Shown one piece after another: positions 1-49,287 of a stretch of DNA of 49,287 nt. This DNA is from an uncultured Clostridia bacterium (GTDB lineage: Bacteria > Bacillota > Clostridia > Oscillospirales > Ruminococcaceae), in NCBI GenBank assembly GCA_947627875.1, contig CANQXS010000019.1, positions 1 to 49,287 on the forward strand. The letters run 5' to 3'. The translations under genes and the position numbers were made by a program. Numbering within the stretch: position 1 is the first letter of the stretch; every line of letters begins with the position of its first letter. The notes under the pieces were generated by a model. It saw only the letters and a list, made by a program, of their open reading frames with translations, made no database searches and was not told where the DNA came from.

Positions 1-1243
1 CAACGAATAGTTTTACAAAAATTCGCACAAGAGAACGGACTTTTTGTCTTTGACGAATATGTTGACGACGGTTGGAGCGGCACGAATTTTGAGCGCCCAG
101 CCTTTCAACGAATGATGTCGGATATTGAAGCGGGCAAGGTAAATTGTGTCGTGACAAAAGACCTCTCCCGCTTCGGGCGTGAGCACGTCACTATGGACTA
201 CTATCTTGAGTTTGTATTTCCAGAGATGAACGTCCGCTATATTGCCGTAAACGACAATGAGGACACGGATAAAGGTTTATCCGACTTTGTCCCGTTCAAA
301 AACCTGTTTAACGAGTTCATGGCAAAAGATACCAGTCGTAAAGTTAAGGCGGCGTTGCATGCTAAATTTGCTGCGGGAGAGCGCACGTTTTCAATCGCTC
401 CGTTTGGTTATATGCGGCACCCCGAGGAGCATAATAAGCTTGCGATTGCTCCTGACACGGCTTGGATAATTGAAAAGATTTTCGACCTCGCTGCTCACGG
501 TGCAGGGTCAGATCACAAATCGCAGAAGAATCACAAAGTCTGGCACCACACAGATTTTCGCAGGACTGCTTAAATGTGTGGATTGCGGTTGGTCTATGAG
601 CTACGGTGGCAAGAAAAACAAAAACTATTCAACAATGTTTTTTAACTGCTCGAAATTCCGTCAGCTTGGAAAGGCAGGCGGGCAATGCACAGCGCATTAC
701 ATCAGGTATGATACGCTTTATACTTATGTTCTTGCAAGGTTGCAGGATTGGATTTATCAGGCACATACGGACGAAAAAGAGCTTCTGAACAGGCTGCTTA
801 AGACAAGCGATAAAGAAGCTGCGAAAGCCAATAAAAAGCAGTCTGCCGAACTTGCCAAGTCGGAGAAACGCAAGGCAGAGGTAGACAGACTGTTTGCTAA
901 GCTCTATGAGGACTGGTCGAGCGGGCGCATTACGGAGTATAACTTCAAGATGTTGTCGCAGAAATACCAAGCTGAACAGCAAGAGTTAGTTGAAAAGATT
1001 GACAGGCTCAAGTCTGAGCTTGCGTCTGAAAAGCAGACCACTGCCGATGCTGAAAAGTGGGTAGCACTAATCAAGCCATACTCCGACCCCACGGAGTTGA
1101 CCGCCGAAATGCTCAACACGCTCATCGAGAAAATAGTCGTACACGAAGCAACAAAAGACCCTGACGGCACCGGAACCCAAGAGATCGAAATATTTTACCG
1201 ATTCGTAGGTAAAATTGATCAAAACACAAATACGCGTCTTTAA
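1..1243 (+). pseudogene. Large serine recombinase, broken by internal deletion and frameshift (5' end outside window)
   Basis: Frame 1 is open from the first base and encodes the resolvase catalytic domain: GWSGTNFERP, then the core motif DLSRFGREH, and the start of the recombinase domain up to about base 510. The homologous protein then continues in frame 2 (ITNRRR, GTTQIFAGLLKC, DCGWSMSYGG, a cysteine-bearing zinc ribbon) through a C-terminal coiled coil to a stop at 1243. Compared with the family, roughly 80 residues between the recombinase domain and the zinc ribbon are missing, and the junction changes frame. The family catalyses integration and excision of transposons of the Tn4451/TnpX kind. 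This copy cannot make a full protein, so it is a relic. The N-terminal serine lies upstream of the window. Confidence 0.85.
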
Positions 1244-1301
1244 GTTTGTTAAACGGGGGGTCTCCCCGATTTGCCTTGCGGCGAGCGAGGCAAACAACCC
1301 T

Positions 1302-2405
1302 CTACATCCCCACCGCCGTGAGCTTCTGCATATTCTCACGCTTGAGGCTGAGCGAGGAATGGACATAGCGCTCCATCGTAATTACCGTAGTGGCGTGTCC
1401 GAGTATCTCGGAGAGCGACTTTATCTCGAAGCCGACTTCGACACACCTTGTCGCAAAGGTATGGCGGAGGGTGTGAAAATGCACGCCCTCAAGACCGCAG
1501 TCCTTCGCGTATTTTTTCAGCCTGTACTGAAGGGTGCGCGGCTCTAAAAAGTCCTGCGTTCCCGTTAATATGTAGCAGCTTCGGTCGTCGGGCTCCATAT
1601 GCGCGCAAAGCCTTGCAGCCGACTCCGAAAGCGGAATGACCCTGTAAGAAAGGTCGCTTTTCGGGCTGCCGACTACTATCTTAGTCCTGCTCTCGCCGCC
1701 GTCGTTCTTTATCCGCTGCATCGCGGAATCAACCCTTACAGTGCGGTCTTTTAAAGAGATATTCTTCCAGCGAAGCGCGCAGAGCTCCCCTATTCTGAGA
1801 CCCGTGAACATAGCTAAGAGCACGCCGAATTTGCAGCAGTCGAGGTCGCGGACGAGGTAGGAGACAAACCGCTCCTGCTCTTCGAGCGAAAGCACCCTCG
1901 CCTCTTTTCTCTGCTCCTTCGGCGCGGATAGGGCAATCTCGCCGAGCCCGCCGGGGAGCCGCTTCGAGACGTATCTCAGTATAAGCCGCAGGACCGCTAA
2001 GATATCCCTTACGGTTTTCGGGGAAAGCCCCTCAGACAAAAGCGCGGCGGTAAAATCCGCCGCTATGCCGTCGGTTATCGACGCGGGTAAAAGGCTCCCG
2101 AGCCTCGGCTTTATGTGCTTTTCGACCGCCGTTTCGTAGCGGCAGCAGGTCGAGCTTTTGAGCCTTACGCGGCAGGAGCAGAGCCATTCGTCGCAGAAAA
2201 CCGCAAGCCTTCGCCTGGACAGGGGTGTTTTTACGGGTCTCAAACCTTCGCCGAGGGATTTGAGCTCGGAAGCCTTGTCCTTGGCTTCTTTATAGGTTTT
2301 GCCGTAGCAGAAGCCGTAGACGATTTTGCCATAGATGTCCCTTTCCCTGATATAGCGCGCCTCCCAGCGCCCGTCTTTGCGTTTGAAAATGTTTTCGCCT
2401 TTCAT
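1302..2405 (-). CDS. Tyrosine recombinase / integrase
   Basis: A 367-residue site-specific integrase of phage or integrative-element type. The N-terminus is the AP2-like arm-binding segment (KRKDGRWEARY), followed by a SAM-like core-binding domain (about 60-165) and the C-terminal catalytic domain. The catalytic set is visible: Arg in FTGLRIGEL, His-x-x-Arg in HTLRHTFATR, LGHA, and the nucleophile Tyr in MERYVHS. The length and all residues look intact. The start ATG has AAAGGAGG at good distance. It lies downstream of the rpiB-like gene on the same strand, and no excisionase or paired attachment site was found, so it may be a stranded remnant of an element. The target site cannot be read from this window. 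Confidence 0.9.
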   Translation of the reverse strand: MKGENIFKRKDGRWEARYIRERDIYGKIVYGFCYGKTYKEAKDKASELKSLGEGLRPVKTPLSRRRLAVFCDEWLCSCRVRLKSSTCCRYETAVEKHIKPRLGSLLPASITDGIAADFTAALLSEGLSPKTVRDILAVLRLILRYVSKRLPGGLGEIALSAPKEQRKEARVLSLEEQERFVSYLVRDLDCCKFGVLLAMFTGLRIGELCALRWKNISLKDRTVRVDSAMQRIKNDGGESRTKIVVGSPKSDLSYRVIPLSESAARLCAHMEPDDRSCYILTGTQDFLEPRTLQYRLKKYAKDCGLEGVHFHTLRHTFATRCVEVGFEIKSLSEILGHATTVITMERYVHSSLSLKRENMQKLTAVGM

Positions 2406-2501
2406 CAGAAAGCCTCCTTTAAAAGTTTATACTTATAAAGTGGCATTTTGACCGTCGGTTTGATTGTAAAAATTCGGCAGAAGATGAAAGGCGATATGTT
2501 T

Positions 2502-3143
2502 TTATTTGTTCAGAAGCGATTTTACAACGTCTTTGAGCGAATCGTTTTTGCAGTCCTTAAAGAAATATTCCGCAAAACGCTCGCCCGAAATCGCGCCCTT
2601 TACGAGCTCAGCGTCGAGCTCGGGGAGGATATCCTCGAGCGGGCGGTATGTAACCTTTTTTACGCCGTCGAGGATCTTTTTGTTGCGCTGCTCGGGGACG
2701 GCGCGCTCGCGCGGGTAGCCCTGACCGGAGGGCTCGCAGAAGAGCTTTTCAAAGATGTATTCGAGGTTGAGGTCGCCGCCCCAGCCGAAGCCCTTTGCAA
2801 AGGGAACGGCTATCGCGTTGCCGTCGTTTATCTGGGCGAAGGTGTAGGCGTCGAGCGGGTCCTCGACATGACCGCAGATCACCCCGGGGAAGCTGTTGCA
2901 GGCGAGCATCGCGCCTTCGCCCGTTCCGCAGCCGGTTATGACGTAATCCGCGGCGCCGCTGTTGAGAAGGATCGCGGCGAGGATTCCTATCTGAACATAG
3001 GTGAGCCGGGCGGCGTCATCGGCGGAATACATTCCGTAGTTGCGGACGGTATGACCCATCGGCTCGACGACCTTTTTAAGAGCCTTCTCCGCAACGGCGT
3101 TTTTAGCCGCCTGGCTGTTTTCGTTGATAAGAGCAATTTTCAT
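2502..3143 (-). CDS. RpiB/LacA/LacB-family sugar-phosphate-type isomerase (likely DhuI-like uronate ketol-isomerase)
   Basis: A 213-residue protein starting MKIALINENSQ, with the RpiB/LacAB fold signature: GCGTGEGAMLACNSFPGV and the conserved Asn in NDGNAIAVPF. It has a C-terminal extension of about 70 residues compared with classical RpiB (about 145-150). The ATG at 3143 has AGGAAG upstream; the open frame extends further but without a ribosome site. It is the last gene of the GH28-GH105-SDR operon. RpiB-type isomerases paired with an SDR (DhuI/DhuD in streptococcal glycosaminoglycan catabolism) convert the 4-deoxy-5-keto-uronate released by unsaturated uronyl hydrolases. That role is inferred here from the neighbours. 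A pentose-phosphate isomerase role is the alternative. Confidence 0.8.
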   Translation of the reverse strand: MKIALINENSQAAKNAVAEKALKKVVEPMGHTVRNYGMYSADDAARLTYVQIGILAAILLNSGAADYVITGCGTGEGAMLACNSFPGVICGHVEDPLDAYTFAQINDGNAIAVPFAKGFGWGGDLNLEYIFEKLFCEPSGQGYPRERAVPEQRNKKILDGVKKVTYRPLEDILPELDAELVKGAISGERFAEYFFKDCKNDSLKDVVKSLLNK

Positions 3144-3160
3144 AACTTTCTTCCTTTCTC

Positions 3161-3952
3161 TTAGTCCGGCTGCCTGCCGATATATGCAAGGATACCGCCG
3201 TCGACGTATAATATCTGACCGTTCACGAAGTCGGAAGCCCGCGAAGCTAAAAACACCGCCGCGCCGTAGAGGTCTTCGGGGGCGCCCCAGCGCCCTGCGG
3301 GGGTCTTTGAGATTATGAACGAATCGAACGGGTGCTTTGTGCCGTCGGGACGGGGCTCGCGAAGCGGAGCGGTCTGAGGTGTGGCGATATACCCGGGACC
3401 TATGCCGTTGCACTGAACGTTGTATCTGCCGTATTCCGAGGCGATGTTTTTGGTGAGCATTTTAAGCCCGCCCTTCGCCGAGGCATAAGCCGAGACGGTC
3501 TCCCTGCCGAGCTCGCTCATCATAGAGCAAACGTTGATTATCTTTCCGCCGCCGCGCTCTATCATTCCCTGGATAACGGCTTTTGAAACGATAAACGGCG
3601 CGGTGAGGTCGGTGTCTATGACCTCTTTGAAGTCCTCGGCGCTCATATCGGTCATAGGTATGCGCTTAATAATGCCCGCGTTATTTACCAAAATGTCTAT
3701 CCTGCCGATTTTTCCGACCATATTGGCAACGGCGGATTCGTCGGTGACGTCGCAGATAAACCCGCGCGCCGATATCCCCTTTGCGGAATAATCTTCGAGG
3801 GCCTTTTTAAGATGCTCCGAAGAGCGGCAGCAAAAGGCTATCTCTGCCCCCGCCGAAGCGAGCGCCTCGGCTATAGCGAAGCCTATTCCGTATGCCGCGC
3901 CGGTTACCAGCGCGGTTTTTCCTTTGAGTGAAAAAAGTTCGCCAAAGTTCAA
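3161..3952 (-). CDS. SDR-family oxidoreductase, KduD/DhuD-like (2-keto-3-deoxygluconate 5-dehydrogenase type)
   Basis: A short-chain dehydrogenase of about 263 residues. It has the Rossmann motif TGAAYGIG, NNAG in the central sheet, the catalytic YASAK with a preceding serine (VCSMMS), and the PG motif (GPGYIATPQT). The sequence resembles gluconate 5-dehydrogenase/KduD proteins. The start is set by the ribosome site: an upstream ATG at 3970 would encode MRGGVN, but that stretch contains the Shine-Dalgarno GGAGG itself, so the TTG at 3952 is the better start. In the operon it sits between GH105 and the isomerase. The expected reaction is reduction of a 2,5-diketo-3-deoxy uronate to 2-keto-3-deoxygluconate with NAD(P)H in the cytoplasm. 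The substrate is inferred from context. Confidence 0.82.
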   Translation of the reverse strand: MNFGELFSLKGKTALVTGAAYGIGFAIAEALASAGAEIAFCCRSSEHLKKALEDYSAKGISARGFICDVTDESAVANMVGKIGRIDILVNNAGIIKRIPMTDMSAEDFKEVIDTDLTAPFIVSKAVIQGMIERGGGKIINVCSMMSELGRETVSAYASAKGGLKMLTKNIASEYGRYNVQCNGIGPGYIATPQTAPLREPRPDGTKHPFDSFIISKTPAGRWGAPEDLYGAAVFLASRASDFVNGQILYVDGGILAYIGRQPD

Positions 3953-3993
3953 ATTAACTCCTCCTCGCATTTATTTTCGACGCTGCGCGGACG

Positions 3994-5127
3994 CTAATCC
4001 TTAGAGCGCCTTACGCCGTCGCGGAATTTAAGGTAAAGAAGATACTGCGCATAAGCCGCAAAGAGCGCCGCCGCGCCCTTGTTGTCGTCAACTGCGACGG
4101 GCTCGGAGAGGTAATACTCCAAGGTTCCGTCGCGCCGCCCCGGGTCGGGTCCGAGCCCCGCTACCGAGCATGTCCCCTCGAGAACGGGCTTTCCGCCGAC
4201 CTCGGAAATCCTGAGGTCAATAAGCGAGCTGAGTATCTTTTCGGCGGCGGGGATATATCTTTCCTCAGAGACCATTTTCAAGCGGCACGCCTTGAACACC
4301 GAGACCGCGACCATAGCCGAGCCCGAGGTCTCGAGGTAGTTGCCCTCGGCGTCGGGGCGGTTTATGACCTGATACAGAAGCCCCGTTTCGGGGTCGGCGT
4401 ATTTGAGCAGCGCGCTCAGCGCCTCTCGGTAGATGTCCTGAAGGCTGCGCCGAAATTCGTAGAGGCTGCGGTCCATCTCGCCGACGGTCTCAACGAGCGC
4501 CATAAGATACCAGCCCTCGGCCCTCAGCCAAAAATTCTTTGAAAGACCGGTTTCGGGGTCTGCCCAAAAGGCGGTTCGGGATTCGTCGAAGCCGTGGTAA
4601 TAAAGCCCGGTTGCGGGGTCGCGCATATTTTCGCGGACAAGCGCGAACTGGCGGCATATATTGGGGTAATTCCCGCGGTCGGAATAGCGGGTGTCGCAGG
4701 ACATTCTGAAGGGCTGAGCCATAAAAAGCCCGTCGAGCCAGACCTGATTCGGGTATATCTTCTTGTGCCAATAGCTGCCCGAAGGGGTTCGGGGCTGATT
4801 TTTGAGCTGTTCAAGGAGCCTGCCGACGGCGAGCTTATAGCGCTCCTCCCCCGTTTCGGAATACGCGAAGATCAGCGCCCGCCCGGGGAGAATATCATCG
4901 AGCTTATATTCCTCGGGGCGGTAACTTTTGATTTCGCCGGAAGCCGAAACATACCTGTCGGCGTAGCCGAGGATATAATCGCGAAAGATGCTGCTGCCCG
5001 TCGCGGCGCAGAGCTGTTCGGCGGCAAGGAGCACGCAGCCGTCCTCATAGCGCCATTTATCGAATCTCAGGCGGCTGTAGTCCTTATAAAATTCCGCGAT
5101 ATAGCGCTCTATCTTCTCGATGTTCAC
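3994..5127 (-). CDS. GH105 unsaturated rhamnogalacturonyl/uronyl hydrolase
   Basis: A 377-residue alpha/alpha-toroid glycosidase. Motifs typical of the family are WLDGLFMAQPF and FWLRAEGWYLMALVE (the active-site Asp and Trp region), with SGSAM near the C-terminal side. There is no signal peptide, so it acts in the cytoplasm, hydrolysing the terminal unsaturated uronate from imported pectic oligosaccharides. The start is GTG at 5127 with GGGAG seven bases upstream. The GH28 gene stops only four bases before this start, indicating translational coupling. The product, unsaturated galacturonate, rearranges to the 4-deoxy-5-keto form that the two downstream enzymes would use. Confidence 0.92.
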   Translation of the reverse strand: MNIEKIERYIAEFYKDYSRLRFDKWRYEDGCVLLAAEQLCAATGSSIFRDYILGYADRYVSASGEIKSYRPEEYKLDDILPGRALIFAYSETGEERYKLAVGRLLEQLKNQPRTPSGSYWHKKIYPNQVWLDGLFMAQPFRMSCDTRYSDRGNYPNICRQFALVRENMRDPATGLYYHGFDESRTAFWADPETGLSKNFWLRAEGWYLMALVETVGEMDRSLYEFRRSLQDIYREALSALLKYADPETGLLYQVINRPDAEGNYLETSGSAMVAVSVFKACRLKMVSEERYIPAAEKILSSLIDLRISEVGGKPVLEGTCSVAGLGPDPGRRDGTLEYYLSEPVAVDDNKGAAALFAAYAQYLLYLKFRDGVRRSKD

Positions 5128-5131
5128 GGTA

Positions 5132-6697
5132 TCACTCCCTTATAACGCTGCCGACGCCGCCGAGGTCCTCGGGTTCGCCCGAAAAGCCCTCTATTACGAC
5201 GTTTTTTAGCTCTACCCGCTCGGCGTTGCGGATAAATATCCCCTTGCGGCAGACGGGCTCGCAGCCCGACATCATCGCGGGTCTGCCGGGCTTCGCATCG
5301 GCGGAAAAGGATATTTTTATGTTCTCCATTATGAGGCGCTCTATCGGGGATTCTGGCAGACCGTAGAAATACACCCCCGCTGTCGAGCAGTCGGTGCAGA
5401 CTACGTTGCGCATAACTATCTCCCCTACGCGCGGAGTGCGCCCGTCGACGGGGAGCTTCTCCTTTGAGGCGACGTATTCCGATTTGCCGTCGGGACCGCA
5501 GTAATAGAAGCAGTTTATCACGAACGGAGAAGGTACGCGCTCCATTTTTACGCCGTCGAAGAGGATACCGGTAAGGTAGGAATCGCGCCCTCTGCCGCGG
5601 CGGGTCTTTATTCTGAGACCGCGGTCGGTGCCGACAAAGCGGCAGCTTTTAACGGTTATCCCGTTTACGCCGGCGGCTATCTCGCTGCCGACGGTTATTC
5701 CGCCATGACCGCTGAAAAAGAGGCAGTTATGTATAAATATGTTCCTCGAAGGGGTCCTGTAGGTCTTACCCATATAGAGCTTGCCGGATTTCACGGCTAT
5801 GCAGTCGTCGCCGACGGAGAAGCGGATACCCGCTATTTCGACATCTGAGCAGGATTCGGGGTTGATGCCGTCGGTGTTGTGAGAATTCGCGGGCGACTCG
5901 ATATGAAGGTCGTAAAAACCGAGATTTTCGGAGAAGTAAGGGTGAATGTTCCAAGAGGGCGAGTTTCTGATCGTTATGCCGCGGACCGTTACGTTTTTGC
6001 ACCGGTTGAGAAAAATCATCTTCGGGCGCCCGGGGTCGTTTCGGCGAGCCTCGGCGTTCCACCAGTTGTCGAAGCCCGCATTGCCGTCGATAACGCCGCT
6101 TCCGCATATCGTGACGTTTTCGGCGTACATTCCGGTTATAAGGCTCGCGAAGCAGCTAAGCGGGTCGCCCTCCCAGCTTGCGGGCAGAAATTCCGAGCGT
6201 TCGTCATAGCTCTCTATCCTCCCCGGGAGAACGGGCAGCCGCGATTTATCGGGGATAGCCGAAAGTACGGCTCCTTCGGCGAGTTCTATGGTTATATTGC
6301 TCTTTAAAAAGAGGTTGGTGAACCTGAAAACGCCCTTCGGGACAAGTACGCGGCTGTCGGGCGGGCAGCAGAGTATAGCCGCCTGAATGCAGGCGGTATC
6401 GTCGGCAGAGCCGTCGCCCCTTGCGCCGAAATCGCGCACGTTAAGCGTTACGAACTCGGGGAGCGTTGTAAACGAAAGCTCGCCGCCGCAGGCTTCGCCG
6501 CGCGAGGCGCGAAGCCTGTATTCCCGCGAGGGCAGGAGCCCGCCGACGGTAACAACGGCTCTGTCGGCTGTTATTGTTCTCTCGCCGTCGAGGGTAAGGA
6601 TGTATTCCTCGGCGGAGTAATCCGCCGCAGGGTCGCAAAGGCACACGACGGCGCTTCTTATTCCGACGCGGAGCAGTTTAAGGTCAAGAGCGTTCAT
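5132..6697 (-). CDS. GH28 polygalacturonase (intracellular, probably exo-acting)
   Basis: A 521-residue right-handed beta-helix enzyme. All four GH28 motifs are present in order: NTDGINP, GDDCIAVKSG (paired catalytic Asp), GHGGITVGS and the RIK motif (RGLRIKT). A beta-sandwich-like N-terminal domain of about 80 residues precedes the helix, as in bacterial exo-polygalacturonases, followed by NVRDFGARGDG, the usual entry to the helix. No signal peptide is visible, so it probably trims oligogalacturonides after import. It is the first gene of its operon, with GGGAGG before the ATG and a strong promoter upstream (6727-6755). Confidence 0.93.
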   Translation of the reverse strand: MNALDLKLLRVGIRSAVVCLCDPAADYSAEEYILTLDGERTITADRAVVTVGGLLPSREYRLRASRGEACGGELSFTTLPEFVTLNVRDFGARGDGSADDTACIQAAILCCPPDSRVLVPKGVFRFTNLFLKSNITIELAEGAVLSAIPDKSRLPVLPGRIESYDERSEFLPASWEGDPLSCFASLITGMYAENVTICGSGVIDGNAGFDNWWNAEARRNDPGRPKMIFLNRCKNVTVRGITIRNSPSWNIHPYFSENLGFYDLHIESPANSHNTDGINPESCSDVEIAGIRFSVGDDCIAVKSGKLYMGKTYRTPSRNIFIHNCLFFSGHGGITVGSEIAAGVNGITVKSCRFVGTDRGLRIKTRRGRGRDSYLTGILFDGVKMERVPSPFVINCFYYCGPDGKSEYVASKEKLPVDGRTPRVGEIVMRNVVCTDCSTAGVYFYGLPESPIERLIMENIKISFSADAKPGRPAMMSGCEPVCRKGIFIRNAERVELKNVVIEGFSGEPEDLGGVGSVIRE

Positions 6698-6726
6698 ATT
6701 CCGCCTCCCGAATTTATGATAGGTTT

Positions 6727-6755
6727 ATTATACATCGTTTTTCGGGGAATGACAA
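6727..6755 (-). promoter_or_regulatory. SigmaA-type promoter of the GH28 operon
   Basis: On the minus strand a -35 box TTGTCA (6755-6750) and a -10 box TATAAT (6732-6727) are separated by 17 bases, about 30 bases before the GH28 ATG. The spacer contains CCGAAAAAC. The flanks and spacer are nearly shared with the GH43 promoter at 10795-10823. No terminator lies between this promoter and the gene, so the GH28-GH105-SDR-isomerase run is probably one transcript. Confidence 0.8.
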
Positions 6756-6813
6756 TAGGTTAAAGGAAAATGATGAACCGATTGCTCAAAAAGTTTCGGT
6801 CAAGGCGTTTTTC

Positions 6814-6842
6814 AAAAAATCTCCGCTCCCTTTCGGAAGCGG
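6814..6842 (-). terminator. Intrinsic terminator after the GH11 gene
   Basis: On the minus strand an 8-bp stem CCGCTTCC/GGGAGCGG (one G-T pair) closes a GAAA tetraloop and is followed by AGATTTTTT. It lies 13 bases beyond the GH11 stop and separates the GH43-CE8-GH11 operon from the GH28 promoter. Confidence 0.85.
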
Positions 6843-6854
6843 AAATTTTGATCT

Positions 6855-8141
6855 TTATTCACCTGCTTCGGGAGCATTCTGCTCTATGGCGAACGCGACT
6901 CCCTCTGTAGCGCCGTATGCTTCGTCGATATAGAAGCTGTTTGTGCCGCTCGAGGTCTCAACGTAGAGAAGCAGACCCCAGCTCCCCTCGGGGATCGTAA
7001 AGCCGGTGTTTTCGAGGACGACCCATTCGCCCTTTTCGGCCTCTGCCTCGGCAATTCCGGCGTAATTCGTGCCGGAAGCGGTGTTGTATTGCAGAGTGAG
7101 CTTGAAGGTCTCGGCTTCGGCGACGTCCTGCATAACCGCGACGCCGAAGCTGTAGGCGCTGCCGGGGATATAGGTAGTGTTTTTAAGGTCGCGCCCCGCA
7201 CCGTTCCAGGAATCGCGCCTGCCGGTTACATAAAGCGATTTCGAGCCGCCGTAAGCCGCCTTGTCGGTCGGATTTACGGAGCAGTCTCCGCGCGGAGCCC
7301 AGCCGTCGCTGCCGGATTCAAATTCCGAACGGAAGTAGCGACCTTCGCTGTCGGTCTCTTCCGGCGGTACGGGCTCGGGAAGAAGCTCCTCGGGTATCTC
7401 TCCGCCCATAGTGAACTCGTTTTTGGTGATGGTCGCGCTGCCCGCGCTCTGGTAGCCCTCGACGGTAAGCGCGGATTCATACATCTTTCCGAGGGTCATT
7501 CCCAAGCCCTCCCAAGCGGCAAAATGAGCCGAAACGTTGACCGAGCCCTCTTCGCGCTTTTCCTGCCTTACGCTCCAATACTGCTCGAAGGTGGTGTTGC
7601 CGTCTATTGAGGGCTGATTCACCCTCAGGGTCCTGTAAACGTCGTAGGCGTCGCCACCGACGGTTATAGTCGCGATGGGCGCTCCTCCAGGCGGGCGCCA
7701 GCTCCCCCAGCTCTCAACGATGTAGTATTCGATGAGCGGGTCGCGGGTCCAGCCGTAGATGCAGAAATATGAGTTGCCGTCGGGATCGTAATCGGCTGCG
7801 AAATCGCAGGTTATATTGCCTATTTCGCGGTAGGTCTGAGTGCAGTCGAACTTAAGCCCGCGCCTGAAAAGGCTGTTGTTTATATTCGACCATTCACAGC
7901 TGAAGGTCCCGTCGCCGGTGAGGGTCATTTTAGTGGTGCCGCTGTCCTTCCAGAGCTCGTAGCTGTAGCCGTCCTCCTCACCGATGGTGCTGTCAAACAA
8001 TACCGTCTGGTCCTTCTTTGAGGTGTGCGACTGCGGCAATTCGGCGGGACCGCCGTTTTCGGAGAAGGACTCCGCCTGACAGCCGCAAAGCAGCGCAAGG
8101 CAAAGAACCAAAGTCCCAAGTATTCTGAGTAATTTATTCAA
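6855..8141 (-). CDS. GH11 endo-1,4-beta-xylanase lipoprotein with C-terminal CBM
   Basis: A 428-residue protein from an internal TTG (8141) preceded by GGGGGTGA at proper spacing. The N-terminus is a lipoprotein signal, NKLLRILGTLVLCLALLCGC, whose lipobox cysteine would anchor it to the cell surface. Residues 45-255 are a GH11 jelly roll: the nucleophile Glu in PLIEYYIVESWG and the acid/base Glu in EGYQSAGSA are both present. A Pro/Glu linker (LPEPVPPEETDSEG) leads to a C-terminal CBM22/CBM4_9-like beta-sandwich (about 280-425). The gene supplies the only secreted enzyme of this cluster and would release xylooligosaccharides for the intracellular GH43. Its frame is continuous with the upstream CE8 gene, but a signal peptide in mid-protein argues for independent initiation. 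Confidence 0.85.
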   Translation of the reverse strand: MNKLLRILGTLVLCLALLCGCQAESFSENGGPAELPQSHTSKKDQTVLFDSTIGEEDGYSYELWKDSGTTKMTLTGDGTFSCEWSNINNSLFRRGLKFDCTQTYREIGNITCDFAADYDPDGNSYFCIYGWTRDPLIEYYIVESWGSWRPPGGAPIATITVGGDAYDVYRTLRVNQPSIDGNTTFEQYWSVRQEKREEGSVNVSAHFAAWEGLGMTLGKMYESALTVEGYQSAGSATITKNEFTMGGEIPEELLPEPVPPEETDSEGRYFRSEFESGSDGWAPRGDCSVNPTDKAAYGGSKSLYVTGRRDSWNGAGRDLKNTTYIPGSAYSFGVAVMQDVAEAETFKLTLQYNTASGTNYAGIAEAEAEKGEWVVLENTGFTIPEGSWGLLLYVETSSGTNSFYIDEAYGATEGVAFAIEQNAPEAGE

Positions 8142-9215
8142 ATTTTCACCCCCTTTTATCAATATATTAACATAACGCCCCCGAAAAGTCCAGATTTTCG
8201 GAGGCGCGGGCGATTCTTTCGGGATTATCGACAACTTTTTCGCGCGGCGGTTGTGCAATATGGGAGGCGCAAAGCCCTCTACTCCGCTCCTGTTATTTTT
8301 TTCAAGGGTGTATTCCTCGGCTTCTTCGTCGGTGAGGATATGAGACCACCCGACGTGCTCCGAGGTATCTGCGCCGGGTCCTGTGTTCTTATATTCGGCA
8401 AAAAAGACGGTTTTATGGGTCTGCTCGCGCTGCCAATCGTTCCAGCCTTCGGGGCGGATATGCTCCCCGAGCCGGCAGTTGCGGATAACCACCCGCGCAT
8501 GGTCTCGCCAAGGGCGCCCGAGAAAGACGCTCTTTTCGGGGCATTTTCCGATAAAGCTGCATTTATAGAAAATATAGCCGTATTTCTGACCTTCCGGGGT
8601 AGAAGCTGCGGTGACATAGCCCGAACGGCGGTCGACCGACTCTATTGTGCAGCCCTCGAAATATGCGGTCGCGCTGCCGAAGATGAAATCGACCCCGCCG
8701 CAGATATAGCAGTTGAAATAATACTGCCTGCCGTTTATTCGCGGGGAATGCTCCTTCGGACCGACAAAGCCGCCCGCGATGCGCTCGGATTTCGGCAGCG
8801 GACCGGTAAAAAGAGTGTCCTGCGAGCTTATAAGGCGGCAGTTTTTTAGGGTTATCCCGTCGCCCTCGGCGTAGAGCGCGACAGCCTGACCCGCGCCCTC
8901 GTTAAAGCCCGCGCCGTTCTCGACGGTGAGGTTTTCAAGGCATATCCCCGCGCCGTCGAGCAAGAGGGTGTAGCTCCTGAAGGTACCGCGTCGGGAACCG
9001 TCGGGCATAAGGTCGTTGGCGAAGTCGCCGTAGGTTATGACCGTCGTTTCGGGGTCTTCGCCGCGAAGGACGGTATAGGGTCTTCTGACCTCTAATTTTT
9101 CGCGGTATCTCCCCGGGAGGATGTTTATAACAGCCTCGCCGACGAACCCGTCGGCTGCCTTTAATGCTTCGGAGATTTTTTCGTAATCCCCGCCTTTTCC
9201 TACCGTAAATGTCAT
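6855..9215 (-). CDS. CE8 pectinesterase, read in frame without a stop into a GH11 xylanase lipoprotein
   Basis: The open frame is 786 codons. Residues 1 to about 300 are a CE8 pectin methylesterase: the parallel beta-helix entry VGKGGDYEKISEAL, the catalytic region SSQDTLFTG, GGVDFIFGSATAYFEGC with its catalytic Asp, and LGRPWRDHARVV with the conserved Arg/Trp. It has no signal peptide, so it is probably cytoplasmic. The CE8 domain ends at EEAEEYTLEK, just where a run of seven A's occurs (8296-8302). One base fewer there would end the protein at 8279 (EKITGAE-stop), and one more would end it at once. In the given sequence the frame runs on for about 45 unrelated residues into the start of a complete lipoprotein gene. 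The ATG overlaps the GH43 stop (ATGA). Probably two proteins are made; see the GH11 entry. Confidence 0.8.
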   Translation of the reverse strand: MTFTVGKGGDYEKISEALKAADGFVGEAVINILPGRYREKLEVRRPYTVLRGEDPETTVITYGDFANDLMPDGSRRGTFRSYTLLLDGAGICLENLTVENGAGFNEGAGQAVALYAEGDGITLKNCRLISSQDTLFTGPLPKSERIAGGFVGPKEHSPRINGRQYYFNCYICGGVDFIFGSATAYFEGCTIESVDRRSGYVTAASTPEGQKYGYIFYKCSFIGKCPEKSVFLGRPWRDHARVVIRNCRLGEHIRPEGWNDWQREQTHKTVFFAEYKNTGPGADTSEHVGWSHILTDEEAEEYTLEKNNRSGVEGFAPPILHNRRAKKLSIIPKESPAPPKIWTFRGRYVNILIKGGENLNKLLRILGTLVLCLALLCGCQAESFSENGGPAELPQSHTSKKDQTVLFDSTIGEEDGYSYELWKDSGTTKMTLTGDGTFSCEWSNINNSLFRRGLKFDCTQTYREIGNITCDFAADYDPDGNSYFCIYGWTRDPLIEYYIVESWGSWRPPGGAPIATITVGGDAYDVYRTLRVNQPSIDGNTTFEQYWSVRQEKREEGSVNVSAHFAAWEGLGMTLGKMYESALTVEGYQSAGSATITKNEFTMGGEIPEELLPEPVPPEETDSEGRYFRSEFESGSDGWAPRGDCSVNPTDKAAYGGSKSLYVTGRRDSWNGAGRDLKNTTYIPGSAYSFGVAVMQDVAEAETFKLTLQYNTASGTNYAGIAEAEAEKGEWVVLENTGFTIPEGSWGLLLYVETSSGTNSFYIDEAYGATEGVAFAIEQNAPEAGE

Positions 9216-10762
9216 TTTTTACCGCCTTTCTCCAACGGCTCAAAGACAAAGGACCTCGCCCTGAGCTCACCGCTGCCGCCGTTTCGGCTGAACGCCGCAA
9301 GACCGATTTTCAAGCCCACCCAAGCGCCGGGCAGCGCCTCGGAGCTCCCTTCGGCGGGAACGTAATTTTCGCCGTCGGAGCAGTATTCCCAGTAAAGCCT
9401 TTCGCCGCGCTCGAGCCTCAGGCGGATATATATTTCCTCGGAAAAGAGCCTGCAAAGCGGGGTGATTTCTTCTTTTCCGCCGTTCACAAGGCATTTTCGG
9501 CGTTCGAGGAAAAGCCCGCCGCCGCTCCTCACGGCGATAAGCGAATCGCAGAGCCTGCCGAGGGAGACTACTCCCCCGCAGCAGCCTTCGCCGAGGCTCG
9601 AAAGATTGAGGCGGACCGTGAGCAGAAACTCCGGCGCAGGGATCTTTTGGAGCAAAAGGTTGGGCAGGTCGCAAATTCGCGCTCCGCCGGAGGGAAGAGC
9701 CTTTAGCAGAAGCCCGCCGCCGAAGCGGTACCAATCGCGGCTGAAGTTGGCGTTCCATTGCCACTGCAAGCCAAGGCTGTCGCCCTCGAAGGCGTCGCTG
9801 CTTTGGGGCGCGCAGGGCTCGCAGGATACTCCGGTATCGGGCTTGCGGTATCTCATAACGGGCTCGCCGCAGCCGTTTGGATCGGTATTTTCGCCTATTA
9901 CGGGCCAGCCGTCCTCCCAGCGCATCGGCTGAAGATGGACCACTCTGCCGACTGCTCCCGCGTCCTGAAAATGAATGAACCAGTCCTCGCCCGAGGGGGT
10001 ATCGACCCAAGCGCCCTGATGAGGTCCGTTCACGGAGGTGCTCCCCTGCCTGAGAACTACGCGTTCCTCGTATGGACCGGTGATTTTTTTCGATCTGAGA
10101 ACCGTCTGCCAGCCGTTTTTAACTCCGCCCGCGGGCGCGAATATGTAGTAATAGTCCCCGCGCTTATAGAGCTTCGGGCCTTCTACAGTCGGCTGAGTTT
10201 CGTGACCGTCGAAAATTGCTCCGCCGGAATCGGTATCTGCCCAAAGACCGTTTTCGCCCTCGCGCAGCCTGCTGAGATATAGCACGCTTTTAAAGCCTAT
10301 CCTGCTTTTCGCGAAGGCATTGACCATATAAAAGCTGCCGTCGTCGTCCAAAAACGGACAGGGGTCTATCCACCCGCGCGAGCGAATGACGAAATGCGCG
10401 TCGCTCCATTTTCCGAGCGGGTCGCGGGCGGTGTAAACGGCTATCCCCTCGTCTGGGAACGGCACAAAGACGTAAAACAGGTCCCCGTAACGCCTTATTG
10501 AGGGAGCCCAGGCGCCGCTGCCGCGCTGAGGCCGGTCGTAGCGTTCGTAAGGCAGCCGCTCGGCGACGTAATTCACGAGCTGCCAGTTCACGAGGTCTTC
10601 CGAACGGAGCAGCGGGACCGCGGGTGCGTTTGAAAAGCTCGACGCGACCATATAGTAGGCGCTCCCGACGCGGATAACATCGGGGTCGGAATAATCGGAG
10701 TAAAGTATAGGATTGCGGTAAAAGCCGTCGCCCTGATCGGATATCCAAATCGGTCCGTTCAA
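9212..10762 (-). CDS. GH43 beta-xylosidase / alpha-L-arabinofuranosidase
   Basis: A 516-residue five-bladed beta-propeller glycosidase with a C-terminal beta-sandwich. The three acidic catalytic positions are visible: the base Asp in YSDPDVIRV, the pKa-modulating Asp in GWIDPCPF, and the acid Glu in TVEGPKLY. The C-terminal 190 residues (from FEGDSLGLQWQW) match the accessory sandwich of xylosidase-type GH43. There is no signal peptide, so it acts on imported xylo- or arabino-oligosaccharides. The start is TTG at 10762 with a modest GGGGCGAG site. It heads the operon and its TGA overlaps the CE8 ATG by four bases. The exact specificity cannot be decided from motifs. Confidence 0.9.
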   Translation of the reverse strand: MNGPIWISDQGDGFYRNPILYSDYSDPDVIRVGSAYYMVASSFSNAPAVPLLRSEDLVNWQLVNYVAERLPYERYDRPQRGSGAWAPSIRRYGDLFYVFVPFPDEGIAVYTARDPLGKWSDAHFVIRSRGWIDPCPFLDDDGSFYMVNAFAKSRIGFKSVLYLSRLREGENGLWADTDSGGAIFDGHETQPTVEGPKLYKRGDYYYIFAPAGGVKNGWQTVLRSKKITGPYEERVVLRQGSTSVNGPHQGAWVDTPSGEDWFIHFQDAGAVGRVVHLQPMRWEDGWPVIGENTDPNGCGEPVMRYRKPDTGVSCEPCAPQSSDAFEGDSLGLQWQWNANFSRDWYRFGGGLLLKALPSGGARICDLPNLLLQKIPAPEFLLTVRLNLSSLGEGCCGGVVSLGRLCDSLIAVRSGGGLFLERRKCLVNGGKEEITPLCRLFSEEIYIRLRLERGERLYWEYCSDGENYVPAEGSSEALPGAWVGLKIGLAAFSRNGGSGELRARSFVFEPLEKGGKK

Positions 10763-10794
10763 ATCTCTCGCCCCCTGAGGATAATTATGATATT

Positions 10795-10823
10795 ATTATA
10801 GCGCGGTTTTTCGGAAAAGACAA
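10795..10823 (-). promoter_or_regulatory. SigmaA-type promoter of the GH43-CE8-GH11 operon
   Basis: On the minus strand TTGTCT (10823-10818) and TATAAT (10800-10795) are exactly 17 bases apart, 33 bases before the GH43 TTG start. The spacer carries CCGAAAAAC. The blocks CTATTGTC before, and TATAATAA and TATCATAA after, are also present in the GH28 promoter. Confidence 0.8.
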
Positions 10824-10853
10824 TAGCAGATATTTTAAGGAAATCAAAGAAAA

Positions 10854-11045
10854 TTACTTTTTTGCAAACACCCCCTCCCTCTCCTCCCTCCCCCAATGGG
10901 GGGAGGGCTCCATCACTTTTCTGCTCGTGCAGAAAAGTGATGCGAAAAGACACGCCAAAGGGGGATTGCGATTTTCCCCCTTTGGAATCCCCTTAAAACG
11001 CTTACGGCAGCCGCGCCTTCCCATGAGCTTTTGCCGAATAGATAA
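10854..11045. repeat. Hairpin-rich intergenic sequence (three strong inverted repeats)
   Basis: Between the divergent GH43 and ABC-F genes, 448 bases hold no gene. Three hairpins are visible: 10886-10907 (C-rich arm, loop AAT, G-rich arm), 10911-10942 (14-bp perfect stem beginning CATCACTTTTCTGC, four-base loop) and 10955-10985 (11-bp stem CCAAAGGGGGA). None is followed by a clear T-run. The stretch 11046-11150 shows nothing recognisable. The hairpins look like debris of small non-coding repeats, similar in style to 24216-24664. Confidence 0.6.
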
Positions 11046-11151
11046 CAGAGGGAAACGGCGCGGCGATGCGCATACGCGCCCAAAAGAGCCGCGCCAAATT
11101 CCAACCCTTGAAAGCTGTTCGACAGATATAAACTCCCTTGTTTCGCCGCTC

Positions 11152-11180
11152 TTGCCATTTTTCTTTAAATATGCTATAAT
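11152..11180 (+). promoter_or_regulatory. SigmaA-type promoter of the ABC-F gene
   Basis: TTGCCA (11152-11157) and TATAAT (11175-11180) are 17 bases apart, about 30 bases before the ATG at 11211, which has AAAGGAAAA as ribosome site. Confidence 0.8.
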
Positions 11181-11210
11181 CGTTCCAAACAAACCGAAAG
11201 GAAAATCGCT

Positions 11211-13142
11211 ATGCTTGTGAGCGTTGAGCATATATGGAAATATTTTGAAGCGGATATTCCGATTTTGGAGGACATCAGCTTTTCAATCGAGCGGGGCGAC
11301 CGAATCGGGCTTATCGGGGTGAACGGCTGCGGCAAGACCACCCTTTTGCAGATCCTCACCGACCGCATCGGCTTCGACCCGACCCCGGGCGGCGACGGCG
11401 CGGTAAATATCTCGCGCGACTGCGTTATCGGCTATCTCGAGCAGAACAGCGGAATGGTCAGCGAAAACACCGTCGACGCCGAGATGCACCTCCCCTTTTC
11501 GGCTTTCGAAGACGAATACCGCAGAATGACCGAGCTTTCGGAAAAAATGCCGGAGCTTTCGGGCGAGGCGCTTGAACGGGCTTCGGCGGAATATGCGCGT
11601 CTGAGCTCGCATTACGAGGCAAACGACGGCTACTTGACCGAAGTCAAAATCAGCACCGTTCTCAACGGAATGGGCTTTTCGGGTATCGACCGCTCGCGGA
11701 AAATAAGCTCGCTCTCGGGCGGAGAGCGGACGAGGATGGCGCTCTGCAAGCTGCTTTTGGAGGCTCCCGACCTGCTGATACTCGACGAACCGACCAACCA
11801 CCTCGACCTCGATTCGACGATATGGCTCGAGGACTATCTTTCGGACTACAAAGGCGCCGTTCTTACGGTATCGCATAACCGCTCCTTCCTCGATAAGCTC
11901 TGCACCCGGATAATTGAGCTCGAAGACCGCAAAATCAGGATATACAAGGGCAATTACACCGACTTTGTGAGGCAGAAAAAGGCGGACCTTGAGCGGCAGG
12001 AGAAGCTCTATGAACAGCAGCAGCAGAAAATCAAGGAGCTTCAGTTTTTCATCGACAAAAACCGCGTTTCGGCGACCTCGGCGAAGCAGGCTAAAAACAA
12101 GCAGCATATGCTCGACAGGATAGTCGAGGAGGGCGTGGAGAAGCCGAAAAAGCCCAAAAAGCCGCCGAAAATAAGGCTCGAATACGACATCGCCCCGCCG
12201 AAGGAAGTCCTCGAGGTAAGCAACGTCGACATAACCGTCGGCGAGGGCGAAAAGCAGAAAACGCTTATACCGTCGCTGTCGTTCGAGGTCAGAAGGGGCG
12301 AAAAGCTCGGGATCATCGGTCCGAACGGGATAGGCAAATCCTCGATTTTAAAGACGATCTTAGGGATAAATCCCCACTCCCGAGGGAGCGTCAGATGGGC
12401 GCAGAACGTTAAAACCGCCTATTTCGACCAGAAAAACGAGCAGCTCGACCCCCGCAGCACCGTCATCGACGAGGTACACCGCCGCTATCCGCGAATGACC
12501 GACCTCGAGGTTAGGACCCTTTTAGGGAGCGTTCTTCTGACCGGCGAGAACGTTTATAACCCCGTGAGGGTGCTGAGCGGAGGCGAAAAAACGAAGCTCA
12601 GCTTTGCGCTTATGATGCTGAAGCGCGGAAACGTCCTCATTCTCGACGAGCCCACTAACCACCTCGACAGCCAGACCTGCGAGGTTCTGGAATCTGCGCT
12701 TGTGGAGTTCGACGGAACGATGATAATAGTCTCGCACGACAGATATCTGCTGAATAAAATCGCGACGCGTATACTCGAGGTCTCAAAGGACGGCGTAAAG
12801 AGCTATCAGGGCAACTTCGACGCATATATGGCGGCAAAGGAGCTCGAGCGGCAGGAGACCGAAGCCGAGCGCTTGGCGCTTCAGGCGGCGCAGTCAAAAA
12901 AGGAGCCGAAAAAGCAGTACCGCACCCGCGAACAGCGCTCGCTTGACGCAAAGCGCAAGCAGGATCTAAAGGAGCTCGAGGACGGCATAGAGGCGCTCGA
13001 AAAGGAGATAGCCGATATAGAACAGGCGATAACCGAGCCCGAAACGGCTTCGGACTATCAGAAAATGGGAAAGCTCTGCTCGCGCCTTGAGGAGGCGAAA
13101 GCCGAGCTCGAAGAGCTGATGGAAAAATGGGTGGAGTTCTGA
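11211..13142 (+). CDS. ABC-F family ATP-binding protein
   Basis: A 643-residue soluble protein with two ABC ATPase domains and no membrane segment. Walker A motifs are GVNGCGKTT and GPNGIGKSS, signatures LSGGERTRMAL and LSGGEKTKLSF, and Walker B/EQ segments LILDEPTNHLD twice. An inter-domain linker rich in Lys, Gln and Pro (about 255-315) and a C-terminal charged coiled coil (about 545-643) match the YdiF/Uup-like branch. ABC-F proteins bind the ribosomal E site and rescue or tune stalled translation, and some give resistance to ribosome antibiotics. Nothing in the sequence marks this copy as a resistance determinant. It is monocistronic, between its own promoter and terminator. Confidence 0.92.
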   Translation: MLVSVEHIWKYFEADIPILEDISFSIERGDRIGLIGVNGCGKTTLLQILTDRIGFDPTPGGDGAVNISRDCVIGYLEQNSGMVSENTVDAEMHLPFSAFEDEYRRMTELSEKMPELSGEALERASAEYARLSSHYEANDGYLTEVKISTVLNGMGFSGIDRSRKISSLSGGERTRMALCKLLLEAPDLLILDEPTNHLDLDSTIWLEDYLSDYKGAVLTVSHNRSFLDKLCTRIIELEDRKIRIYKGNYTDFVRQKKADLERQEKLYEQQQQKIKELQFFIDKNRVSATSAKQAKNKQHMLDRIVEEGVEKPKKPKKPPKIRLEYDIAPPKEVLEVSNVDITVGEGEKQKTLIPSLSFEVRRGEKLGIIGPNGIGKSSILKTILGINPHSRGSVRWAQNVKTAYFDQKNEQLDPRSTVIDEVHRRYPRMTDLEVRTLLGSVLLTGENVYNPVRVLSGGEKTKLSFALMMLKRGNVLILDEPTNHLDSQTCEVLESALVEFDGTMIIVSHDRYLLNKIATRILEVSKDGVKSYQGNFDAYMAAKELERQETEAERLALQAAQSKKEPKKQYRTREQRSLDAKRKQDLKELEDGIEALEKEIADIEQAITEPETASDYQKMGKLCSRLEEAKAELEELMEKWVEF

Positions 13143-13151
13143 AAACATAAT

Positions 13152-13183
13152 AACAGGCAGGTTTTGAACCTGCTTGTTTTTTT
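13152..13183 (+). terminator. Intrinsic terminator after the ABC-F gene
   Basis: A 10-bp stem CAGGCAGGTT/AACCTGCTTG (one G-T pair) is followed directly by seven T's, starting about ten bases after the stop. Confidence 0.9.
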
Positions 13184-13239
13184 GAACATCGGCGGCGGTT
13201 CCTCCATATTATGTAAAAACTGAATTTGGAGGAAACAGA

Positions 13240-14304
13240 ATGTCGAACAAAACATATTTTCTGGGCTGCCCGACGCCCGACGGCTTTGAGACTCATCTCG
13301 GGGACGACGTAAAATCGGGAGATTTCTTTACTTACATCATCAAGGGCGGACCCGGGACGGGCAAATCGACTCTTATGAAGCGGATAGCCGCCGCGCTCTC
13401 GGACATCGACCCCGCCGAGCTTTACTACTGTTCGAGCGACCCCGATTCTCTCGACGCGGTGATATTCAGAAAGCTCGGCGTTATTTTCGTGGACGGCACG
13501 GCGCCGCACGTCTTTGAGCCGACGTATCCCGGCGCGCGCGAGCGCCTTTTGGACCTCGGGCGCTTCTGGGATTGCGAAAAGCTCCGCGAAAACGCCGCCG
13601 ACGTAATTCGCTGCAGCGACGAAAATTCAAAGCTCCACCTTCGGGTAAAGCGCTGCCTCGGGGCAATCTGCAATCTCAACGCCGACACTATTTCCGGTGC
13701 GGAATCAGCGCTTCTTAAGGATAAACTCGCCGCCTACGCGAAAAGACTTTCGCTCAGGCTTATGCCGAAAACCGGCAGGAGCGCGGGAAAAATCTCGCTC
13801 AGGCAGATAACCTCGGTTACCCCGAAGGGCGTTATTACGCAGTCCGCGGCGTTCGACGGCTGCGTTAAATACGCGATTGCAGACCCATGTTCAGCCGTCG
13901 CCGACGCGCTTTTAAAGAGCCTTTCGGTCTACGCGGCTTCGGCGGGATACGACGTAATCGCCTCGAAAAACGTATTCTGCTTCGGCTGTGTTTACGAGCA
14001 TATCGTTATACCCGAGCTCGGGCTCGCGTTCGTCTCGGAGAGCGCCTCCGAAGCCGCCGACGGCAGGATTAACGCGCTGAGATTCTACGACCGCGACCTA
14101 ATTCGCGAGCGCCGCCGCAGATACCTCTTCAACGCGGGAGCGAAGCGCGAGCTCACCGCCTCGGCGATAGAAACGCTTGCTCAGGCGAAGGCTGTCCACG
14201 ACGATCTGGAGCGCTGCTATATCGGCGCGATGGACTTCGGCGCGGTGGAAAAGCTGACCGAAGAGCTCGAAAAAGAGCTCAGGGCGAAGGCAGCCGCCGA
14301 CTGA
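13240..14304 (+). CDS. P-loop ATPase of the PRK06851-like family, function unknown
   Basis: A 354-residue protein whose N-terminal half carries a Walker A, IIKGGPGTGKSTLMKRIA (about 35-51), followed by YYCSSDPDSLDAV. The second half repeats the pattern in weaker form (SVYAASAGYDVIASKNVFCFGCVYEH and a C-terminal helix rich in Glu/Lys). Proteins of this build are annotated as conserved ATPases of unknown role in Clostridia and Bacilli. I recognise the architecture but know no established function. TTTGGAGGAAAC gives a strong ribosome site for the ATG. It follows the ABC-F terminator by about 55 bases and converges on ftsH. Confidence 0.75.
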   Translation: MSNKTYFLGCPTPDGFETHLGDDVKSGDFFTYIIKGGPGTGKSTLMKRIAAALSDIDPAELYYCSSDPDSLDAVIFRKLGVIFVDGTAPHVFEPTYPGARERLLDLGRFWDCEKLRENAADVIRCSDENSKLHLRVKRCLGAICNLNADTISGAESALLKDKLAAYAKRLSLRLMPKTGRSAGKISLRQITSVTPKGVITQSAAFDGCVKYAIADPCSAVADALLKSLSVYAASAGYDVIASKNVFCFGCVYEHIVIPELGLAFVSESASEAADGRINALRFYDRDLIRERRRRYLFNAGAKRELTASAIETLAQAKAVHDDLERCYIGAMDFGAVEKLTEELEKELRAKAAAD

Positions 14305-14317
14305 GCAAAAAAAGCAT

Positions 14318-14351
14318 AAAACAAGCGCCCGACCGCAACAGCCGGGCGCTT
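14318..14351 (-). terminator. Intrinsic terminator between convergent ftsH and ATPase genes
   Basis: A 9-bp perfect stem AAGCGCCCG/CGGGCGCTT (14323-14331 and 14343-14351). Read on the minus strand it is followed by GTTTTATGCTTTTTTT, so it ends the ftsH transcript; on the plus strand the T-run is poor. Confidence 0.75.
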
Positions 14352-14363
14352 CGGTTATTAAAA

Positions 14364-16337
14364 TCAATTCTCTTCGGGCTTGGGAGCCTCGTCGGCTTTC
14401 GGGGGCTCGGGTGCAAACACAGTTCCCTCGGCTTTTTCCACGCTGCTCTGCGGCGGTACAGCCTCGACGGCGTCGGGGTCTTCGCCGTTCATAAGCTTTA
14501 CGAACTGCTCGCCGTTGATCTTTTCGTGGACGATGAGGTATTCCGCAACGCGGGTGAGCTGCTCCTTATGCTCCGAAAGGATCTCCTGAGCGCGGTCGTA
14601 GGCGGAATGGATTATCGCGCGCATTTCGGCGTCGATTTCGCTCGCGATGACCTCGGAATAGGTCTTTGTGGAGTTGTAGTCGCGCCCGAGGAAGACCTCG
14701 TTGTCGTCATGACCGTAAACCACCGGACCGAGCTTATCCGAGAAGCCGTAACGGGTTACCATATTCCTCGCAATATCGGTAGCGCGCTCGATATCGTTCG
14801 AGGCGCCGGTCGAGATATCGTCTAAAATGAGCTTTTCCGCGGCTCTTCCGCCGAGGAGAACGATTATCTGCTCGTTCATCTCGGTCTTTGAGACGTAAGA
14901 TTTGTCGTGCTCCGGCAGAGCCATCGTATAGCCTCCCGCCATTCCGCGCGGGATTATCGAGACCTCCGAGACCTTATCCTGGGTTGGGCAGTAGAAATGG
15001 CAGACGGCGTGACCCGCTTCGTGATAGGCGGTGAGCTTCTTCTCCTCGGGGAGGATGACTCTCGACTTCTTCTCGGGACCGGCGATGACCTTTATAGATG
15101 CGTCGCTGAGGTCCTGAGCCGTTATAGCCTTCTTTCCCCTCTTGACGGCGAGAAGCGCGGCTTCGTTTATAAGGTTGGCGAGGTCGGCTCCCGTAAAGCC
15201 TGCGGTCGCCGAAGCGACGGTCTTTAAATCGACGTCGGGAGCAAGGGGCTTATTCTTGGAATGGACCTTAAGGATTGCCTCGCGGCCCTTTATATCGGGA
15301 TAGTTGACGTAAACCTGGCGGTCGAAGCGCCCGGGTCTTAAGAGAGCGGGGTCTAAAACGTCGCGGCGGTTGGTTGCCGCCATAACGATGACCGACTCGT
15401 TTACCTCGAAGCCGTCCATCTCGACAAGTAGCTGGTTAAGGGTCTGCTCGCGCTCGTCGTGTCCGCCTCCGAGACCCGCTCCTCTGCGGCGTCCTACGGC
15501 GTCGATCTCGTCGATGAAGATTATAGACGGCGCGGACTTTTTTGCCTGGTCGAAGAGGTCTCTTACTCTCGCGGCGCCTACGCCGACGTAGAGCTCAAGG
15601 AAATCGGAACCCGAGATCGAGAAGAACGGTACGCCCGCCTCGCCGGCGACTGCCTTTGCAAGAAGCGTTTTACCGTTGCCGGGAGGCCCCACGAGCAGAA
15701 CGCCCTTGGGTATCTTTGCGCCGATGTTGCGGTATTTCGACGGGTCTTTTAAGAGCTCGACTATCTCCTGGAGCTCCTCTTTTTCCTCGTCGGCGCCCGC
15801 GACGTCTTCAAAGGTGACCTTGTTCTTATCGTTGCCGTCGACCTTTACGTTGGCTTTGCCGACGCTGTTAATCTTTCCGGCGGAGGAGATGCTCCGCGAC
15901 ATAGATATCGCGAGGAACACCATAACGCCTATCATAAGAAGGGTCGGGATAAGGTTGAGCCATACCGAGCTGTTGGAAGCCGGAATTTCGTCGTAAACAA
16001 GCGGCTCCGAGGGATAGGCGGCGTTATAGGCGGCGCGGTAGCTTCCGCCCTCAAAGCCGGAATCCTCGCCGAAGAGCTCGGCGTAAAAAATGCTTACGTT
16101 CGGGACTTTATAGCTGTAAACGGTGTCGTCCCCGCGAAGCTTATACTGAAGGCTGCCTGAGCCGAGATTCAGCGTAAACTCCGAGACCTCGAGGCGGTCG
16201 AAATGACCTATCACCTCGGAATATGCCGGAGTTTCAGCCGACGAGAGCAGCCCTCTCAGGCTCACGACCAGAATAACGATGATGACTGCCGCGAGCAGAA
16301 AATAAGTGATCAGCCCTTTTGAATCCTTGTGTAACAA
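14364..16337 (-). CDS. ftsH: ATP-dependent zinc metalloprotease FtsH
   Basis: A 657-residue membrane AAA+ protease. Two transmembrane segments (about 10-28 and 124-145) flank an extracytoplasmic domain. The AAA module has Walker [13 protein letters not shown] (the usual Thr after Pro-Gly is Asn), the pore loop LYVGVGAAR, Walker [16 protein letters not shown], and the second region of homology with RPGRFDRQV. The zinc site HEAGH is near residue 440. The acidic/proline tail is variable in the family. FtsH degrades misfolded membrane proteins and short-lived regulators. The start is TTG at 16337 with AGAGG upstream. It is the last gene of the rnj-gdpP-rplI-dnaB-tilS-hpt-ftsH run, an order common in Firmicutes for tilS-hpt-ftsH. 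Confidence 0.97.
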
Positions 16338-16365
16338 ACGTATACCTCTTTTCTTATGTTAGTGC

Positions 16366-16890
16366 TCAGAGGATTACTTCCCCTACATAGTCGAGATTGC
16401 GGTACTGCTCGTTATAATCGAGCCCGTAGCCGACGACGAATCTGTCTTCAATAGTATAGCAGGAATAATCGGAATTTATGTCAATAGTCCTGCGGGCAGG
16501 CTTATCGAGGAAGGTGGCTATCTTGACCTCGGCGGCTCCCCTGCTCAGAAGCATCTGCCTTAAAACGCTGAGGGTCTTACCGGTGTCGAGAATGTCTTCA
16601 ACGAGCATTATAGTCTTGCCTGCGAATTCAAGGTGAGTGTCGAGCTTGACGTCGACGACTCCCGAGGAGGTAGTCCCGAAATAGCTCTTTGCGCTGATGA
16701 AGTCGATCTGAACGGGAAGGTCAATAGCCCTTGCGAGGTCGGCCATAAAAACGAACGAGCCCTTCAAGACTCCTATTAAAAGAAGGTCTTTTCCTCGGAA
16801 ATCTTCGGTTATCTTTGCGCCGAGCTCTTTTACCTTTTCGGCTATCTGCTCTTTTGTGAGCATTACTTTGATGTTATGCTGCTGTGTCAT
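16366..16890 (-). CDS. hpt: Hypoxanthine(-guanine) phosphoribosyltransferase
   Basis: A 174-residue purine salvage enzyme. The PRPP-binding motif MLVEDILDTGKTL is clear, GVLKGSFVFMADL gives the PPi loop region, and DFISAKSYFGTTSSG is the flexible catalytic loop. The C-terminus RFVVGYGLDYNEQYRNLDYVG is diagnostic for HPRT. It transfers the phosphoribosyl group of PRPP to hypoxanthine or guanine in the cytoplasm. AAAGGAG precedes the ATG, 13 bases after the tilS stop. The arrangement tilS-hpt-ftsH is the classical one. Confidence 0.96.
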   Translation of the reverse strand: MTQQHNIKVMLTKEQIAEKVKELGAKITEDFRGKDLLLIGVLKGSFVFMADLARAIDLPVQIDFISAKSYFGTTSSGVVDVKLDTHLEFAGKTIMLVEDILDTGKTLSVLRQMLLSRGAAEVKIATFLDKPARRTIDINSDYSCYTIEDRFVVGYGLDYNEQYRNLDYVGEVIL

Positions 16891-16903
16891 TTTTCCGTCT
16901 CCT

Positions 16904-18202
16904 TTACGTCGCGATTTCTATTTTAAGCGCGGAAACGGTATCGCTTCCGCAGCAAACGCGCTCGCTCACGCCTATTCCCTCGACGAATACCGCCCCTTCG
17001 CTGTCGGCGATAACGATGCGGCTTCTTCGCTCCTGCCGGGTAAGCCCCGCAAGCAGCTTTTTGACGGTAGAGCCGAAGCCCCGCCCGGGAAGGCGTATCT
17101 TTTCACTGCCTACGCAGTGCCTCGCGGTGAAGACCGAGGCAAGCCGCGATTCGTCGACAATAAATCTTAGCTCATCTTTGTTAAAACAAGATATATCAAA
17201 GGGTGAAATTTTTGTGACAATAAGCTTCTTGGCGCCGAGGTCGGCGTTTTCGCGAAGGGTCACCGAAACGTTGAGATTTTCCGGCTCCGAGTCGTATTCA
17301 ATGCTTAGTCTGCCCTCTTCGGACCTCAGGTAAACGCCCTTTCTTATATTTATCCTTCCGCCCGAGAAAACAAGCTCCTTTACCGAGGTTATTCTTTCGT
17401 AGGAAGGCTCGGCTCCGCAGGCTGAAATTATCTTTGAAACGGCTCTTGAGAGCGCCGCGCCGTCGCTTACGCCTGTAAAGTCATACGCCTTGCCGTCGAA
17501 TTTTTCAAGGAGCTTTTGCGCCTCGGCTTCGATAAGGGCGTCTTCCTCGCGGAGGGCTTCAACGCTCGCTCCGAAGGACTTTTCGAGCCCGGGATTTATC
17601 TTTTTGAGCTCGGGAATAACGCTCAGCCTGATGATGTTCCGCGAGCAGTCGGGCTCTAAATTGGTGGAGTCGGTGACAAAGTTCTGACCTTTACACCTTA
17701 AATATTCCTCGACCTCGCCCCGCGTGCAGTTTATCAGCGGGCGGATTATATTCCCCCGCGTCGGCGGGATAGAAGCGAGCCCTTTTACTCCGCAGCCCCG
17801 CGTTAAATTGAATATCGCAGTCTCGAGAGAATCCGAAAGGGTGTGAGCGGTCGCTATCTTGCAGCCACAGGCGTGTTTTTCGAGCGCGGCGTATCTGAGC
17901 TTTCGCGCGCCGAGTTCTATGGAGCAGCGGTTTTCGGCGCAGTAGGCTTTAACGTCTACGTTCTCAATGTAAAGCTCTATGCCTTTACTCTTGCAGAGCT
18001 CCTCGCAGAAGCGCTGATCTCTCAGCCCCTCCTCGCCGCGGAGGTTGTGGTTTACATGGACCGCAAAAACGTCGTATCCGAGGTCTTTCAGGCACAAAAG
18101 CAGCGCGGTGCTGTCGGCTCCTCCCGAGAGCGCGGCAAGCACCCGCTCGCCGTCTTTAAGCATTCCGCAGCGCCCGATCGTCGCTTTAACCTTGCCGATC
18201 AT
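16904..18202 (-). CDS. tilS: tRNA(Ile)-lysidine synthase TilS
   Basis: A 432-residue N-type ATP pyrophosphatase. The PP-loop is LAALSGGADSTALLLCL, and the family motifs VNHNLRGEE, LGARKLRYAAL, ATAHTLSDSLET and NLTRGCGVKGL follow. A C-terminal TilS domain (about 350-430) is present. It converts C34 of the CAU anticodon in tRNA(Ile) to lysidine so that it reads AUA. The open frame extends upstream into dnaB, but the ATG at 18202 overlaps the dnaB stop (ATGA), which fixes the start by translational coupling. Confidence 0.95.
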   Translation of the reverse strand: MIGKVKATIGRCGMLKDGERVLAALSGGADSTALLLCLKDLGYDVFAVHVNHNLRGEEGLRDQRFCEELCKSKGIELYIENVDVKAYCAENRCSIELGARKLRYAALEKHACGCKIATAHTLSDSLETAIFNLTRGCGVKGLASIPPTRGNIIRPLINCTRGEVEEYLRCKGQNFVTDSTNLEPDCSRNIIRLSVIPELKKINPGLEKSFGASVEALREEDALIEAEAQKLLEKFDGKAYDFTGVSDGAALSRAVSKIISACGAEPSYERITSVKELVFSGGRINIRKGVYLRSEEGRLSIEYDSEPENLNVSVTLRENADLGAKKLIVTKISPFDISCFNKDELRFIVDESRLASVFTARHCVGSEKIRLPGRGFGSTVKKLLAGLTRQERRSRIVIADSEGAVFVEGIGVSERVCCGSDTVSALKIEIAT

Positions 18203-19566
18203 TGTTCGCGCTTGGTGTCTACGCTCCGAAAGAGCGTGTATTCGCCGAGGTATGCAAGGTTTACCGTTCCCGTTGAGCCGTGGCGGTTCTTCGCGACTAT
18301 GCACTCCGCCGCCGACTGGTTGGGGTTCTGCTTGTCATACATCGACTCGCGGTAAATAAACAGAATTATATCGGCGTCCTGCTCTATTGAGCCCGACTCG
18401 CGGAGGTCTGATGGCACCGGACGGTGGTCCTGCCTCGACTCGACCGAACGGTTGAGCTGGGAAAGCAGGATTATCGGGACGTTCAACTCTTTTGCCATAA
18501 GCTTTATCTGCCTCGTTATCTCCGAGACCTCGGTTACGCGGTTGGTATGGTTGGCGGGCGACTCCATAAGCTGGAGGTAGTCGATAACTACGAGCCCGAG
18601 ATTTCTCATTCTTCTGAGTTTAGCCTTTATCTGGGGGACGGTTATTCCCGCGGTGTCGTCGATGTAAACCTCCATCTGTGAGAGGGCGTCAGCGGCTTCG
18701 GCGAGCTTTATCCATTCGTCGGTCGAGATCATTCCGCCGGTGAGAGAGGTATTCGGAACGAGCGACTCCGCCGACAACATTCTAAGCGCGAGCTGCTCTT
18801 TCGACATTTCGAGCGAGAATATCGCTATTTCGGCATTTTTCGCGCGCTTGGCTACGTTTGCCGCAATGTTTACGGCAAAGGTGGTCTTTCCCGAGCCGGG
18901 GCGCCCCGCGACGACTATCATATCCGATTTATTGAGCCCCGATATGTAGGAATCGAGCAGAGAATAGCCGGAGCGAAGCCCCTGATACTGCTCTTTTTCG
19001 TCGCCCGAAAGCTTCTGGATCCTGTCGTAAGCCGAGACGATTATTTCGCTCAGGCGGGTAAGCCCTTCGATCTCTCGCCCCTGGCGAATGTCGTATATCT
19101 TCTGCTCGGCGAGGTCCAAAAGGTTTTTGGCGTTCTCCGAGCCTTCCGCCGCGGCTTCGGTTATATCGCCGCAGGCTCTTATAAGCGAGCGGAGAAGGTA
19201 TTTGTCTTCGATTATCCGGCAGTGGCTCTCGAATACGGTTTTCGACGTTGTGGAGACATTATCTATAAGACCTTTGAGATAGGTCTTAGCCATAGCCGCG
19301 GTCTCGAAAACGCCCTCGGCGACGGCTTCGTTCACAACGGTGACCATATCCGCGACCGCGCCGTTGGAAAACATCCGCAGAATAACGGAATACACACCCC
19401 TGTGCTGCTCGCGGTAAAAGCTCTCGGGCTTGATTATCGCTATCGCCAGCGGAAGCAGCTCGGGATTCACAAGCAGCGCGCCGATAACGCTTTGCTCGGC
19501 GTCTAAGCTGTAAGGCAGCTCCCTGCCGCCTATAAGGTCGGTCTGTGACAGTGCTCCGGCAGCCAT
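18199..19566 (-). CDS. dnaB: Replicative DNA helicase DnaB
   Basis: A 455-residue hexameric helicase. The N-terminal helical domain (AEQSVIGALLVNPE) is followed by a RecA-like motor with Walker A GRPGSGKTTFAVNIA, Walker B VVIDYLQLM, LLSQLNRSVE and the arginine-finger region SGSIEQDADIILFIYRE. It unwinds DNA at the replication fork and loads primase. GGGAGGAGG precedes the ATG. It follows rplI by about 30 bases; rplI-dnaB is a common Firmicute pair. Confidence 0.97.
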   Translation of the reverse strand: MAAGALSQTDLIGGRELPYSLDAEQSVIGALLVNPELLPLAIAIIKPESFYREQHRGVYSVILRMFSNGAVADMVTVVNEAVAEGVFETAAMAKTYLKGLIDNVSTTSKTVFESHCRIIEDKYLLRSLIRACGDITEAAAEGSENAKNLLDLAEQKIYDIRQGREIEGLTRLSEIIVSAYDRIQKLSGDEKEQYQGLRSGYSLLDSYISGLNKSDMIVVAGRPGSGKTTFAVNIAANVAKRAKNAEIAIFSLEMSKEQLALRMLSAESLVPNTSLTGGMISTDEWIKLAEAADALSQMEVYIDDTAGITVPQIKAKLRRMRNLGLVVIDYLQLMESPANHTNRVTEVSEITRQIKLMAKELNVPIILLSQLNRSVESRQDHRPVPSDLRESGSIEQDADIILFIYRESMYDKQNPNQSAAECIVAKNRHGSTGTVNLAYLGEYTLFRSVDTKREQ

Positions 19567-19597
19567 TTTAAGCCTCCTCCCGCAAATTTTCGGGGAA

Positions 19598-20047
19598 TCA
19601 TTCCTCGGGTATTACCTTAACGGTCATCTTGGCGTTTACGCCCTGAGTCATCTTTATCTCTATGCCGTAATCGCCGTAAGCCTTTATGTCGGAAGCAAGG
19701 ACGATCTTTTTCTTGTCGACGCTCTCGCCGTACTGAGCCTGAATAAGCTCGCTCACGGTTGCGGCAGTTACCGAGCCGAAGAGCTTTCCGCCCTGACCGG
19801 CTTTTGCTTTGACAGTCAAAACCGCGCCGTTGAGTTTTTTGGCGCAGGCCTCCGCCTCGCTCTTTGCGACCTCGAGCCTGTGCTGCTCCGAAGCCTTTTT
19901 GCCGGCAAGGTCGTTTACGTTCTTGGCGGTGGCTTCAACGGCGAAGCCGCGGGCAAGAAGATAGTTGCGCGCATAGCCGTCGGCAACGTTGAGAACGTCG
20001 CCCGCCTTGCCCGAGCCCTTTACGTCTTTTATAAGTATAACTTTCAT
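19598..20047 (-). CDS. rplI: Large ribosomal subunit protein bL9
   Basis: A 149-residue protein with the L9 signature [30 protein letters not shown] (N-terminal RNA-binding domain with the Gly/Lys-rich loop), the long connecting helix (about 40-75) and the C-terminal domain. The length is normal. The ATG has GGAGGAGAT upstream and lies 22 bases after the gdpP stop. Confidence 0.97.
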
Positions 20048-20069
20048 AGGATCTCCTCCTTTATGTTGT

Positions 20070-22019
20070 TCAGGATTTTATCAAAAAGTCTTCGATAGCG
20101 CCCTTGACCTTCTCTATCGCTTCGTCGACCGAGATATCGAGCTGGGCTCCCGCCATCGTCTGATGCCCGCCTCCGCCTATGGCTTCCATAATAAGCTGGA
20201 CGTTGAAGGAATCCATCGAGCGGGCGGAAATAAAGCAGAGCCCGTCCATTCGGTAGATAACGAACGAAGCCTTTACGTCGGTTATCCCCAACAGCTCGTC
20301 GGCAGCCTGGGGCGCGGCGAGCCTGAGCTCGGGAGCGGAGGATTCGGTCGCGGCTATCGCGCAGCCGTGAAAAAGCTTCGCCGACTGGATAAGCGCGCTC
20401 TTTTCGCGGTAGGTCTCGAGGGAATCGGCAAAGAGCCTCTTTACGGCAACAGTGTCGGCTCCCGATTTTTTGAGATACGCCGCAGCCTCAAAAGTCCTCG
20501 CGCCGGCGCGCATAACGAAGTTCTTGGTGTCGAGCATTATGCCCGCCAAAAGAGCCTCTGCCTCGGCGACCGAAATATGGCAGTCGTCGCCGAAATACTG
20601 AATAAGCTCGGTCACCATTTCGCAGGCGGAGGAGGCAAACGGCTCGTGGAAGAACACGACCGCGTTGTCTATATGGTTCACCATCTTGCGGTGGTGGTCG
20701 ATAACTACTACCTGCGAGGCGGATTCATAGAGCTCCTTCGAGTCGAGCATATCGGGGTTATGGGTGTCACAGATAATGAGAAGGTCGCGGTCGGTAAATT
20801 CGAGCCGTGCGGCGGTTACAGACTTGAAGTAATCGTGACCGCAGCGCTCGCTTATATGAGCTATCAGCGACTTCGAGAGGTTCCTTTCGAGGTCGAGGAC
20901 GCAGCAGGCGTTCTTTCCGAGGCTGCGGAATGCTCCGCATAAGCCTACCGACGCCCCGAGGCAGTCGAAATCGGCGAGGCGGTGACCCATAATGTATACG
21001 TTCCCGCAGTTGGCAGCAAGCTCTTTTAACGCCGCGGCGATTATTCTCGTTTTTACCTTTGCCGACTTTTCTATGCCTTTGGAAACTCCGCCGAAGAATT
21101 CAAAGCCGTTTTCGGTCTTGACGGCAGCCTGGTCGCCGCCCCTTCCGAGGCACATATCGAGCGCCTGCCGCGCAAAGAGCTCGCTTTCTGCGAGGTTTTT
21201 GGCTCCCCTGCCGACTCCTATCGAAAGGGTGACGTTAGAGCGCTCGCCGAGGCTTATCGAGCGCGCCTCGTCCAATATATCGAACCTGCGCTCTATCATC
21301 GGGGCGAGGTGGCGCTCCTCTACGATGCAGTAGAAGCGGTCGTTTGAAATTTTGTGGATAATTCCGTTGGTGTTTTCTATAAAGCGCTCGAAGAGCTTTT
21401 CTATCTGTACTCTGAAGCCCGCCTTGTCGCTCTCCTTAGAGTTCTGGAGGACCTCCTCGTAGTTGTCTACGGCTATCAGCATTACCGTCTTGCGGCTCGC
21501 CTTATATTCCTGCTCGAGGGCGACGTGGCTGCTTATATCCACAAAGCTTATCACCAGCAGCCCCGATATCCCCTCCTGAGCGGTAACTCTGTAATGGCGA
21601 TCGAGGATTTTTACCGTCGTTCCGCCGTCGAGGAACATTTTCGCTGCGTTGTTCTCACCTACGAGCTCCGAGAGCTTTATTCCGTATACCCTGTCGTCGC
21701 CGAAGATATCCCGCTCGAAGCAGCGGTTATACCAGATTATCGTCCTGTCGGCGTCGGCGATGACTATGGGCTCGGGGTAGTCCCAGAATTCTTCGCGGTT
21801 GGTCTTTAATATGTCGCGGTCGATGCCGGTGACGTAGCGCGTTACGTTGCGGTCGACTATCGCCACCATCACGCAGAGAACGGCGACGCAGATTATCGAC
21901 ATAGCCGCGGCGCCCGCAGCTATATAGCTCCCTTCGAGATAAAACAGCACCGCGGAGACTGCGCAGACCGCCGCAAGTATCACAAGCGGTATCCAAAGCA
22001 TATGAAGACGCTTTTTCAT
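20070..22019 (-). CDS. gdpP: Cyclic-di-AMP phosphodiesterase GdpP
   Basis: A 649-residue membrane signalling enzyme. Two N-terminal transmembrane helices (about 8-28 and 33-55) are followed by a PAS-like domain (from [23 protein letters not shown]), a degenerate GGDEF domain ([23 protein letters not shown]) and a DHH/DHHA1 phosphodiesterase module. The metal ligands are visible in [30 protein letters not shown], and [13 protein letters not shown] at the C-terminus. It hydrolyses c-di-AMP to pApA, which sets potassium and osmolyte uptake and cell-wall homeostasis. The ATG at 22019 has AAGGACGG upstream; a longer frame overlapping rnj lacks a ribosome site. Confidence 0.95.
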
Positions 22020-22056
22020 AACCGACCGTCCTTTCAGTGAAAATCGCGAAGCCGCG

Positions 22057-24081
22057 TCAGATGTCCATAATGTCGGGTATGACCATCGGGCGGCGCTTGG
22101 TCTTTGAGAAGAAGAAGTCGCCGAGCTCGTCGCGAAGCCTGTTCTTGATTGCCGCGTAGTCGTGGCGGGTCTTGAGCTCGTCCTCGCAGACGCTCCTTGC
22201 AAGCTCCTTCGCCTTTATTATAAGCTCCTCGTTTTCGCGCTCATAAACAAACCCGCGCGATATAACGTCCGGACCCGAAAGAAGCCTGCGCCCTATCCTG
22301 TCGATGGTTATATTCACGACGATAACGCCGTCCTGAGCGAGGTGCTGCCTGTCTTTTAAGACAACCGCGCCGACGTCGCCTACTCCGTAGCCGTCGACCA
22401 TTACCTTGCCCGAGGTAACGCTGCCGTTTATCTTTACCGTATCGCCGTCGGTCTCGATCACGTTGCCTATTTCGGCTATAACGATGTTTTCGTCCTTAAG
22501 ACCGATGCTCCGCGCCGTATCGGCGTGGTGGGAGAGATGCTTGAATTCGCCGTGGACCGGAATGAAGAATTTCGGTCTTGTGAGAGCGAGCATAAGCTTC
22601 TGCTCCTCCTGGCAGGCGTGACCCGAAACGTGGACCTCATACATCTCCTCGTAAACGACCTCGGCACCGAGCTTTAAAAGCTCGTTGACTACCCTGCCGA
22701 CGAATTTTTCGTTGCCCGGGATAGGTCTTGCAGAAATGATAATGAAGTCGTTTTCGGTGACGCTCACCTGGCGGTGGTCGTTTAAAGCCATTCTTGTGAG
22801 CGCGCTCATCGGCTCGCCCTGGCTGCCGGTGGTTATAAGGACTATTTTGTCGTCGGTATAGCCGCGCATTTTATCGATATCTATCAGCACGCCGTCGGGG
22901 AGCCTTAAATATCCGAGCTCTACGCCCAATTTTATGACGTTTACCATCGAGCGCCCGAATACGGCGACCTTTCTGCCGTGCTTTTCGGCGCAGTCGATTA
23001 TCTGCTGTATCCTGTGGACGTTAGACGAGAAGGTAGCGATGATTATGCGCTTGCTGCCCGCCTTGTTGAACAGGTTGTCGAAGGTCGCGCCTACGTTGCG
23101 CTCGGTCGGGGTAAAGCCGTGGCGCTCGGAGTTGGTGGAATCCGCCATAAGCGCGAGGACGCCCTCGCTGCCGAGCTCGGCAAATCGGGGCAGGTCGATT
23201 ATTCCGCCCTCTATAGGGGTGTAGTCGACCTTGAAGTCGCCTGTATGGACTATTATCCCCGCGGGGGTCCTGACGGCGACGGCAACTGCGTCGGGAATGG
23301 AATGGTTGACGCGGATAAACTCAACGCTCAGACCGCCGAGCTTTACCGTCTGCCCGGGGGAAACGGTGTTGAGCTTTACCTTGCCGAGGTTGTGCTCTTT
23401 AAGCTTCGAGCCCAAAAGACCGAGGGTGAGCTTTGTTCCGTATATCGGGACGTCGAGCTTTTTGAGAAGATAAGGTATGCCGCCGATATGGTCCTCATGA
23501 CCGTGGGTCAGAACAACTCCCCTTACCTTAGAGGCGTTGCGCTCGACATAGGTAAAATCGGGTATGACGATATCGACCCCGAGCATTTCGTCGTCGGGGA
23601 AGGTCATTCCGCAGTCGATTATAACTATGTCGTCGGCGGTCTCGATGAGATACATATTTTTTCCTATCTCGTTGAGCCCTCCGAGGGAGATTATCTTTAC
23701 CGTAGGCTTCTTGCCGCTGTTTTTCTGCCGGCTTTCGCTCAAAAGCTGCTCCTTCTGCTCTACGGCGGCAGGCTTTTCCTGCGGCTGCGGCTGAGGCTGC
23801 GCCTCGGGTTTGCGGCTCCGGCGTCCGGCGGGTTTCTTTGTTTTCTGCGCTTCCTGTGATTTAGCCTTTTGCTCCGATGATTTTTTCTGTTCCGCTTTTT
23901 TCTGCTCCGCAGACTTCTTCTGCGCGAGCGCCCTGTTTTTCTTGGAGTTCTGATACTGCGACGCCTTCTTTGAAAGCGGCGGTGCGGAAATAGCCGCTGC
24001 TATTGCGGCGTCGAGCGCCGACTGTTCCTGCTTCTGAGGCTCGCGGCGCAATTTGGGCTGTTTGTTTTTCGTATTTGCCAT
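22057..24081 (-). CDS. Ribonuclease J with a long basic N-terminal extension
   Basis: A 674-residue metallo-beta-lactamase/beta-CASP nuclease. The zinc motif HGHEDHIGG, the beta-CASP domain (MADSTNSERHGFTPTE, FGRSMVNVIKLG, ITTGSQGEPMSAL) and the C-terminal HVSGHACQEEQ and FIPVHGEFKHL motifs match RNase J, which processes and degrades mRNA by endo- and 5'-exonuclease activity. The first 125 residues are a low-complexity tail rich in Lys, Gln, Ala and Ser that ordinary RNase J (about 555 residues) lacks. AAAGGAA before the ATG at 24081 supports the long form. It heads the operon, behind a consensus promoter. Whether it is J1 or J2 cannot be said. Confidence 0.93.
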   Translation of the reverse strand: MANTKNKQPKLRREPQKQEQSALDAAIAAAISAPPLSKKASQYQNSKKNRALAQKKSAEQKKAEQKKSSEQKAKSQEAQKTKKPAGRRSRKPEAQPQPQPQEKPAAVEQKEQLLSESRQKNSGKKPTVKIISLGGLNEIGKNMYLIETADDIVIIDCGMTFPDDEMLGVDIVIPDFTYVERNASKVRGVVLTHGHEDHIGGIPYLLKKLDVPIYGTKLTLGLLGSKLKEHNLGKVKLNTVSPGQTVKLGGLSVEFIRVNHSIPDAVAVAVRTPAGIIVHTGDFKVDYTPIEGGIIDLPRFAELGSEGVLALMADSTNSERHGFTPTERNVGATFDNLFNKAGSKRIIIATFSSNVHRIQQIIDCAEKHGRKVAVFGRSMVNVIKLGVELGYLRLPDGVLIDIDKMRGYTDDKIVLITTGSQGEPMSALTRMALNDHRQVSVTENDFIIISARPIPGNEKFVGRVVNELLKLGAEVVYEEMYEVHVSGHACQEEQKLMLALTRPKFFIPVHGEFKHLSHHADTARSIGLKDENIVIAEIGNVIETDGDTVKINGSVTSGKVMVDGYGVGDVGAVVLKDRQHLAQDGVIVVNITIDRIGRRLLSGPDVISRGFVYERENEELIIKAKELARSVCEDELKTRHDYAAIKNRLRDELGDFFFSKTKRRPMVIPDIMDI

Positions 24082-24186
24082 AAGTTCCTTTCTTCGTTAA
24101 AATTTTATTTTTAATGCTTCTTCGCATTTAAGGTTCGTGATTATGTAGAGCAGGCTGCCGCCCGCCCATAGTAATGCATAATAGAT

Positions 24187-24215
24187 ATTTTACTACAAAC
24201 CGAGGAGATTGTCAA
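24187..24215 (-). promoter_or_regulatory. SigmaA-type promoter of the rnj-gdpP-rplI-dnaB-tilS-hpt-ftsH operon
   Basis: On the minus strand a perfect -35 TTGACA (24215-24210) and a -10 TAAAAT (24192-24187) are 17 bases apart. The leader to the RNase J ATG is about 100 bases with no strong hairpin. Confidence 0.85.
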
Positions 24216-24664
24216 GATTGAGGAAGAGAGCTATCGCCCGCAGGATAAAAAAGCAAAAGTTTTCGGTCGAGCCTTTTTCAAAAGGCTCGCGGGGACGAGG
24301 GGCGGAGCCCCCGCCGCGTCCGCAGGCGCGGAATCCTTATACGAATAAAAATCAGGAGGGTAGCCCGAATCCGTCCGGTGGATTGGGGCGAGCCCGAAGG
24401 GCTCAGCCTATGCGGCGTGCGGAAAGTACGGCTTGTGCAAACTTGGACGCCGCATTGGTCCCCTGATTTGCCGAACGACGAGTGAGGCAAATAAAAGCTT
24501 TGTTTGGCACCAAACTGCCTGATTTTTGCTCTCACACCCCCTGACCCCCCTCTCCCTCAGGAGAGGAAGAGGGGGGCATCACCCCGTCACCCGGTCGTTC
24601 ACCGTTCGGCGAACGACCGACCCCTCCCCTCAAGGGGATGGGTATCAAGCTCCTCGAAAAAAAC
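24216..24664. repeat. Gene-free intergenic sequence made of several palindromic repeats
   Basis: About 450 bases hold no credible gene. A hairpin GAGCCTTTT/AAAAGGCTC lies at about 24269-24288, next to CGGTC, and a weakened copy of the CGGTC..TTTTTCAAAA segment is found at 6798-6816. A 28-base element at 24465-24492 (stem TTTGCC/GGCAAA) recurs with about five changes at 1268-1295. Further on, a C-rich/G-rich hairpin (about 24545-24577) and a hairpin CGGTCGTTC/GAACGACCG (about 24591-24620) follow. This looks like stacked small non-autonomous repeats. Confidence 0.6.
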
Positions 24665-26782
24665 TTAATCTTTCTTCCCCTTCAGCCTTTCGGCGATGTC
24701 CGCCGAGATCTCGTTTGCCGCCTCGACGGACACCGACTCGATATAAAGCGACACCGCCCTGCCGCTCTTCGCGGGGCGCACAAAAGCCCTCGCTCCTCCG
24801 CTTTCGAGCATAACGTCGGACCCGGCTTTTACCCCCTCGAAGCCCTCGCTCATTATCTTCGGCAAGCCCTCGGGCGCGTCGAAGGTCTTTCGTGTGTAAA
24901 TGACCTTCGGGAGCTCATCGGCGGCGGCTTCGAGCGATATCCCCCTCGAGGTGACATAAGCCGTTACCTCGGCTATCAGCTCGAGAGGGTCGCAGCAGAA
25001 CATACTCAGCTCTGACGAGCCCGCCGCACCCCGTATCACCGACGAGCGGTATTCCTCGGCGAGCTTTTCGCAGGCGAGCGGAGCCCTCGGCGGCAGCACG
25101 ACGCTCTTTCTCTTCTCGAAATACGACTTGCAGCAGAGGATAACGAGATTTTCGTAGGATATGACCGCGTTATCCGTAAGAGCCGAGACGGTCCGACCGT
25201 CGGATGCCGCGGCAAAAGTGACTTTCTCGCCCTCGCCCTTCGGGAACACCTCGGAAAAAACCTCGGCTTCGCGCCTGCTTTCGGTTCGGATAAGCGGGCG
25301 TATTTTCGGGCTTTCGGGTATCAGCGATTTCAGGTGCCTCACATAAAGGTCCGAGACCGCCGCGCCGTCGGCGATATTCGCGGCGCAGACCGAGGCGGGC
25401 GGAATTCTGCTGTATGCCTGAACGGTCTTTCGCTCCAAAGCACGCGAGAGCTCTAAATCTGAGCTTGAGGCGAAATATATCCCGCCGTCGGCGTAGATAA
25501 AATGGGTGCAGCCCAGCTTTCGGGCGCAGAATACCGTTTCTCCGAACGAGGCTCCGCGAAGCCCGTATACCCCGACCCCCGACGAGCGCAAGCCGAGGGA
25601 TACCGCCTCGAAGCCTTCCCCGGGTCCTCCGAGGGCTATCCTGTCGGCGCCGAGAGCCGCTCCGACCGCGCAGCCGAAGCCGAATATATCGCGAAGACCG
25701 TTGAGTCCGAGCGCCTCGCCGCCGTCGCCGAAAGTAAGCGAGGAGTAATTTCCGCCCGAAATGTCGGTCCTTACTATCGCCCCGTCGGGGAGCCTTGTCC
25801 TCGGGGCGACTCTTACGCCCTCCCCTACTGTAACGTCCGAGCCTATAACGCAGCCCTCGCCGAGCGCGGAAAAGCGCTTCATTATCAGCCCTTCGCCCGC
25901 GGTGACGTTTTTGCAGATCACCGCTTCGCATATATCTGCGTTTGCGCCGACGCTCGCGCCCTCGGATATGAGCGACGCCAGAACCCGCGAGCCCGAACCT
26001 ATTGCCGCGCCGTCCTCGACGACAGCTCCCGCAGAAATCACGGAATCGCTCCCGACCGAGGCGCTGCCGAAAATAGCGGAATCCCTGCCCTCGGCTCCGA
26101 GAAGCTCGGTCTGGCACTTTATCAGCGATGGTATGTCGCCGATGTCGTACCAATAGGTCGTATCGACGTATACGCAGAGCTTTTTGCCCTCGGAAAGAAG
26201 CTTAGGGAAAACGTCTTGGGCGAAATCGGTCTTTTCGCCGTCTGGTATCCTTCGCATTACCTCTTTCGAGACGACGTATACCCCGGTGTTGGCAAGGTCT
26301 GTAACGCAGCCGTCGTAGCCCGGCTTTTCGATGAAGCCGGTTATAACCTCGCCGTCGGCGGTGATGAGCCCGTATTCGCGCGGGTCGCTGACCTTTCTTG
26401 CGACAATGGTCACGTCGGCGCCGCACGAGCGGTGAAATTCTGTTATCGCCCTGTAGTCGAACCCGCAGACGCCGTCGCCGCTGAGAACGAGAACGTCGTC
26501 GCCGTTCCAGGCGGCCTTTACACAGCCCGCCGTCCCGAGGGGGACCTCCTCGCGGCGGTATTTAAGATATACCCCGCATTTTCTCTGCCCGAGGGCTTCC
26601 TCCATTTTTTCCGCCATAAAATGAGTGCAGAGAACGGCGGAACGTATTCCGCACGCTCTCAGCCTTTTAAGAAGCCGCTCTATCGCGCTTTCGCCCAAAA
26701 TTTTCACGAGCGGCTTCGGTGTGCCTTCGGTGAGAGGTCTTAAGCGCGTCCCCTCGCCTCCGGCAAGTATTACGGTTTGCAT
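24665..26782 (-). CDS. Sugar-phosphate nucleotidyltransferase fused to a phosphohexomutase-like domain
   Basis: A 705-residue protein. Residues 1-230 are an NTP-transferase domain with the signature LAGGEGTRLRPLTEGTPKPL, the base-binding LGTAGCVKAA and the metal Asp in VLSGDGVCGFD. Residues 240-340 are left-handed beta-helix repeats (hexapeptides such as GSVSVGSD and ICEAVICKNVTAGEG). Residues 345-705 resemble an alpha-phosphohexomutase, but the phosphoserine loop (TASHNP in active enzymes) is not recognisable: the matching region reads CTHFIYADGGIYF. The transferase half should activate a hexose-1-phosphate (mannose- or glucose-type) for glycan synthesis, while the second half may be regulatory. 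AGGAGG precedes the ATG. Confidence 0.82.
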   Translation of the reverse strand: MQTVILAGGEGTRLRPLTEGTPKPLVKILGESAIERLLKRLRACGIRSAVLCTHFMAEKMEEALGQRKCGVYLKYRREEVPLGTAGCVKAAWNGDDVLVLSGDGVCGFDYRAITEFHRSCGADVTIVARKVSDPREYGLITADGEVITGFIEKPGYDGCVTDLANTGVYVVSKEVMRRIPDGEKTDFAQDVFPKLLSEGKKLCVYVDTTYWYDIGDIPSLIKCQTELLGAEGRDSAIFGSASVGSDSVISAGAVVEDGAAIGSGSRVLASLISEGASVGANADICEAVICKNVTAGEGLIMKRFSALGEGCVIGSDVTVGEGVRVAPRTRLPDGAIVRTDISGGNYSSLTFGDGGEALGLNGLRDIFGFGCAVGAALGADRIALGGPGEGFEAVSLGLRSSGVGVYGLRGASFGETVFCARKLGCTHFIYADGGIYFASSSDLELSRALERKTVQAYSRIPPASVCAANIADGAAVSDLYVRHLKSLIPESPKIRPLIRTESRREAEVFSEVFPKGEGEKVTFAAASDGRTVSALTDNAVISYENLVILCCKSYFEKRKSVVLPPRAPLACEKLAEEYRSSVIRGAAGSSELSMFCCDPLELIAEVTAYVTSRGISLEAAADELPKVIYTRKTFDAPEGLPKIMSEGFEGVKAGSDVMLESGGARAFVRPAKSGRAVSLYIESVSVEAANEISADIAERLKGKKD

Positions 26783-26885
26783 ATTTCCTCCTGTTTACGC
26801 CGGCGCAGCGCGGACCGCGCCGAAAATGTAAATATATTCTTCCCGCGAATTATGCGTATAAACAGGATAATGCTAAAATAATGCG

Positions 26886-26906
26886 AAAAAGCCCGAAAAA
26901 GGGGCT
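26886..26906 (-). terminator. Intrinsic terminator after the PIN-like gene
   Basis: On the minus strand a 5-bp stem AGCCC/GGGCT with a seven-base loop is followed by TTTT, a few bases past the stop at 26911. Confidence 0.65.
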
Positions 26907-26910
26907 GTGC

Positions 26911-27579
26911 TCAGTCGGAAACCCGCGTTTTTCTCTTTGCCTCGCCGCTCTCCTGCCTTCCGTTGAACAGCGGCTTTACCGCCCTGTATATCTCTGAGGA
27001 GCGGGCGTTATTACGAAGGCGGTTCTGGAGCGCGTTATGGAGCTCGGTCGTAGAAACGCAGGAATTTAGGCACTCCAAAATTATCCTCTCCTCGTTTTCG
27101 TCGGCGGAAAGCTCAGCAAGAACTGCCGAGAATGCCCCCGGCTCGGACGGGTCTACGGCGTGTTCGATGCTCCTTACGACCTCTACCTCAGCTCCGAACT
27201 GCTTCCAGAAATTGACGAGGACCGAGAAGCCGCCGTCCATCGAGACGATGTAATACTTAACGCCCTTGTTCCCCGCGACGATGTTCTGATTGATTATATA
27301 GCCGAGCTGAGACGAGAGCTGAAAATCGAGGGCGTTCTTAACGCCGGTCTCGACCTTTTTGAAATCTGTCCGTGCCTTGCATTCGTTAAGCTCGATATGC
27401 ATTTCAAAGGTTATGGTATCGGCGTTCTTGCTGAAATAAACCGTTACGGCGTCGGTGTCCTTTAGCTTCGAGAGCCCTCTCAGGCCGTGAGCCTGAACGT
27501 TTTCGTAATCGACCAAAAAGTATCTTCTTATCAGCTTTTTTCCGTTCCTTATGCCCGAGAGAGGAGATTTGTTCTCCAT
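26911..27579 (-). CDS. PIN/NYN-like nuclease domain protein
   Basis: A 222-residue protein. The three acidic positions expected of a PIN/NYN nuclease are visible: Asp in YFLVDYENV (about 22), Asp in GVKNALDFQLSSQLG (about 88), and Asp in YYIVSMDGGFSVL (about 114). A positively charged C-terminal helical part follows. Such proteins are predicted metal-dependent ribonucleases; the target is unknown. It has its own promoter (27627-27655) and is transcribed away from cas3, with a palindromic repeat in between. The position next to a CRISPR locus is suggestive, but a shared promoter or operon is not seen. Confidence 0.75.
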   Translation of the reverse strand: MENKSPLSGIRNGKKLIRRYFLVDYENVQAHGLRGLSKLKDTDAVTVYFSKNADTITFEMHIELNECKARTDFKKVETGVKNALDFQLSSQLGYIINQNIVAGNKGVKYYIVSMDGGFSVLVNFWKQFGAEVEVVRSIEHAVDPSEPGAFSAVLAELSADENEERIILECLNSCVSTTELHNALQNRLRNNARSSEIYRAVKPLFNGRQESGEAKRKTRVSD

Positions 27580-27626
27580 ATTTATTCTTCCTTCCGAATG
27601 TTTTTGAATCTATGCGCTGAGAGGAT

Positions 27627-27655
27627 ATTATAACATAAGCGGGCGGGAAAATCAA
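27627..27655 (-). promoter_or_regulatory. SigmaA-type promoter of the PIN-like gene
   Basis: On the minus strand TTGATT (27655-27650) and TATAAT (27632-27627) are 17 bases apart, 48 bases before the ATG. Confidence 0.75.
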
Positions 27656-27676
27656 GCGGTGGAGGAGTAATGGACA

Positions 27677-27813
27677 GCGGTATAAGCTTTTGCGCTGTGA
27701 GGGCGAAGCCCGCCGCGCAAAGCGCGGGCGCGCCTGCGGCGCGCAGCCCGTCCCCCTTGCGGGGGGACGGGCTCGGGCTTCGCCCGCACCAAGGAGCAGA
27801 AGTCTGTATAAAT
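27677..27813 (+). repeat. Multi-branched palindromic repeat, copy A (left of the CRISPR-Cas locus)
   Basis: A GC-rich element of about 135 bases, repeated in the same orientation at 44213-44347. Predicted stems: an outer stem (27685-27693 with 27796-27804, some G-T pairs), a 12-bp stem GGGCGAAGCCCG/CGGGCTTCGCCC (27701-27712 with 27774-27785), and three inner hairpins: CCGCGC-AAA-GCGCGG, GCGCGCC-TGC-GGCGCGC and a 12-bp one at 27745-27773. It lies between the PIN-gene promoter and the cas promoter. A 66-codon frame across it is not conserved because copy B has an indel. Confidence 0.85.
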
Positions 27814-27834
27814 AAATCCGCCGGTGACTATATA

Positions 27835-27863
27835 TTGACATTTCAGACAAAAAATGTTATAAT
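27835..27863 (+). promoter_or_regulatory. Consensus sigmaA promoter of the cas operon
   Basis: TTGACA (27835-27840) and TATAAT (27858-27863) with 17 bases between: a perfect consensus promoter about 25 bases before the likely transcript start and 31 bases from the -10 box to the cas3 ATG. It predicts strong constitutive expression unless repressed. Confidence 0.9.
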
Positions 27864-27894
27864 ATCATAAAATTTTTGAAGAGAAAGTATAAAA

Positions 27895-30231
27895 ATGACT
27901 GATAAAACTTTTTATTCTCACTATGACCCTGTGAGCCGGACCTACCAGACAAACAAAGAACATCTCAGCGAATGCGCGGAGCTGTCTTCGGAAAAATGCG
28001 GCGTCGAGGAGCTTAAAAGCCTCGCATATATCGCAGGTCTTTTGCACGACTGCGGGAAATACTCCGCAGAGTGGCAGAATTATTTTCTGAAAAACATCGA
28101 AGGCAAAAACGCCGAGGAAAAGCTCGACCACTCCACCGCTGGAGGGATATTCGCCGAAAAGCTTATGAAGGATACCGTCGCCGCCGAGCTGATATCTTCG
28201 GCAATATACTGCCATCATGGGCTCCGAGACTCCTTTGATTTTGAGAAAGGGAAATTTCTGACGGACCTTCGCCGTGAAAAATCCGCGGATCTGCCCGTCG
28301 GGGAATGCATCGAAAACCTTACCGAAGAAATCGGCGAAAGCGTTCTCGATGAATACGCGAATAAAGCTTCTTCTGACGGCGACGCTGTTTTCAGACGCAT
28401 AATGCGGGCTGAAAGCAACGGCGGCAAGGACTTTGCCGCGGGAATGTGTCAGCGGCTTCTCATATCTCTTTTGATCGACGCCGACCGCCGCAATACCGAG
28501 GATTTTATGAACGGAGAAAGCGGCTTTTCGGAGATTTCGGCATCAAAAGAGCTCTGGGAGGAATGCCTCGGAAACATCGAATCGAAAATCGGCTCTCTTT
28601 CGGACGGCAGAGGAATAAACTCCTTCAGAAGGGAAATATCGGACATTTGCAGGCAAACAGCAGACAGCCCGAATCCAAGGTATATACTCAACGTTCCTAC
28701 CGGCGCGGGAAAAACGCTGTCGTCGCTTAGGTTTGCAGTGGCGAACGCGAAAAATTTCGGCAAGCGCAGAATAATATACGCAGCTCCATATCAGTCCATA
28801 ACGGAGCAGAACGCCGACGAGATAAGAGAAGCCCTCGGGCGGCCGGATATAGTTTTGGAGCACCATTCGAGCCTCATAGCCGACGACGGTTCCGACCGGC
28901 TGAGGTATGACCGCCTTACCGAGGACTGGGGCTGTCCCGTTGTTGTAACCACATCGGTCCAGCTCCTGAATACGATGTTTTCGTCAAGAAGCGGATGCGT
29001 AAGAAGATTCCGGAGCCTTTGCGACAGCATCGTCATTTTAGACGAGGTACAGGCTCTGCCGATAAAGGTCACTAAGCTTCTATGCCTTGCGGTAAATTTC
29101 CTGAGTCGATACGCGAATACGCTGTTTGTGCTTTGCTCAGCAACTTTGCCGCGCTTTGAAAAATACGGCATGCTTTCCGCGCCGCCGATGATACCCGACT
29201 CGGCGCGGTTTTACGGCGCATTCGTAAGAACGGAGATATCGGACGACACGGATATCTCCCCAACGGGAATGAGCATAGAGGAAGCCGCAGAATACATAAA
29301 GGAAAAGGCGGAGAAATACGGCGACGTTCTGTTTATCGCAAATACCAAGAGCTGCGCCGAAAAGGTTTTCAGACTTGTGGCGGAGTCCTGTCGGAATTAC
29401 GAGGTTTACCACCTGAGCACAAATATGTATCCGGAGCACCGCAGAAGAGTTATCTCGGCGCTGAAAAAGGGCGGCAGAAGGATATGCATAAGCACGCAGG
29501 TCGTAGAAGCGGGCGTAAATCTTTCGTTCCGATGCGTCATACGCTCCCTCGCGGGGCTCGACAGCGTTATTCAGGCTGCCGGACGCTGCAACCGTCACGC
29601 CGAGTTTGACAAAGGTCGGGTTTTTATCGTTAAAATGAACGGCGAAGCGGAAAACGTTTCCTCACTCAAAGAAATACGCACCGCCCAGGACGTTATGAAA
29701 TATGTTCTGAACCAATACCGCAGCCGCAGCGAAGACGATCTTCGCATCGATTCGGAGGAATTTATAAAAATGTACTTCGACCGTCTTTATGACAGGCTTG
29801 AAAGCGATCTGAGCTATCCCGTATGCGTAAACGGCGTTGCGACGACAATAGTTGACATGCTCTCGCGAAATCTAAAGCTCTGCCGAGAAAGAAACGGACA
29901 TGTTCTCCGTCAGTCCTTCAAGACCGCCGGCGATAAATTTGAAGTCATAGAGGACGACGGAAAGATATCGCTTATTGTGGGCGTGAGCGAAGCTCTTGAG
30001 CTTATCGGGGCGCTCGAAAGCCGAGATACTCCCCTCGGCGATAAAAAATCGCTTTTGCGGAGGCTTCAGTCGTATACCGTTTCGGTTTCGGAGCGGTTCC
30101 GCAAAAACGCATTAGACGGAATACGCCCTGCCTGGGACGGCAGACTGGCGGTTCTCGACGACAGATATTACGATCCGAAAACCGGCATTACCGAACAGCC
30201 GCGAAATATGCCGTTTTTGAATATAGACTGA
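27895..30231 (+). CDS. cas3: CRISPR-associated helicase-nuclease Cas3 (type I-C, HD domain fused)
   Basis: A 778-residue protein. The N-terminal HD nuclease has His51-Asp52 in GLLHDCGK and further histidines (LDHSTAGG, IYCHHGLRD). The SF2 helicase follows with Walker A NVPTGAGKTLSS (about 266), VILDEVQALP (about 380), the motif III segment LCSATLP, and motifs V and VI in STQVVEAGVNLSF and IQAAGRCNRH. Cas3 is recruited by Cascade at an R-loop and unwinds and degrades target DNA. It is first in the order cas3-cas5-cas8c-cas7-cas4-cas1-cas2, diagnostic of subtype I-C. The ribosome site (GAAGAGAAAG) is weak compared with those of the downstream genes. Confidence 0.97.
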   Translation: MTDKTFYSHYDPVSRTYQTNKEHLSECAELSSEKCGVEELKSLAYIAGLLHDCGKYSAEWQNYFLKNIEGKNAEEKLDHSTAGGIFAEKLMKDTVAAELISSAIYCHHGLRDSFDFEKGKFLTDLRREKSADLPVGECIENLTEEIGESVLDEYANKASSDGDAVFRRIMRAESNGGKDFAAGMCQRLLISLLIDADRRNTEDFMNGESGFSEISASKELWEECLGNIESKIGSLSDGRGINSFRREISDICRQTADSPNPRYILNVPTGAGKTLSSLRFAVANAKNFGKRRIIYAAPYQSITEQNADEIREALGRPDIVLEHHSSLIADDGSDRLRYDRLTEDWGCPVVVTTSVQLLNTMFSSRSGCVRRFRSLCDSIVILDEVQALPIKVTKLLCLAVNFLSRYANTLFVLCSATLPRFEKYGMLSAPPMIPDSARFYGAFVRTEISDDTDISPTGMSIEEAAEYIKEKAEKYGDVLFIANTKSCAEKVFRLVAESCRNYEVYHLSTNMYPEHRRRVISALKKGGRRICISTQVVEAGVNLSFRCVIRSLAGLDSVIQAAGRCNRHAEFDKGRVFIVKMNGEAENVSSLKEIRTAQDVMKYVLNQYRSRSEDDLRIDSEEFIKMYFDRLYDRLESDLSYPVCVNGVATTIVDMLSRNLKLCRERNGHVLRQSFKTAGDKFEVIEDDGKISLIVGVSEALELIGALESRDTPLGDKKSLLRRLQSYTVSVSERFRKNALDGIRPAWDGRLAVLDDRYYDPKTGITEQPRNMPFLNID

Positions 30232-30249
30232 CGGAAAGGAAGTGTTATT

Positions 30250-30969
30250 TTGCACGAAAACAAAATTGAATTTGAGCTGACGGGCTCATATGCGCTTTTT
30301 TCGGACCCGATAACAAGGGCCGGCGGCGAAAAGCTGAGCTACCACGTTCCGACTTACGAAGCCCTCAAGGGGGTCGTTCAGAGCATCTATTGGAAGCCGA
30401 CGGTAGTGTGGATAGTCGACGCGGTAAGAATAATGAACCCCATTCAGACCGAGTCTAAGGGAATAAGACCTATTTCCTACAACGGCGGAAACGACCTGTC
30501 GTTTTACACCTATCTCAAAAACGTGAGATACAGGGTAAGAGCGCACTTTGAATGGAATCGGAACCGCCCCGAGCTCGCTTCGGACCGCGACGAAAACAAG
30601 CATCACAACATCGCGAAGCGAATGGTCGAGCGCGGCGGCAGGAGGGACATTTTTCTTGGGACAAGGGAATGCCAGGGCTACGTTGAGCCCTGCGCTTTCG
30701 ACGAAGGCGAAGGCTTTTACGACAGCATCGACGAGCTCGACTTCGGGTTTATGTACCACGGGATAACCTATGCCGACGAGGCAGTTTTGGACGAAGACCG
30801 CGGAGGAATGACGGTGAGATTTTTCCGCGCGGTGATGAAAAAAGGCGTTATAACGTTCCCGAGACCCGAGGATTGCACCTCAAAGCGCAGAATAAAGGAT
30901 ATGGAGATAAAGCCGTTCGGCGAAGGCAATTTCTCCGGCTTGAACGAATTCGGGGAGGCGGAGCTTTGA
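30250..30969 (+). CDS. cas5c: Cas5c, crRNA-processing RAMP endoribonuclease
   Basis: A 239-residue RAMP protein. In subtype I-C no Cas6 exists and Cas5c cuts pre-crRNA in the repeat. The residues corresponding to the catalytic Tyr-Lys-His triad known from Bacillus halodurans Cas5c can be placed at Tyr47 (QSIYW) and Lys117-His118 (ENKHHNIAKRM). The glycine-rich C-terminal part (GEGNFSGLN) closes the fold. The start is TTG at 30250 with AAGGAAG upstream. Its TGA overlaps the TTG of cas8c. The protein should stay bound to the 11-base 5' handle of the mature crRNA. Confidence 0.95.
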   Translation: MHENKIEFELTGSYALFSDPITRAGGEKLSYHVPTYEALKGVVQSIYWKPTVVWIVDAVRIMNPIQTESKGIRPISYNGGNDLSFYTYLKNVRYRVRAHFEWNRNRPELASDRDENKHHNIAKRMVERGGRRDIFLGTRECQGYVEPCAFDEGEGFYDSIDELDFGFMYHGITYADEAVLDEDRGGMTVRFFRAVMKKGVITFPRPEDCTSKRRIKDMEIKPFGEGNFSGLNEFGEAEL

Positions 30970-32864
30970 ACTGGATAAGAGAGCTTTTGAATGTTTATGA
31001 GCTTAAATCCGACATCGTCGGCATAGAGCAAAAGGGCAGGTTCGGAGAAAGGTTGGTTCTGCTTCCACAGTATCACTCCACACAAGTGGCAACTGTAACA
31101 GTAGTTCTTTCTGGTTCCGGAGACTTTTTGAGAGCAACAAGAGTTGCTAAAGACGATGCGGTAACGGTTATCCCCGTCACTGAGGATTCTGCTTGCGCCA
31201 GAACATCAACACATATAGCCGCGCACCCGCTTTGTGATAAACTTGAATATATTGCCGCAGACTATAATATCTACGCTCCTAAAATCGATAAGAACTCATC
31301 AGAAAAACATCGGCAGTATCTTGAGGGAATTAAGGACTGGTACGAGTCTGAACATTCTCATGAAAAAGTCCGTGCAATATATGAATACATCAAAAAAGGA
31401 TGTATCATCAGCGATCTTATCCAAAGCGGGATTCTCGTGCCGGACGAATCCGGAAAAATCAAGAGCGTAAAAGAGGAATTCGTAAGATTCTCTGTCGAAA
31501 CAGATTGGAGAATAGATTCCTCTGCTCCGGAATGCTGGCTTGACAGTACGCTGAGAGACTCATATATTGGCTACGTTAATAGCAAGAGTGCAACAACGGG
31601 ATTTTCTTATTTGAGCGGAGAAGTCGTCCCGCTTTCGCGTCTTCAGCCGAAGAAAATACGTTATGACGGAGACAGTGCAAAGCTCATATCCTCAAATGAC
31701 AGCGGCGGCTTTACATACAGAGGGCGCTTTTCGACCGCCGAAGAAGCCTTCGCAATAGGATATGAAGAATCGCAGAAGATTCACAACGCCCTTAAATGGC
31801 TGATAAGGAATCAGGGCAGCGTTGAGGTAAAAAGCAGGGACAAAAGAGACGAATTCAAGGGTCTCTGCGTAGTAGTGTGGGAATCGGCGATGAAGCCCCT
31901 GCCGGATTACGGCTCGAGCACCGAGGAAATATCCTCGGTAAAAGATATGTTTACCGAGGAAGAAGAGCATTACGACACCGATCCCGCGAGCGCAGCTAGG
32001 TTTAATTCCGCGATGGAAGGGTATATGAAAGCCGCGGATTTTTCTTTCAAAACGCTCATTATGGCATTTAACGCCGCCACTCAGGGGAGGCTGTCGGTTA
32101 TCGAGGCAAGCGAGCTCAGCACGAGCGAATACCTCGAAAACATCAAAAAATGGCATAACGGCTGCGGGCTTGTTCACTATTCTTCGGACAAAGGGACTCG
32201 CAGGTTTTACGGCGTTCCGGGATTAAAGGATATCGCAGGCATACTGTATGGGCAAGAGAAGATAAACGGCGACGAAAAGCTGCTTCAAAGCTTCTGCAAC
32301 CGCCTCAGACCCTGCATCATCTACGGCAGACGGCTGCCCGCCGATATCGTAAACCTTGCGGTAAACAGAGCTTCGTCGCCGACATCATTCGACCCCAAGA
32401 GCAACGAATGGGAGCGCGCGCTCTCGCTCGCCTGCTCGTTTATCAAGAAAAAAGAAACAGAAAACGGAAGCAAGGAGGAATGGAAGGTGTCGCTTAACAC
32501 CGAAAGCACAGACAGAAGCTATCTTTTCGGGAGGCTGCTCGCGGTCGCCGACAGGATAGAATACCTCACCTATGACAAAGACGAGGACAGGCTCACCAAC
32601 GCAATGAGGTATATGAATACCTTTTCCCGCCAGCCTATGAAAACTTGGGCAAATATTCACGATAGGATAATACCCTATCTTCAGAAGCTGAAAGTCGGGC
32701 AGAGAATCTACTATGAAAGGCTTATAGGTGAGATCACCGAAAAAATGAGCGAAAAAGACTTTGCGGACAATTCCCCGCTCAGCGGGCTTTATCTGCTCGG
32801 ATTCTACAATCAGTCATACGATTTAAGAAGCAAAAAAGAACAGGAGGAAAATGAAGATGAGTGA
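30966..32864 (+). CDS. cas8c: Cas8c (Csd1), large Cascade subunit
   Basis: A 632-residue protein of the Csd1 family: the N-terminus NWIRELLNVYE, a middle part with TGFSYLSGEVVPLSRLQPKKIRYDG, and a C-terminal helical domain containing SYLFGRLLAVADRIEYLTYDKDEDR and SPLSGLYLLGFYNQ. It recognises the PAM and opens the target; in I-C an internal start gives the small subunit Cas11c. Candidate internal starts exist but none was decided. The start is TTG at 30966 overlapping the cas5 stop (TTGA); the longer upstream frame lies inside cas5. Bases about 31075-31650 are distinctly AT-richer than the rest of the operon. Confidence 0.95.
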   Translation: MNWIRELLNVYELKSDIVGIEQKGRFGERLVLLPQYHSTQVATVTVVLSGSGDFLRATRVAKDDAVTVIPVTEDSACARTSTHIAAHPLCDKLEYIAADYNIYAPKIDKNSSEKHRQYLEGIKDWYESEHSHEKVRAIYEYIKKGCIISDLIQSGILVPDESGKIKSVKEEFVRFSVETDWRIDSSAPECWLDSTLRDSYIGYVNSKSATTGFSYLSGEVVPLSRLQPKKIRYDGDSAKLISSNDSGGFTYRGRFSTAEEAFAIGYEESQKIHNALKWLIRNQGSVEVKSRDKRDEFKGLCVVVWESAMKPLPDYGSSTEEISSVKDMFTEEEEHYDTDPASAARFNSAMEGYMKAADFSFKTLIMAFNAATQGRLSVIEASELSTSEYLENIKKWHNGCGLVHYSSDKGTRRFYGVPGLKDIAGILYGQEKINGDEKLLQSFCNRLRPCIIYGRRLPADIVNLAVNRASSPTSFDPKSNEWERALSLACSFIKKKETENGSKEEWKVSLNTESTDRSYLFGRLLAVADRIEYLTYDKDEDRLTNAMRYMNTFSRQPMKTWANIHDRIIPYLQKLKVGQRIYYERLIGEITEKMSEKDFADNSPLSGLYLLGFYNQSYDLRSKKEQEENEDE

Positions 32865-33741
32865 ACTTAAAGGAAAAATCGATTTTGTGGCGCTTATATC
32901 GGCGACAAACGCCAACCCCAACGGTGACCCGCTTAACGGCAACCGCCCGCGCGAAAGCTTTGAAGGCTACGGCGAAATATCCGACGTCTGCATAAAGCGC
33001 AAGATCAGAAACCGTTTCCAGGATGACGATATCGGCGAAAGGATATTCGTTCAGTCGGATGACAGAGCGGACGACGGCTTCGACAGCCTTCATTCAAGAG
33101 CGGACGGCTGTAAAGAATTCAGCGACGCTATGAAGAAAAAAGATAAAGCCCAAATGGCAAAAGTCGCTTGTAAAACTTGGGCAGACGTAAGAATGTTCGG
33201 TCAGGTGTTTGCATTTAGTGATAAAAAGAAAAAAGATAATGAATCAGACAGCAAAAAAGAAAGCGGTGTTTCCGTCGGCGTAAGAGGACCCGTTTCGATT
33301 CACCCCGCGATGAGCGTTTCGCCTGTCGAGCTTGTAAGCACTCAGATAACCAAGAGCGTAAACGGAGAATCGAAAGAAGGACGCGCTTCGGACACTATGG
33401 GAATGAAGCACCGCGTTACATACGGGCTTTATGTGGTAAAGGGCAGCGTAAACGTTCAGCTTGCCGGAAAAACGGGCTTTTCTCAGGAAGACGCCGAAAA
33501 CCTCAAACACGCTCTGAGGACGCTGTTTGAAAACGACGCCTCATCGGCAAGACCCGAGGGCAGTATGGAGGTCGAGAGGCTGTATTGGTGGCAGCACAGC
33601 GAAAAAACTCCCTCAGTCTCAACGGCGAAGATACACCGCAGCGTAAAAATAACCGCCAAAACCGACAGACCCGTCTGCTTCGGCGATTACGAAGTTGCGC
33701 TTGAAAATCCCGAGGGCTGCGTTGAGCCGGAGGTATACTGA
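32857..33741 (+). CDS. cas7c: Cas7c (Csd2), Cascade backbone
   Basis: A protein of about 294 residues of the Csd2 family, opening with SELKGKIDFVALISATNANPNGDPLNGNRPR, typical of I-C Cas7, and containing VRGPVSIHPAMSVSPVELVSTQITKS. Multiple copies coat the crRNA spacer. Two ATGs compete: 32851 is only three bases from AGGAGG, while 32857 (MSELKG) has nine bases spacing and the family's usual start, so the latter is chosen. The gene overlaps the end of cas8c. A Lys/Asp/Ser-rich loop (KKKKDNESDSKKES, about residues 125-140) looks like a variable surface insertion. Confidence 0.95.
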   Translation: MSELKGKIDFVALISATNANPNGDPLNGNRPRESFEGYGEISDVCIKRKIRNRFQDDDIGERIFVQSDDRADDGFDSLHSRADGCKEFSDAMKKKDKAQMAKVACKTWADVRMFGQVFAFSDKKKKDNESDSKKESGVSVGVRGPVSIHPAMSVSPVELVSTQITKSVNGESKEGRASDTMGMKHRVTYGLYVVKGSVNVQLAGKTGFSQEDAENLKHALRTLFENDASSARPEGSMEVERLYWWQHSEKTPSVSTAKIHRSVKITAKTDRPVCFGDYEVALENPEGCVEPEVY

Positions 33742-34416
33742 TTGTTTGCCGAAGACGACTATCTGCAGCTTTCGGGAATACAGCACTTCGCATTCTGCAA
33801 GCGCCAGTGGGGGCTCGTTTACTTAGAGCTTCAATGGATAGAGAATCTCAGGACTGCGGAGGGCAGAATAGTTCATGAGCGCGCGCATGACAGCTTTTTC
33901 ACCGAAAAGCGCGGAGATCTTATAATATCCCGCGGGATACAGGTAAGCTCGAAAGATCTGGGGATAAGCGGCGAATGCGACGTAGCGGAATTTCATAAAG
34001 CCGCTTCGGAATCGGCTCAAGCCGTATACATTCCCGAATATGACGGCTGTTTCACCGTTGTTCCGGTCGAATACAAGCGCGGAACTCCGAAAACCGAGGA
34101 ATACGATATGCTCCAGCTCTGCGCTCAGGCTCTCTGCCTCGAAGAGATGCTCTGCGCTCAGATCCCCGAGGGATATATCTATTACGCCGAAACAAAACGG
34201 CGCCGAAGCGTTGAATTTACCGTCGAACTCAGAGACAGGGTAAAAAGCGTCGTTATGCAGATGCATGACTACAGCTCAAGAGGAATAACTCCCTCTGCCA
34301 AGCGCACAAAATCCTGCAACGCCTGCTCGGTAAAGGACATATGTCTGCCGCAGCTCGAAAAAAAGAAAAGCGCCGCGGAATACATCAGGTCGGCGATTTC
34401 CGATACGGAGACATAA
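33742..34416 (+). CDS. cas4: Cas4 nuclease, spacer-acquisition factor
   Basis: A 224-residue RecB-family nuclease. Cysteines for the iron-sulfur cluster appear in HFAFCKRQW (N-terminal) and SCNACSVKDICLP (C-terminal). The nuclease motifs are ISGECDVAEF (Asp) and VPVEYKRGTPK (Glu-x-Lys). Cas4 trims pre-spacers and selects those with the right PAM before Cas1-Cas2 integration. The start is TTG immediately after the cas7 TGA, with GGAGG seven or eight bases upstream. Confidence 0.95.
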   Translation: MFAEDDYLQLSGIQHFAFCKRQWGLVYLELQWIENLRTAEGRIVHERAHDSFFTEKRGDLIISRGIQVSSKDLGISGECDVAEFHKAASESAQAVYIPEYDGCFTVVPVEYKRGTPKTEEYDMLQLCAQALCLEEMLCAQIPEGYIYYAETKRRRSVEFTVELRDRVKSVVMQMHDYSSRGITPSAKRTKSCNACSVKDICLPQLEKKKSAAEYIRSAISDTET

Positions 34417-34418
34417 TT

Positions 34419-35450
34419 ATGAAAAAACTGCTTAACACCCTTTATATAACGTCGCCCGGAAAGTATCTCTCGCTTGACGGCGAAAATATCGTCGTCAGCG
34501 AAAAGGACGAAGAGGTAACGAGGGTCCCGCTGCACAATATCGAGGCGGTAGTTACCTTCGGATATACCGGAGCAAGCCCCGCTCTTATGGGCGCCTGCGC
34601 CGAGAGAAACATTTCTCTGAGCTTTTTGACCCCTTCCGGCAGATTTCTTGCAAGGGTCACGGGGAGCCAACGGGGAAATATCCTATTAAGGAGAGAGCAG
34701 TACCGAATTGCGGGCAGCCCTGAGGAAAGCCTGAAAATCGCGCGGAACTTTATCGTCGGAAAGCTCTACAACTCAAAATGGGTAATCGAGCGCGTATGCA
34801 GAGATTACCCTATGAGAGTCGACGTCGAAAAGCTCAGGGGCGTATCGGTAAAGCTCAGCGGAGCTGTGATCGAAGCAAAGGGCGCAGCTTCGGCGGACTT
34901 TCTCAGAGGCGTTGAAGGAAAGGCGGCTTCGGATTTTTTCTCGGTATTCGACGATATGATCCTGCAGCAAAAAACCGATTTCGCCTTTTCGGGGAGGTCT
35001 CGCAGACCCCCTCTCGACCCGATAAACGCGATGCTTTCTTTCGCATATACCCTTCTGACCGGCATGTGCTCGTCGGCGCTTGAAGCGGTAGGGCTCGACC
35101 CATATGAAGGCTTCTTTCATACCGAGCGTCCCGGCAGAGCCTCGCTTTCGCTCGACCTTGTGGAAGAGCTTCGCAGCGTTATGGCTGACAGATTCGTTCT
35201 GACCCTTATCAACAAGCGTATAGCCGACCCTTCCTGCTTTATCAAAAAGGAAAGCGGAGCGGTCATTATGACCGATGCCTTCAGAAAGACTTTTCTCTCG
35301 CAATGGCAGTCAAAAAAACAGGAGGTTATAACTCACCCGTTTTTGGACGAAAAGGTAGAATGGGGAATGGTGCCGTTTTCGCAGGCGCTTCTGCTTGCGC
35401 GGTATATCCGCGGCGACCTTGACGAATATCCCCCGTTCTTCTGGAAGTAG
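34419..35450 (+). CDS. cas1: Cas1 integrase of the adaptation complex
   Basis: A 343-residue Cas1 with the N-terminal beta domain (KKLLNTLYITSPGKYLSLDGENIVVSEKD) and the catalytic alpha domain. The metal ligands fall in AKGAASADFLRGVEGKAASDFF (Glu), GFFHTERPGRASLSLDLVEEL (His and Asp/Glu). It inserts new spacers at the leader end together with Cas2. The ATG at 34419 lies three bases after the cas4 stop, with GGAG upstream; a longer frame reaches into cas4 without a ribosome site. Confidence 0.96.
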   Translation: MKKLLNTLYITSPGKYLSLDGENIVVSEKDEEVTRVPLHNIEAVVTFGYTGASPALMGACAERNISLSFLTPSGRFLARVTGSQRGNILLRREQYRIAGSPEESLKIARNFIVGKLYNSKWVIERVCRDYPMRVDVEKLRGVSVKLSGAVIEAKGAASADFLRGVEGKAASDFFSVFDDMILQQKTDFAFSGRSRRPPLDPINAMLSFAYTLLTGMCSSALEAVGLDPYEGFFHTERPGRASLSLDLVEELRSVMADRFVLTLINKRIADPSCFIKKESGAVIMTDAFRKTFLSQWQSKKQEVITHPFLDEKVEWGMVPFSQALLLARYIRGDLDEYPPFFWK

Positions 35451-35458
35451 GTGAAGAA

Positions 35459-35749
35459 ATGCTCGTGCTTATAACCTACGATGTAAACACCGAAACGCCG
35501 GAAGGAAAAAGGCGCCTTCGCAAGGTAGCCAAAGAATGCGTGAATTACGGTCAGCGGGTCCAGAATTCGGTATTTGAATGCAGTCTCGACGCGGCGACGC
35601 TCTGTAAGGTAAAAAACTCTCTCGAAAAAATAATCGACAAAGACAAAGACAGCCTGAGATTTTATTACCTCGGAAATAATTACAAAAGCAAGGTCGAGCA
35701 TATCGGCGCAAATCCGGGCTTTGATGTAAATGACCCGCTTATAATTTAG
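35459..35749 (+). CDS. cas2: Cas2, structural partner of Cas1
   Basis: A 96-residue ferredoxin-fold protein: MLVLITYDVNTETPEGKRRLRKVAKEC with the conserved Asp, then RVQNSVFECSLDAAT. It dimerises and bridges two Cas1 dimers during spacer integration. GGTGAAG precedes the ATG, nine bases after cas1. It ends at the leader, and its stop codon overlaps the first base of the leader hairpin. Confidence 0.97.
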   Translation: MLVLITYDVNTETPEGKRRLRKVAKECVNYGQRVQNSVFECSLDAATLCKVKNSLEKIIDKDKDSLRFYYLGNNYKSKVEHIGANPGFDVNDPLII

Positions 35750-35918
35750 TGCGGACCCTCAGCGAACATAAAATTCGAGGGTTTTCGCACCGCAAATTTT
35801 GATTTAATATGCAGAGACAGTTGACTTTTTAACATCTGTTTGAAATTCTCTGCATATTTCGCAAATGTTTTTTCGCGAATTTGCCCAAAGATATTTTTAA
35901 TTTTTGTGCAGATTTGCT
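35749..35918 (+). promoter_or_regulatory. CRISPR leader with two inverted repeats
   Basis: 170 AT-rich bases between cas2 and the first repeat. An imperfect stem GTGCG..CCCTC / GAGGG..CGCAC spans 35749-35790, directly after the cas2 stop. A 12-bp perfect inverted repeat AATATGCAGAGA / TCTCTGCATATT lies at 35806-35817 and 35847-35858, enclosing TTGACT (35821-35826), which could be a -35 box; no convincing -10 was found at the right distance. A 6-bp repeat GCAAAT/ATTTGC and an AT-rich tract follow up to the array. Confidence 0.75.
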
Positions 35919-38900
35919 GTCGGGCTCCATACGGAGCCCGTGGATTGAAATGTGGAGAAAGAGAAAGAAAAAAGGGCAAAAAAAGGTCGGGCTCCATACG
36001 GAGCCCGTGGATTGAAATATGACACGATGGAAGAGGCGGCCAGCGAGCGAGCGGTCGGGCTCCATACGGAGCCCGTGGATTGAAATGTCCTCCTATCTAT
36101 GCCGTATTGCGAGCTTGCCGTCGGGCTCCATACGGAGCCCGTGGATTGAAATTCTGTTGGTGGCTCCGGTATCTACGTCGATCCCGCGTCGGGCTCCATA
36201 CGGAGCCCGTGGATTGAAATGGTTTTTTCTCTTTTTGCGAGAACGGGGGAGGGCGGTCGGGCTCCATACGGAGCCCGTGGATTGAAATTTTCGCCTTCCC
36301 ACAGCTCTCTGTCTATGACTTCGTCGGGCTCCATACGGAGCCCGTGGATTGAAATGAAACTCGTAGGCTTCCTCCTCGTCGCCGTCGAGGTCGGGCTCCA
36401 TACGGAGCCCGTGGATTGAAATGTATATGGTTATGCTCTGCGGAAATCTTGCCTTGTCGGGCTCCATACGGAGCCCGTGGATTGAAATTGCCATCGTCCA
36501 TAATCCGCGAAATCTGTTTGAAGTCGGGCTCCATACGGAGCCCGTGGATTGAAATAACTGATTATCTCGATTTTTCTCCTATGTCTTTTGTCGGGCTCCA
36601 TACGGAGCCCGTGGATTGAAATTCTACGGTTTCATCGGTGACGCCCTCGTAAAGCTCGTCGGGCTCCATACGGAGCCCGTGGATTGAAATATATTTGCCT
36701 TTTCTGCCTCATAGCATAGCCAACTGTCGGGCTCCATACGGAGCCCGTGGATTGAAATATCAAAATAACGCCGCTGAACCGCGGGCAGCCCTAGTCGGGC
36801 TCCATACGGAGCCCGTGGATTGAAATGTTCAGCTTTGGCAGACGGAAGAATACAAAAGCAGTCGGGCTCCATACGGAGCCCGTGGATTGAAATGTGCTGC
36901 TGTCATTGTCGATGATTACAATGCCGTCGTCGGGCTCCATACGGAGCCCGTGGATTGAAATGATTCAAAGGTCGTAGTCAGACTCTCGGCAGTGAGTCGG
37001 GCTCCATACGGAGCCCGTGGATTGAAATATTACCGAAAACAGGCAGTTTCATAGCGGATTCTGGTCGGGCTCCATACGGAGCCCGTGGATTGAAATACAA
37101 AATATAGGAGGTTACATCATGGTAACAAAGTCGGGCTCCATACGGAGCCCGTGGATTGAAATGATTGATCTGAACGCAACACAAGCTGCGATTCGTGTCG
37201 GGCTCCATACGGAGCCCGTGGATTGAAATATTATAAGCGTTAATCATCGAAAGAACCGATTCGTCGGGCTCCATACGGAGCCCGTGGATTGAAATACAGA
37301 ATCGACACGATAGTTTTATCGCTTAACTGTCGGGCTCCATACGGAGCCCGTGGATTGAAATTTCCATTCGGCAAGGACTGATTTTTCCTCATCGGTCGGG
37401 CTCCATACGGAGCCCGTGGATTGAAATAAAAGAGATGCCGCGACCGGCAAGATGAGTCTGGTCGGGCTCCATACGGAGCCCGTGGATTGAAATATGTACC
37501 ATCCACAAAGAACGGCGACGACGGCAAGTCGGGCTCCATACGGAGCCCGTGGATTGAAATTTGTTTGCAATGTTGATAAAAGCGTCTGACATTGTCGGGC
37601 TCCATACGGAGCCCGTGGATTGAAATAAGGAATTGGCAAAGGCTCTGGGCGTGACAGCGATGTCGGGCTCCATACGGAGCCCGTGGATTGAAATTTGCCT
37701 TGTTTCAGGTTTAACATACTTCATTTTGTCGGGCTCCATACGGAGCCCGTGGATTGAAATTTTGTGACTTCATACAAACATCAAAATTTTTTGAGTCGGG
37801 CTCCATACGGAGCCCGTGGATTGAAATGGAATGACGACTTGAGATTATATATCTGCTAAGTGTCGGGCTCCATACGGAGCCCGTGGATTGAAATACGTGC
37901 GTATCAGATGCAGGACACCATCGACAAGTCGGGCTCCATACGGAGCCCGTGGATTGAAATATCGTTCAGCCTGACTTCGCGCTCGACGCTGCTTCGTCGG
38001 GCTCCATACGGAGCCCGTGGATTGAAATTTCATCTATATTTTCTCCTTGTTAAAGATATTAACGTCGGGCTCCATACGGAGCCCGTGGATTGAAATTTAT
38101 ATTGATGTCAAGCAACAATTTTATAATCGGTCGGGCTCCATACGGAGCCCGTGGATTGAAATTCATTTGCCTTGTCAAGCTCCATCTGCAAGCGCGTCGG
38201 GCTCCACACGGAGCCCGTGGATTGAAATTCTGCCTCGTCGGAGGCTTCCTCGGTGGCGTCTGCGTCGGGCTCCACACGGAGCCCGTGGATTGAAATTTCC
38301 TTGCTGGAGTGTCCGTCCTGAACGTGTCAAGTCGGGCTCCACACGGAGCCCGTGGATTGAAATGTTCGGACAAGCTCCGCAGTTGACGGGCTTTCCGATG
38401 TCGGGCTCCACACGGAGCCCGTGGATTGAAATGTCCTCCTCCCAAAATCTTTCGGCAGCTTTCACGGTCGGGCTCCACACGGAGCCCGTGGATTGAAATG
38501 GGACACCTACGATCCCGAATATTTCAGGCTTGCGTCGGGCTCCACACGGAGCCCGTGGATTGAAATGAAAGAGCTTCTGAATCTGACGAATCAGGAAGTC
38601 GTCGGGCTCCACACGGAGCCCGTGGATTGAAATAAGAATTCGCTGTCTCCGTCCGCGCTCTTTTCAGGTCGGGCTCCACACGGAGCCCGTGGATTGAAAT
38701 ATTCCTCAAACTCCGGGTATAATAATGAGTATAGTCGGGCTCCACACGGAGCCCGTGGATTGAAATAAACACATACCTTAAAAGGAAAAGCCCCCAGAAC
38801 GTCGGGCTCCACACGGAGCCCGTGGATTGAAATTACGCTGCTTTCGCTGTTGGCACACTTCGCGCAGTCGGGCTCCACACGGAGCCCGTGGATTGAAATA

Positions 38901-39904
38901 TTTTTAATATGTTCGGGGTCTTCAACAAAGTTGTCGGGCTCCACACGGAGCCCGTGGATTGAAATGTCCATTAAAATACCTCCTAAATTATTTTTATATC
39001 GTCGGGCTCCACACGGAGCCCGTGGATTGAAATTTACAAAAATTTCTTTCATATCCGTACCCCCATACGTCGGGCTCCACACGGAGCCCGTGGATTGAAA
39101 TTGTAGAGCGTTTCGCTGACGCTGCCTCCGGCGCTCGTCGGGCTCCACACGGAGCCCGTGGATTGAAATATACTTGCACGAGCTTGATATTTTCGCAAAG
39201 CACGTCGGGCTCCACACGGAGCCCGTGGATTGAAATATAATCTGCTCAATGTTGTTATCCTGCATTACTGTCGGGCTCCACACGGAGCCCGTGGATTGAA
39301 ATGCAAATCAACATTGACGACCGCGAAGGCGTTTGGGTCGGGCTCCACACGGAGCCCGTGGATTGAAATGAAAAAGCGTCGGAAATGTGCTTTGAAAAGG
39401 GCGTCGGGCTCCACACGGAGCCCGTGGATTGAAATTCTCCGCCGTGTGTCGTACAAGCGCAAAAAAGAGGTCGGGCTCCACACGGAGCCCGTGGATTGAA
39501 ATCCCCTTGCGCCGATTGTGACTTTCTCGCCCGTCGTCGGGCTCCACACGGAGCCCGTGGATTGAAATGCTTTTGACGGCTTGGCGGAATTAAAAGAACA
39601 AGGTCGGGCTCCACACGGAGCCCGTGGATTGAAATAGTCGCCGAAGCCCTCAACACATCTCCGACACAGTCGGGCTCCACACGGAGCCCGTGGATTGAAA
39701 TATGCCCTTTACGGCGTGTCTGATTTTGCGGGCGGGTCGGGCTCCACACGGAGCCCGTGGATTGAAATATCTGACTGCGAGAAACGGAAAATACTATATC
39801 GCCGTCGGGCTCCACACGGAGCCCGTGGATTGAAATGTGCAACCTCCAAAGTACCCGACAATGCTGTAAAGTCGGGCTCCACACGGAGCCCGTGGATTGA
39901 AATG

Positions 39905-40404
39905 AGCTATGTCAAAGATGCAATACAACAAGAACCCGTCGGGCTCCACACGGAGCCCGTGGATTGAAATTCTTTTCTTCGAGCAGCGTTTTTGCAAGAG
40001 ATTTGTCGGGCTCCACACGGAGCCCGTGGATTGAAATATATATTTCTGCCGTTCAGCCTTCAGCGCAAACAAGTCGGGCTCCACACGGAGCCCGTGGATT
40101 GAAATTGAAAGAAGCGGTTGATGAAGCGTTGAATGAGGTCGGGCTCCACACGGAGCCCGTGGATTGAAATGTTCTTACAAGTCAGAGTCAAGTCAGGTCG
40201 AGTAGTCGGGCTCCACACGGAGCCCGTGGATTGAAATGCACTCCATCGGCAAGACTGCCCTCGGCTCGGAGTCGGGCTCCACACGGAGCCCGTGGATTGA
40301 AATGAGCTATGTCAAAGATGCAATACAACAAGAACCCGTCGGGCTCCACACGGAGCCCGTGGATTGAAATTCTTTTCTTCGAGCAGCGTTTTTGCAAGAG
40401 ATTT
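39905..40404 (+). repeat. Two-spacer duplication inside the array
   Basis: Spacers 60 and 61 (39904-39937 and 39971-40004) recur exactly as spacers 66 and 67 (40304-40337 and 40371-40404), with four different spacers between the copies. Confidence 0.95.
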
Positions 40405-41783
40405 GTCGGGCTCCACACGGAGCCCGTGGATTGAAATGCCCATGTAGAAGGCGTCGATCTCGTGACCGTCCACGTCGGGCTCCACACGGAGCCCGTGGAT
40501 TGAAATACCTTCGCATAGAGCAACGACGCATTGCTGTTGATGTCGGGCTCCACACGGAGCCCGTGGATTGAAATTTAACCGCCGTTGAAACAGCGCAAAA
40601 AGACGAAACGTCGGGCTCCACACGGAGCCCGTGGATTGAAATGTCCTGGGGCTCTGTGAACGGAAATATCCCACTGTCGGGCTCCACACGGAGCCCGTGG
40701 ATTGAAATGGAACACGACGTTCCGCTCGATCCATCGCCGGAGCCGTCGGGCTCCACACGGAGCCCGTGGATTGAAATTTGTTAAATCCCGACACGCCGGC
40801 AGCGATCAGGGCGTCGGGCTCCACACGGAGCCCGTGGATTGAAATATTCCAGACGATCATCGACTTCACGCCGAAGCCTGTCGGGCTCCACACGGAGCCC
40901 GTGGATTGAAATGCCCTGCTCCCGAGCTTATTTACGGTCGAAAGCCGGTCGGGCTCCACACGGAGCCCGTGGATTGAAATTTAAAAAAATTTTCAAAAAA
41001 GGCTTGACATACAGTCGGGCTCCACACGGAGCCCGTGGATTGAAATGCCTCCTTGCCGAGGGGGTGTCACAACCCCACCAGTCGGGCTCCACACGGAGCC
41101 CGTGGATTGAAATACCTTTGCCGGATCTTCACGGTGTACGCCGGCGGGTCGGGCTCCACACGGAGCCCGTGGATTGAAATCTAAATGATTCAAATCGTTT
41201 TTGGCATTTGCGGCGTCGGGCTCCACACGGAGCCCGTGGATTGAAATTTCCTGTTGTCGTTCAAAAGAACTATGCCTTTGCGTCGGGCTCCACACGGAGC
41301 CCGTGGATTGAAATATCTGCAGATATTCTTCGAGATTCCAAGTCGGGCGTCGGGCTCCACACGGAGCCCGTGGATTGAAATGGATTCGCTATGGACGACG
41401 ACCCCGCGCATTGCGTCGGGCTCCACACGGAGCCCGTGGATTGAAATGTCGTCAGTAGACTGCTGCGCCCAGAAATCACGTGTCGGGCTCCACACGGAGC
41501 CCGTGGATTGAAATGCCGTAAACGGCATCTTATATCTGCTCCTGCTCTTGTCGGGCTCCACACGGAGCCCGTGGATTGAAATTTGAAAGGAGTGACACAC
41601 ATGGACGAAAAGAAACGTCGGGCTCCACACGGAGCCCGTGGATTGAAATGTTCTTCCATGGTCTGTCTTTTGTCGGGTCCGTGTCGGGCTCCACACGGAG
41701 CCCGTGGATTGAAATGAACGAGGAGGGAGAGAAATGGCAGCAAGACCGTGGTCGGGCTCCACACGGAGCCCGTGGATTGAAAT

Positions 41784-42282
41784 TTCCTCCAAAATCTGCG
41801 ACAAGTGCGATTCGACGTCGGGCTCCACACGGAGCCCGTGGATTGAAATTGGAAAAATAACCGTAGGCAGCGAGTTCGACATGTCGGGCTCCACACGGAG
41901 CCCGTGGATTGAAATATGCTTATACTAAAATCATTTCTATTAACAAAAAGTCGGGCTCCACACGGAGCCTGTGGATTGAAATGACTTAATCCAAAGAAAC
42001 AAGCGTTCACCAACATGTCGGGCTCCACACGGAGCCCGTGGATTGAAATTTCCTCCAAAATCTGCGACAAGTGCGATTCGACGTCGGGCTCCACACGGAG
42101 CCCGTGGATTGAAATTGGAAAAATAACCGTAGGCAGCGAGTTCGACATGTCGGGCTCCACACGGAGCCCGTGGATTGAAATATGCTTATACTAAAATCAT
42201 TTCTATTAACAAAAAGTCGGGCTCCACACGGAGCCTGTGGATTGAAATGACTTAATCCAAAGAAACAAGCGTTCACCAACAT
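41784..42282 (+). repeat. Four-spacer tandem duplication inside the array
   Basis: Spacers 88-91 (41784-42016) are repeated exactly and immediately as spacers 92-95 (42050-42282). The point-mutated repeat (GGAGCCTG instead of GGAGCCCG) is present at the same place in both copies (41950 and 42216), so repeat and spacers were copied as a block of about 266 bases. Confidence 0.97.
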
Positions 42283-43533
42283 GTCGGGCTCCACACGGAG
42301 CCCGTGGATTGAAATGCCTGCAGTATGAAGGACAGATACGAAACGGAATGTCGGGCTCCACACGGAGCCCGTGGATTGAAATATGCTTGCCAAGGTCAGA
42401 TTTTCCGGCAGTTCCGGTCGGGCTCCACACGGAGCCCGTGGATTGAAATATCAACAAGAACAGAATGATCAGCACTGATCGATGTCGGGCTCCACACGGA
42501 GCCCGTGGATTGAAATATTTATAAGCTAAACGATAACATAAGTTTTCAAGTCGGGCTCCACACGGAGCCCGTGGATTGAAATATACCGAAGGCACATTCG
42601 TGATGAATGAATCACGTCGGGCTCCACACGGAGCCCGTGGATTGAAATATCGCGCTGGGTGCGGGAATCTTGCTTGCCGCTGGTCGGGCTCCACACGGAG
42701 CCCGTGGATTGAAATAATGTTAGCCGATGCACAATAAGAGATGTCTTAAGTCGGGCTCCACACGGAGCCCGTGGATTGAAATAGGTCTTCTCCGATATTA
42801 AGGTTTCTGCGAAAGAGTCGGGCTCCTCGCGGAGCCCGTGGATTGAAATACCTCTCGGTGGTGAAGTGATGGTAAAAAGAAAAGTCGGGCTCCTCGCGGA
42901 GCCCGTGGATTGAAATTTCGTCGATCACCGTTTCGGGGAGCGCATACACGTGTCGGGCTCCTCGCGGAGCCCGTGGATTGAAATGAGGACAACTCGTTCT
43001 CGCTCGTCGTGTTCGACCCGTCGGGCTCCTCGCGGAGCCCGTGGATTGAAATCCAAAGCTCTTCGCGCTCTTCGTCGGTAAAACCAGTCGGGCTCCTCGC
43101 GGAGCCCGTGGATTGAAATTGCGCTGCTTGCGCTGCTGACAAACTTCCCGAAGTCGGGCTCCTCGCGGAGCCCGTGGATTGAAATGTTTCAGGCGATAAG
43201 CTGTTGAATTTGTCGATGATGTCGGGCTCCACACGGAGCCCGTGGATTGAAATCTGAAAAGCAAGGACGACCCCGATCTGCTTCACGTCGGGCTCCTCAC
43301 GGAGCCCGTGGATTGAAATGCGCGCTGCTCACCACGTCGCGCACGACCGGCGTCGGGCTCCACACGGAGCCCGTGGATTGAAATAAGCCCGAAAGCCTCG
43401 GTTATTATCGCCGCCGACACGTCGGGCTCCACACGGAGCCCGTGGATTGAAATGCGAATATTGGTCAAATACCGAATTCCGACAGGGTGAAAACTGCAAC
43501 AAAATTTCGGTGGCATTCCCGGCGCAATAAAAA

Positions 43534-43555
43534 GCAGCCGAAACGAGTCGGCTGC
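43534..43555 (-). terminator. Intrinsic terminator after the RNHCP gene
   Basis: An 8-bp stem GCAGCCGA/TCGGCTGC with a six-base loop; on the minus strand it is followed by TTTTTATT. It lies between the RNHCP stop and the end of the CRISPR array. Confidence 0.85.
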
Positions 43556-43561
43556 GTGATT

Positions 43562-43945
43562 TTACTTCTCCTCAGCTAATGAATCCAGCGGAAAAGGCGG
43601 CTGCGCCAAAGGCTTGACGGCAAGCGAAATGAGCTTGAGCTGATTGTCGTCGGCGGCTATCCTGTTTGACGAAAGCGCCCCGCAGACCCTGCAGCGGTGG
43701 ATTATCGCCCACTCGCCGCCCTTTCGCACCCATACCGCGACCGGTTCCATTGTTCCGCCGCAATCCGCCGCGCGGTCGCCCGGCTCGATATCGAGGTGCT
43801 TCGAGCAGAGGCAGTAGGGGCAGTGGTTGCGATGCCGCGTTCCCGCGCCCAAGGGCGAAACGGTCCGCCCGCAAAACTGGCACTTAAAAGGCTTTTCCGG
43901 TGTATCAAAACAGCTGTCGGAATATCTTTTGTTTTTGTGATCCAT
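43562..43945 (-). CDS. RNHCP domain-containing protein
   Basis: A 127-residue protein with the domain-defining segment RHRNHCPYCLCSKHLD (about 36-51) and four Cys pairs in all: CQFCG, CPYC, the C in ADCGG and CRVCG, suggesting zinc binding. The function of the family is not established. GGAGGACGC before the ATG gives a good ribosome site. It stands alone between the CRISPR array and palindromic repeat copy B, on the opposite strand to cas. A promoter with perfect boxes lies about 190 bases upstream (44133-44161), and a hairpin GGGAGACCG/CGGTCTCCC (43971-43990) sits just before the start. Confidence 0.9.
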   Translation of the reverse strand: MDHKNKRYSDSCFDTPEKPFKCQFCGRTVSPLGAGTRHRNHCPYCLCSKHLDIEPGDRAADCGGTMEPVAVWVRKGGEWAIIHRCRVCGALSSNRIAADDNQLKLISLAVKPLAQPPFPLDSLAEEK

Positions 43946-44132
43946 GCGTCCTCCAAAAAAAGAATTTTCAGGGAGACCGCCCGGTCTCCCGGTCAGGTCA
44001 CAATCACCGTTATACTATTTTTCAACAAAAAAGTCAGTCCCCTTTCATGATAATTTCAGACTTTAGCACATAAAAAGGATAAATACTGCTTACACCTCCC
44101 CTTTCAGCGGATTTACTTCGGTCTGTACGGAA

Positions 44133-44161
44133 ATTATAGCATTTTCGCGGAAGGGTGTCAA
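44133..44161 (-). promoter_or_regulatory. Consensus sigmaA promoter upstream of the RNHCP gene
   Basis: On the minus strand TTGACA (44161-44156) and TATAAT (44138-44133), 17 bases apart. The transcript would have an untranslated leader of about 180 bases before the RNHCP ATG; this leader holds a second possible promoter (CTGACT-17-TATAAC, about 44006-44035) and a 9-bp hairpin at 43971-43990. The interval 43946-44212 contains no credible gene. Confidence 0.75.
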
Positions 44162-44212
44162 GGGTTCGGGCGGCGGAGCAGCCTGATGAAGATCTTGGGG
44201 TGAAAGAGGGCG

Positions 44213-44347
44213 GCGGTATAGGCTTTTGCGCTATGAGGGCGAAGCCCGCCGCGCAAAGCGCGGGCGCGCCTGCGGCGCGCAGTCCGTCCCCCCTACGGGG
44301 GACGGACTCGGGCTTCGCCCGCACCAAGGAGCAAAAGCCTGCATAAA
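44213..44347 (+). repeat. Multi-branched palindromic repeat, copy B (right of the CRISPR-Cas locus)
   Basis: The second copy of the element at 27677-27813, same orientation, with about ten differences and one indel over 135 bases. The outer stem GGCTTTTGC/GCAAAAGCC (44221-44229 with 44331-44339) is perfect here. In the 12-bp inner hairpin (44281-44308) the third pair is T-A where copy A has C-G, a compensatory change. Confidence 0.85.
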
Positions 44348-44376
44348 AAATCCCGAACCGCCTTGACGGTCCGGGA
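44345..44376 (-). terminator. Intrinsic terminator after the HtrA gene
   Basis: On the minus strand an 11-bp stem ATCCCGGACCG/CGGTTCGGGAT (one G-T pair) is followed by TTTTTT, about ten bases past the stop. It abuts the end of palindromic repeat copy B. Confidence 0.9.
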
Positions 44377-44386
44377 TAATTTTTGC

Positions 44387-45649
44387 TTACATCGGAGTGC
44401 CTGAGCCCTGCCCGTACCACGGGAAGTTGCCGAAGACGCGGTAATCTTCGTCGGTCTCTTCCTGCTGCTCAGAGCCTCCGAGAGCCGACCTCTTTCTTAC
44501 GCTTACGGTGACCGAAATTTCGAGCTCCTCGCCCTGCCTTGTGACCGAGAGCTTGAGGACGTCGCCGTCGCGGCATTTAGAGACTGCGCCCGTGAGGTCG
44601 CTGTTGTCGGTTATCTCCTCGCCGTTGACGGCGGTAATTACGTCGTCGGCTTTGAGCCCCGCTTTGTCGGCGGGAGAATCCTCTTCGACTTCCTGAATAA
44701 CGACTCCGTAGAGCCCGAAGCGGCGGTATTCGCTGCCGAGAGCAGAAATCGTCACGCCGATATACGGCTTCTCGACGGTCCCGTCGGTGATAATGCCGGT
44801 GATGATGTCTTTAACGCTGTTTATCGGGATTGCGAAGCCGATGTTGTCGACAGAAGCCTCGCTCATCGAGTTGCCCGAAATTTTGGCGTTGGTGATTCCT
44901 ATTACCTCGCCGTACATATTGAAGAGCGGACCGCCGGAATTGCCCGAGTTTATCGCGCAGTCGGTCTGGATAAGGTTCATCGCGGTGCCTTCGATCGTGA
45001 CGTTGCGGTCGAGAGCGCTTATCAGTCCGCCCGTGAGCGAGAAGGTAAGCTCGCCGAGAGGATTGCCTATCGCGCAGACCTGATCCCCTACGCGCGACTT
45101 GCCGGAGTCGCCGAGAGTTACCGGCTTCAGCCCTTCGGCATCGATTTTGAGAACGGCGATGTCGTTGTCCTCGTCATATCCTACCGGCTCAGCGGGATAG
45201 CTGCTGCCGTCAAAGGTAGTGACGGTTATGGAATTTGCGTCAGCTACAACGTGGTAATTCGTTACGATGTAGCCGTTCTCGGTGAGGATAAATCCCGAGC
45301 CCGAGGCGGCGGAGGTGGTGCGGTAGCCGAAGAAGTTGGTGTCGACCGAGGTGGTTATGCCCACGGCGGAATTTACGTTGAGCTCGTAGACGTCGGCGGC
45401 GGAGAGCTCGGGGCTGCTGTCGCCGTCGGAATAGGCAACGTTGAGGGTCGGCATCTCGCGGGTGCTTTCGTATATAACGGCGGAGTTGAGCTGGGGCGCG
45501 TTGCCGCTCATAACGGCGTAGGTCCCGCCCGCGCCGAGGGCTCCGCCCAGAACCGAGCAGCAAAGCGCGATAGCGATCATCCTGCCGAAGCCGGATTTTT
45601 TCGGCTCGGAATAAGCTGCGGACGAATAATTTTCATTGTTTTCAAACAT
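44387..45649 (-). CDS. HtrA/DegP-type membrane-anchored serine protease with PDZ domain
   Basis: A 420-residue protein. One N-terminal transmembrane helix (about 25-47, MIAIALCCSVLGGALGAGG) anchors it, with the protease outside. The catalytic triad is visible: His in TNYHVVADAN, Asp in DEDNDIAVLKI, Ser in INSGNSGGPL. A PDZ domain (about 310-395, GVVIQEVEEDSPADKAGLKADDVITAVNG) follows, and the tail is acidic. It degrades or refolds damaged envelope proteins. The ATG at 45649 has AAAGGAG upstream; the longer frame lacks a site. It is monocistronic with a terminator. A promoter could not be placed with confidence in 45650-45760. Confidence 0.94.
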   Translation of the reverse strand: MFENNENYSSAAYSEPKKSGFGRMIAIALCCSVLGGALGAGGTYAVMSGNAPQLNSAVIYESTREMPTLNVAYSDGDSSPELSAADVYELNVNSAVGITTSVDTNFFGYRTTSAASGSGFILTENGYIVTNYHVVADANSITVTTFDGSSYPAEPVGYDEDNDIAVLKIDAEGLKPVTLGDSGKSRVGDQVCAIGNPLGELTFSLTGGLISALDRNVTIEGTAMNLIQTDCAINSGNSGGPLFNMYGEVIGITNAKISGNSMSEASVDNIGFAIPINSVKDIITGIITDGTVEKPYIGVTISALGSEYRRFGLYGVVIQEVEEDSPADKAGLKADDVITAVNGEEITDNSDLTGAVSKCRDGDVLKLSVTRQGEELEISVTVSVRKRSALGGSEQQEETDEDYRVFGNFPWYGQGSGTPM

Positions 45650-45872
45650 AGTAAACGCTCCTTTGAGGTTGGGGCTGAGCCCCTTTTGATTACACCAGAA
45701 TAGTAACACCCCAGAGTTAAATGCGTTTTAAAGCTGTGTGAAAATTTTTGAAATTTTTGGGAAGATTCAATGCCGCCCGATTTCCCGAAAACGCCACAAT
45801 TTCCACGAAGATGATATTTTCGGGGGCGTAAACGGAGGGGGCAGGAAAGAGAGAGGAGTAATATAAAGTCTA

Positions 45873-46496
45873 TTATGCTGCCGCTTCAAATATTCTCTTT
45901 TGCACCTTAAGACAATTTTGAAGATTGATTATTGTTCCAGTATTTTTCACATTGGAAATCCGAAGTTCTTCGCCAGTTAAATCAACCTTGTTATCTTCTG
46001 CCAACTTAAGCGTATACTTATAAATATTGTCTACTAAGGCTTCCAAATCATCTGCGGTAAGCTGAATGCTTATTTTCTCGTAATCCTTGCGCTCTTTCAG
46101 TTTCTCCAAAGCAGTCATAAGGTTGTTAATCTTATAAACATCCATATCGCCTTTACGAATCGCATCAATATACACTCTAAGTGATGACCTAAATTCGGTT
46201 ACCACTTTAGGCTCGTGGTTTTTATAAATCCAAATTCCTGCGCTCACTACAGTGGCTCCGACTGCAACAATGGTGGCACCTATTTTGTGCTCTTTAACAA
46301 ATTGCAAAGCTTTTGTGCCAACTCCCTGCGCCTGTTCAACTGCCTTTAACTCAATAGGTTGAAGGTGTTTTACAATCTGTCCCTTATTCGGACCATTTGC
46401 ATAACGAACCACGCTACCTATTCTTTTATATAAACCTGTTAATAAGCCCGTTGCAATATCATCGGGAATATAAAACGCATCTTGTACTATTGTCAT
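45873..46496 (-). CDS. Unknown membrane protein, cargo of the mobile element
   Basis: A 207-residue protein I do not recognise. Residues 1-65 are soluble-looking (FYIPDDIATGLLTGLYKRIGSVVRY), followed by one transmembrane helix (about 70-91, IGATIVAVGATVVSAGIWIY) and a charged helical C-terminal half with QLTADDLEALVDNIYKYTLKLAEDNKVDLTGEEL. It is AT-richer than htrA and uses different codons, matching the mobile element. AGGAGGTAGCTATTATG-type spacing gives a good start. It lies 55 bases downstream of the recombinase gene and may share its transcript. A role in phage or plasmid exclusion is possible from position only. Confidence 0.6.
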   Translation of the reverse strand: MTIVQDAFYIPDDIATGLLTGLYKRIGSVVRYANGPNKGQIVKHLQPIELKAVEQAQGVGTKALQFVKEHKIGATIVAVGATVVSAGIWIYKNHEPKVVTEFRSSLRVYIDAIRKGDMDVYKINNLMTALEKLKERKDYEKISIQLTADDLEALVDNIYKYTLKLAEDNKVDLTGEELRISNVKNTGTIINLQNCLKVQKRIFEAAA

Positions 46497-46551
46497 AATA
46501 GCTACCTCCTCTATGTTTTCTAATAATTGGAAAGCATACGTTTTTCAGCAA

Positions 46552-48225
46552 TTACCCATTTTCCTTTGACTTCAATATTACCGTCTCGATAGTTGTCTCA
46601 TTTTCCAAGGAAAGTTCGGTCACTTCCTGACCGTTTAGCGGAACAGGGAAATTGAAACTAATGCTCTTGATCCAGCAACCGTCTTTCCGTTTTTGTGGAT
46701 ATAGCTCGATTTTCTCGATAAACGCCCTCATAAACTCTTTTCGCTCCACTTCGGTTGCCGCTCCGTAAACCTCGTCAAAGGCCAACAGAAGCCGATAGAT
46801 ATTGTCGCCGGAAATCTTCTCCTGACGGATGCTGCGTATCTGACTTTTCACATCATCCATCTGTATCTCGATTTCTTCTATCTTCTCGTATTGTTCGTCA
46901 TACCGGCGCTGTAAATCAAGAATCTTGCGGTCATAATACGGATCGCCCACATCAAGGCTGTCCATCTGTCGCTCCAAACGGGCTTTTGTTCCTAATGTCT
47001 GGCGAAGCTGCCCCTGCAATACCTCCAACTGCTTCTCCATATCCGACGTATCTACGGCGGAGCCAATCTTCGCCTTGATTGCCTCAGAAAAGCGGGGATT
47101 TCTTACCATCGCGGATATAATGTCCGCCACCATATCGTTGATTTCTGTCTGTTCAATATTAGTGCGGAATGTGCAGCTATGGCCTGTCGGTGTGACGGTA
47201 TTCTTACAGTAATAGTAATATCTCGTTTTGTTGTCCTTGCTGTGCGCTTTGGAGATATTGCCGTACATACCTTTCCCGCAGCAGGGGCATCTCAATATGC
47301 CGGATAGTATATGGGCGTGTTCCGTATCGTGAATTTTCTCCCGCCGATAGGCATTGGCTTTCCGCTTCTCATGCGCCAAGTTCCAATCTTCTTCAGATAC
47401 AATCGCCTCATGCTGTCCCTCATAAATCGGGAACTCCGATTGTTCAACAATGTGCATCTCGTTTCTGGTTCCCAACTTCTTTTCTGTTTTCCGTCTGCCA
47501 TAGGCGATTTTTCCCATGTAAACCGGATTGTCCAGAACATCCTTTACAAAGTTTGCAGAAAAACCGGGGATTGTCCCATTCTGGCGCAGCTTTTTGGTGT
47601 AACCGTGGGTATTCAGGTATTTTGCCACACCGCTGACACCATCGTTTGTATGGATATATCTGTCATAAATGATACGGATAACCTCGACTTCATCATCTGC
47701 AATCAACATCTGACCGTTTTGCAGCTTATATCCGTAAGGGGCAAAACCGCCGTTCCATTTTCCCTCGCGGGCTTTCTGTTCCCGCCCCGCCATGGTCTGT
47801 GTGCGGATATTCTCGCGTTCAATCTCTGCCACAGCAGACAGAACGGAAATCATCAGCTTGCCGGAATCCTTGGAACTGTCAATACCATCCTCCACGCAGA
47901 TCAGGTTTACTCCGAAATCCTGCATAAGCTGCAAGGAATTAAGCACATCGGCGGCATTACGACCGAAACGGGACAGCTTAAAGACAAGGACAAAGGAAAC
48001 CCCATCTTTGCCGGCTTCAATATCTGCAAGCATTCTCTGGAACTCATGCCGTCCTTGGATATTCTTTCCTGAAAAACCCTCGTCCGAATACTCCCCAACA
48101 ATGACCATATCTTCATATTCTGCATATTTCCGAAGTTTGTCTCTCTGCGCATCCAGACTGTAACCGTCTACCTGCATAGAGGTGGACACTCGCGTATAGA
48201 TATAGCACTTAGTTTGTTTCTTCAT
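46552..48225 (-). CDS. Large serine recombinase (intact)
   Basis: A 557-residue site-specific recombinase. The catalytic domain has the nucleophile Ser14 in YIYTRVSTSMQ, then SLDAQRDKL and the arginine-bearing VFKLSRFGRN. The recombinase domain (about 165-270, APYGYKL, YMGKIAYGRR) is followed by a zinc ribbon (LRCPCCGKGMYG with later Cys residues) and a coiled coil (about 385-470). It should integrate and excise the element. The ATG at 48225 is chosen because GGAGG lies eight bases upstream; a GTG three codons earlier sits inside the ribosome site. It overlaps the HTH gene by 17 bases. It belongs to the same superfamily as the broken gene at 1-1243 but is clearly a different lineage. Confidence 0.95.
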   Translation of the reverse strand: MKKQTKCYIYTRVSTSMQVDGYSLDAQRDKLRKYAEYEDMVIVGEYSDEGFSGKNIQGRHEFQRMLADIEAGKDGVSFVLVFKLSRFGRNAADVLNSLQLMQDFGVNLICVEDGIDSSKDSGKLMISVLSAVAEIERENIRTQTMAGREQKAREGKWNGGFAPYGYKLQNGQMLIADDEVEVIRIIYDRYIHTNDGVSGVAKYLNTHGYTKKLRQNGTIPGFSANFVKDVLDNPVYMGKIAYGRRKTEKKLGTRNEMHIVEQSEFPIYEGQHEAIVSEEDWNLAHEKRKANAYRREKIHDTEHAHILSGILRCPCCGKGMYGNISKAHSKDNKTRYYYYCKNTVTPTGHSCTFRTNIEQTEINDMVADIISAMVRNPRFSEAIKAKIGSAVDTSDMEKQLEVLQGQLRQTLGTKARLERQMDSLDVGDPYYDRKILDLQRRYDEQYEKIEEIEIQMDDVKSQIRSIRQEKISGDNIYRLLLAFDEVYGAATEVERKEFMRAFIEKIELYPQKRKDGCWIKSISFNFPVPLNGQEVTELSLENETTIETVILKSKENG

Positions 48226-48433
48226 TGTCGCCACCTCCGTTAGACCCGTTCTTCATCAGTCCTTCATTTTTGATGTAATACTCCAGAAGCCGCAAAACAT
48301 ATTCCGGCGCATGACGGTTTCCAAGCTCCCATTCCGTCACAGTCCGATATGGTATCTGAAAATATTGGCAAAACTCTTTCCTCGTTAAGCCGGTACTCTC
48401 CCGCAGCTCCCGTATCTTCTCTTTACAATCCAT
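48209..48433 (-). CDS. Small helix-turn-helix (XRE-type) regulator
   Basis: A 74-residue protein: KIRELRESTGLTRKEFCQYFQIPYRTVTEWELGNRHAPEYVLRLLEYY is a Cro/CI-type HTH, with a short Gly/Asn-rich tail. GAGG lies eight bases before the ATG. It is co-transcribed with, and overlaps, the recombinase gene. A promoter enclosed by a 16-bp inverted repeat lies directly upstream, a natural site for autoregulation. Confidence 0.88.
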   Translation of the reverse strand: MDCKEKIRELRESTGLTRKEFCQYFQIPYRTVTEWELGNRHAPEYVLRLLEYYIKNEGLMKNGSNGGGDNEETN

Positions 48434-48456
48434 ATCATTGTCCTCATAACAAAAAA

Positions 48457-48507
48457 TACACGTTGCGTATTCATTATAGCATATCGCAATCGAATACGCA
48501 ACGTGTA
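48457..48507 (-). promoter_or_regulatory. Promoter enclosed in a 16-bp perfect inverted repeat
   Basis: Arms 48457-48472 and 48492-48507 (on the minus strand TACACGTTGCGTATTC and its complement) are separated by 19 bases. TTGCGT (-35, 48501-48496) lies in the first arm and TATAAT (-10, 48478-48473) in the loop, 17 bases apart. The second arm is followed by TATTTTTTG, so the same structure could also terminate transcripts coming from the relaxase gene. Confidence 0.8.
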
Positions 48508-48517
48508 AATCTGAAAT

Positions 48518-48709
48518 TTATGCCGCTTTTTCGATTTGCGGCAAATGGTTTTCCTGACTATCCGGCAATACCGTAACGCTCTGGCTGTCCTGTTCGGTTT
48601 CCCACTTCTCAATCAGGGGAGGCCCGTACTTCTGCATAAGGCGTACCATCACATCAATACAGCGGTCAAATGCCGCATTATCTTTTGCATCTTCATAATA
48701 CTTCTTCAA
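48518..48709 (-). CDS. Small conserved element protein, function unknown
   Basis: A 63-residue protein, KKYYEDAKDNAAFDRCIDVMVRLMQKYGPPLIEKW and a Gln/Ser-rich tail. I do not recognise a domain; small proteins of this pattern often sit next to MobV relaxase genes. The start is TTG at 48709 with AGGAG seven bases upstream, overlapping the relaxase end by 17 bases; an ATG at 48730 is possible but has no ribosome site. Confidence 0.65.
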   Translation of the reverse strand: MKKYYEDAKDNAAFDRCIDVMVRLMQKYGPPLIEKWETEQDSQSVTVLPDSQENHLPQIEKAA

Positions 48710-49287
48710 TAGGCCGCTCCTTTCTCCCATGGGTTCCGTGCGAATATGCGGACAAAACCTCTTGAGGAATCTTATCGAGCAAGGCAATCGCCTCGTTGTA
48801 ATCCCTCTGAAGCTGGAGGTCTTTCATGCGTTTCAGGACGCTCTCGCTTTGCGCCTCGGACAAGGACTGTGACAGCTCGGCGTTCTGTTTTTTCAGGCTT
48901 CTGTTTTCCTTGACCGTCTCGGTAAAAGCGCCGCTGTACTTCTTGAGTTGTGTCTGCATCTTCTCCACACCGGGGATATACTCGTCCAGCAGCCTGCCGA
49001 TTTCCTCTGCTCTGGATTTCGCATTAAAAGCGTTGACACCGCCCAACAGCTCGTCCAGCTTCGCCCTCTGCTTGTTGAGCCGCGCCATTTCCTTAAATAT
49101 CCTCGGCGGAATATGATCCCGTCCCGTCTCGCTGGCACTTTCGCCGCGCTCCAGCTCCGGGTACTTCTTGACCATGTGTTTCCAGAACTCGTCCTGCCAC
49201 CATGTCAGCCTTTTCTTGTTCCCGATGATGTCCTTCGCAGAAAGCCGCTTATCCTCCGTCAACGGGACAAAAGAAAGGTGCATATGG
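48693..49287 (-). CDS. MobV/Pre-type relaxase, C-terminal part (5' end outside window)
   Basis: The frame is open to the window edge and begins PHMHLSFVPLTEDKRLSAKDIIGNKKRLT; the HMH segment belongs to the metal-binding histidines of the MobV relaxase domain. RLTWWQDEFWKHMVKKYPELERGES is typical of Pre/Mob proteins of Gram-positive plasmids and elements. A coiled coil (KKYSGAFTETVKENRSLKKQNAELSQSLSEAQ) follows. It nicks the origin of transfer and guides the strand to a conjugation apparatus supplied by another element. The N-terminal catalytic part, and probably oriT, lie beyond 49287. Confidence 0.88.
   Translation of the reverse strand, partial: HMHLSFVPLTEDKRLSAKDIIGNKKRLTWWQDEFWKHMVKKYPELERGESASETGRDHIPPRIFKEMARLNKQRAKLDELLGGVNAFNAKSRAEEIGRLLDEYIPGVEKMQTQLKKYSGAFTETVKENRSLKKQNAELSQSLSEAQSESVLKRMKDLQLQRDYNEAIALLDKIPQEVLSAYSHGTHGRKERPIEEVL

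Follow-up and report, generated by a model that had tools for sequence, protein, structure and literature searches.

Two spacers of a type I-C CRISPR array probably record separate captures at one site of inovirus pI genes

Introduction

Two spacers of one CRISPR array differ from each other in a single codon phase of a shared reading frame. Which gene were they taken from, and do they record one virus met twice or two different viruses? The array lies in the window, by which we mean the whole analysed stretch of 49,287 nucleotides (contig CANQXS010000019.1 of assembly GCA_947627875.1); the window belongs to a 2.57-Mb genome of an uncultured Clostridia bacterium of the family Ruminococcaceae. 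CRISPR spacers against inoviruses are already known, as sections of the survey by Roux et al. (2019; PMC6813254) describe. The relevant passages of a gut survey report 56 CRISPR-targeted Inoviridae, 54 of them with Zot, and all but two of the Clade-1 representatives were predicted targets of Clostridiales (PMC8530359).

Results

A type I-C locus with a TTT PAM

On the forward strand of the window are cas3 (27895..30231; Cas3-like_C_2 and Cas3_HD), cas5 of the Cas5d family (30250..30969; PF09704), cas8c or csd1 (30873..32864; PF09709, 351 bits), cas7 (32851..33741; PF05107), cas4 (33742..34416; PF01930), cas1 (34341..35450; PF01867) and cas2 (35459..35749; PF09827, 97.6 bits). The start of the cas8c open reading frame is probably over-extended, the PF09709 match beginning at residue 60. 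A leader-like stretch, read directly from the sequence, fills the interval from cas2 to the first repeat (35750..35918, forward strand) and is followed by the array (35919..43453, forward strand), which comprises 113 repeats of 33 nt and 112 spacers of 32-36 nt, 106 of them distinct. The repeat is GTCGGGCTCC..ACGGAGCCCGTGGATTGAAAT and variants. The presence of cas8c together with cas5, cas7, cas3, cas4, cas1 and cas2 placed the system in type I-C, which it also resembles in the gene order cas3-cas5-cas8c-cas7-cas4-cas1-cas2, in its repeat ends and in spacer length; the repeats end GTGGATTGAAA(T), which we take to be typical of I-C. Because the leader-like stretch lies at the cas2 side, spacer 1 was taken as the youngest. 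Duplicated blocks occur in the array: spacers 60-61 equal spacers 66-67, and a four-spacer block at 41784-42016 recurs at 42050-42282, with identical copies in both cases.

For PAM mapping, the array was compared with 31 genomes of the genus, with 9 candidates scored per genome, and a chosen part of the matches was fetched and read. Loci of the array itself (L001, L002, L071 and L131) were excluded here and from the homologue, matrix and 10-mer analyses. In this tally TTT stood directly 5' of the target for 18 of the 21 spacers that had targets with 0-2 mismatches, and the remaining three had the flanks TTA, TTC and CTT. The locus thus has a consistent 5' PAM, TTT, which differs from TTC, the commonest in type I-C; a Lachnoclostridium type I-C system appears with a TTT PAM in the relevant listing of PMC8482600. 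Spacers 49-63 formed a run against one tailed phage. Comparison of the whole array with phage records gave 6 records and no convincing new target.

A spacer pair with differences in one codon phase

Spacer 44 (38834..38866) and spacer 108 (43120..43152) are each 33 nt long and were identical at 26 of 33 positions in direct, ungapped comparison, with mismatches at positions 2, 11, 17, 20, 23, 29 and 32. When their reverse complements were translated in the third frame, both gave REVCQQRKQR, at the same offset. Six of the seven differences fall inside the ten complete codons and leave the peptide unchanged. The seventh, at position 32, falls on the last base of the partial codon that precedes them and would be synonymous if that codon is Leu, the residue found there in many homologues, so that the segment reads (L)REVCQQRKQR. 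In all, 7 of 11 third codon positions differ, and the chance of seven mismatches sharing one of three phases is 2.3e-4. Length, identity, phase and shared peptide were thus as the first-pass annotation had described them.

The annotation had proposed a pairwise test of the 106 distinct spacers; of the 5,565 pairs compared, none but spacers 44 and 108 stood out clearly. Their score (matches minus mismatches) was 19, compared with at most 8 for any other pair and with maxima of 7 to 13 in 20 sets of shuffled spacers. The mean identity of the 5,565 same-offset pairs was 0.255, with 18/34 for the runner-up. At the peptide level the pair had a BLOSUM62 score of 53, the runner-up 30, and the maxima in five shuffled sets were 29-32. 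No second pair resembling this one was seen among the 5,565.

Assignment of the peptide to inovirus pI

In pI, the DE motif is followed by the well conserved segment xE[IV][CST]QQRKQR and this in turn by the GTSQ/ATAQ stretch; REVCQQRKQR fits that segment. The cysteine position is mostly C, S or T in homologues, and the residue that follows QQRKQR is mostly K, V or I, as judged from tables of 71 and 87 homologues (45 of the 87 viewed) in which identical rows had been merged and homologues gapped at the site dropped. The exact peptide, in any codons, had 0 matches in viral_contigs and 0 in genome_contigs. A near-exact DNA match of either spacer to a known virus was not found, the best match with a PAM having 7 mismatches in 33.

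A peptide pattern allowing three mismatches was run on 396 genomes of the family and matched 23, including the genome under study through spacers 44 and 108 themselves. A reversed-pattern control matched 18 of the family genomes, showing that most of the 23 matches were due to chance; only L006, L008 and L014, all with SEVSQQRKQR, were pI-like on reading. Relaxed motif scans returned 21 viral and 22 bacterial stretches, and a pI-like context at the site was found in 43 of 43, this being a judgement by context on two collections that have some contigs in common, with a pattern that included one lysine position taken from the pI family. Without the lysine constraint, E[VIM]CQQRKQR gave a single viral match, L034, which the pI profile recovered too. 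Ten viral matches were obtained with CQQRKQRK; the sole long open reading frame among them (340 codons) was the pI-like L135, the others reaching at most 43 codons. The L135 site reads LRDICQQRKQRKMIIGTAQ with the flank CATTT, and this flank is also present in L104, whose genome belongs to the same family. These two are the nearest sites that bear the PAM, each with 7 mismatches to spacer 108 and with 10-11 to spacer 44.

A scoring matrix was built from 38 distinct pI site peptides at loci from profile searches; several of these loci recur in the motif scans, and profile A1 was seeded with two loci that the three-mismatch motif had picked out. REVCQQRKQR scored 30.2 bits, within the 11.1-34.6 bits spanned by the 38 pI sites, and the runner-up among 773 six-frame spacer 10-mers scored 0.3 bits. 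Among 645,667 10-mers from open frames of at least 60 codons, the best outside pI reached 21.7 bits, in L009, a locus that the motif search itself had brought in, and the next 14.4; here a 10-mer of at least 12 bits was classed as pI if [STCA]xQ came next, and nine exceptions were read singly.

When all 106 spacers were compared with 49 inovirus loci, the top matches were spacer 108 (7 mismatches, L135) and spacer 44 (8 mismatches, L184), both at the pI site and on one strand; the next spacer had 9. Six shuffled spacer sets gave minima of 8, 8, 9, 9, 10 and 10 mismatches. As bare DNA, 7-8 mismatches are weak evidence. Since shuffled sets reach 8 mismatches, the argument depends on peptide, PAM, strand and offset jointly, and these make the inovirus pI (Zot-like) ATPase the most likely target gene of both spacers. 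The first-pass annotation had named as support that both spacers hit a single orthologous gene, with a shared PAM, in different phages; this was borne out at the level of homologues and not by an exact protospacer.

Distribution of pI relatives

PF05707 (Zot) scored above its cut-off in L008, L104 and L097. L014, L135 and L034 missed the cut-off, L034 having no Pfam match of any kind, and were tied to pI through alignment; the pI of L135 aligns with Zot-positive proteins. The L008 and L014 proteins match phrog_197 (Zot-like) and phrog_20922 (head morphogenesis). Against solved structures, the best match of the pI profile was 2r2a, a Neisseria Zot domain; the match was weak (E 0.013), and on it the site lies after the DE motif and before the strand that comes next.

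Relatives of pI were found in IMG/VR contigs of about 4-9 kb. L135 lies on a contig of 4,269 nt with consecutive open reading frames of 48, 228, 446, 84 and 295 aa, among which no coat or replication gene was recognised. The relatives matched 19 phage records (8 Inovirus sp. and 11 bajarodino virus), the latter labelled Zonula occludens toxin where a label was listed, and ATPases of GenBank 'Inovirus sp.' were among the matches. Relatives were carried by 37 of the 396 family genomes and by 9 of the 394 genomes from the order; bacterial carriers included Anaerotruncus and Streptococcus genomes. The genome under study had no pI match at E 0.001, and the 31 genus genomes had just three weak partial matches (one from the first profile, two from the second).

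Origin of the pair

A spacer could have been duplicated and then mutated within the array, which does hold duplicated blocks. The copies of those blocks are identical, however, and change in one phase is not expected of array DNA, so this origin has a practically negligible probability. Both a mutated duplicate and chance were rejected as origins of the pair on the one-phase differences (2.3e-4) together with the pair score of 19, compared with at most 13 in shuffled sets. It is very unlikely that the segment comes from another protein family by coincidence. The absence of the exact protospacer and the shortness of the peptide would allow it; but the relaxed motifs matched pI-like genes wherever the frame was a long open reading frame, matrix scores outside pI never exceeded 21.7 bits in the 645,667 10-mers, and real pI genes in which Lys comes next match the pair in PAM, strand and offset.

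The first-pass annotation had proposed that the population met the same lineage again, in which case one inovirus would have drifted from, or escaped, spacer 108 by synonymous changes before spacer 44 was taken. Every difference whose codon is readable is indeed synonymous, and spacer 108 lies on the leader-distal side. However, change at 7 of 11 third positions would go far beyond what escape needs. We compared pI pairs with an identical site peptide and 6-8 DNA differences per 33 nt (n = 95; a mixed sample in which pairs share sequences and are not independent). Identity over the aligned domain was below 80% in 87 pairs, 80-95% in 7 and above 95% in 1. The last eight show that closely related pI genes can differ this much at the site, whereas the 87 favour two inovirus lineages over a single one changed by drift or escape. 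The source viruses are thus likelier to have been two long-separated inoviruses than one drifted lineage, and a second meeting with the same lineage is unlikely. The other part of the earlier proposal, that two diverged mobile elements were sampled at the same offset in homologous genes kept under purifying selection, was supported.

The shared boundary

On the coding strand, the last base of both spacers is an A, which opens the codon that follows QQRKQR. This end and a TTT flank suggest that the codon would be AAA, lysine. TTT was present at the homologous offset and strand in 6 of 87 pI homologues, L135 and L104 included, and absent in 81; the only other TTT common to all six within about 20 nt is shifted by one base. 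Given the TTT PAM, which a lysine codon after QQRKQR supplies in some pI genes, captures in this conserved stretch would usually start there, and PAM conservation can therefore explain the shared boundary without any acquisition preference.

The first-pass annotation had suggested a strong PAM or acquisition preference; the TTT PAM upholds the former, and the latter is not needed. If this exact site were a true hotspot of acquisition, or were favoured through priming by crRNA 108, its having been captured twice would be accounted for, and in type I systems priming by mismatched crRNAs does occur. Yet a spacer for this pI site was absent from 274 spacers of other same-genus arrays (read from parts of nine genomes, eight of which yielded spacers), giving no sign of a hotspot, and besides 44 and 108 no spacer had fewer than 9 mismatches to the 49 inovirus loci, unlike the run of spacers 49-63 against its phage. 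Such a preference is accordingly improbable. That the pair came to light at a conserved site is also partly a matter of ascertainment, as pairs at poorly conserved sites would not be recognisable. It is doubtful, too, that the QQRKQR-K site is a recurrent, evolutionarily constrained CRISPR target, re-acquired from successive inovirus species; a PAM in a favoured lysine codon and a seed over mostly near-invariant residues would then leave the viruses to change mainly at synonymous sites.

Discussion

Spacers 44 and 108 are very probably separate type I-C captures from the pI genes, which encode the Zot-like morphogenesis ATPase, of two different inovirus-like elements. Both would have been captured on separate occasions starting at the same pI codon. 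The codon that followed QQRKQR in the source viruses was probably AAA (Lys), the antisense of which would serve as the PAM, and Cas4-Cas1-Cas2 may have cut at the same place both times, as set by TTT. The sources would be distinct lineages, and spacer 108, being leader-distal, would be the older capture; age order by array position rests on polarised acquisition. Each crRNA would be complementary to the pI coding strand and would guide Cascade-Cas3 against its own virus. Cross-protection between the two is uncertain because of seven cross-mismatches, one of them at seed position 2.

Like the survey of Roux et al. (2019; PMC6813254), our analysis concerns spacers aimed at inoviruses. That survey, in the sections relevant here, retained only matches with 0-1 mismatch, whereas here peptide, PAM and strand served to recognise unsampled sources; and here, unlike there, two spacers of one array fall on the same orthologous codon. 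The gut Inoviridae with Zot are the same kind of virus and were linked to a related host group, and the relevant passages on them describe no spacer pair at one orthologous site (PMC8530359). Our search for published reports of synonymous-only spacer pairs found none, though such reports may exist in print.

Biologically, the pair is most likely an ordinary immune record of two separate encounters with related viruses, with nothing mechanistically new. Its value is that a spacer pair differing only at third positions can reveal the targeted gene family although the collections searched contain neither source virus, when peptide, PAM and strand are combined. The pair also points to unsampled inoviruses of this host.

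The trinucleotide TTT was the PAM of the type I-C array (35919-43453) for 18 of 21 spacers. The terminal base of the repeat was T throughout the array (113 of 113 repeats), and spacers 52 and 55, with flanks TTA and TTC respectively, were likewise preceded by T in the array. Because these two spacers follow T despite their flanks, the T before the spacers seems to be part of the repeat.

Duplicated spacer blocks were located at 39904-40404 and 41784-42282. Spacers 66-67 were a second copy of spacers 60-61, and a block of four spacers containing a variant repeat was present twice, head to tail. Spacer 76 (40981-41013) was AT-rich with a TTGACA element; eight genomes of its genus contained stretches resembling it at 84-97%, frequently close to contig ends. 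No further copy with up to 3 mismatches was found in the bacterium's own genome. Spacer 64 matched its own genome with 5 mismatches at positions 52749-52782 of contig C10 (G000:C10, locus L120), where the flank was GTT, not TTT. Downstream of the array, a large serine recombinase with Resolvase, Recombinase and zinc ribbon domains was encoded on the minus strand (46552-48234).

The array was also matched in nine pieces at 68% by positions 25-459 of MT838487.1, a human-faecal record named 'Bacteriophage sp.', as would be expected if a CRISPR array with repeats like these lay in that record.

Thirteen of the 15 consecutive spacers in the run 49-63 (39170-40137), namely 49-59, 62 and 63, matched contigs C8 and C76 of G414, another genome of the same genus, with 0-2 mismatches. 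When seven ORFs of C8 were tested, they matched terminase, portal, head protease, sheath, tape-measure, tail and baseplate families. Spacers 49-63 look like a single burst of acquisition against one tailed prophage, and this burst was perhaps primed.
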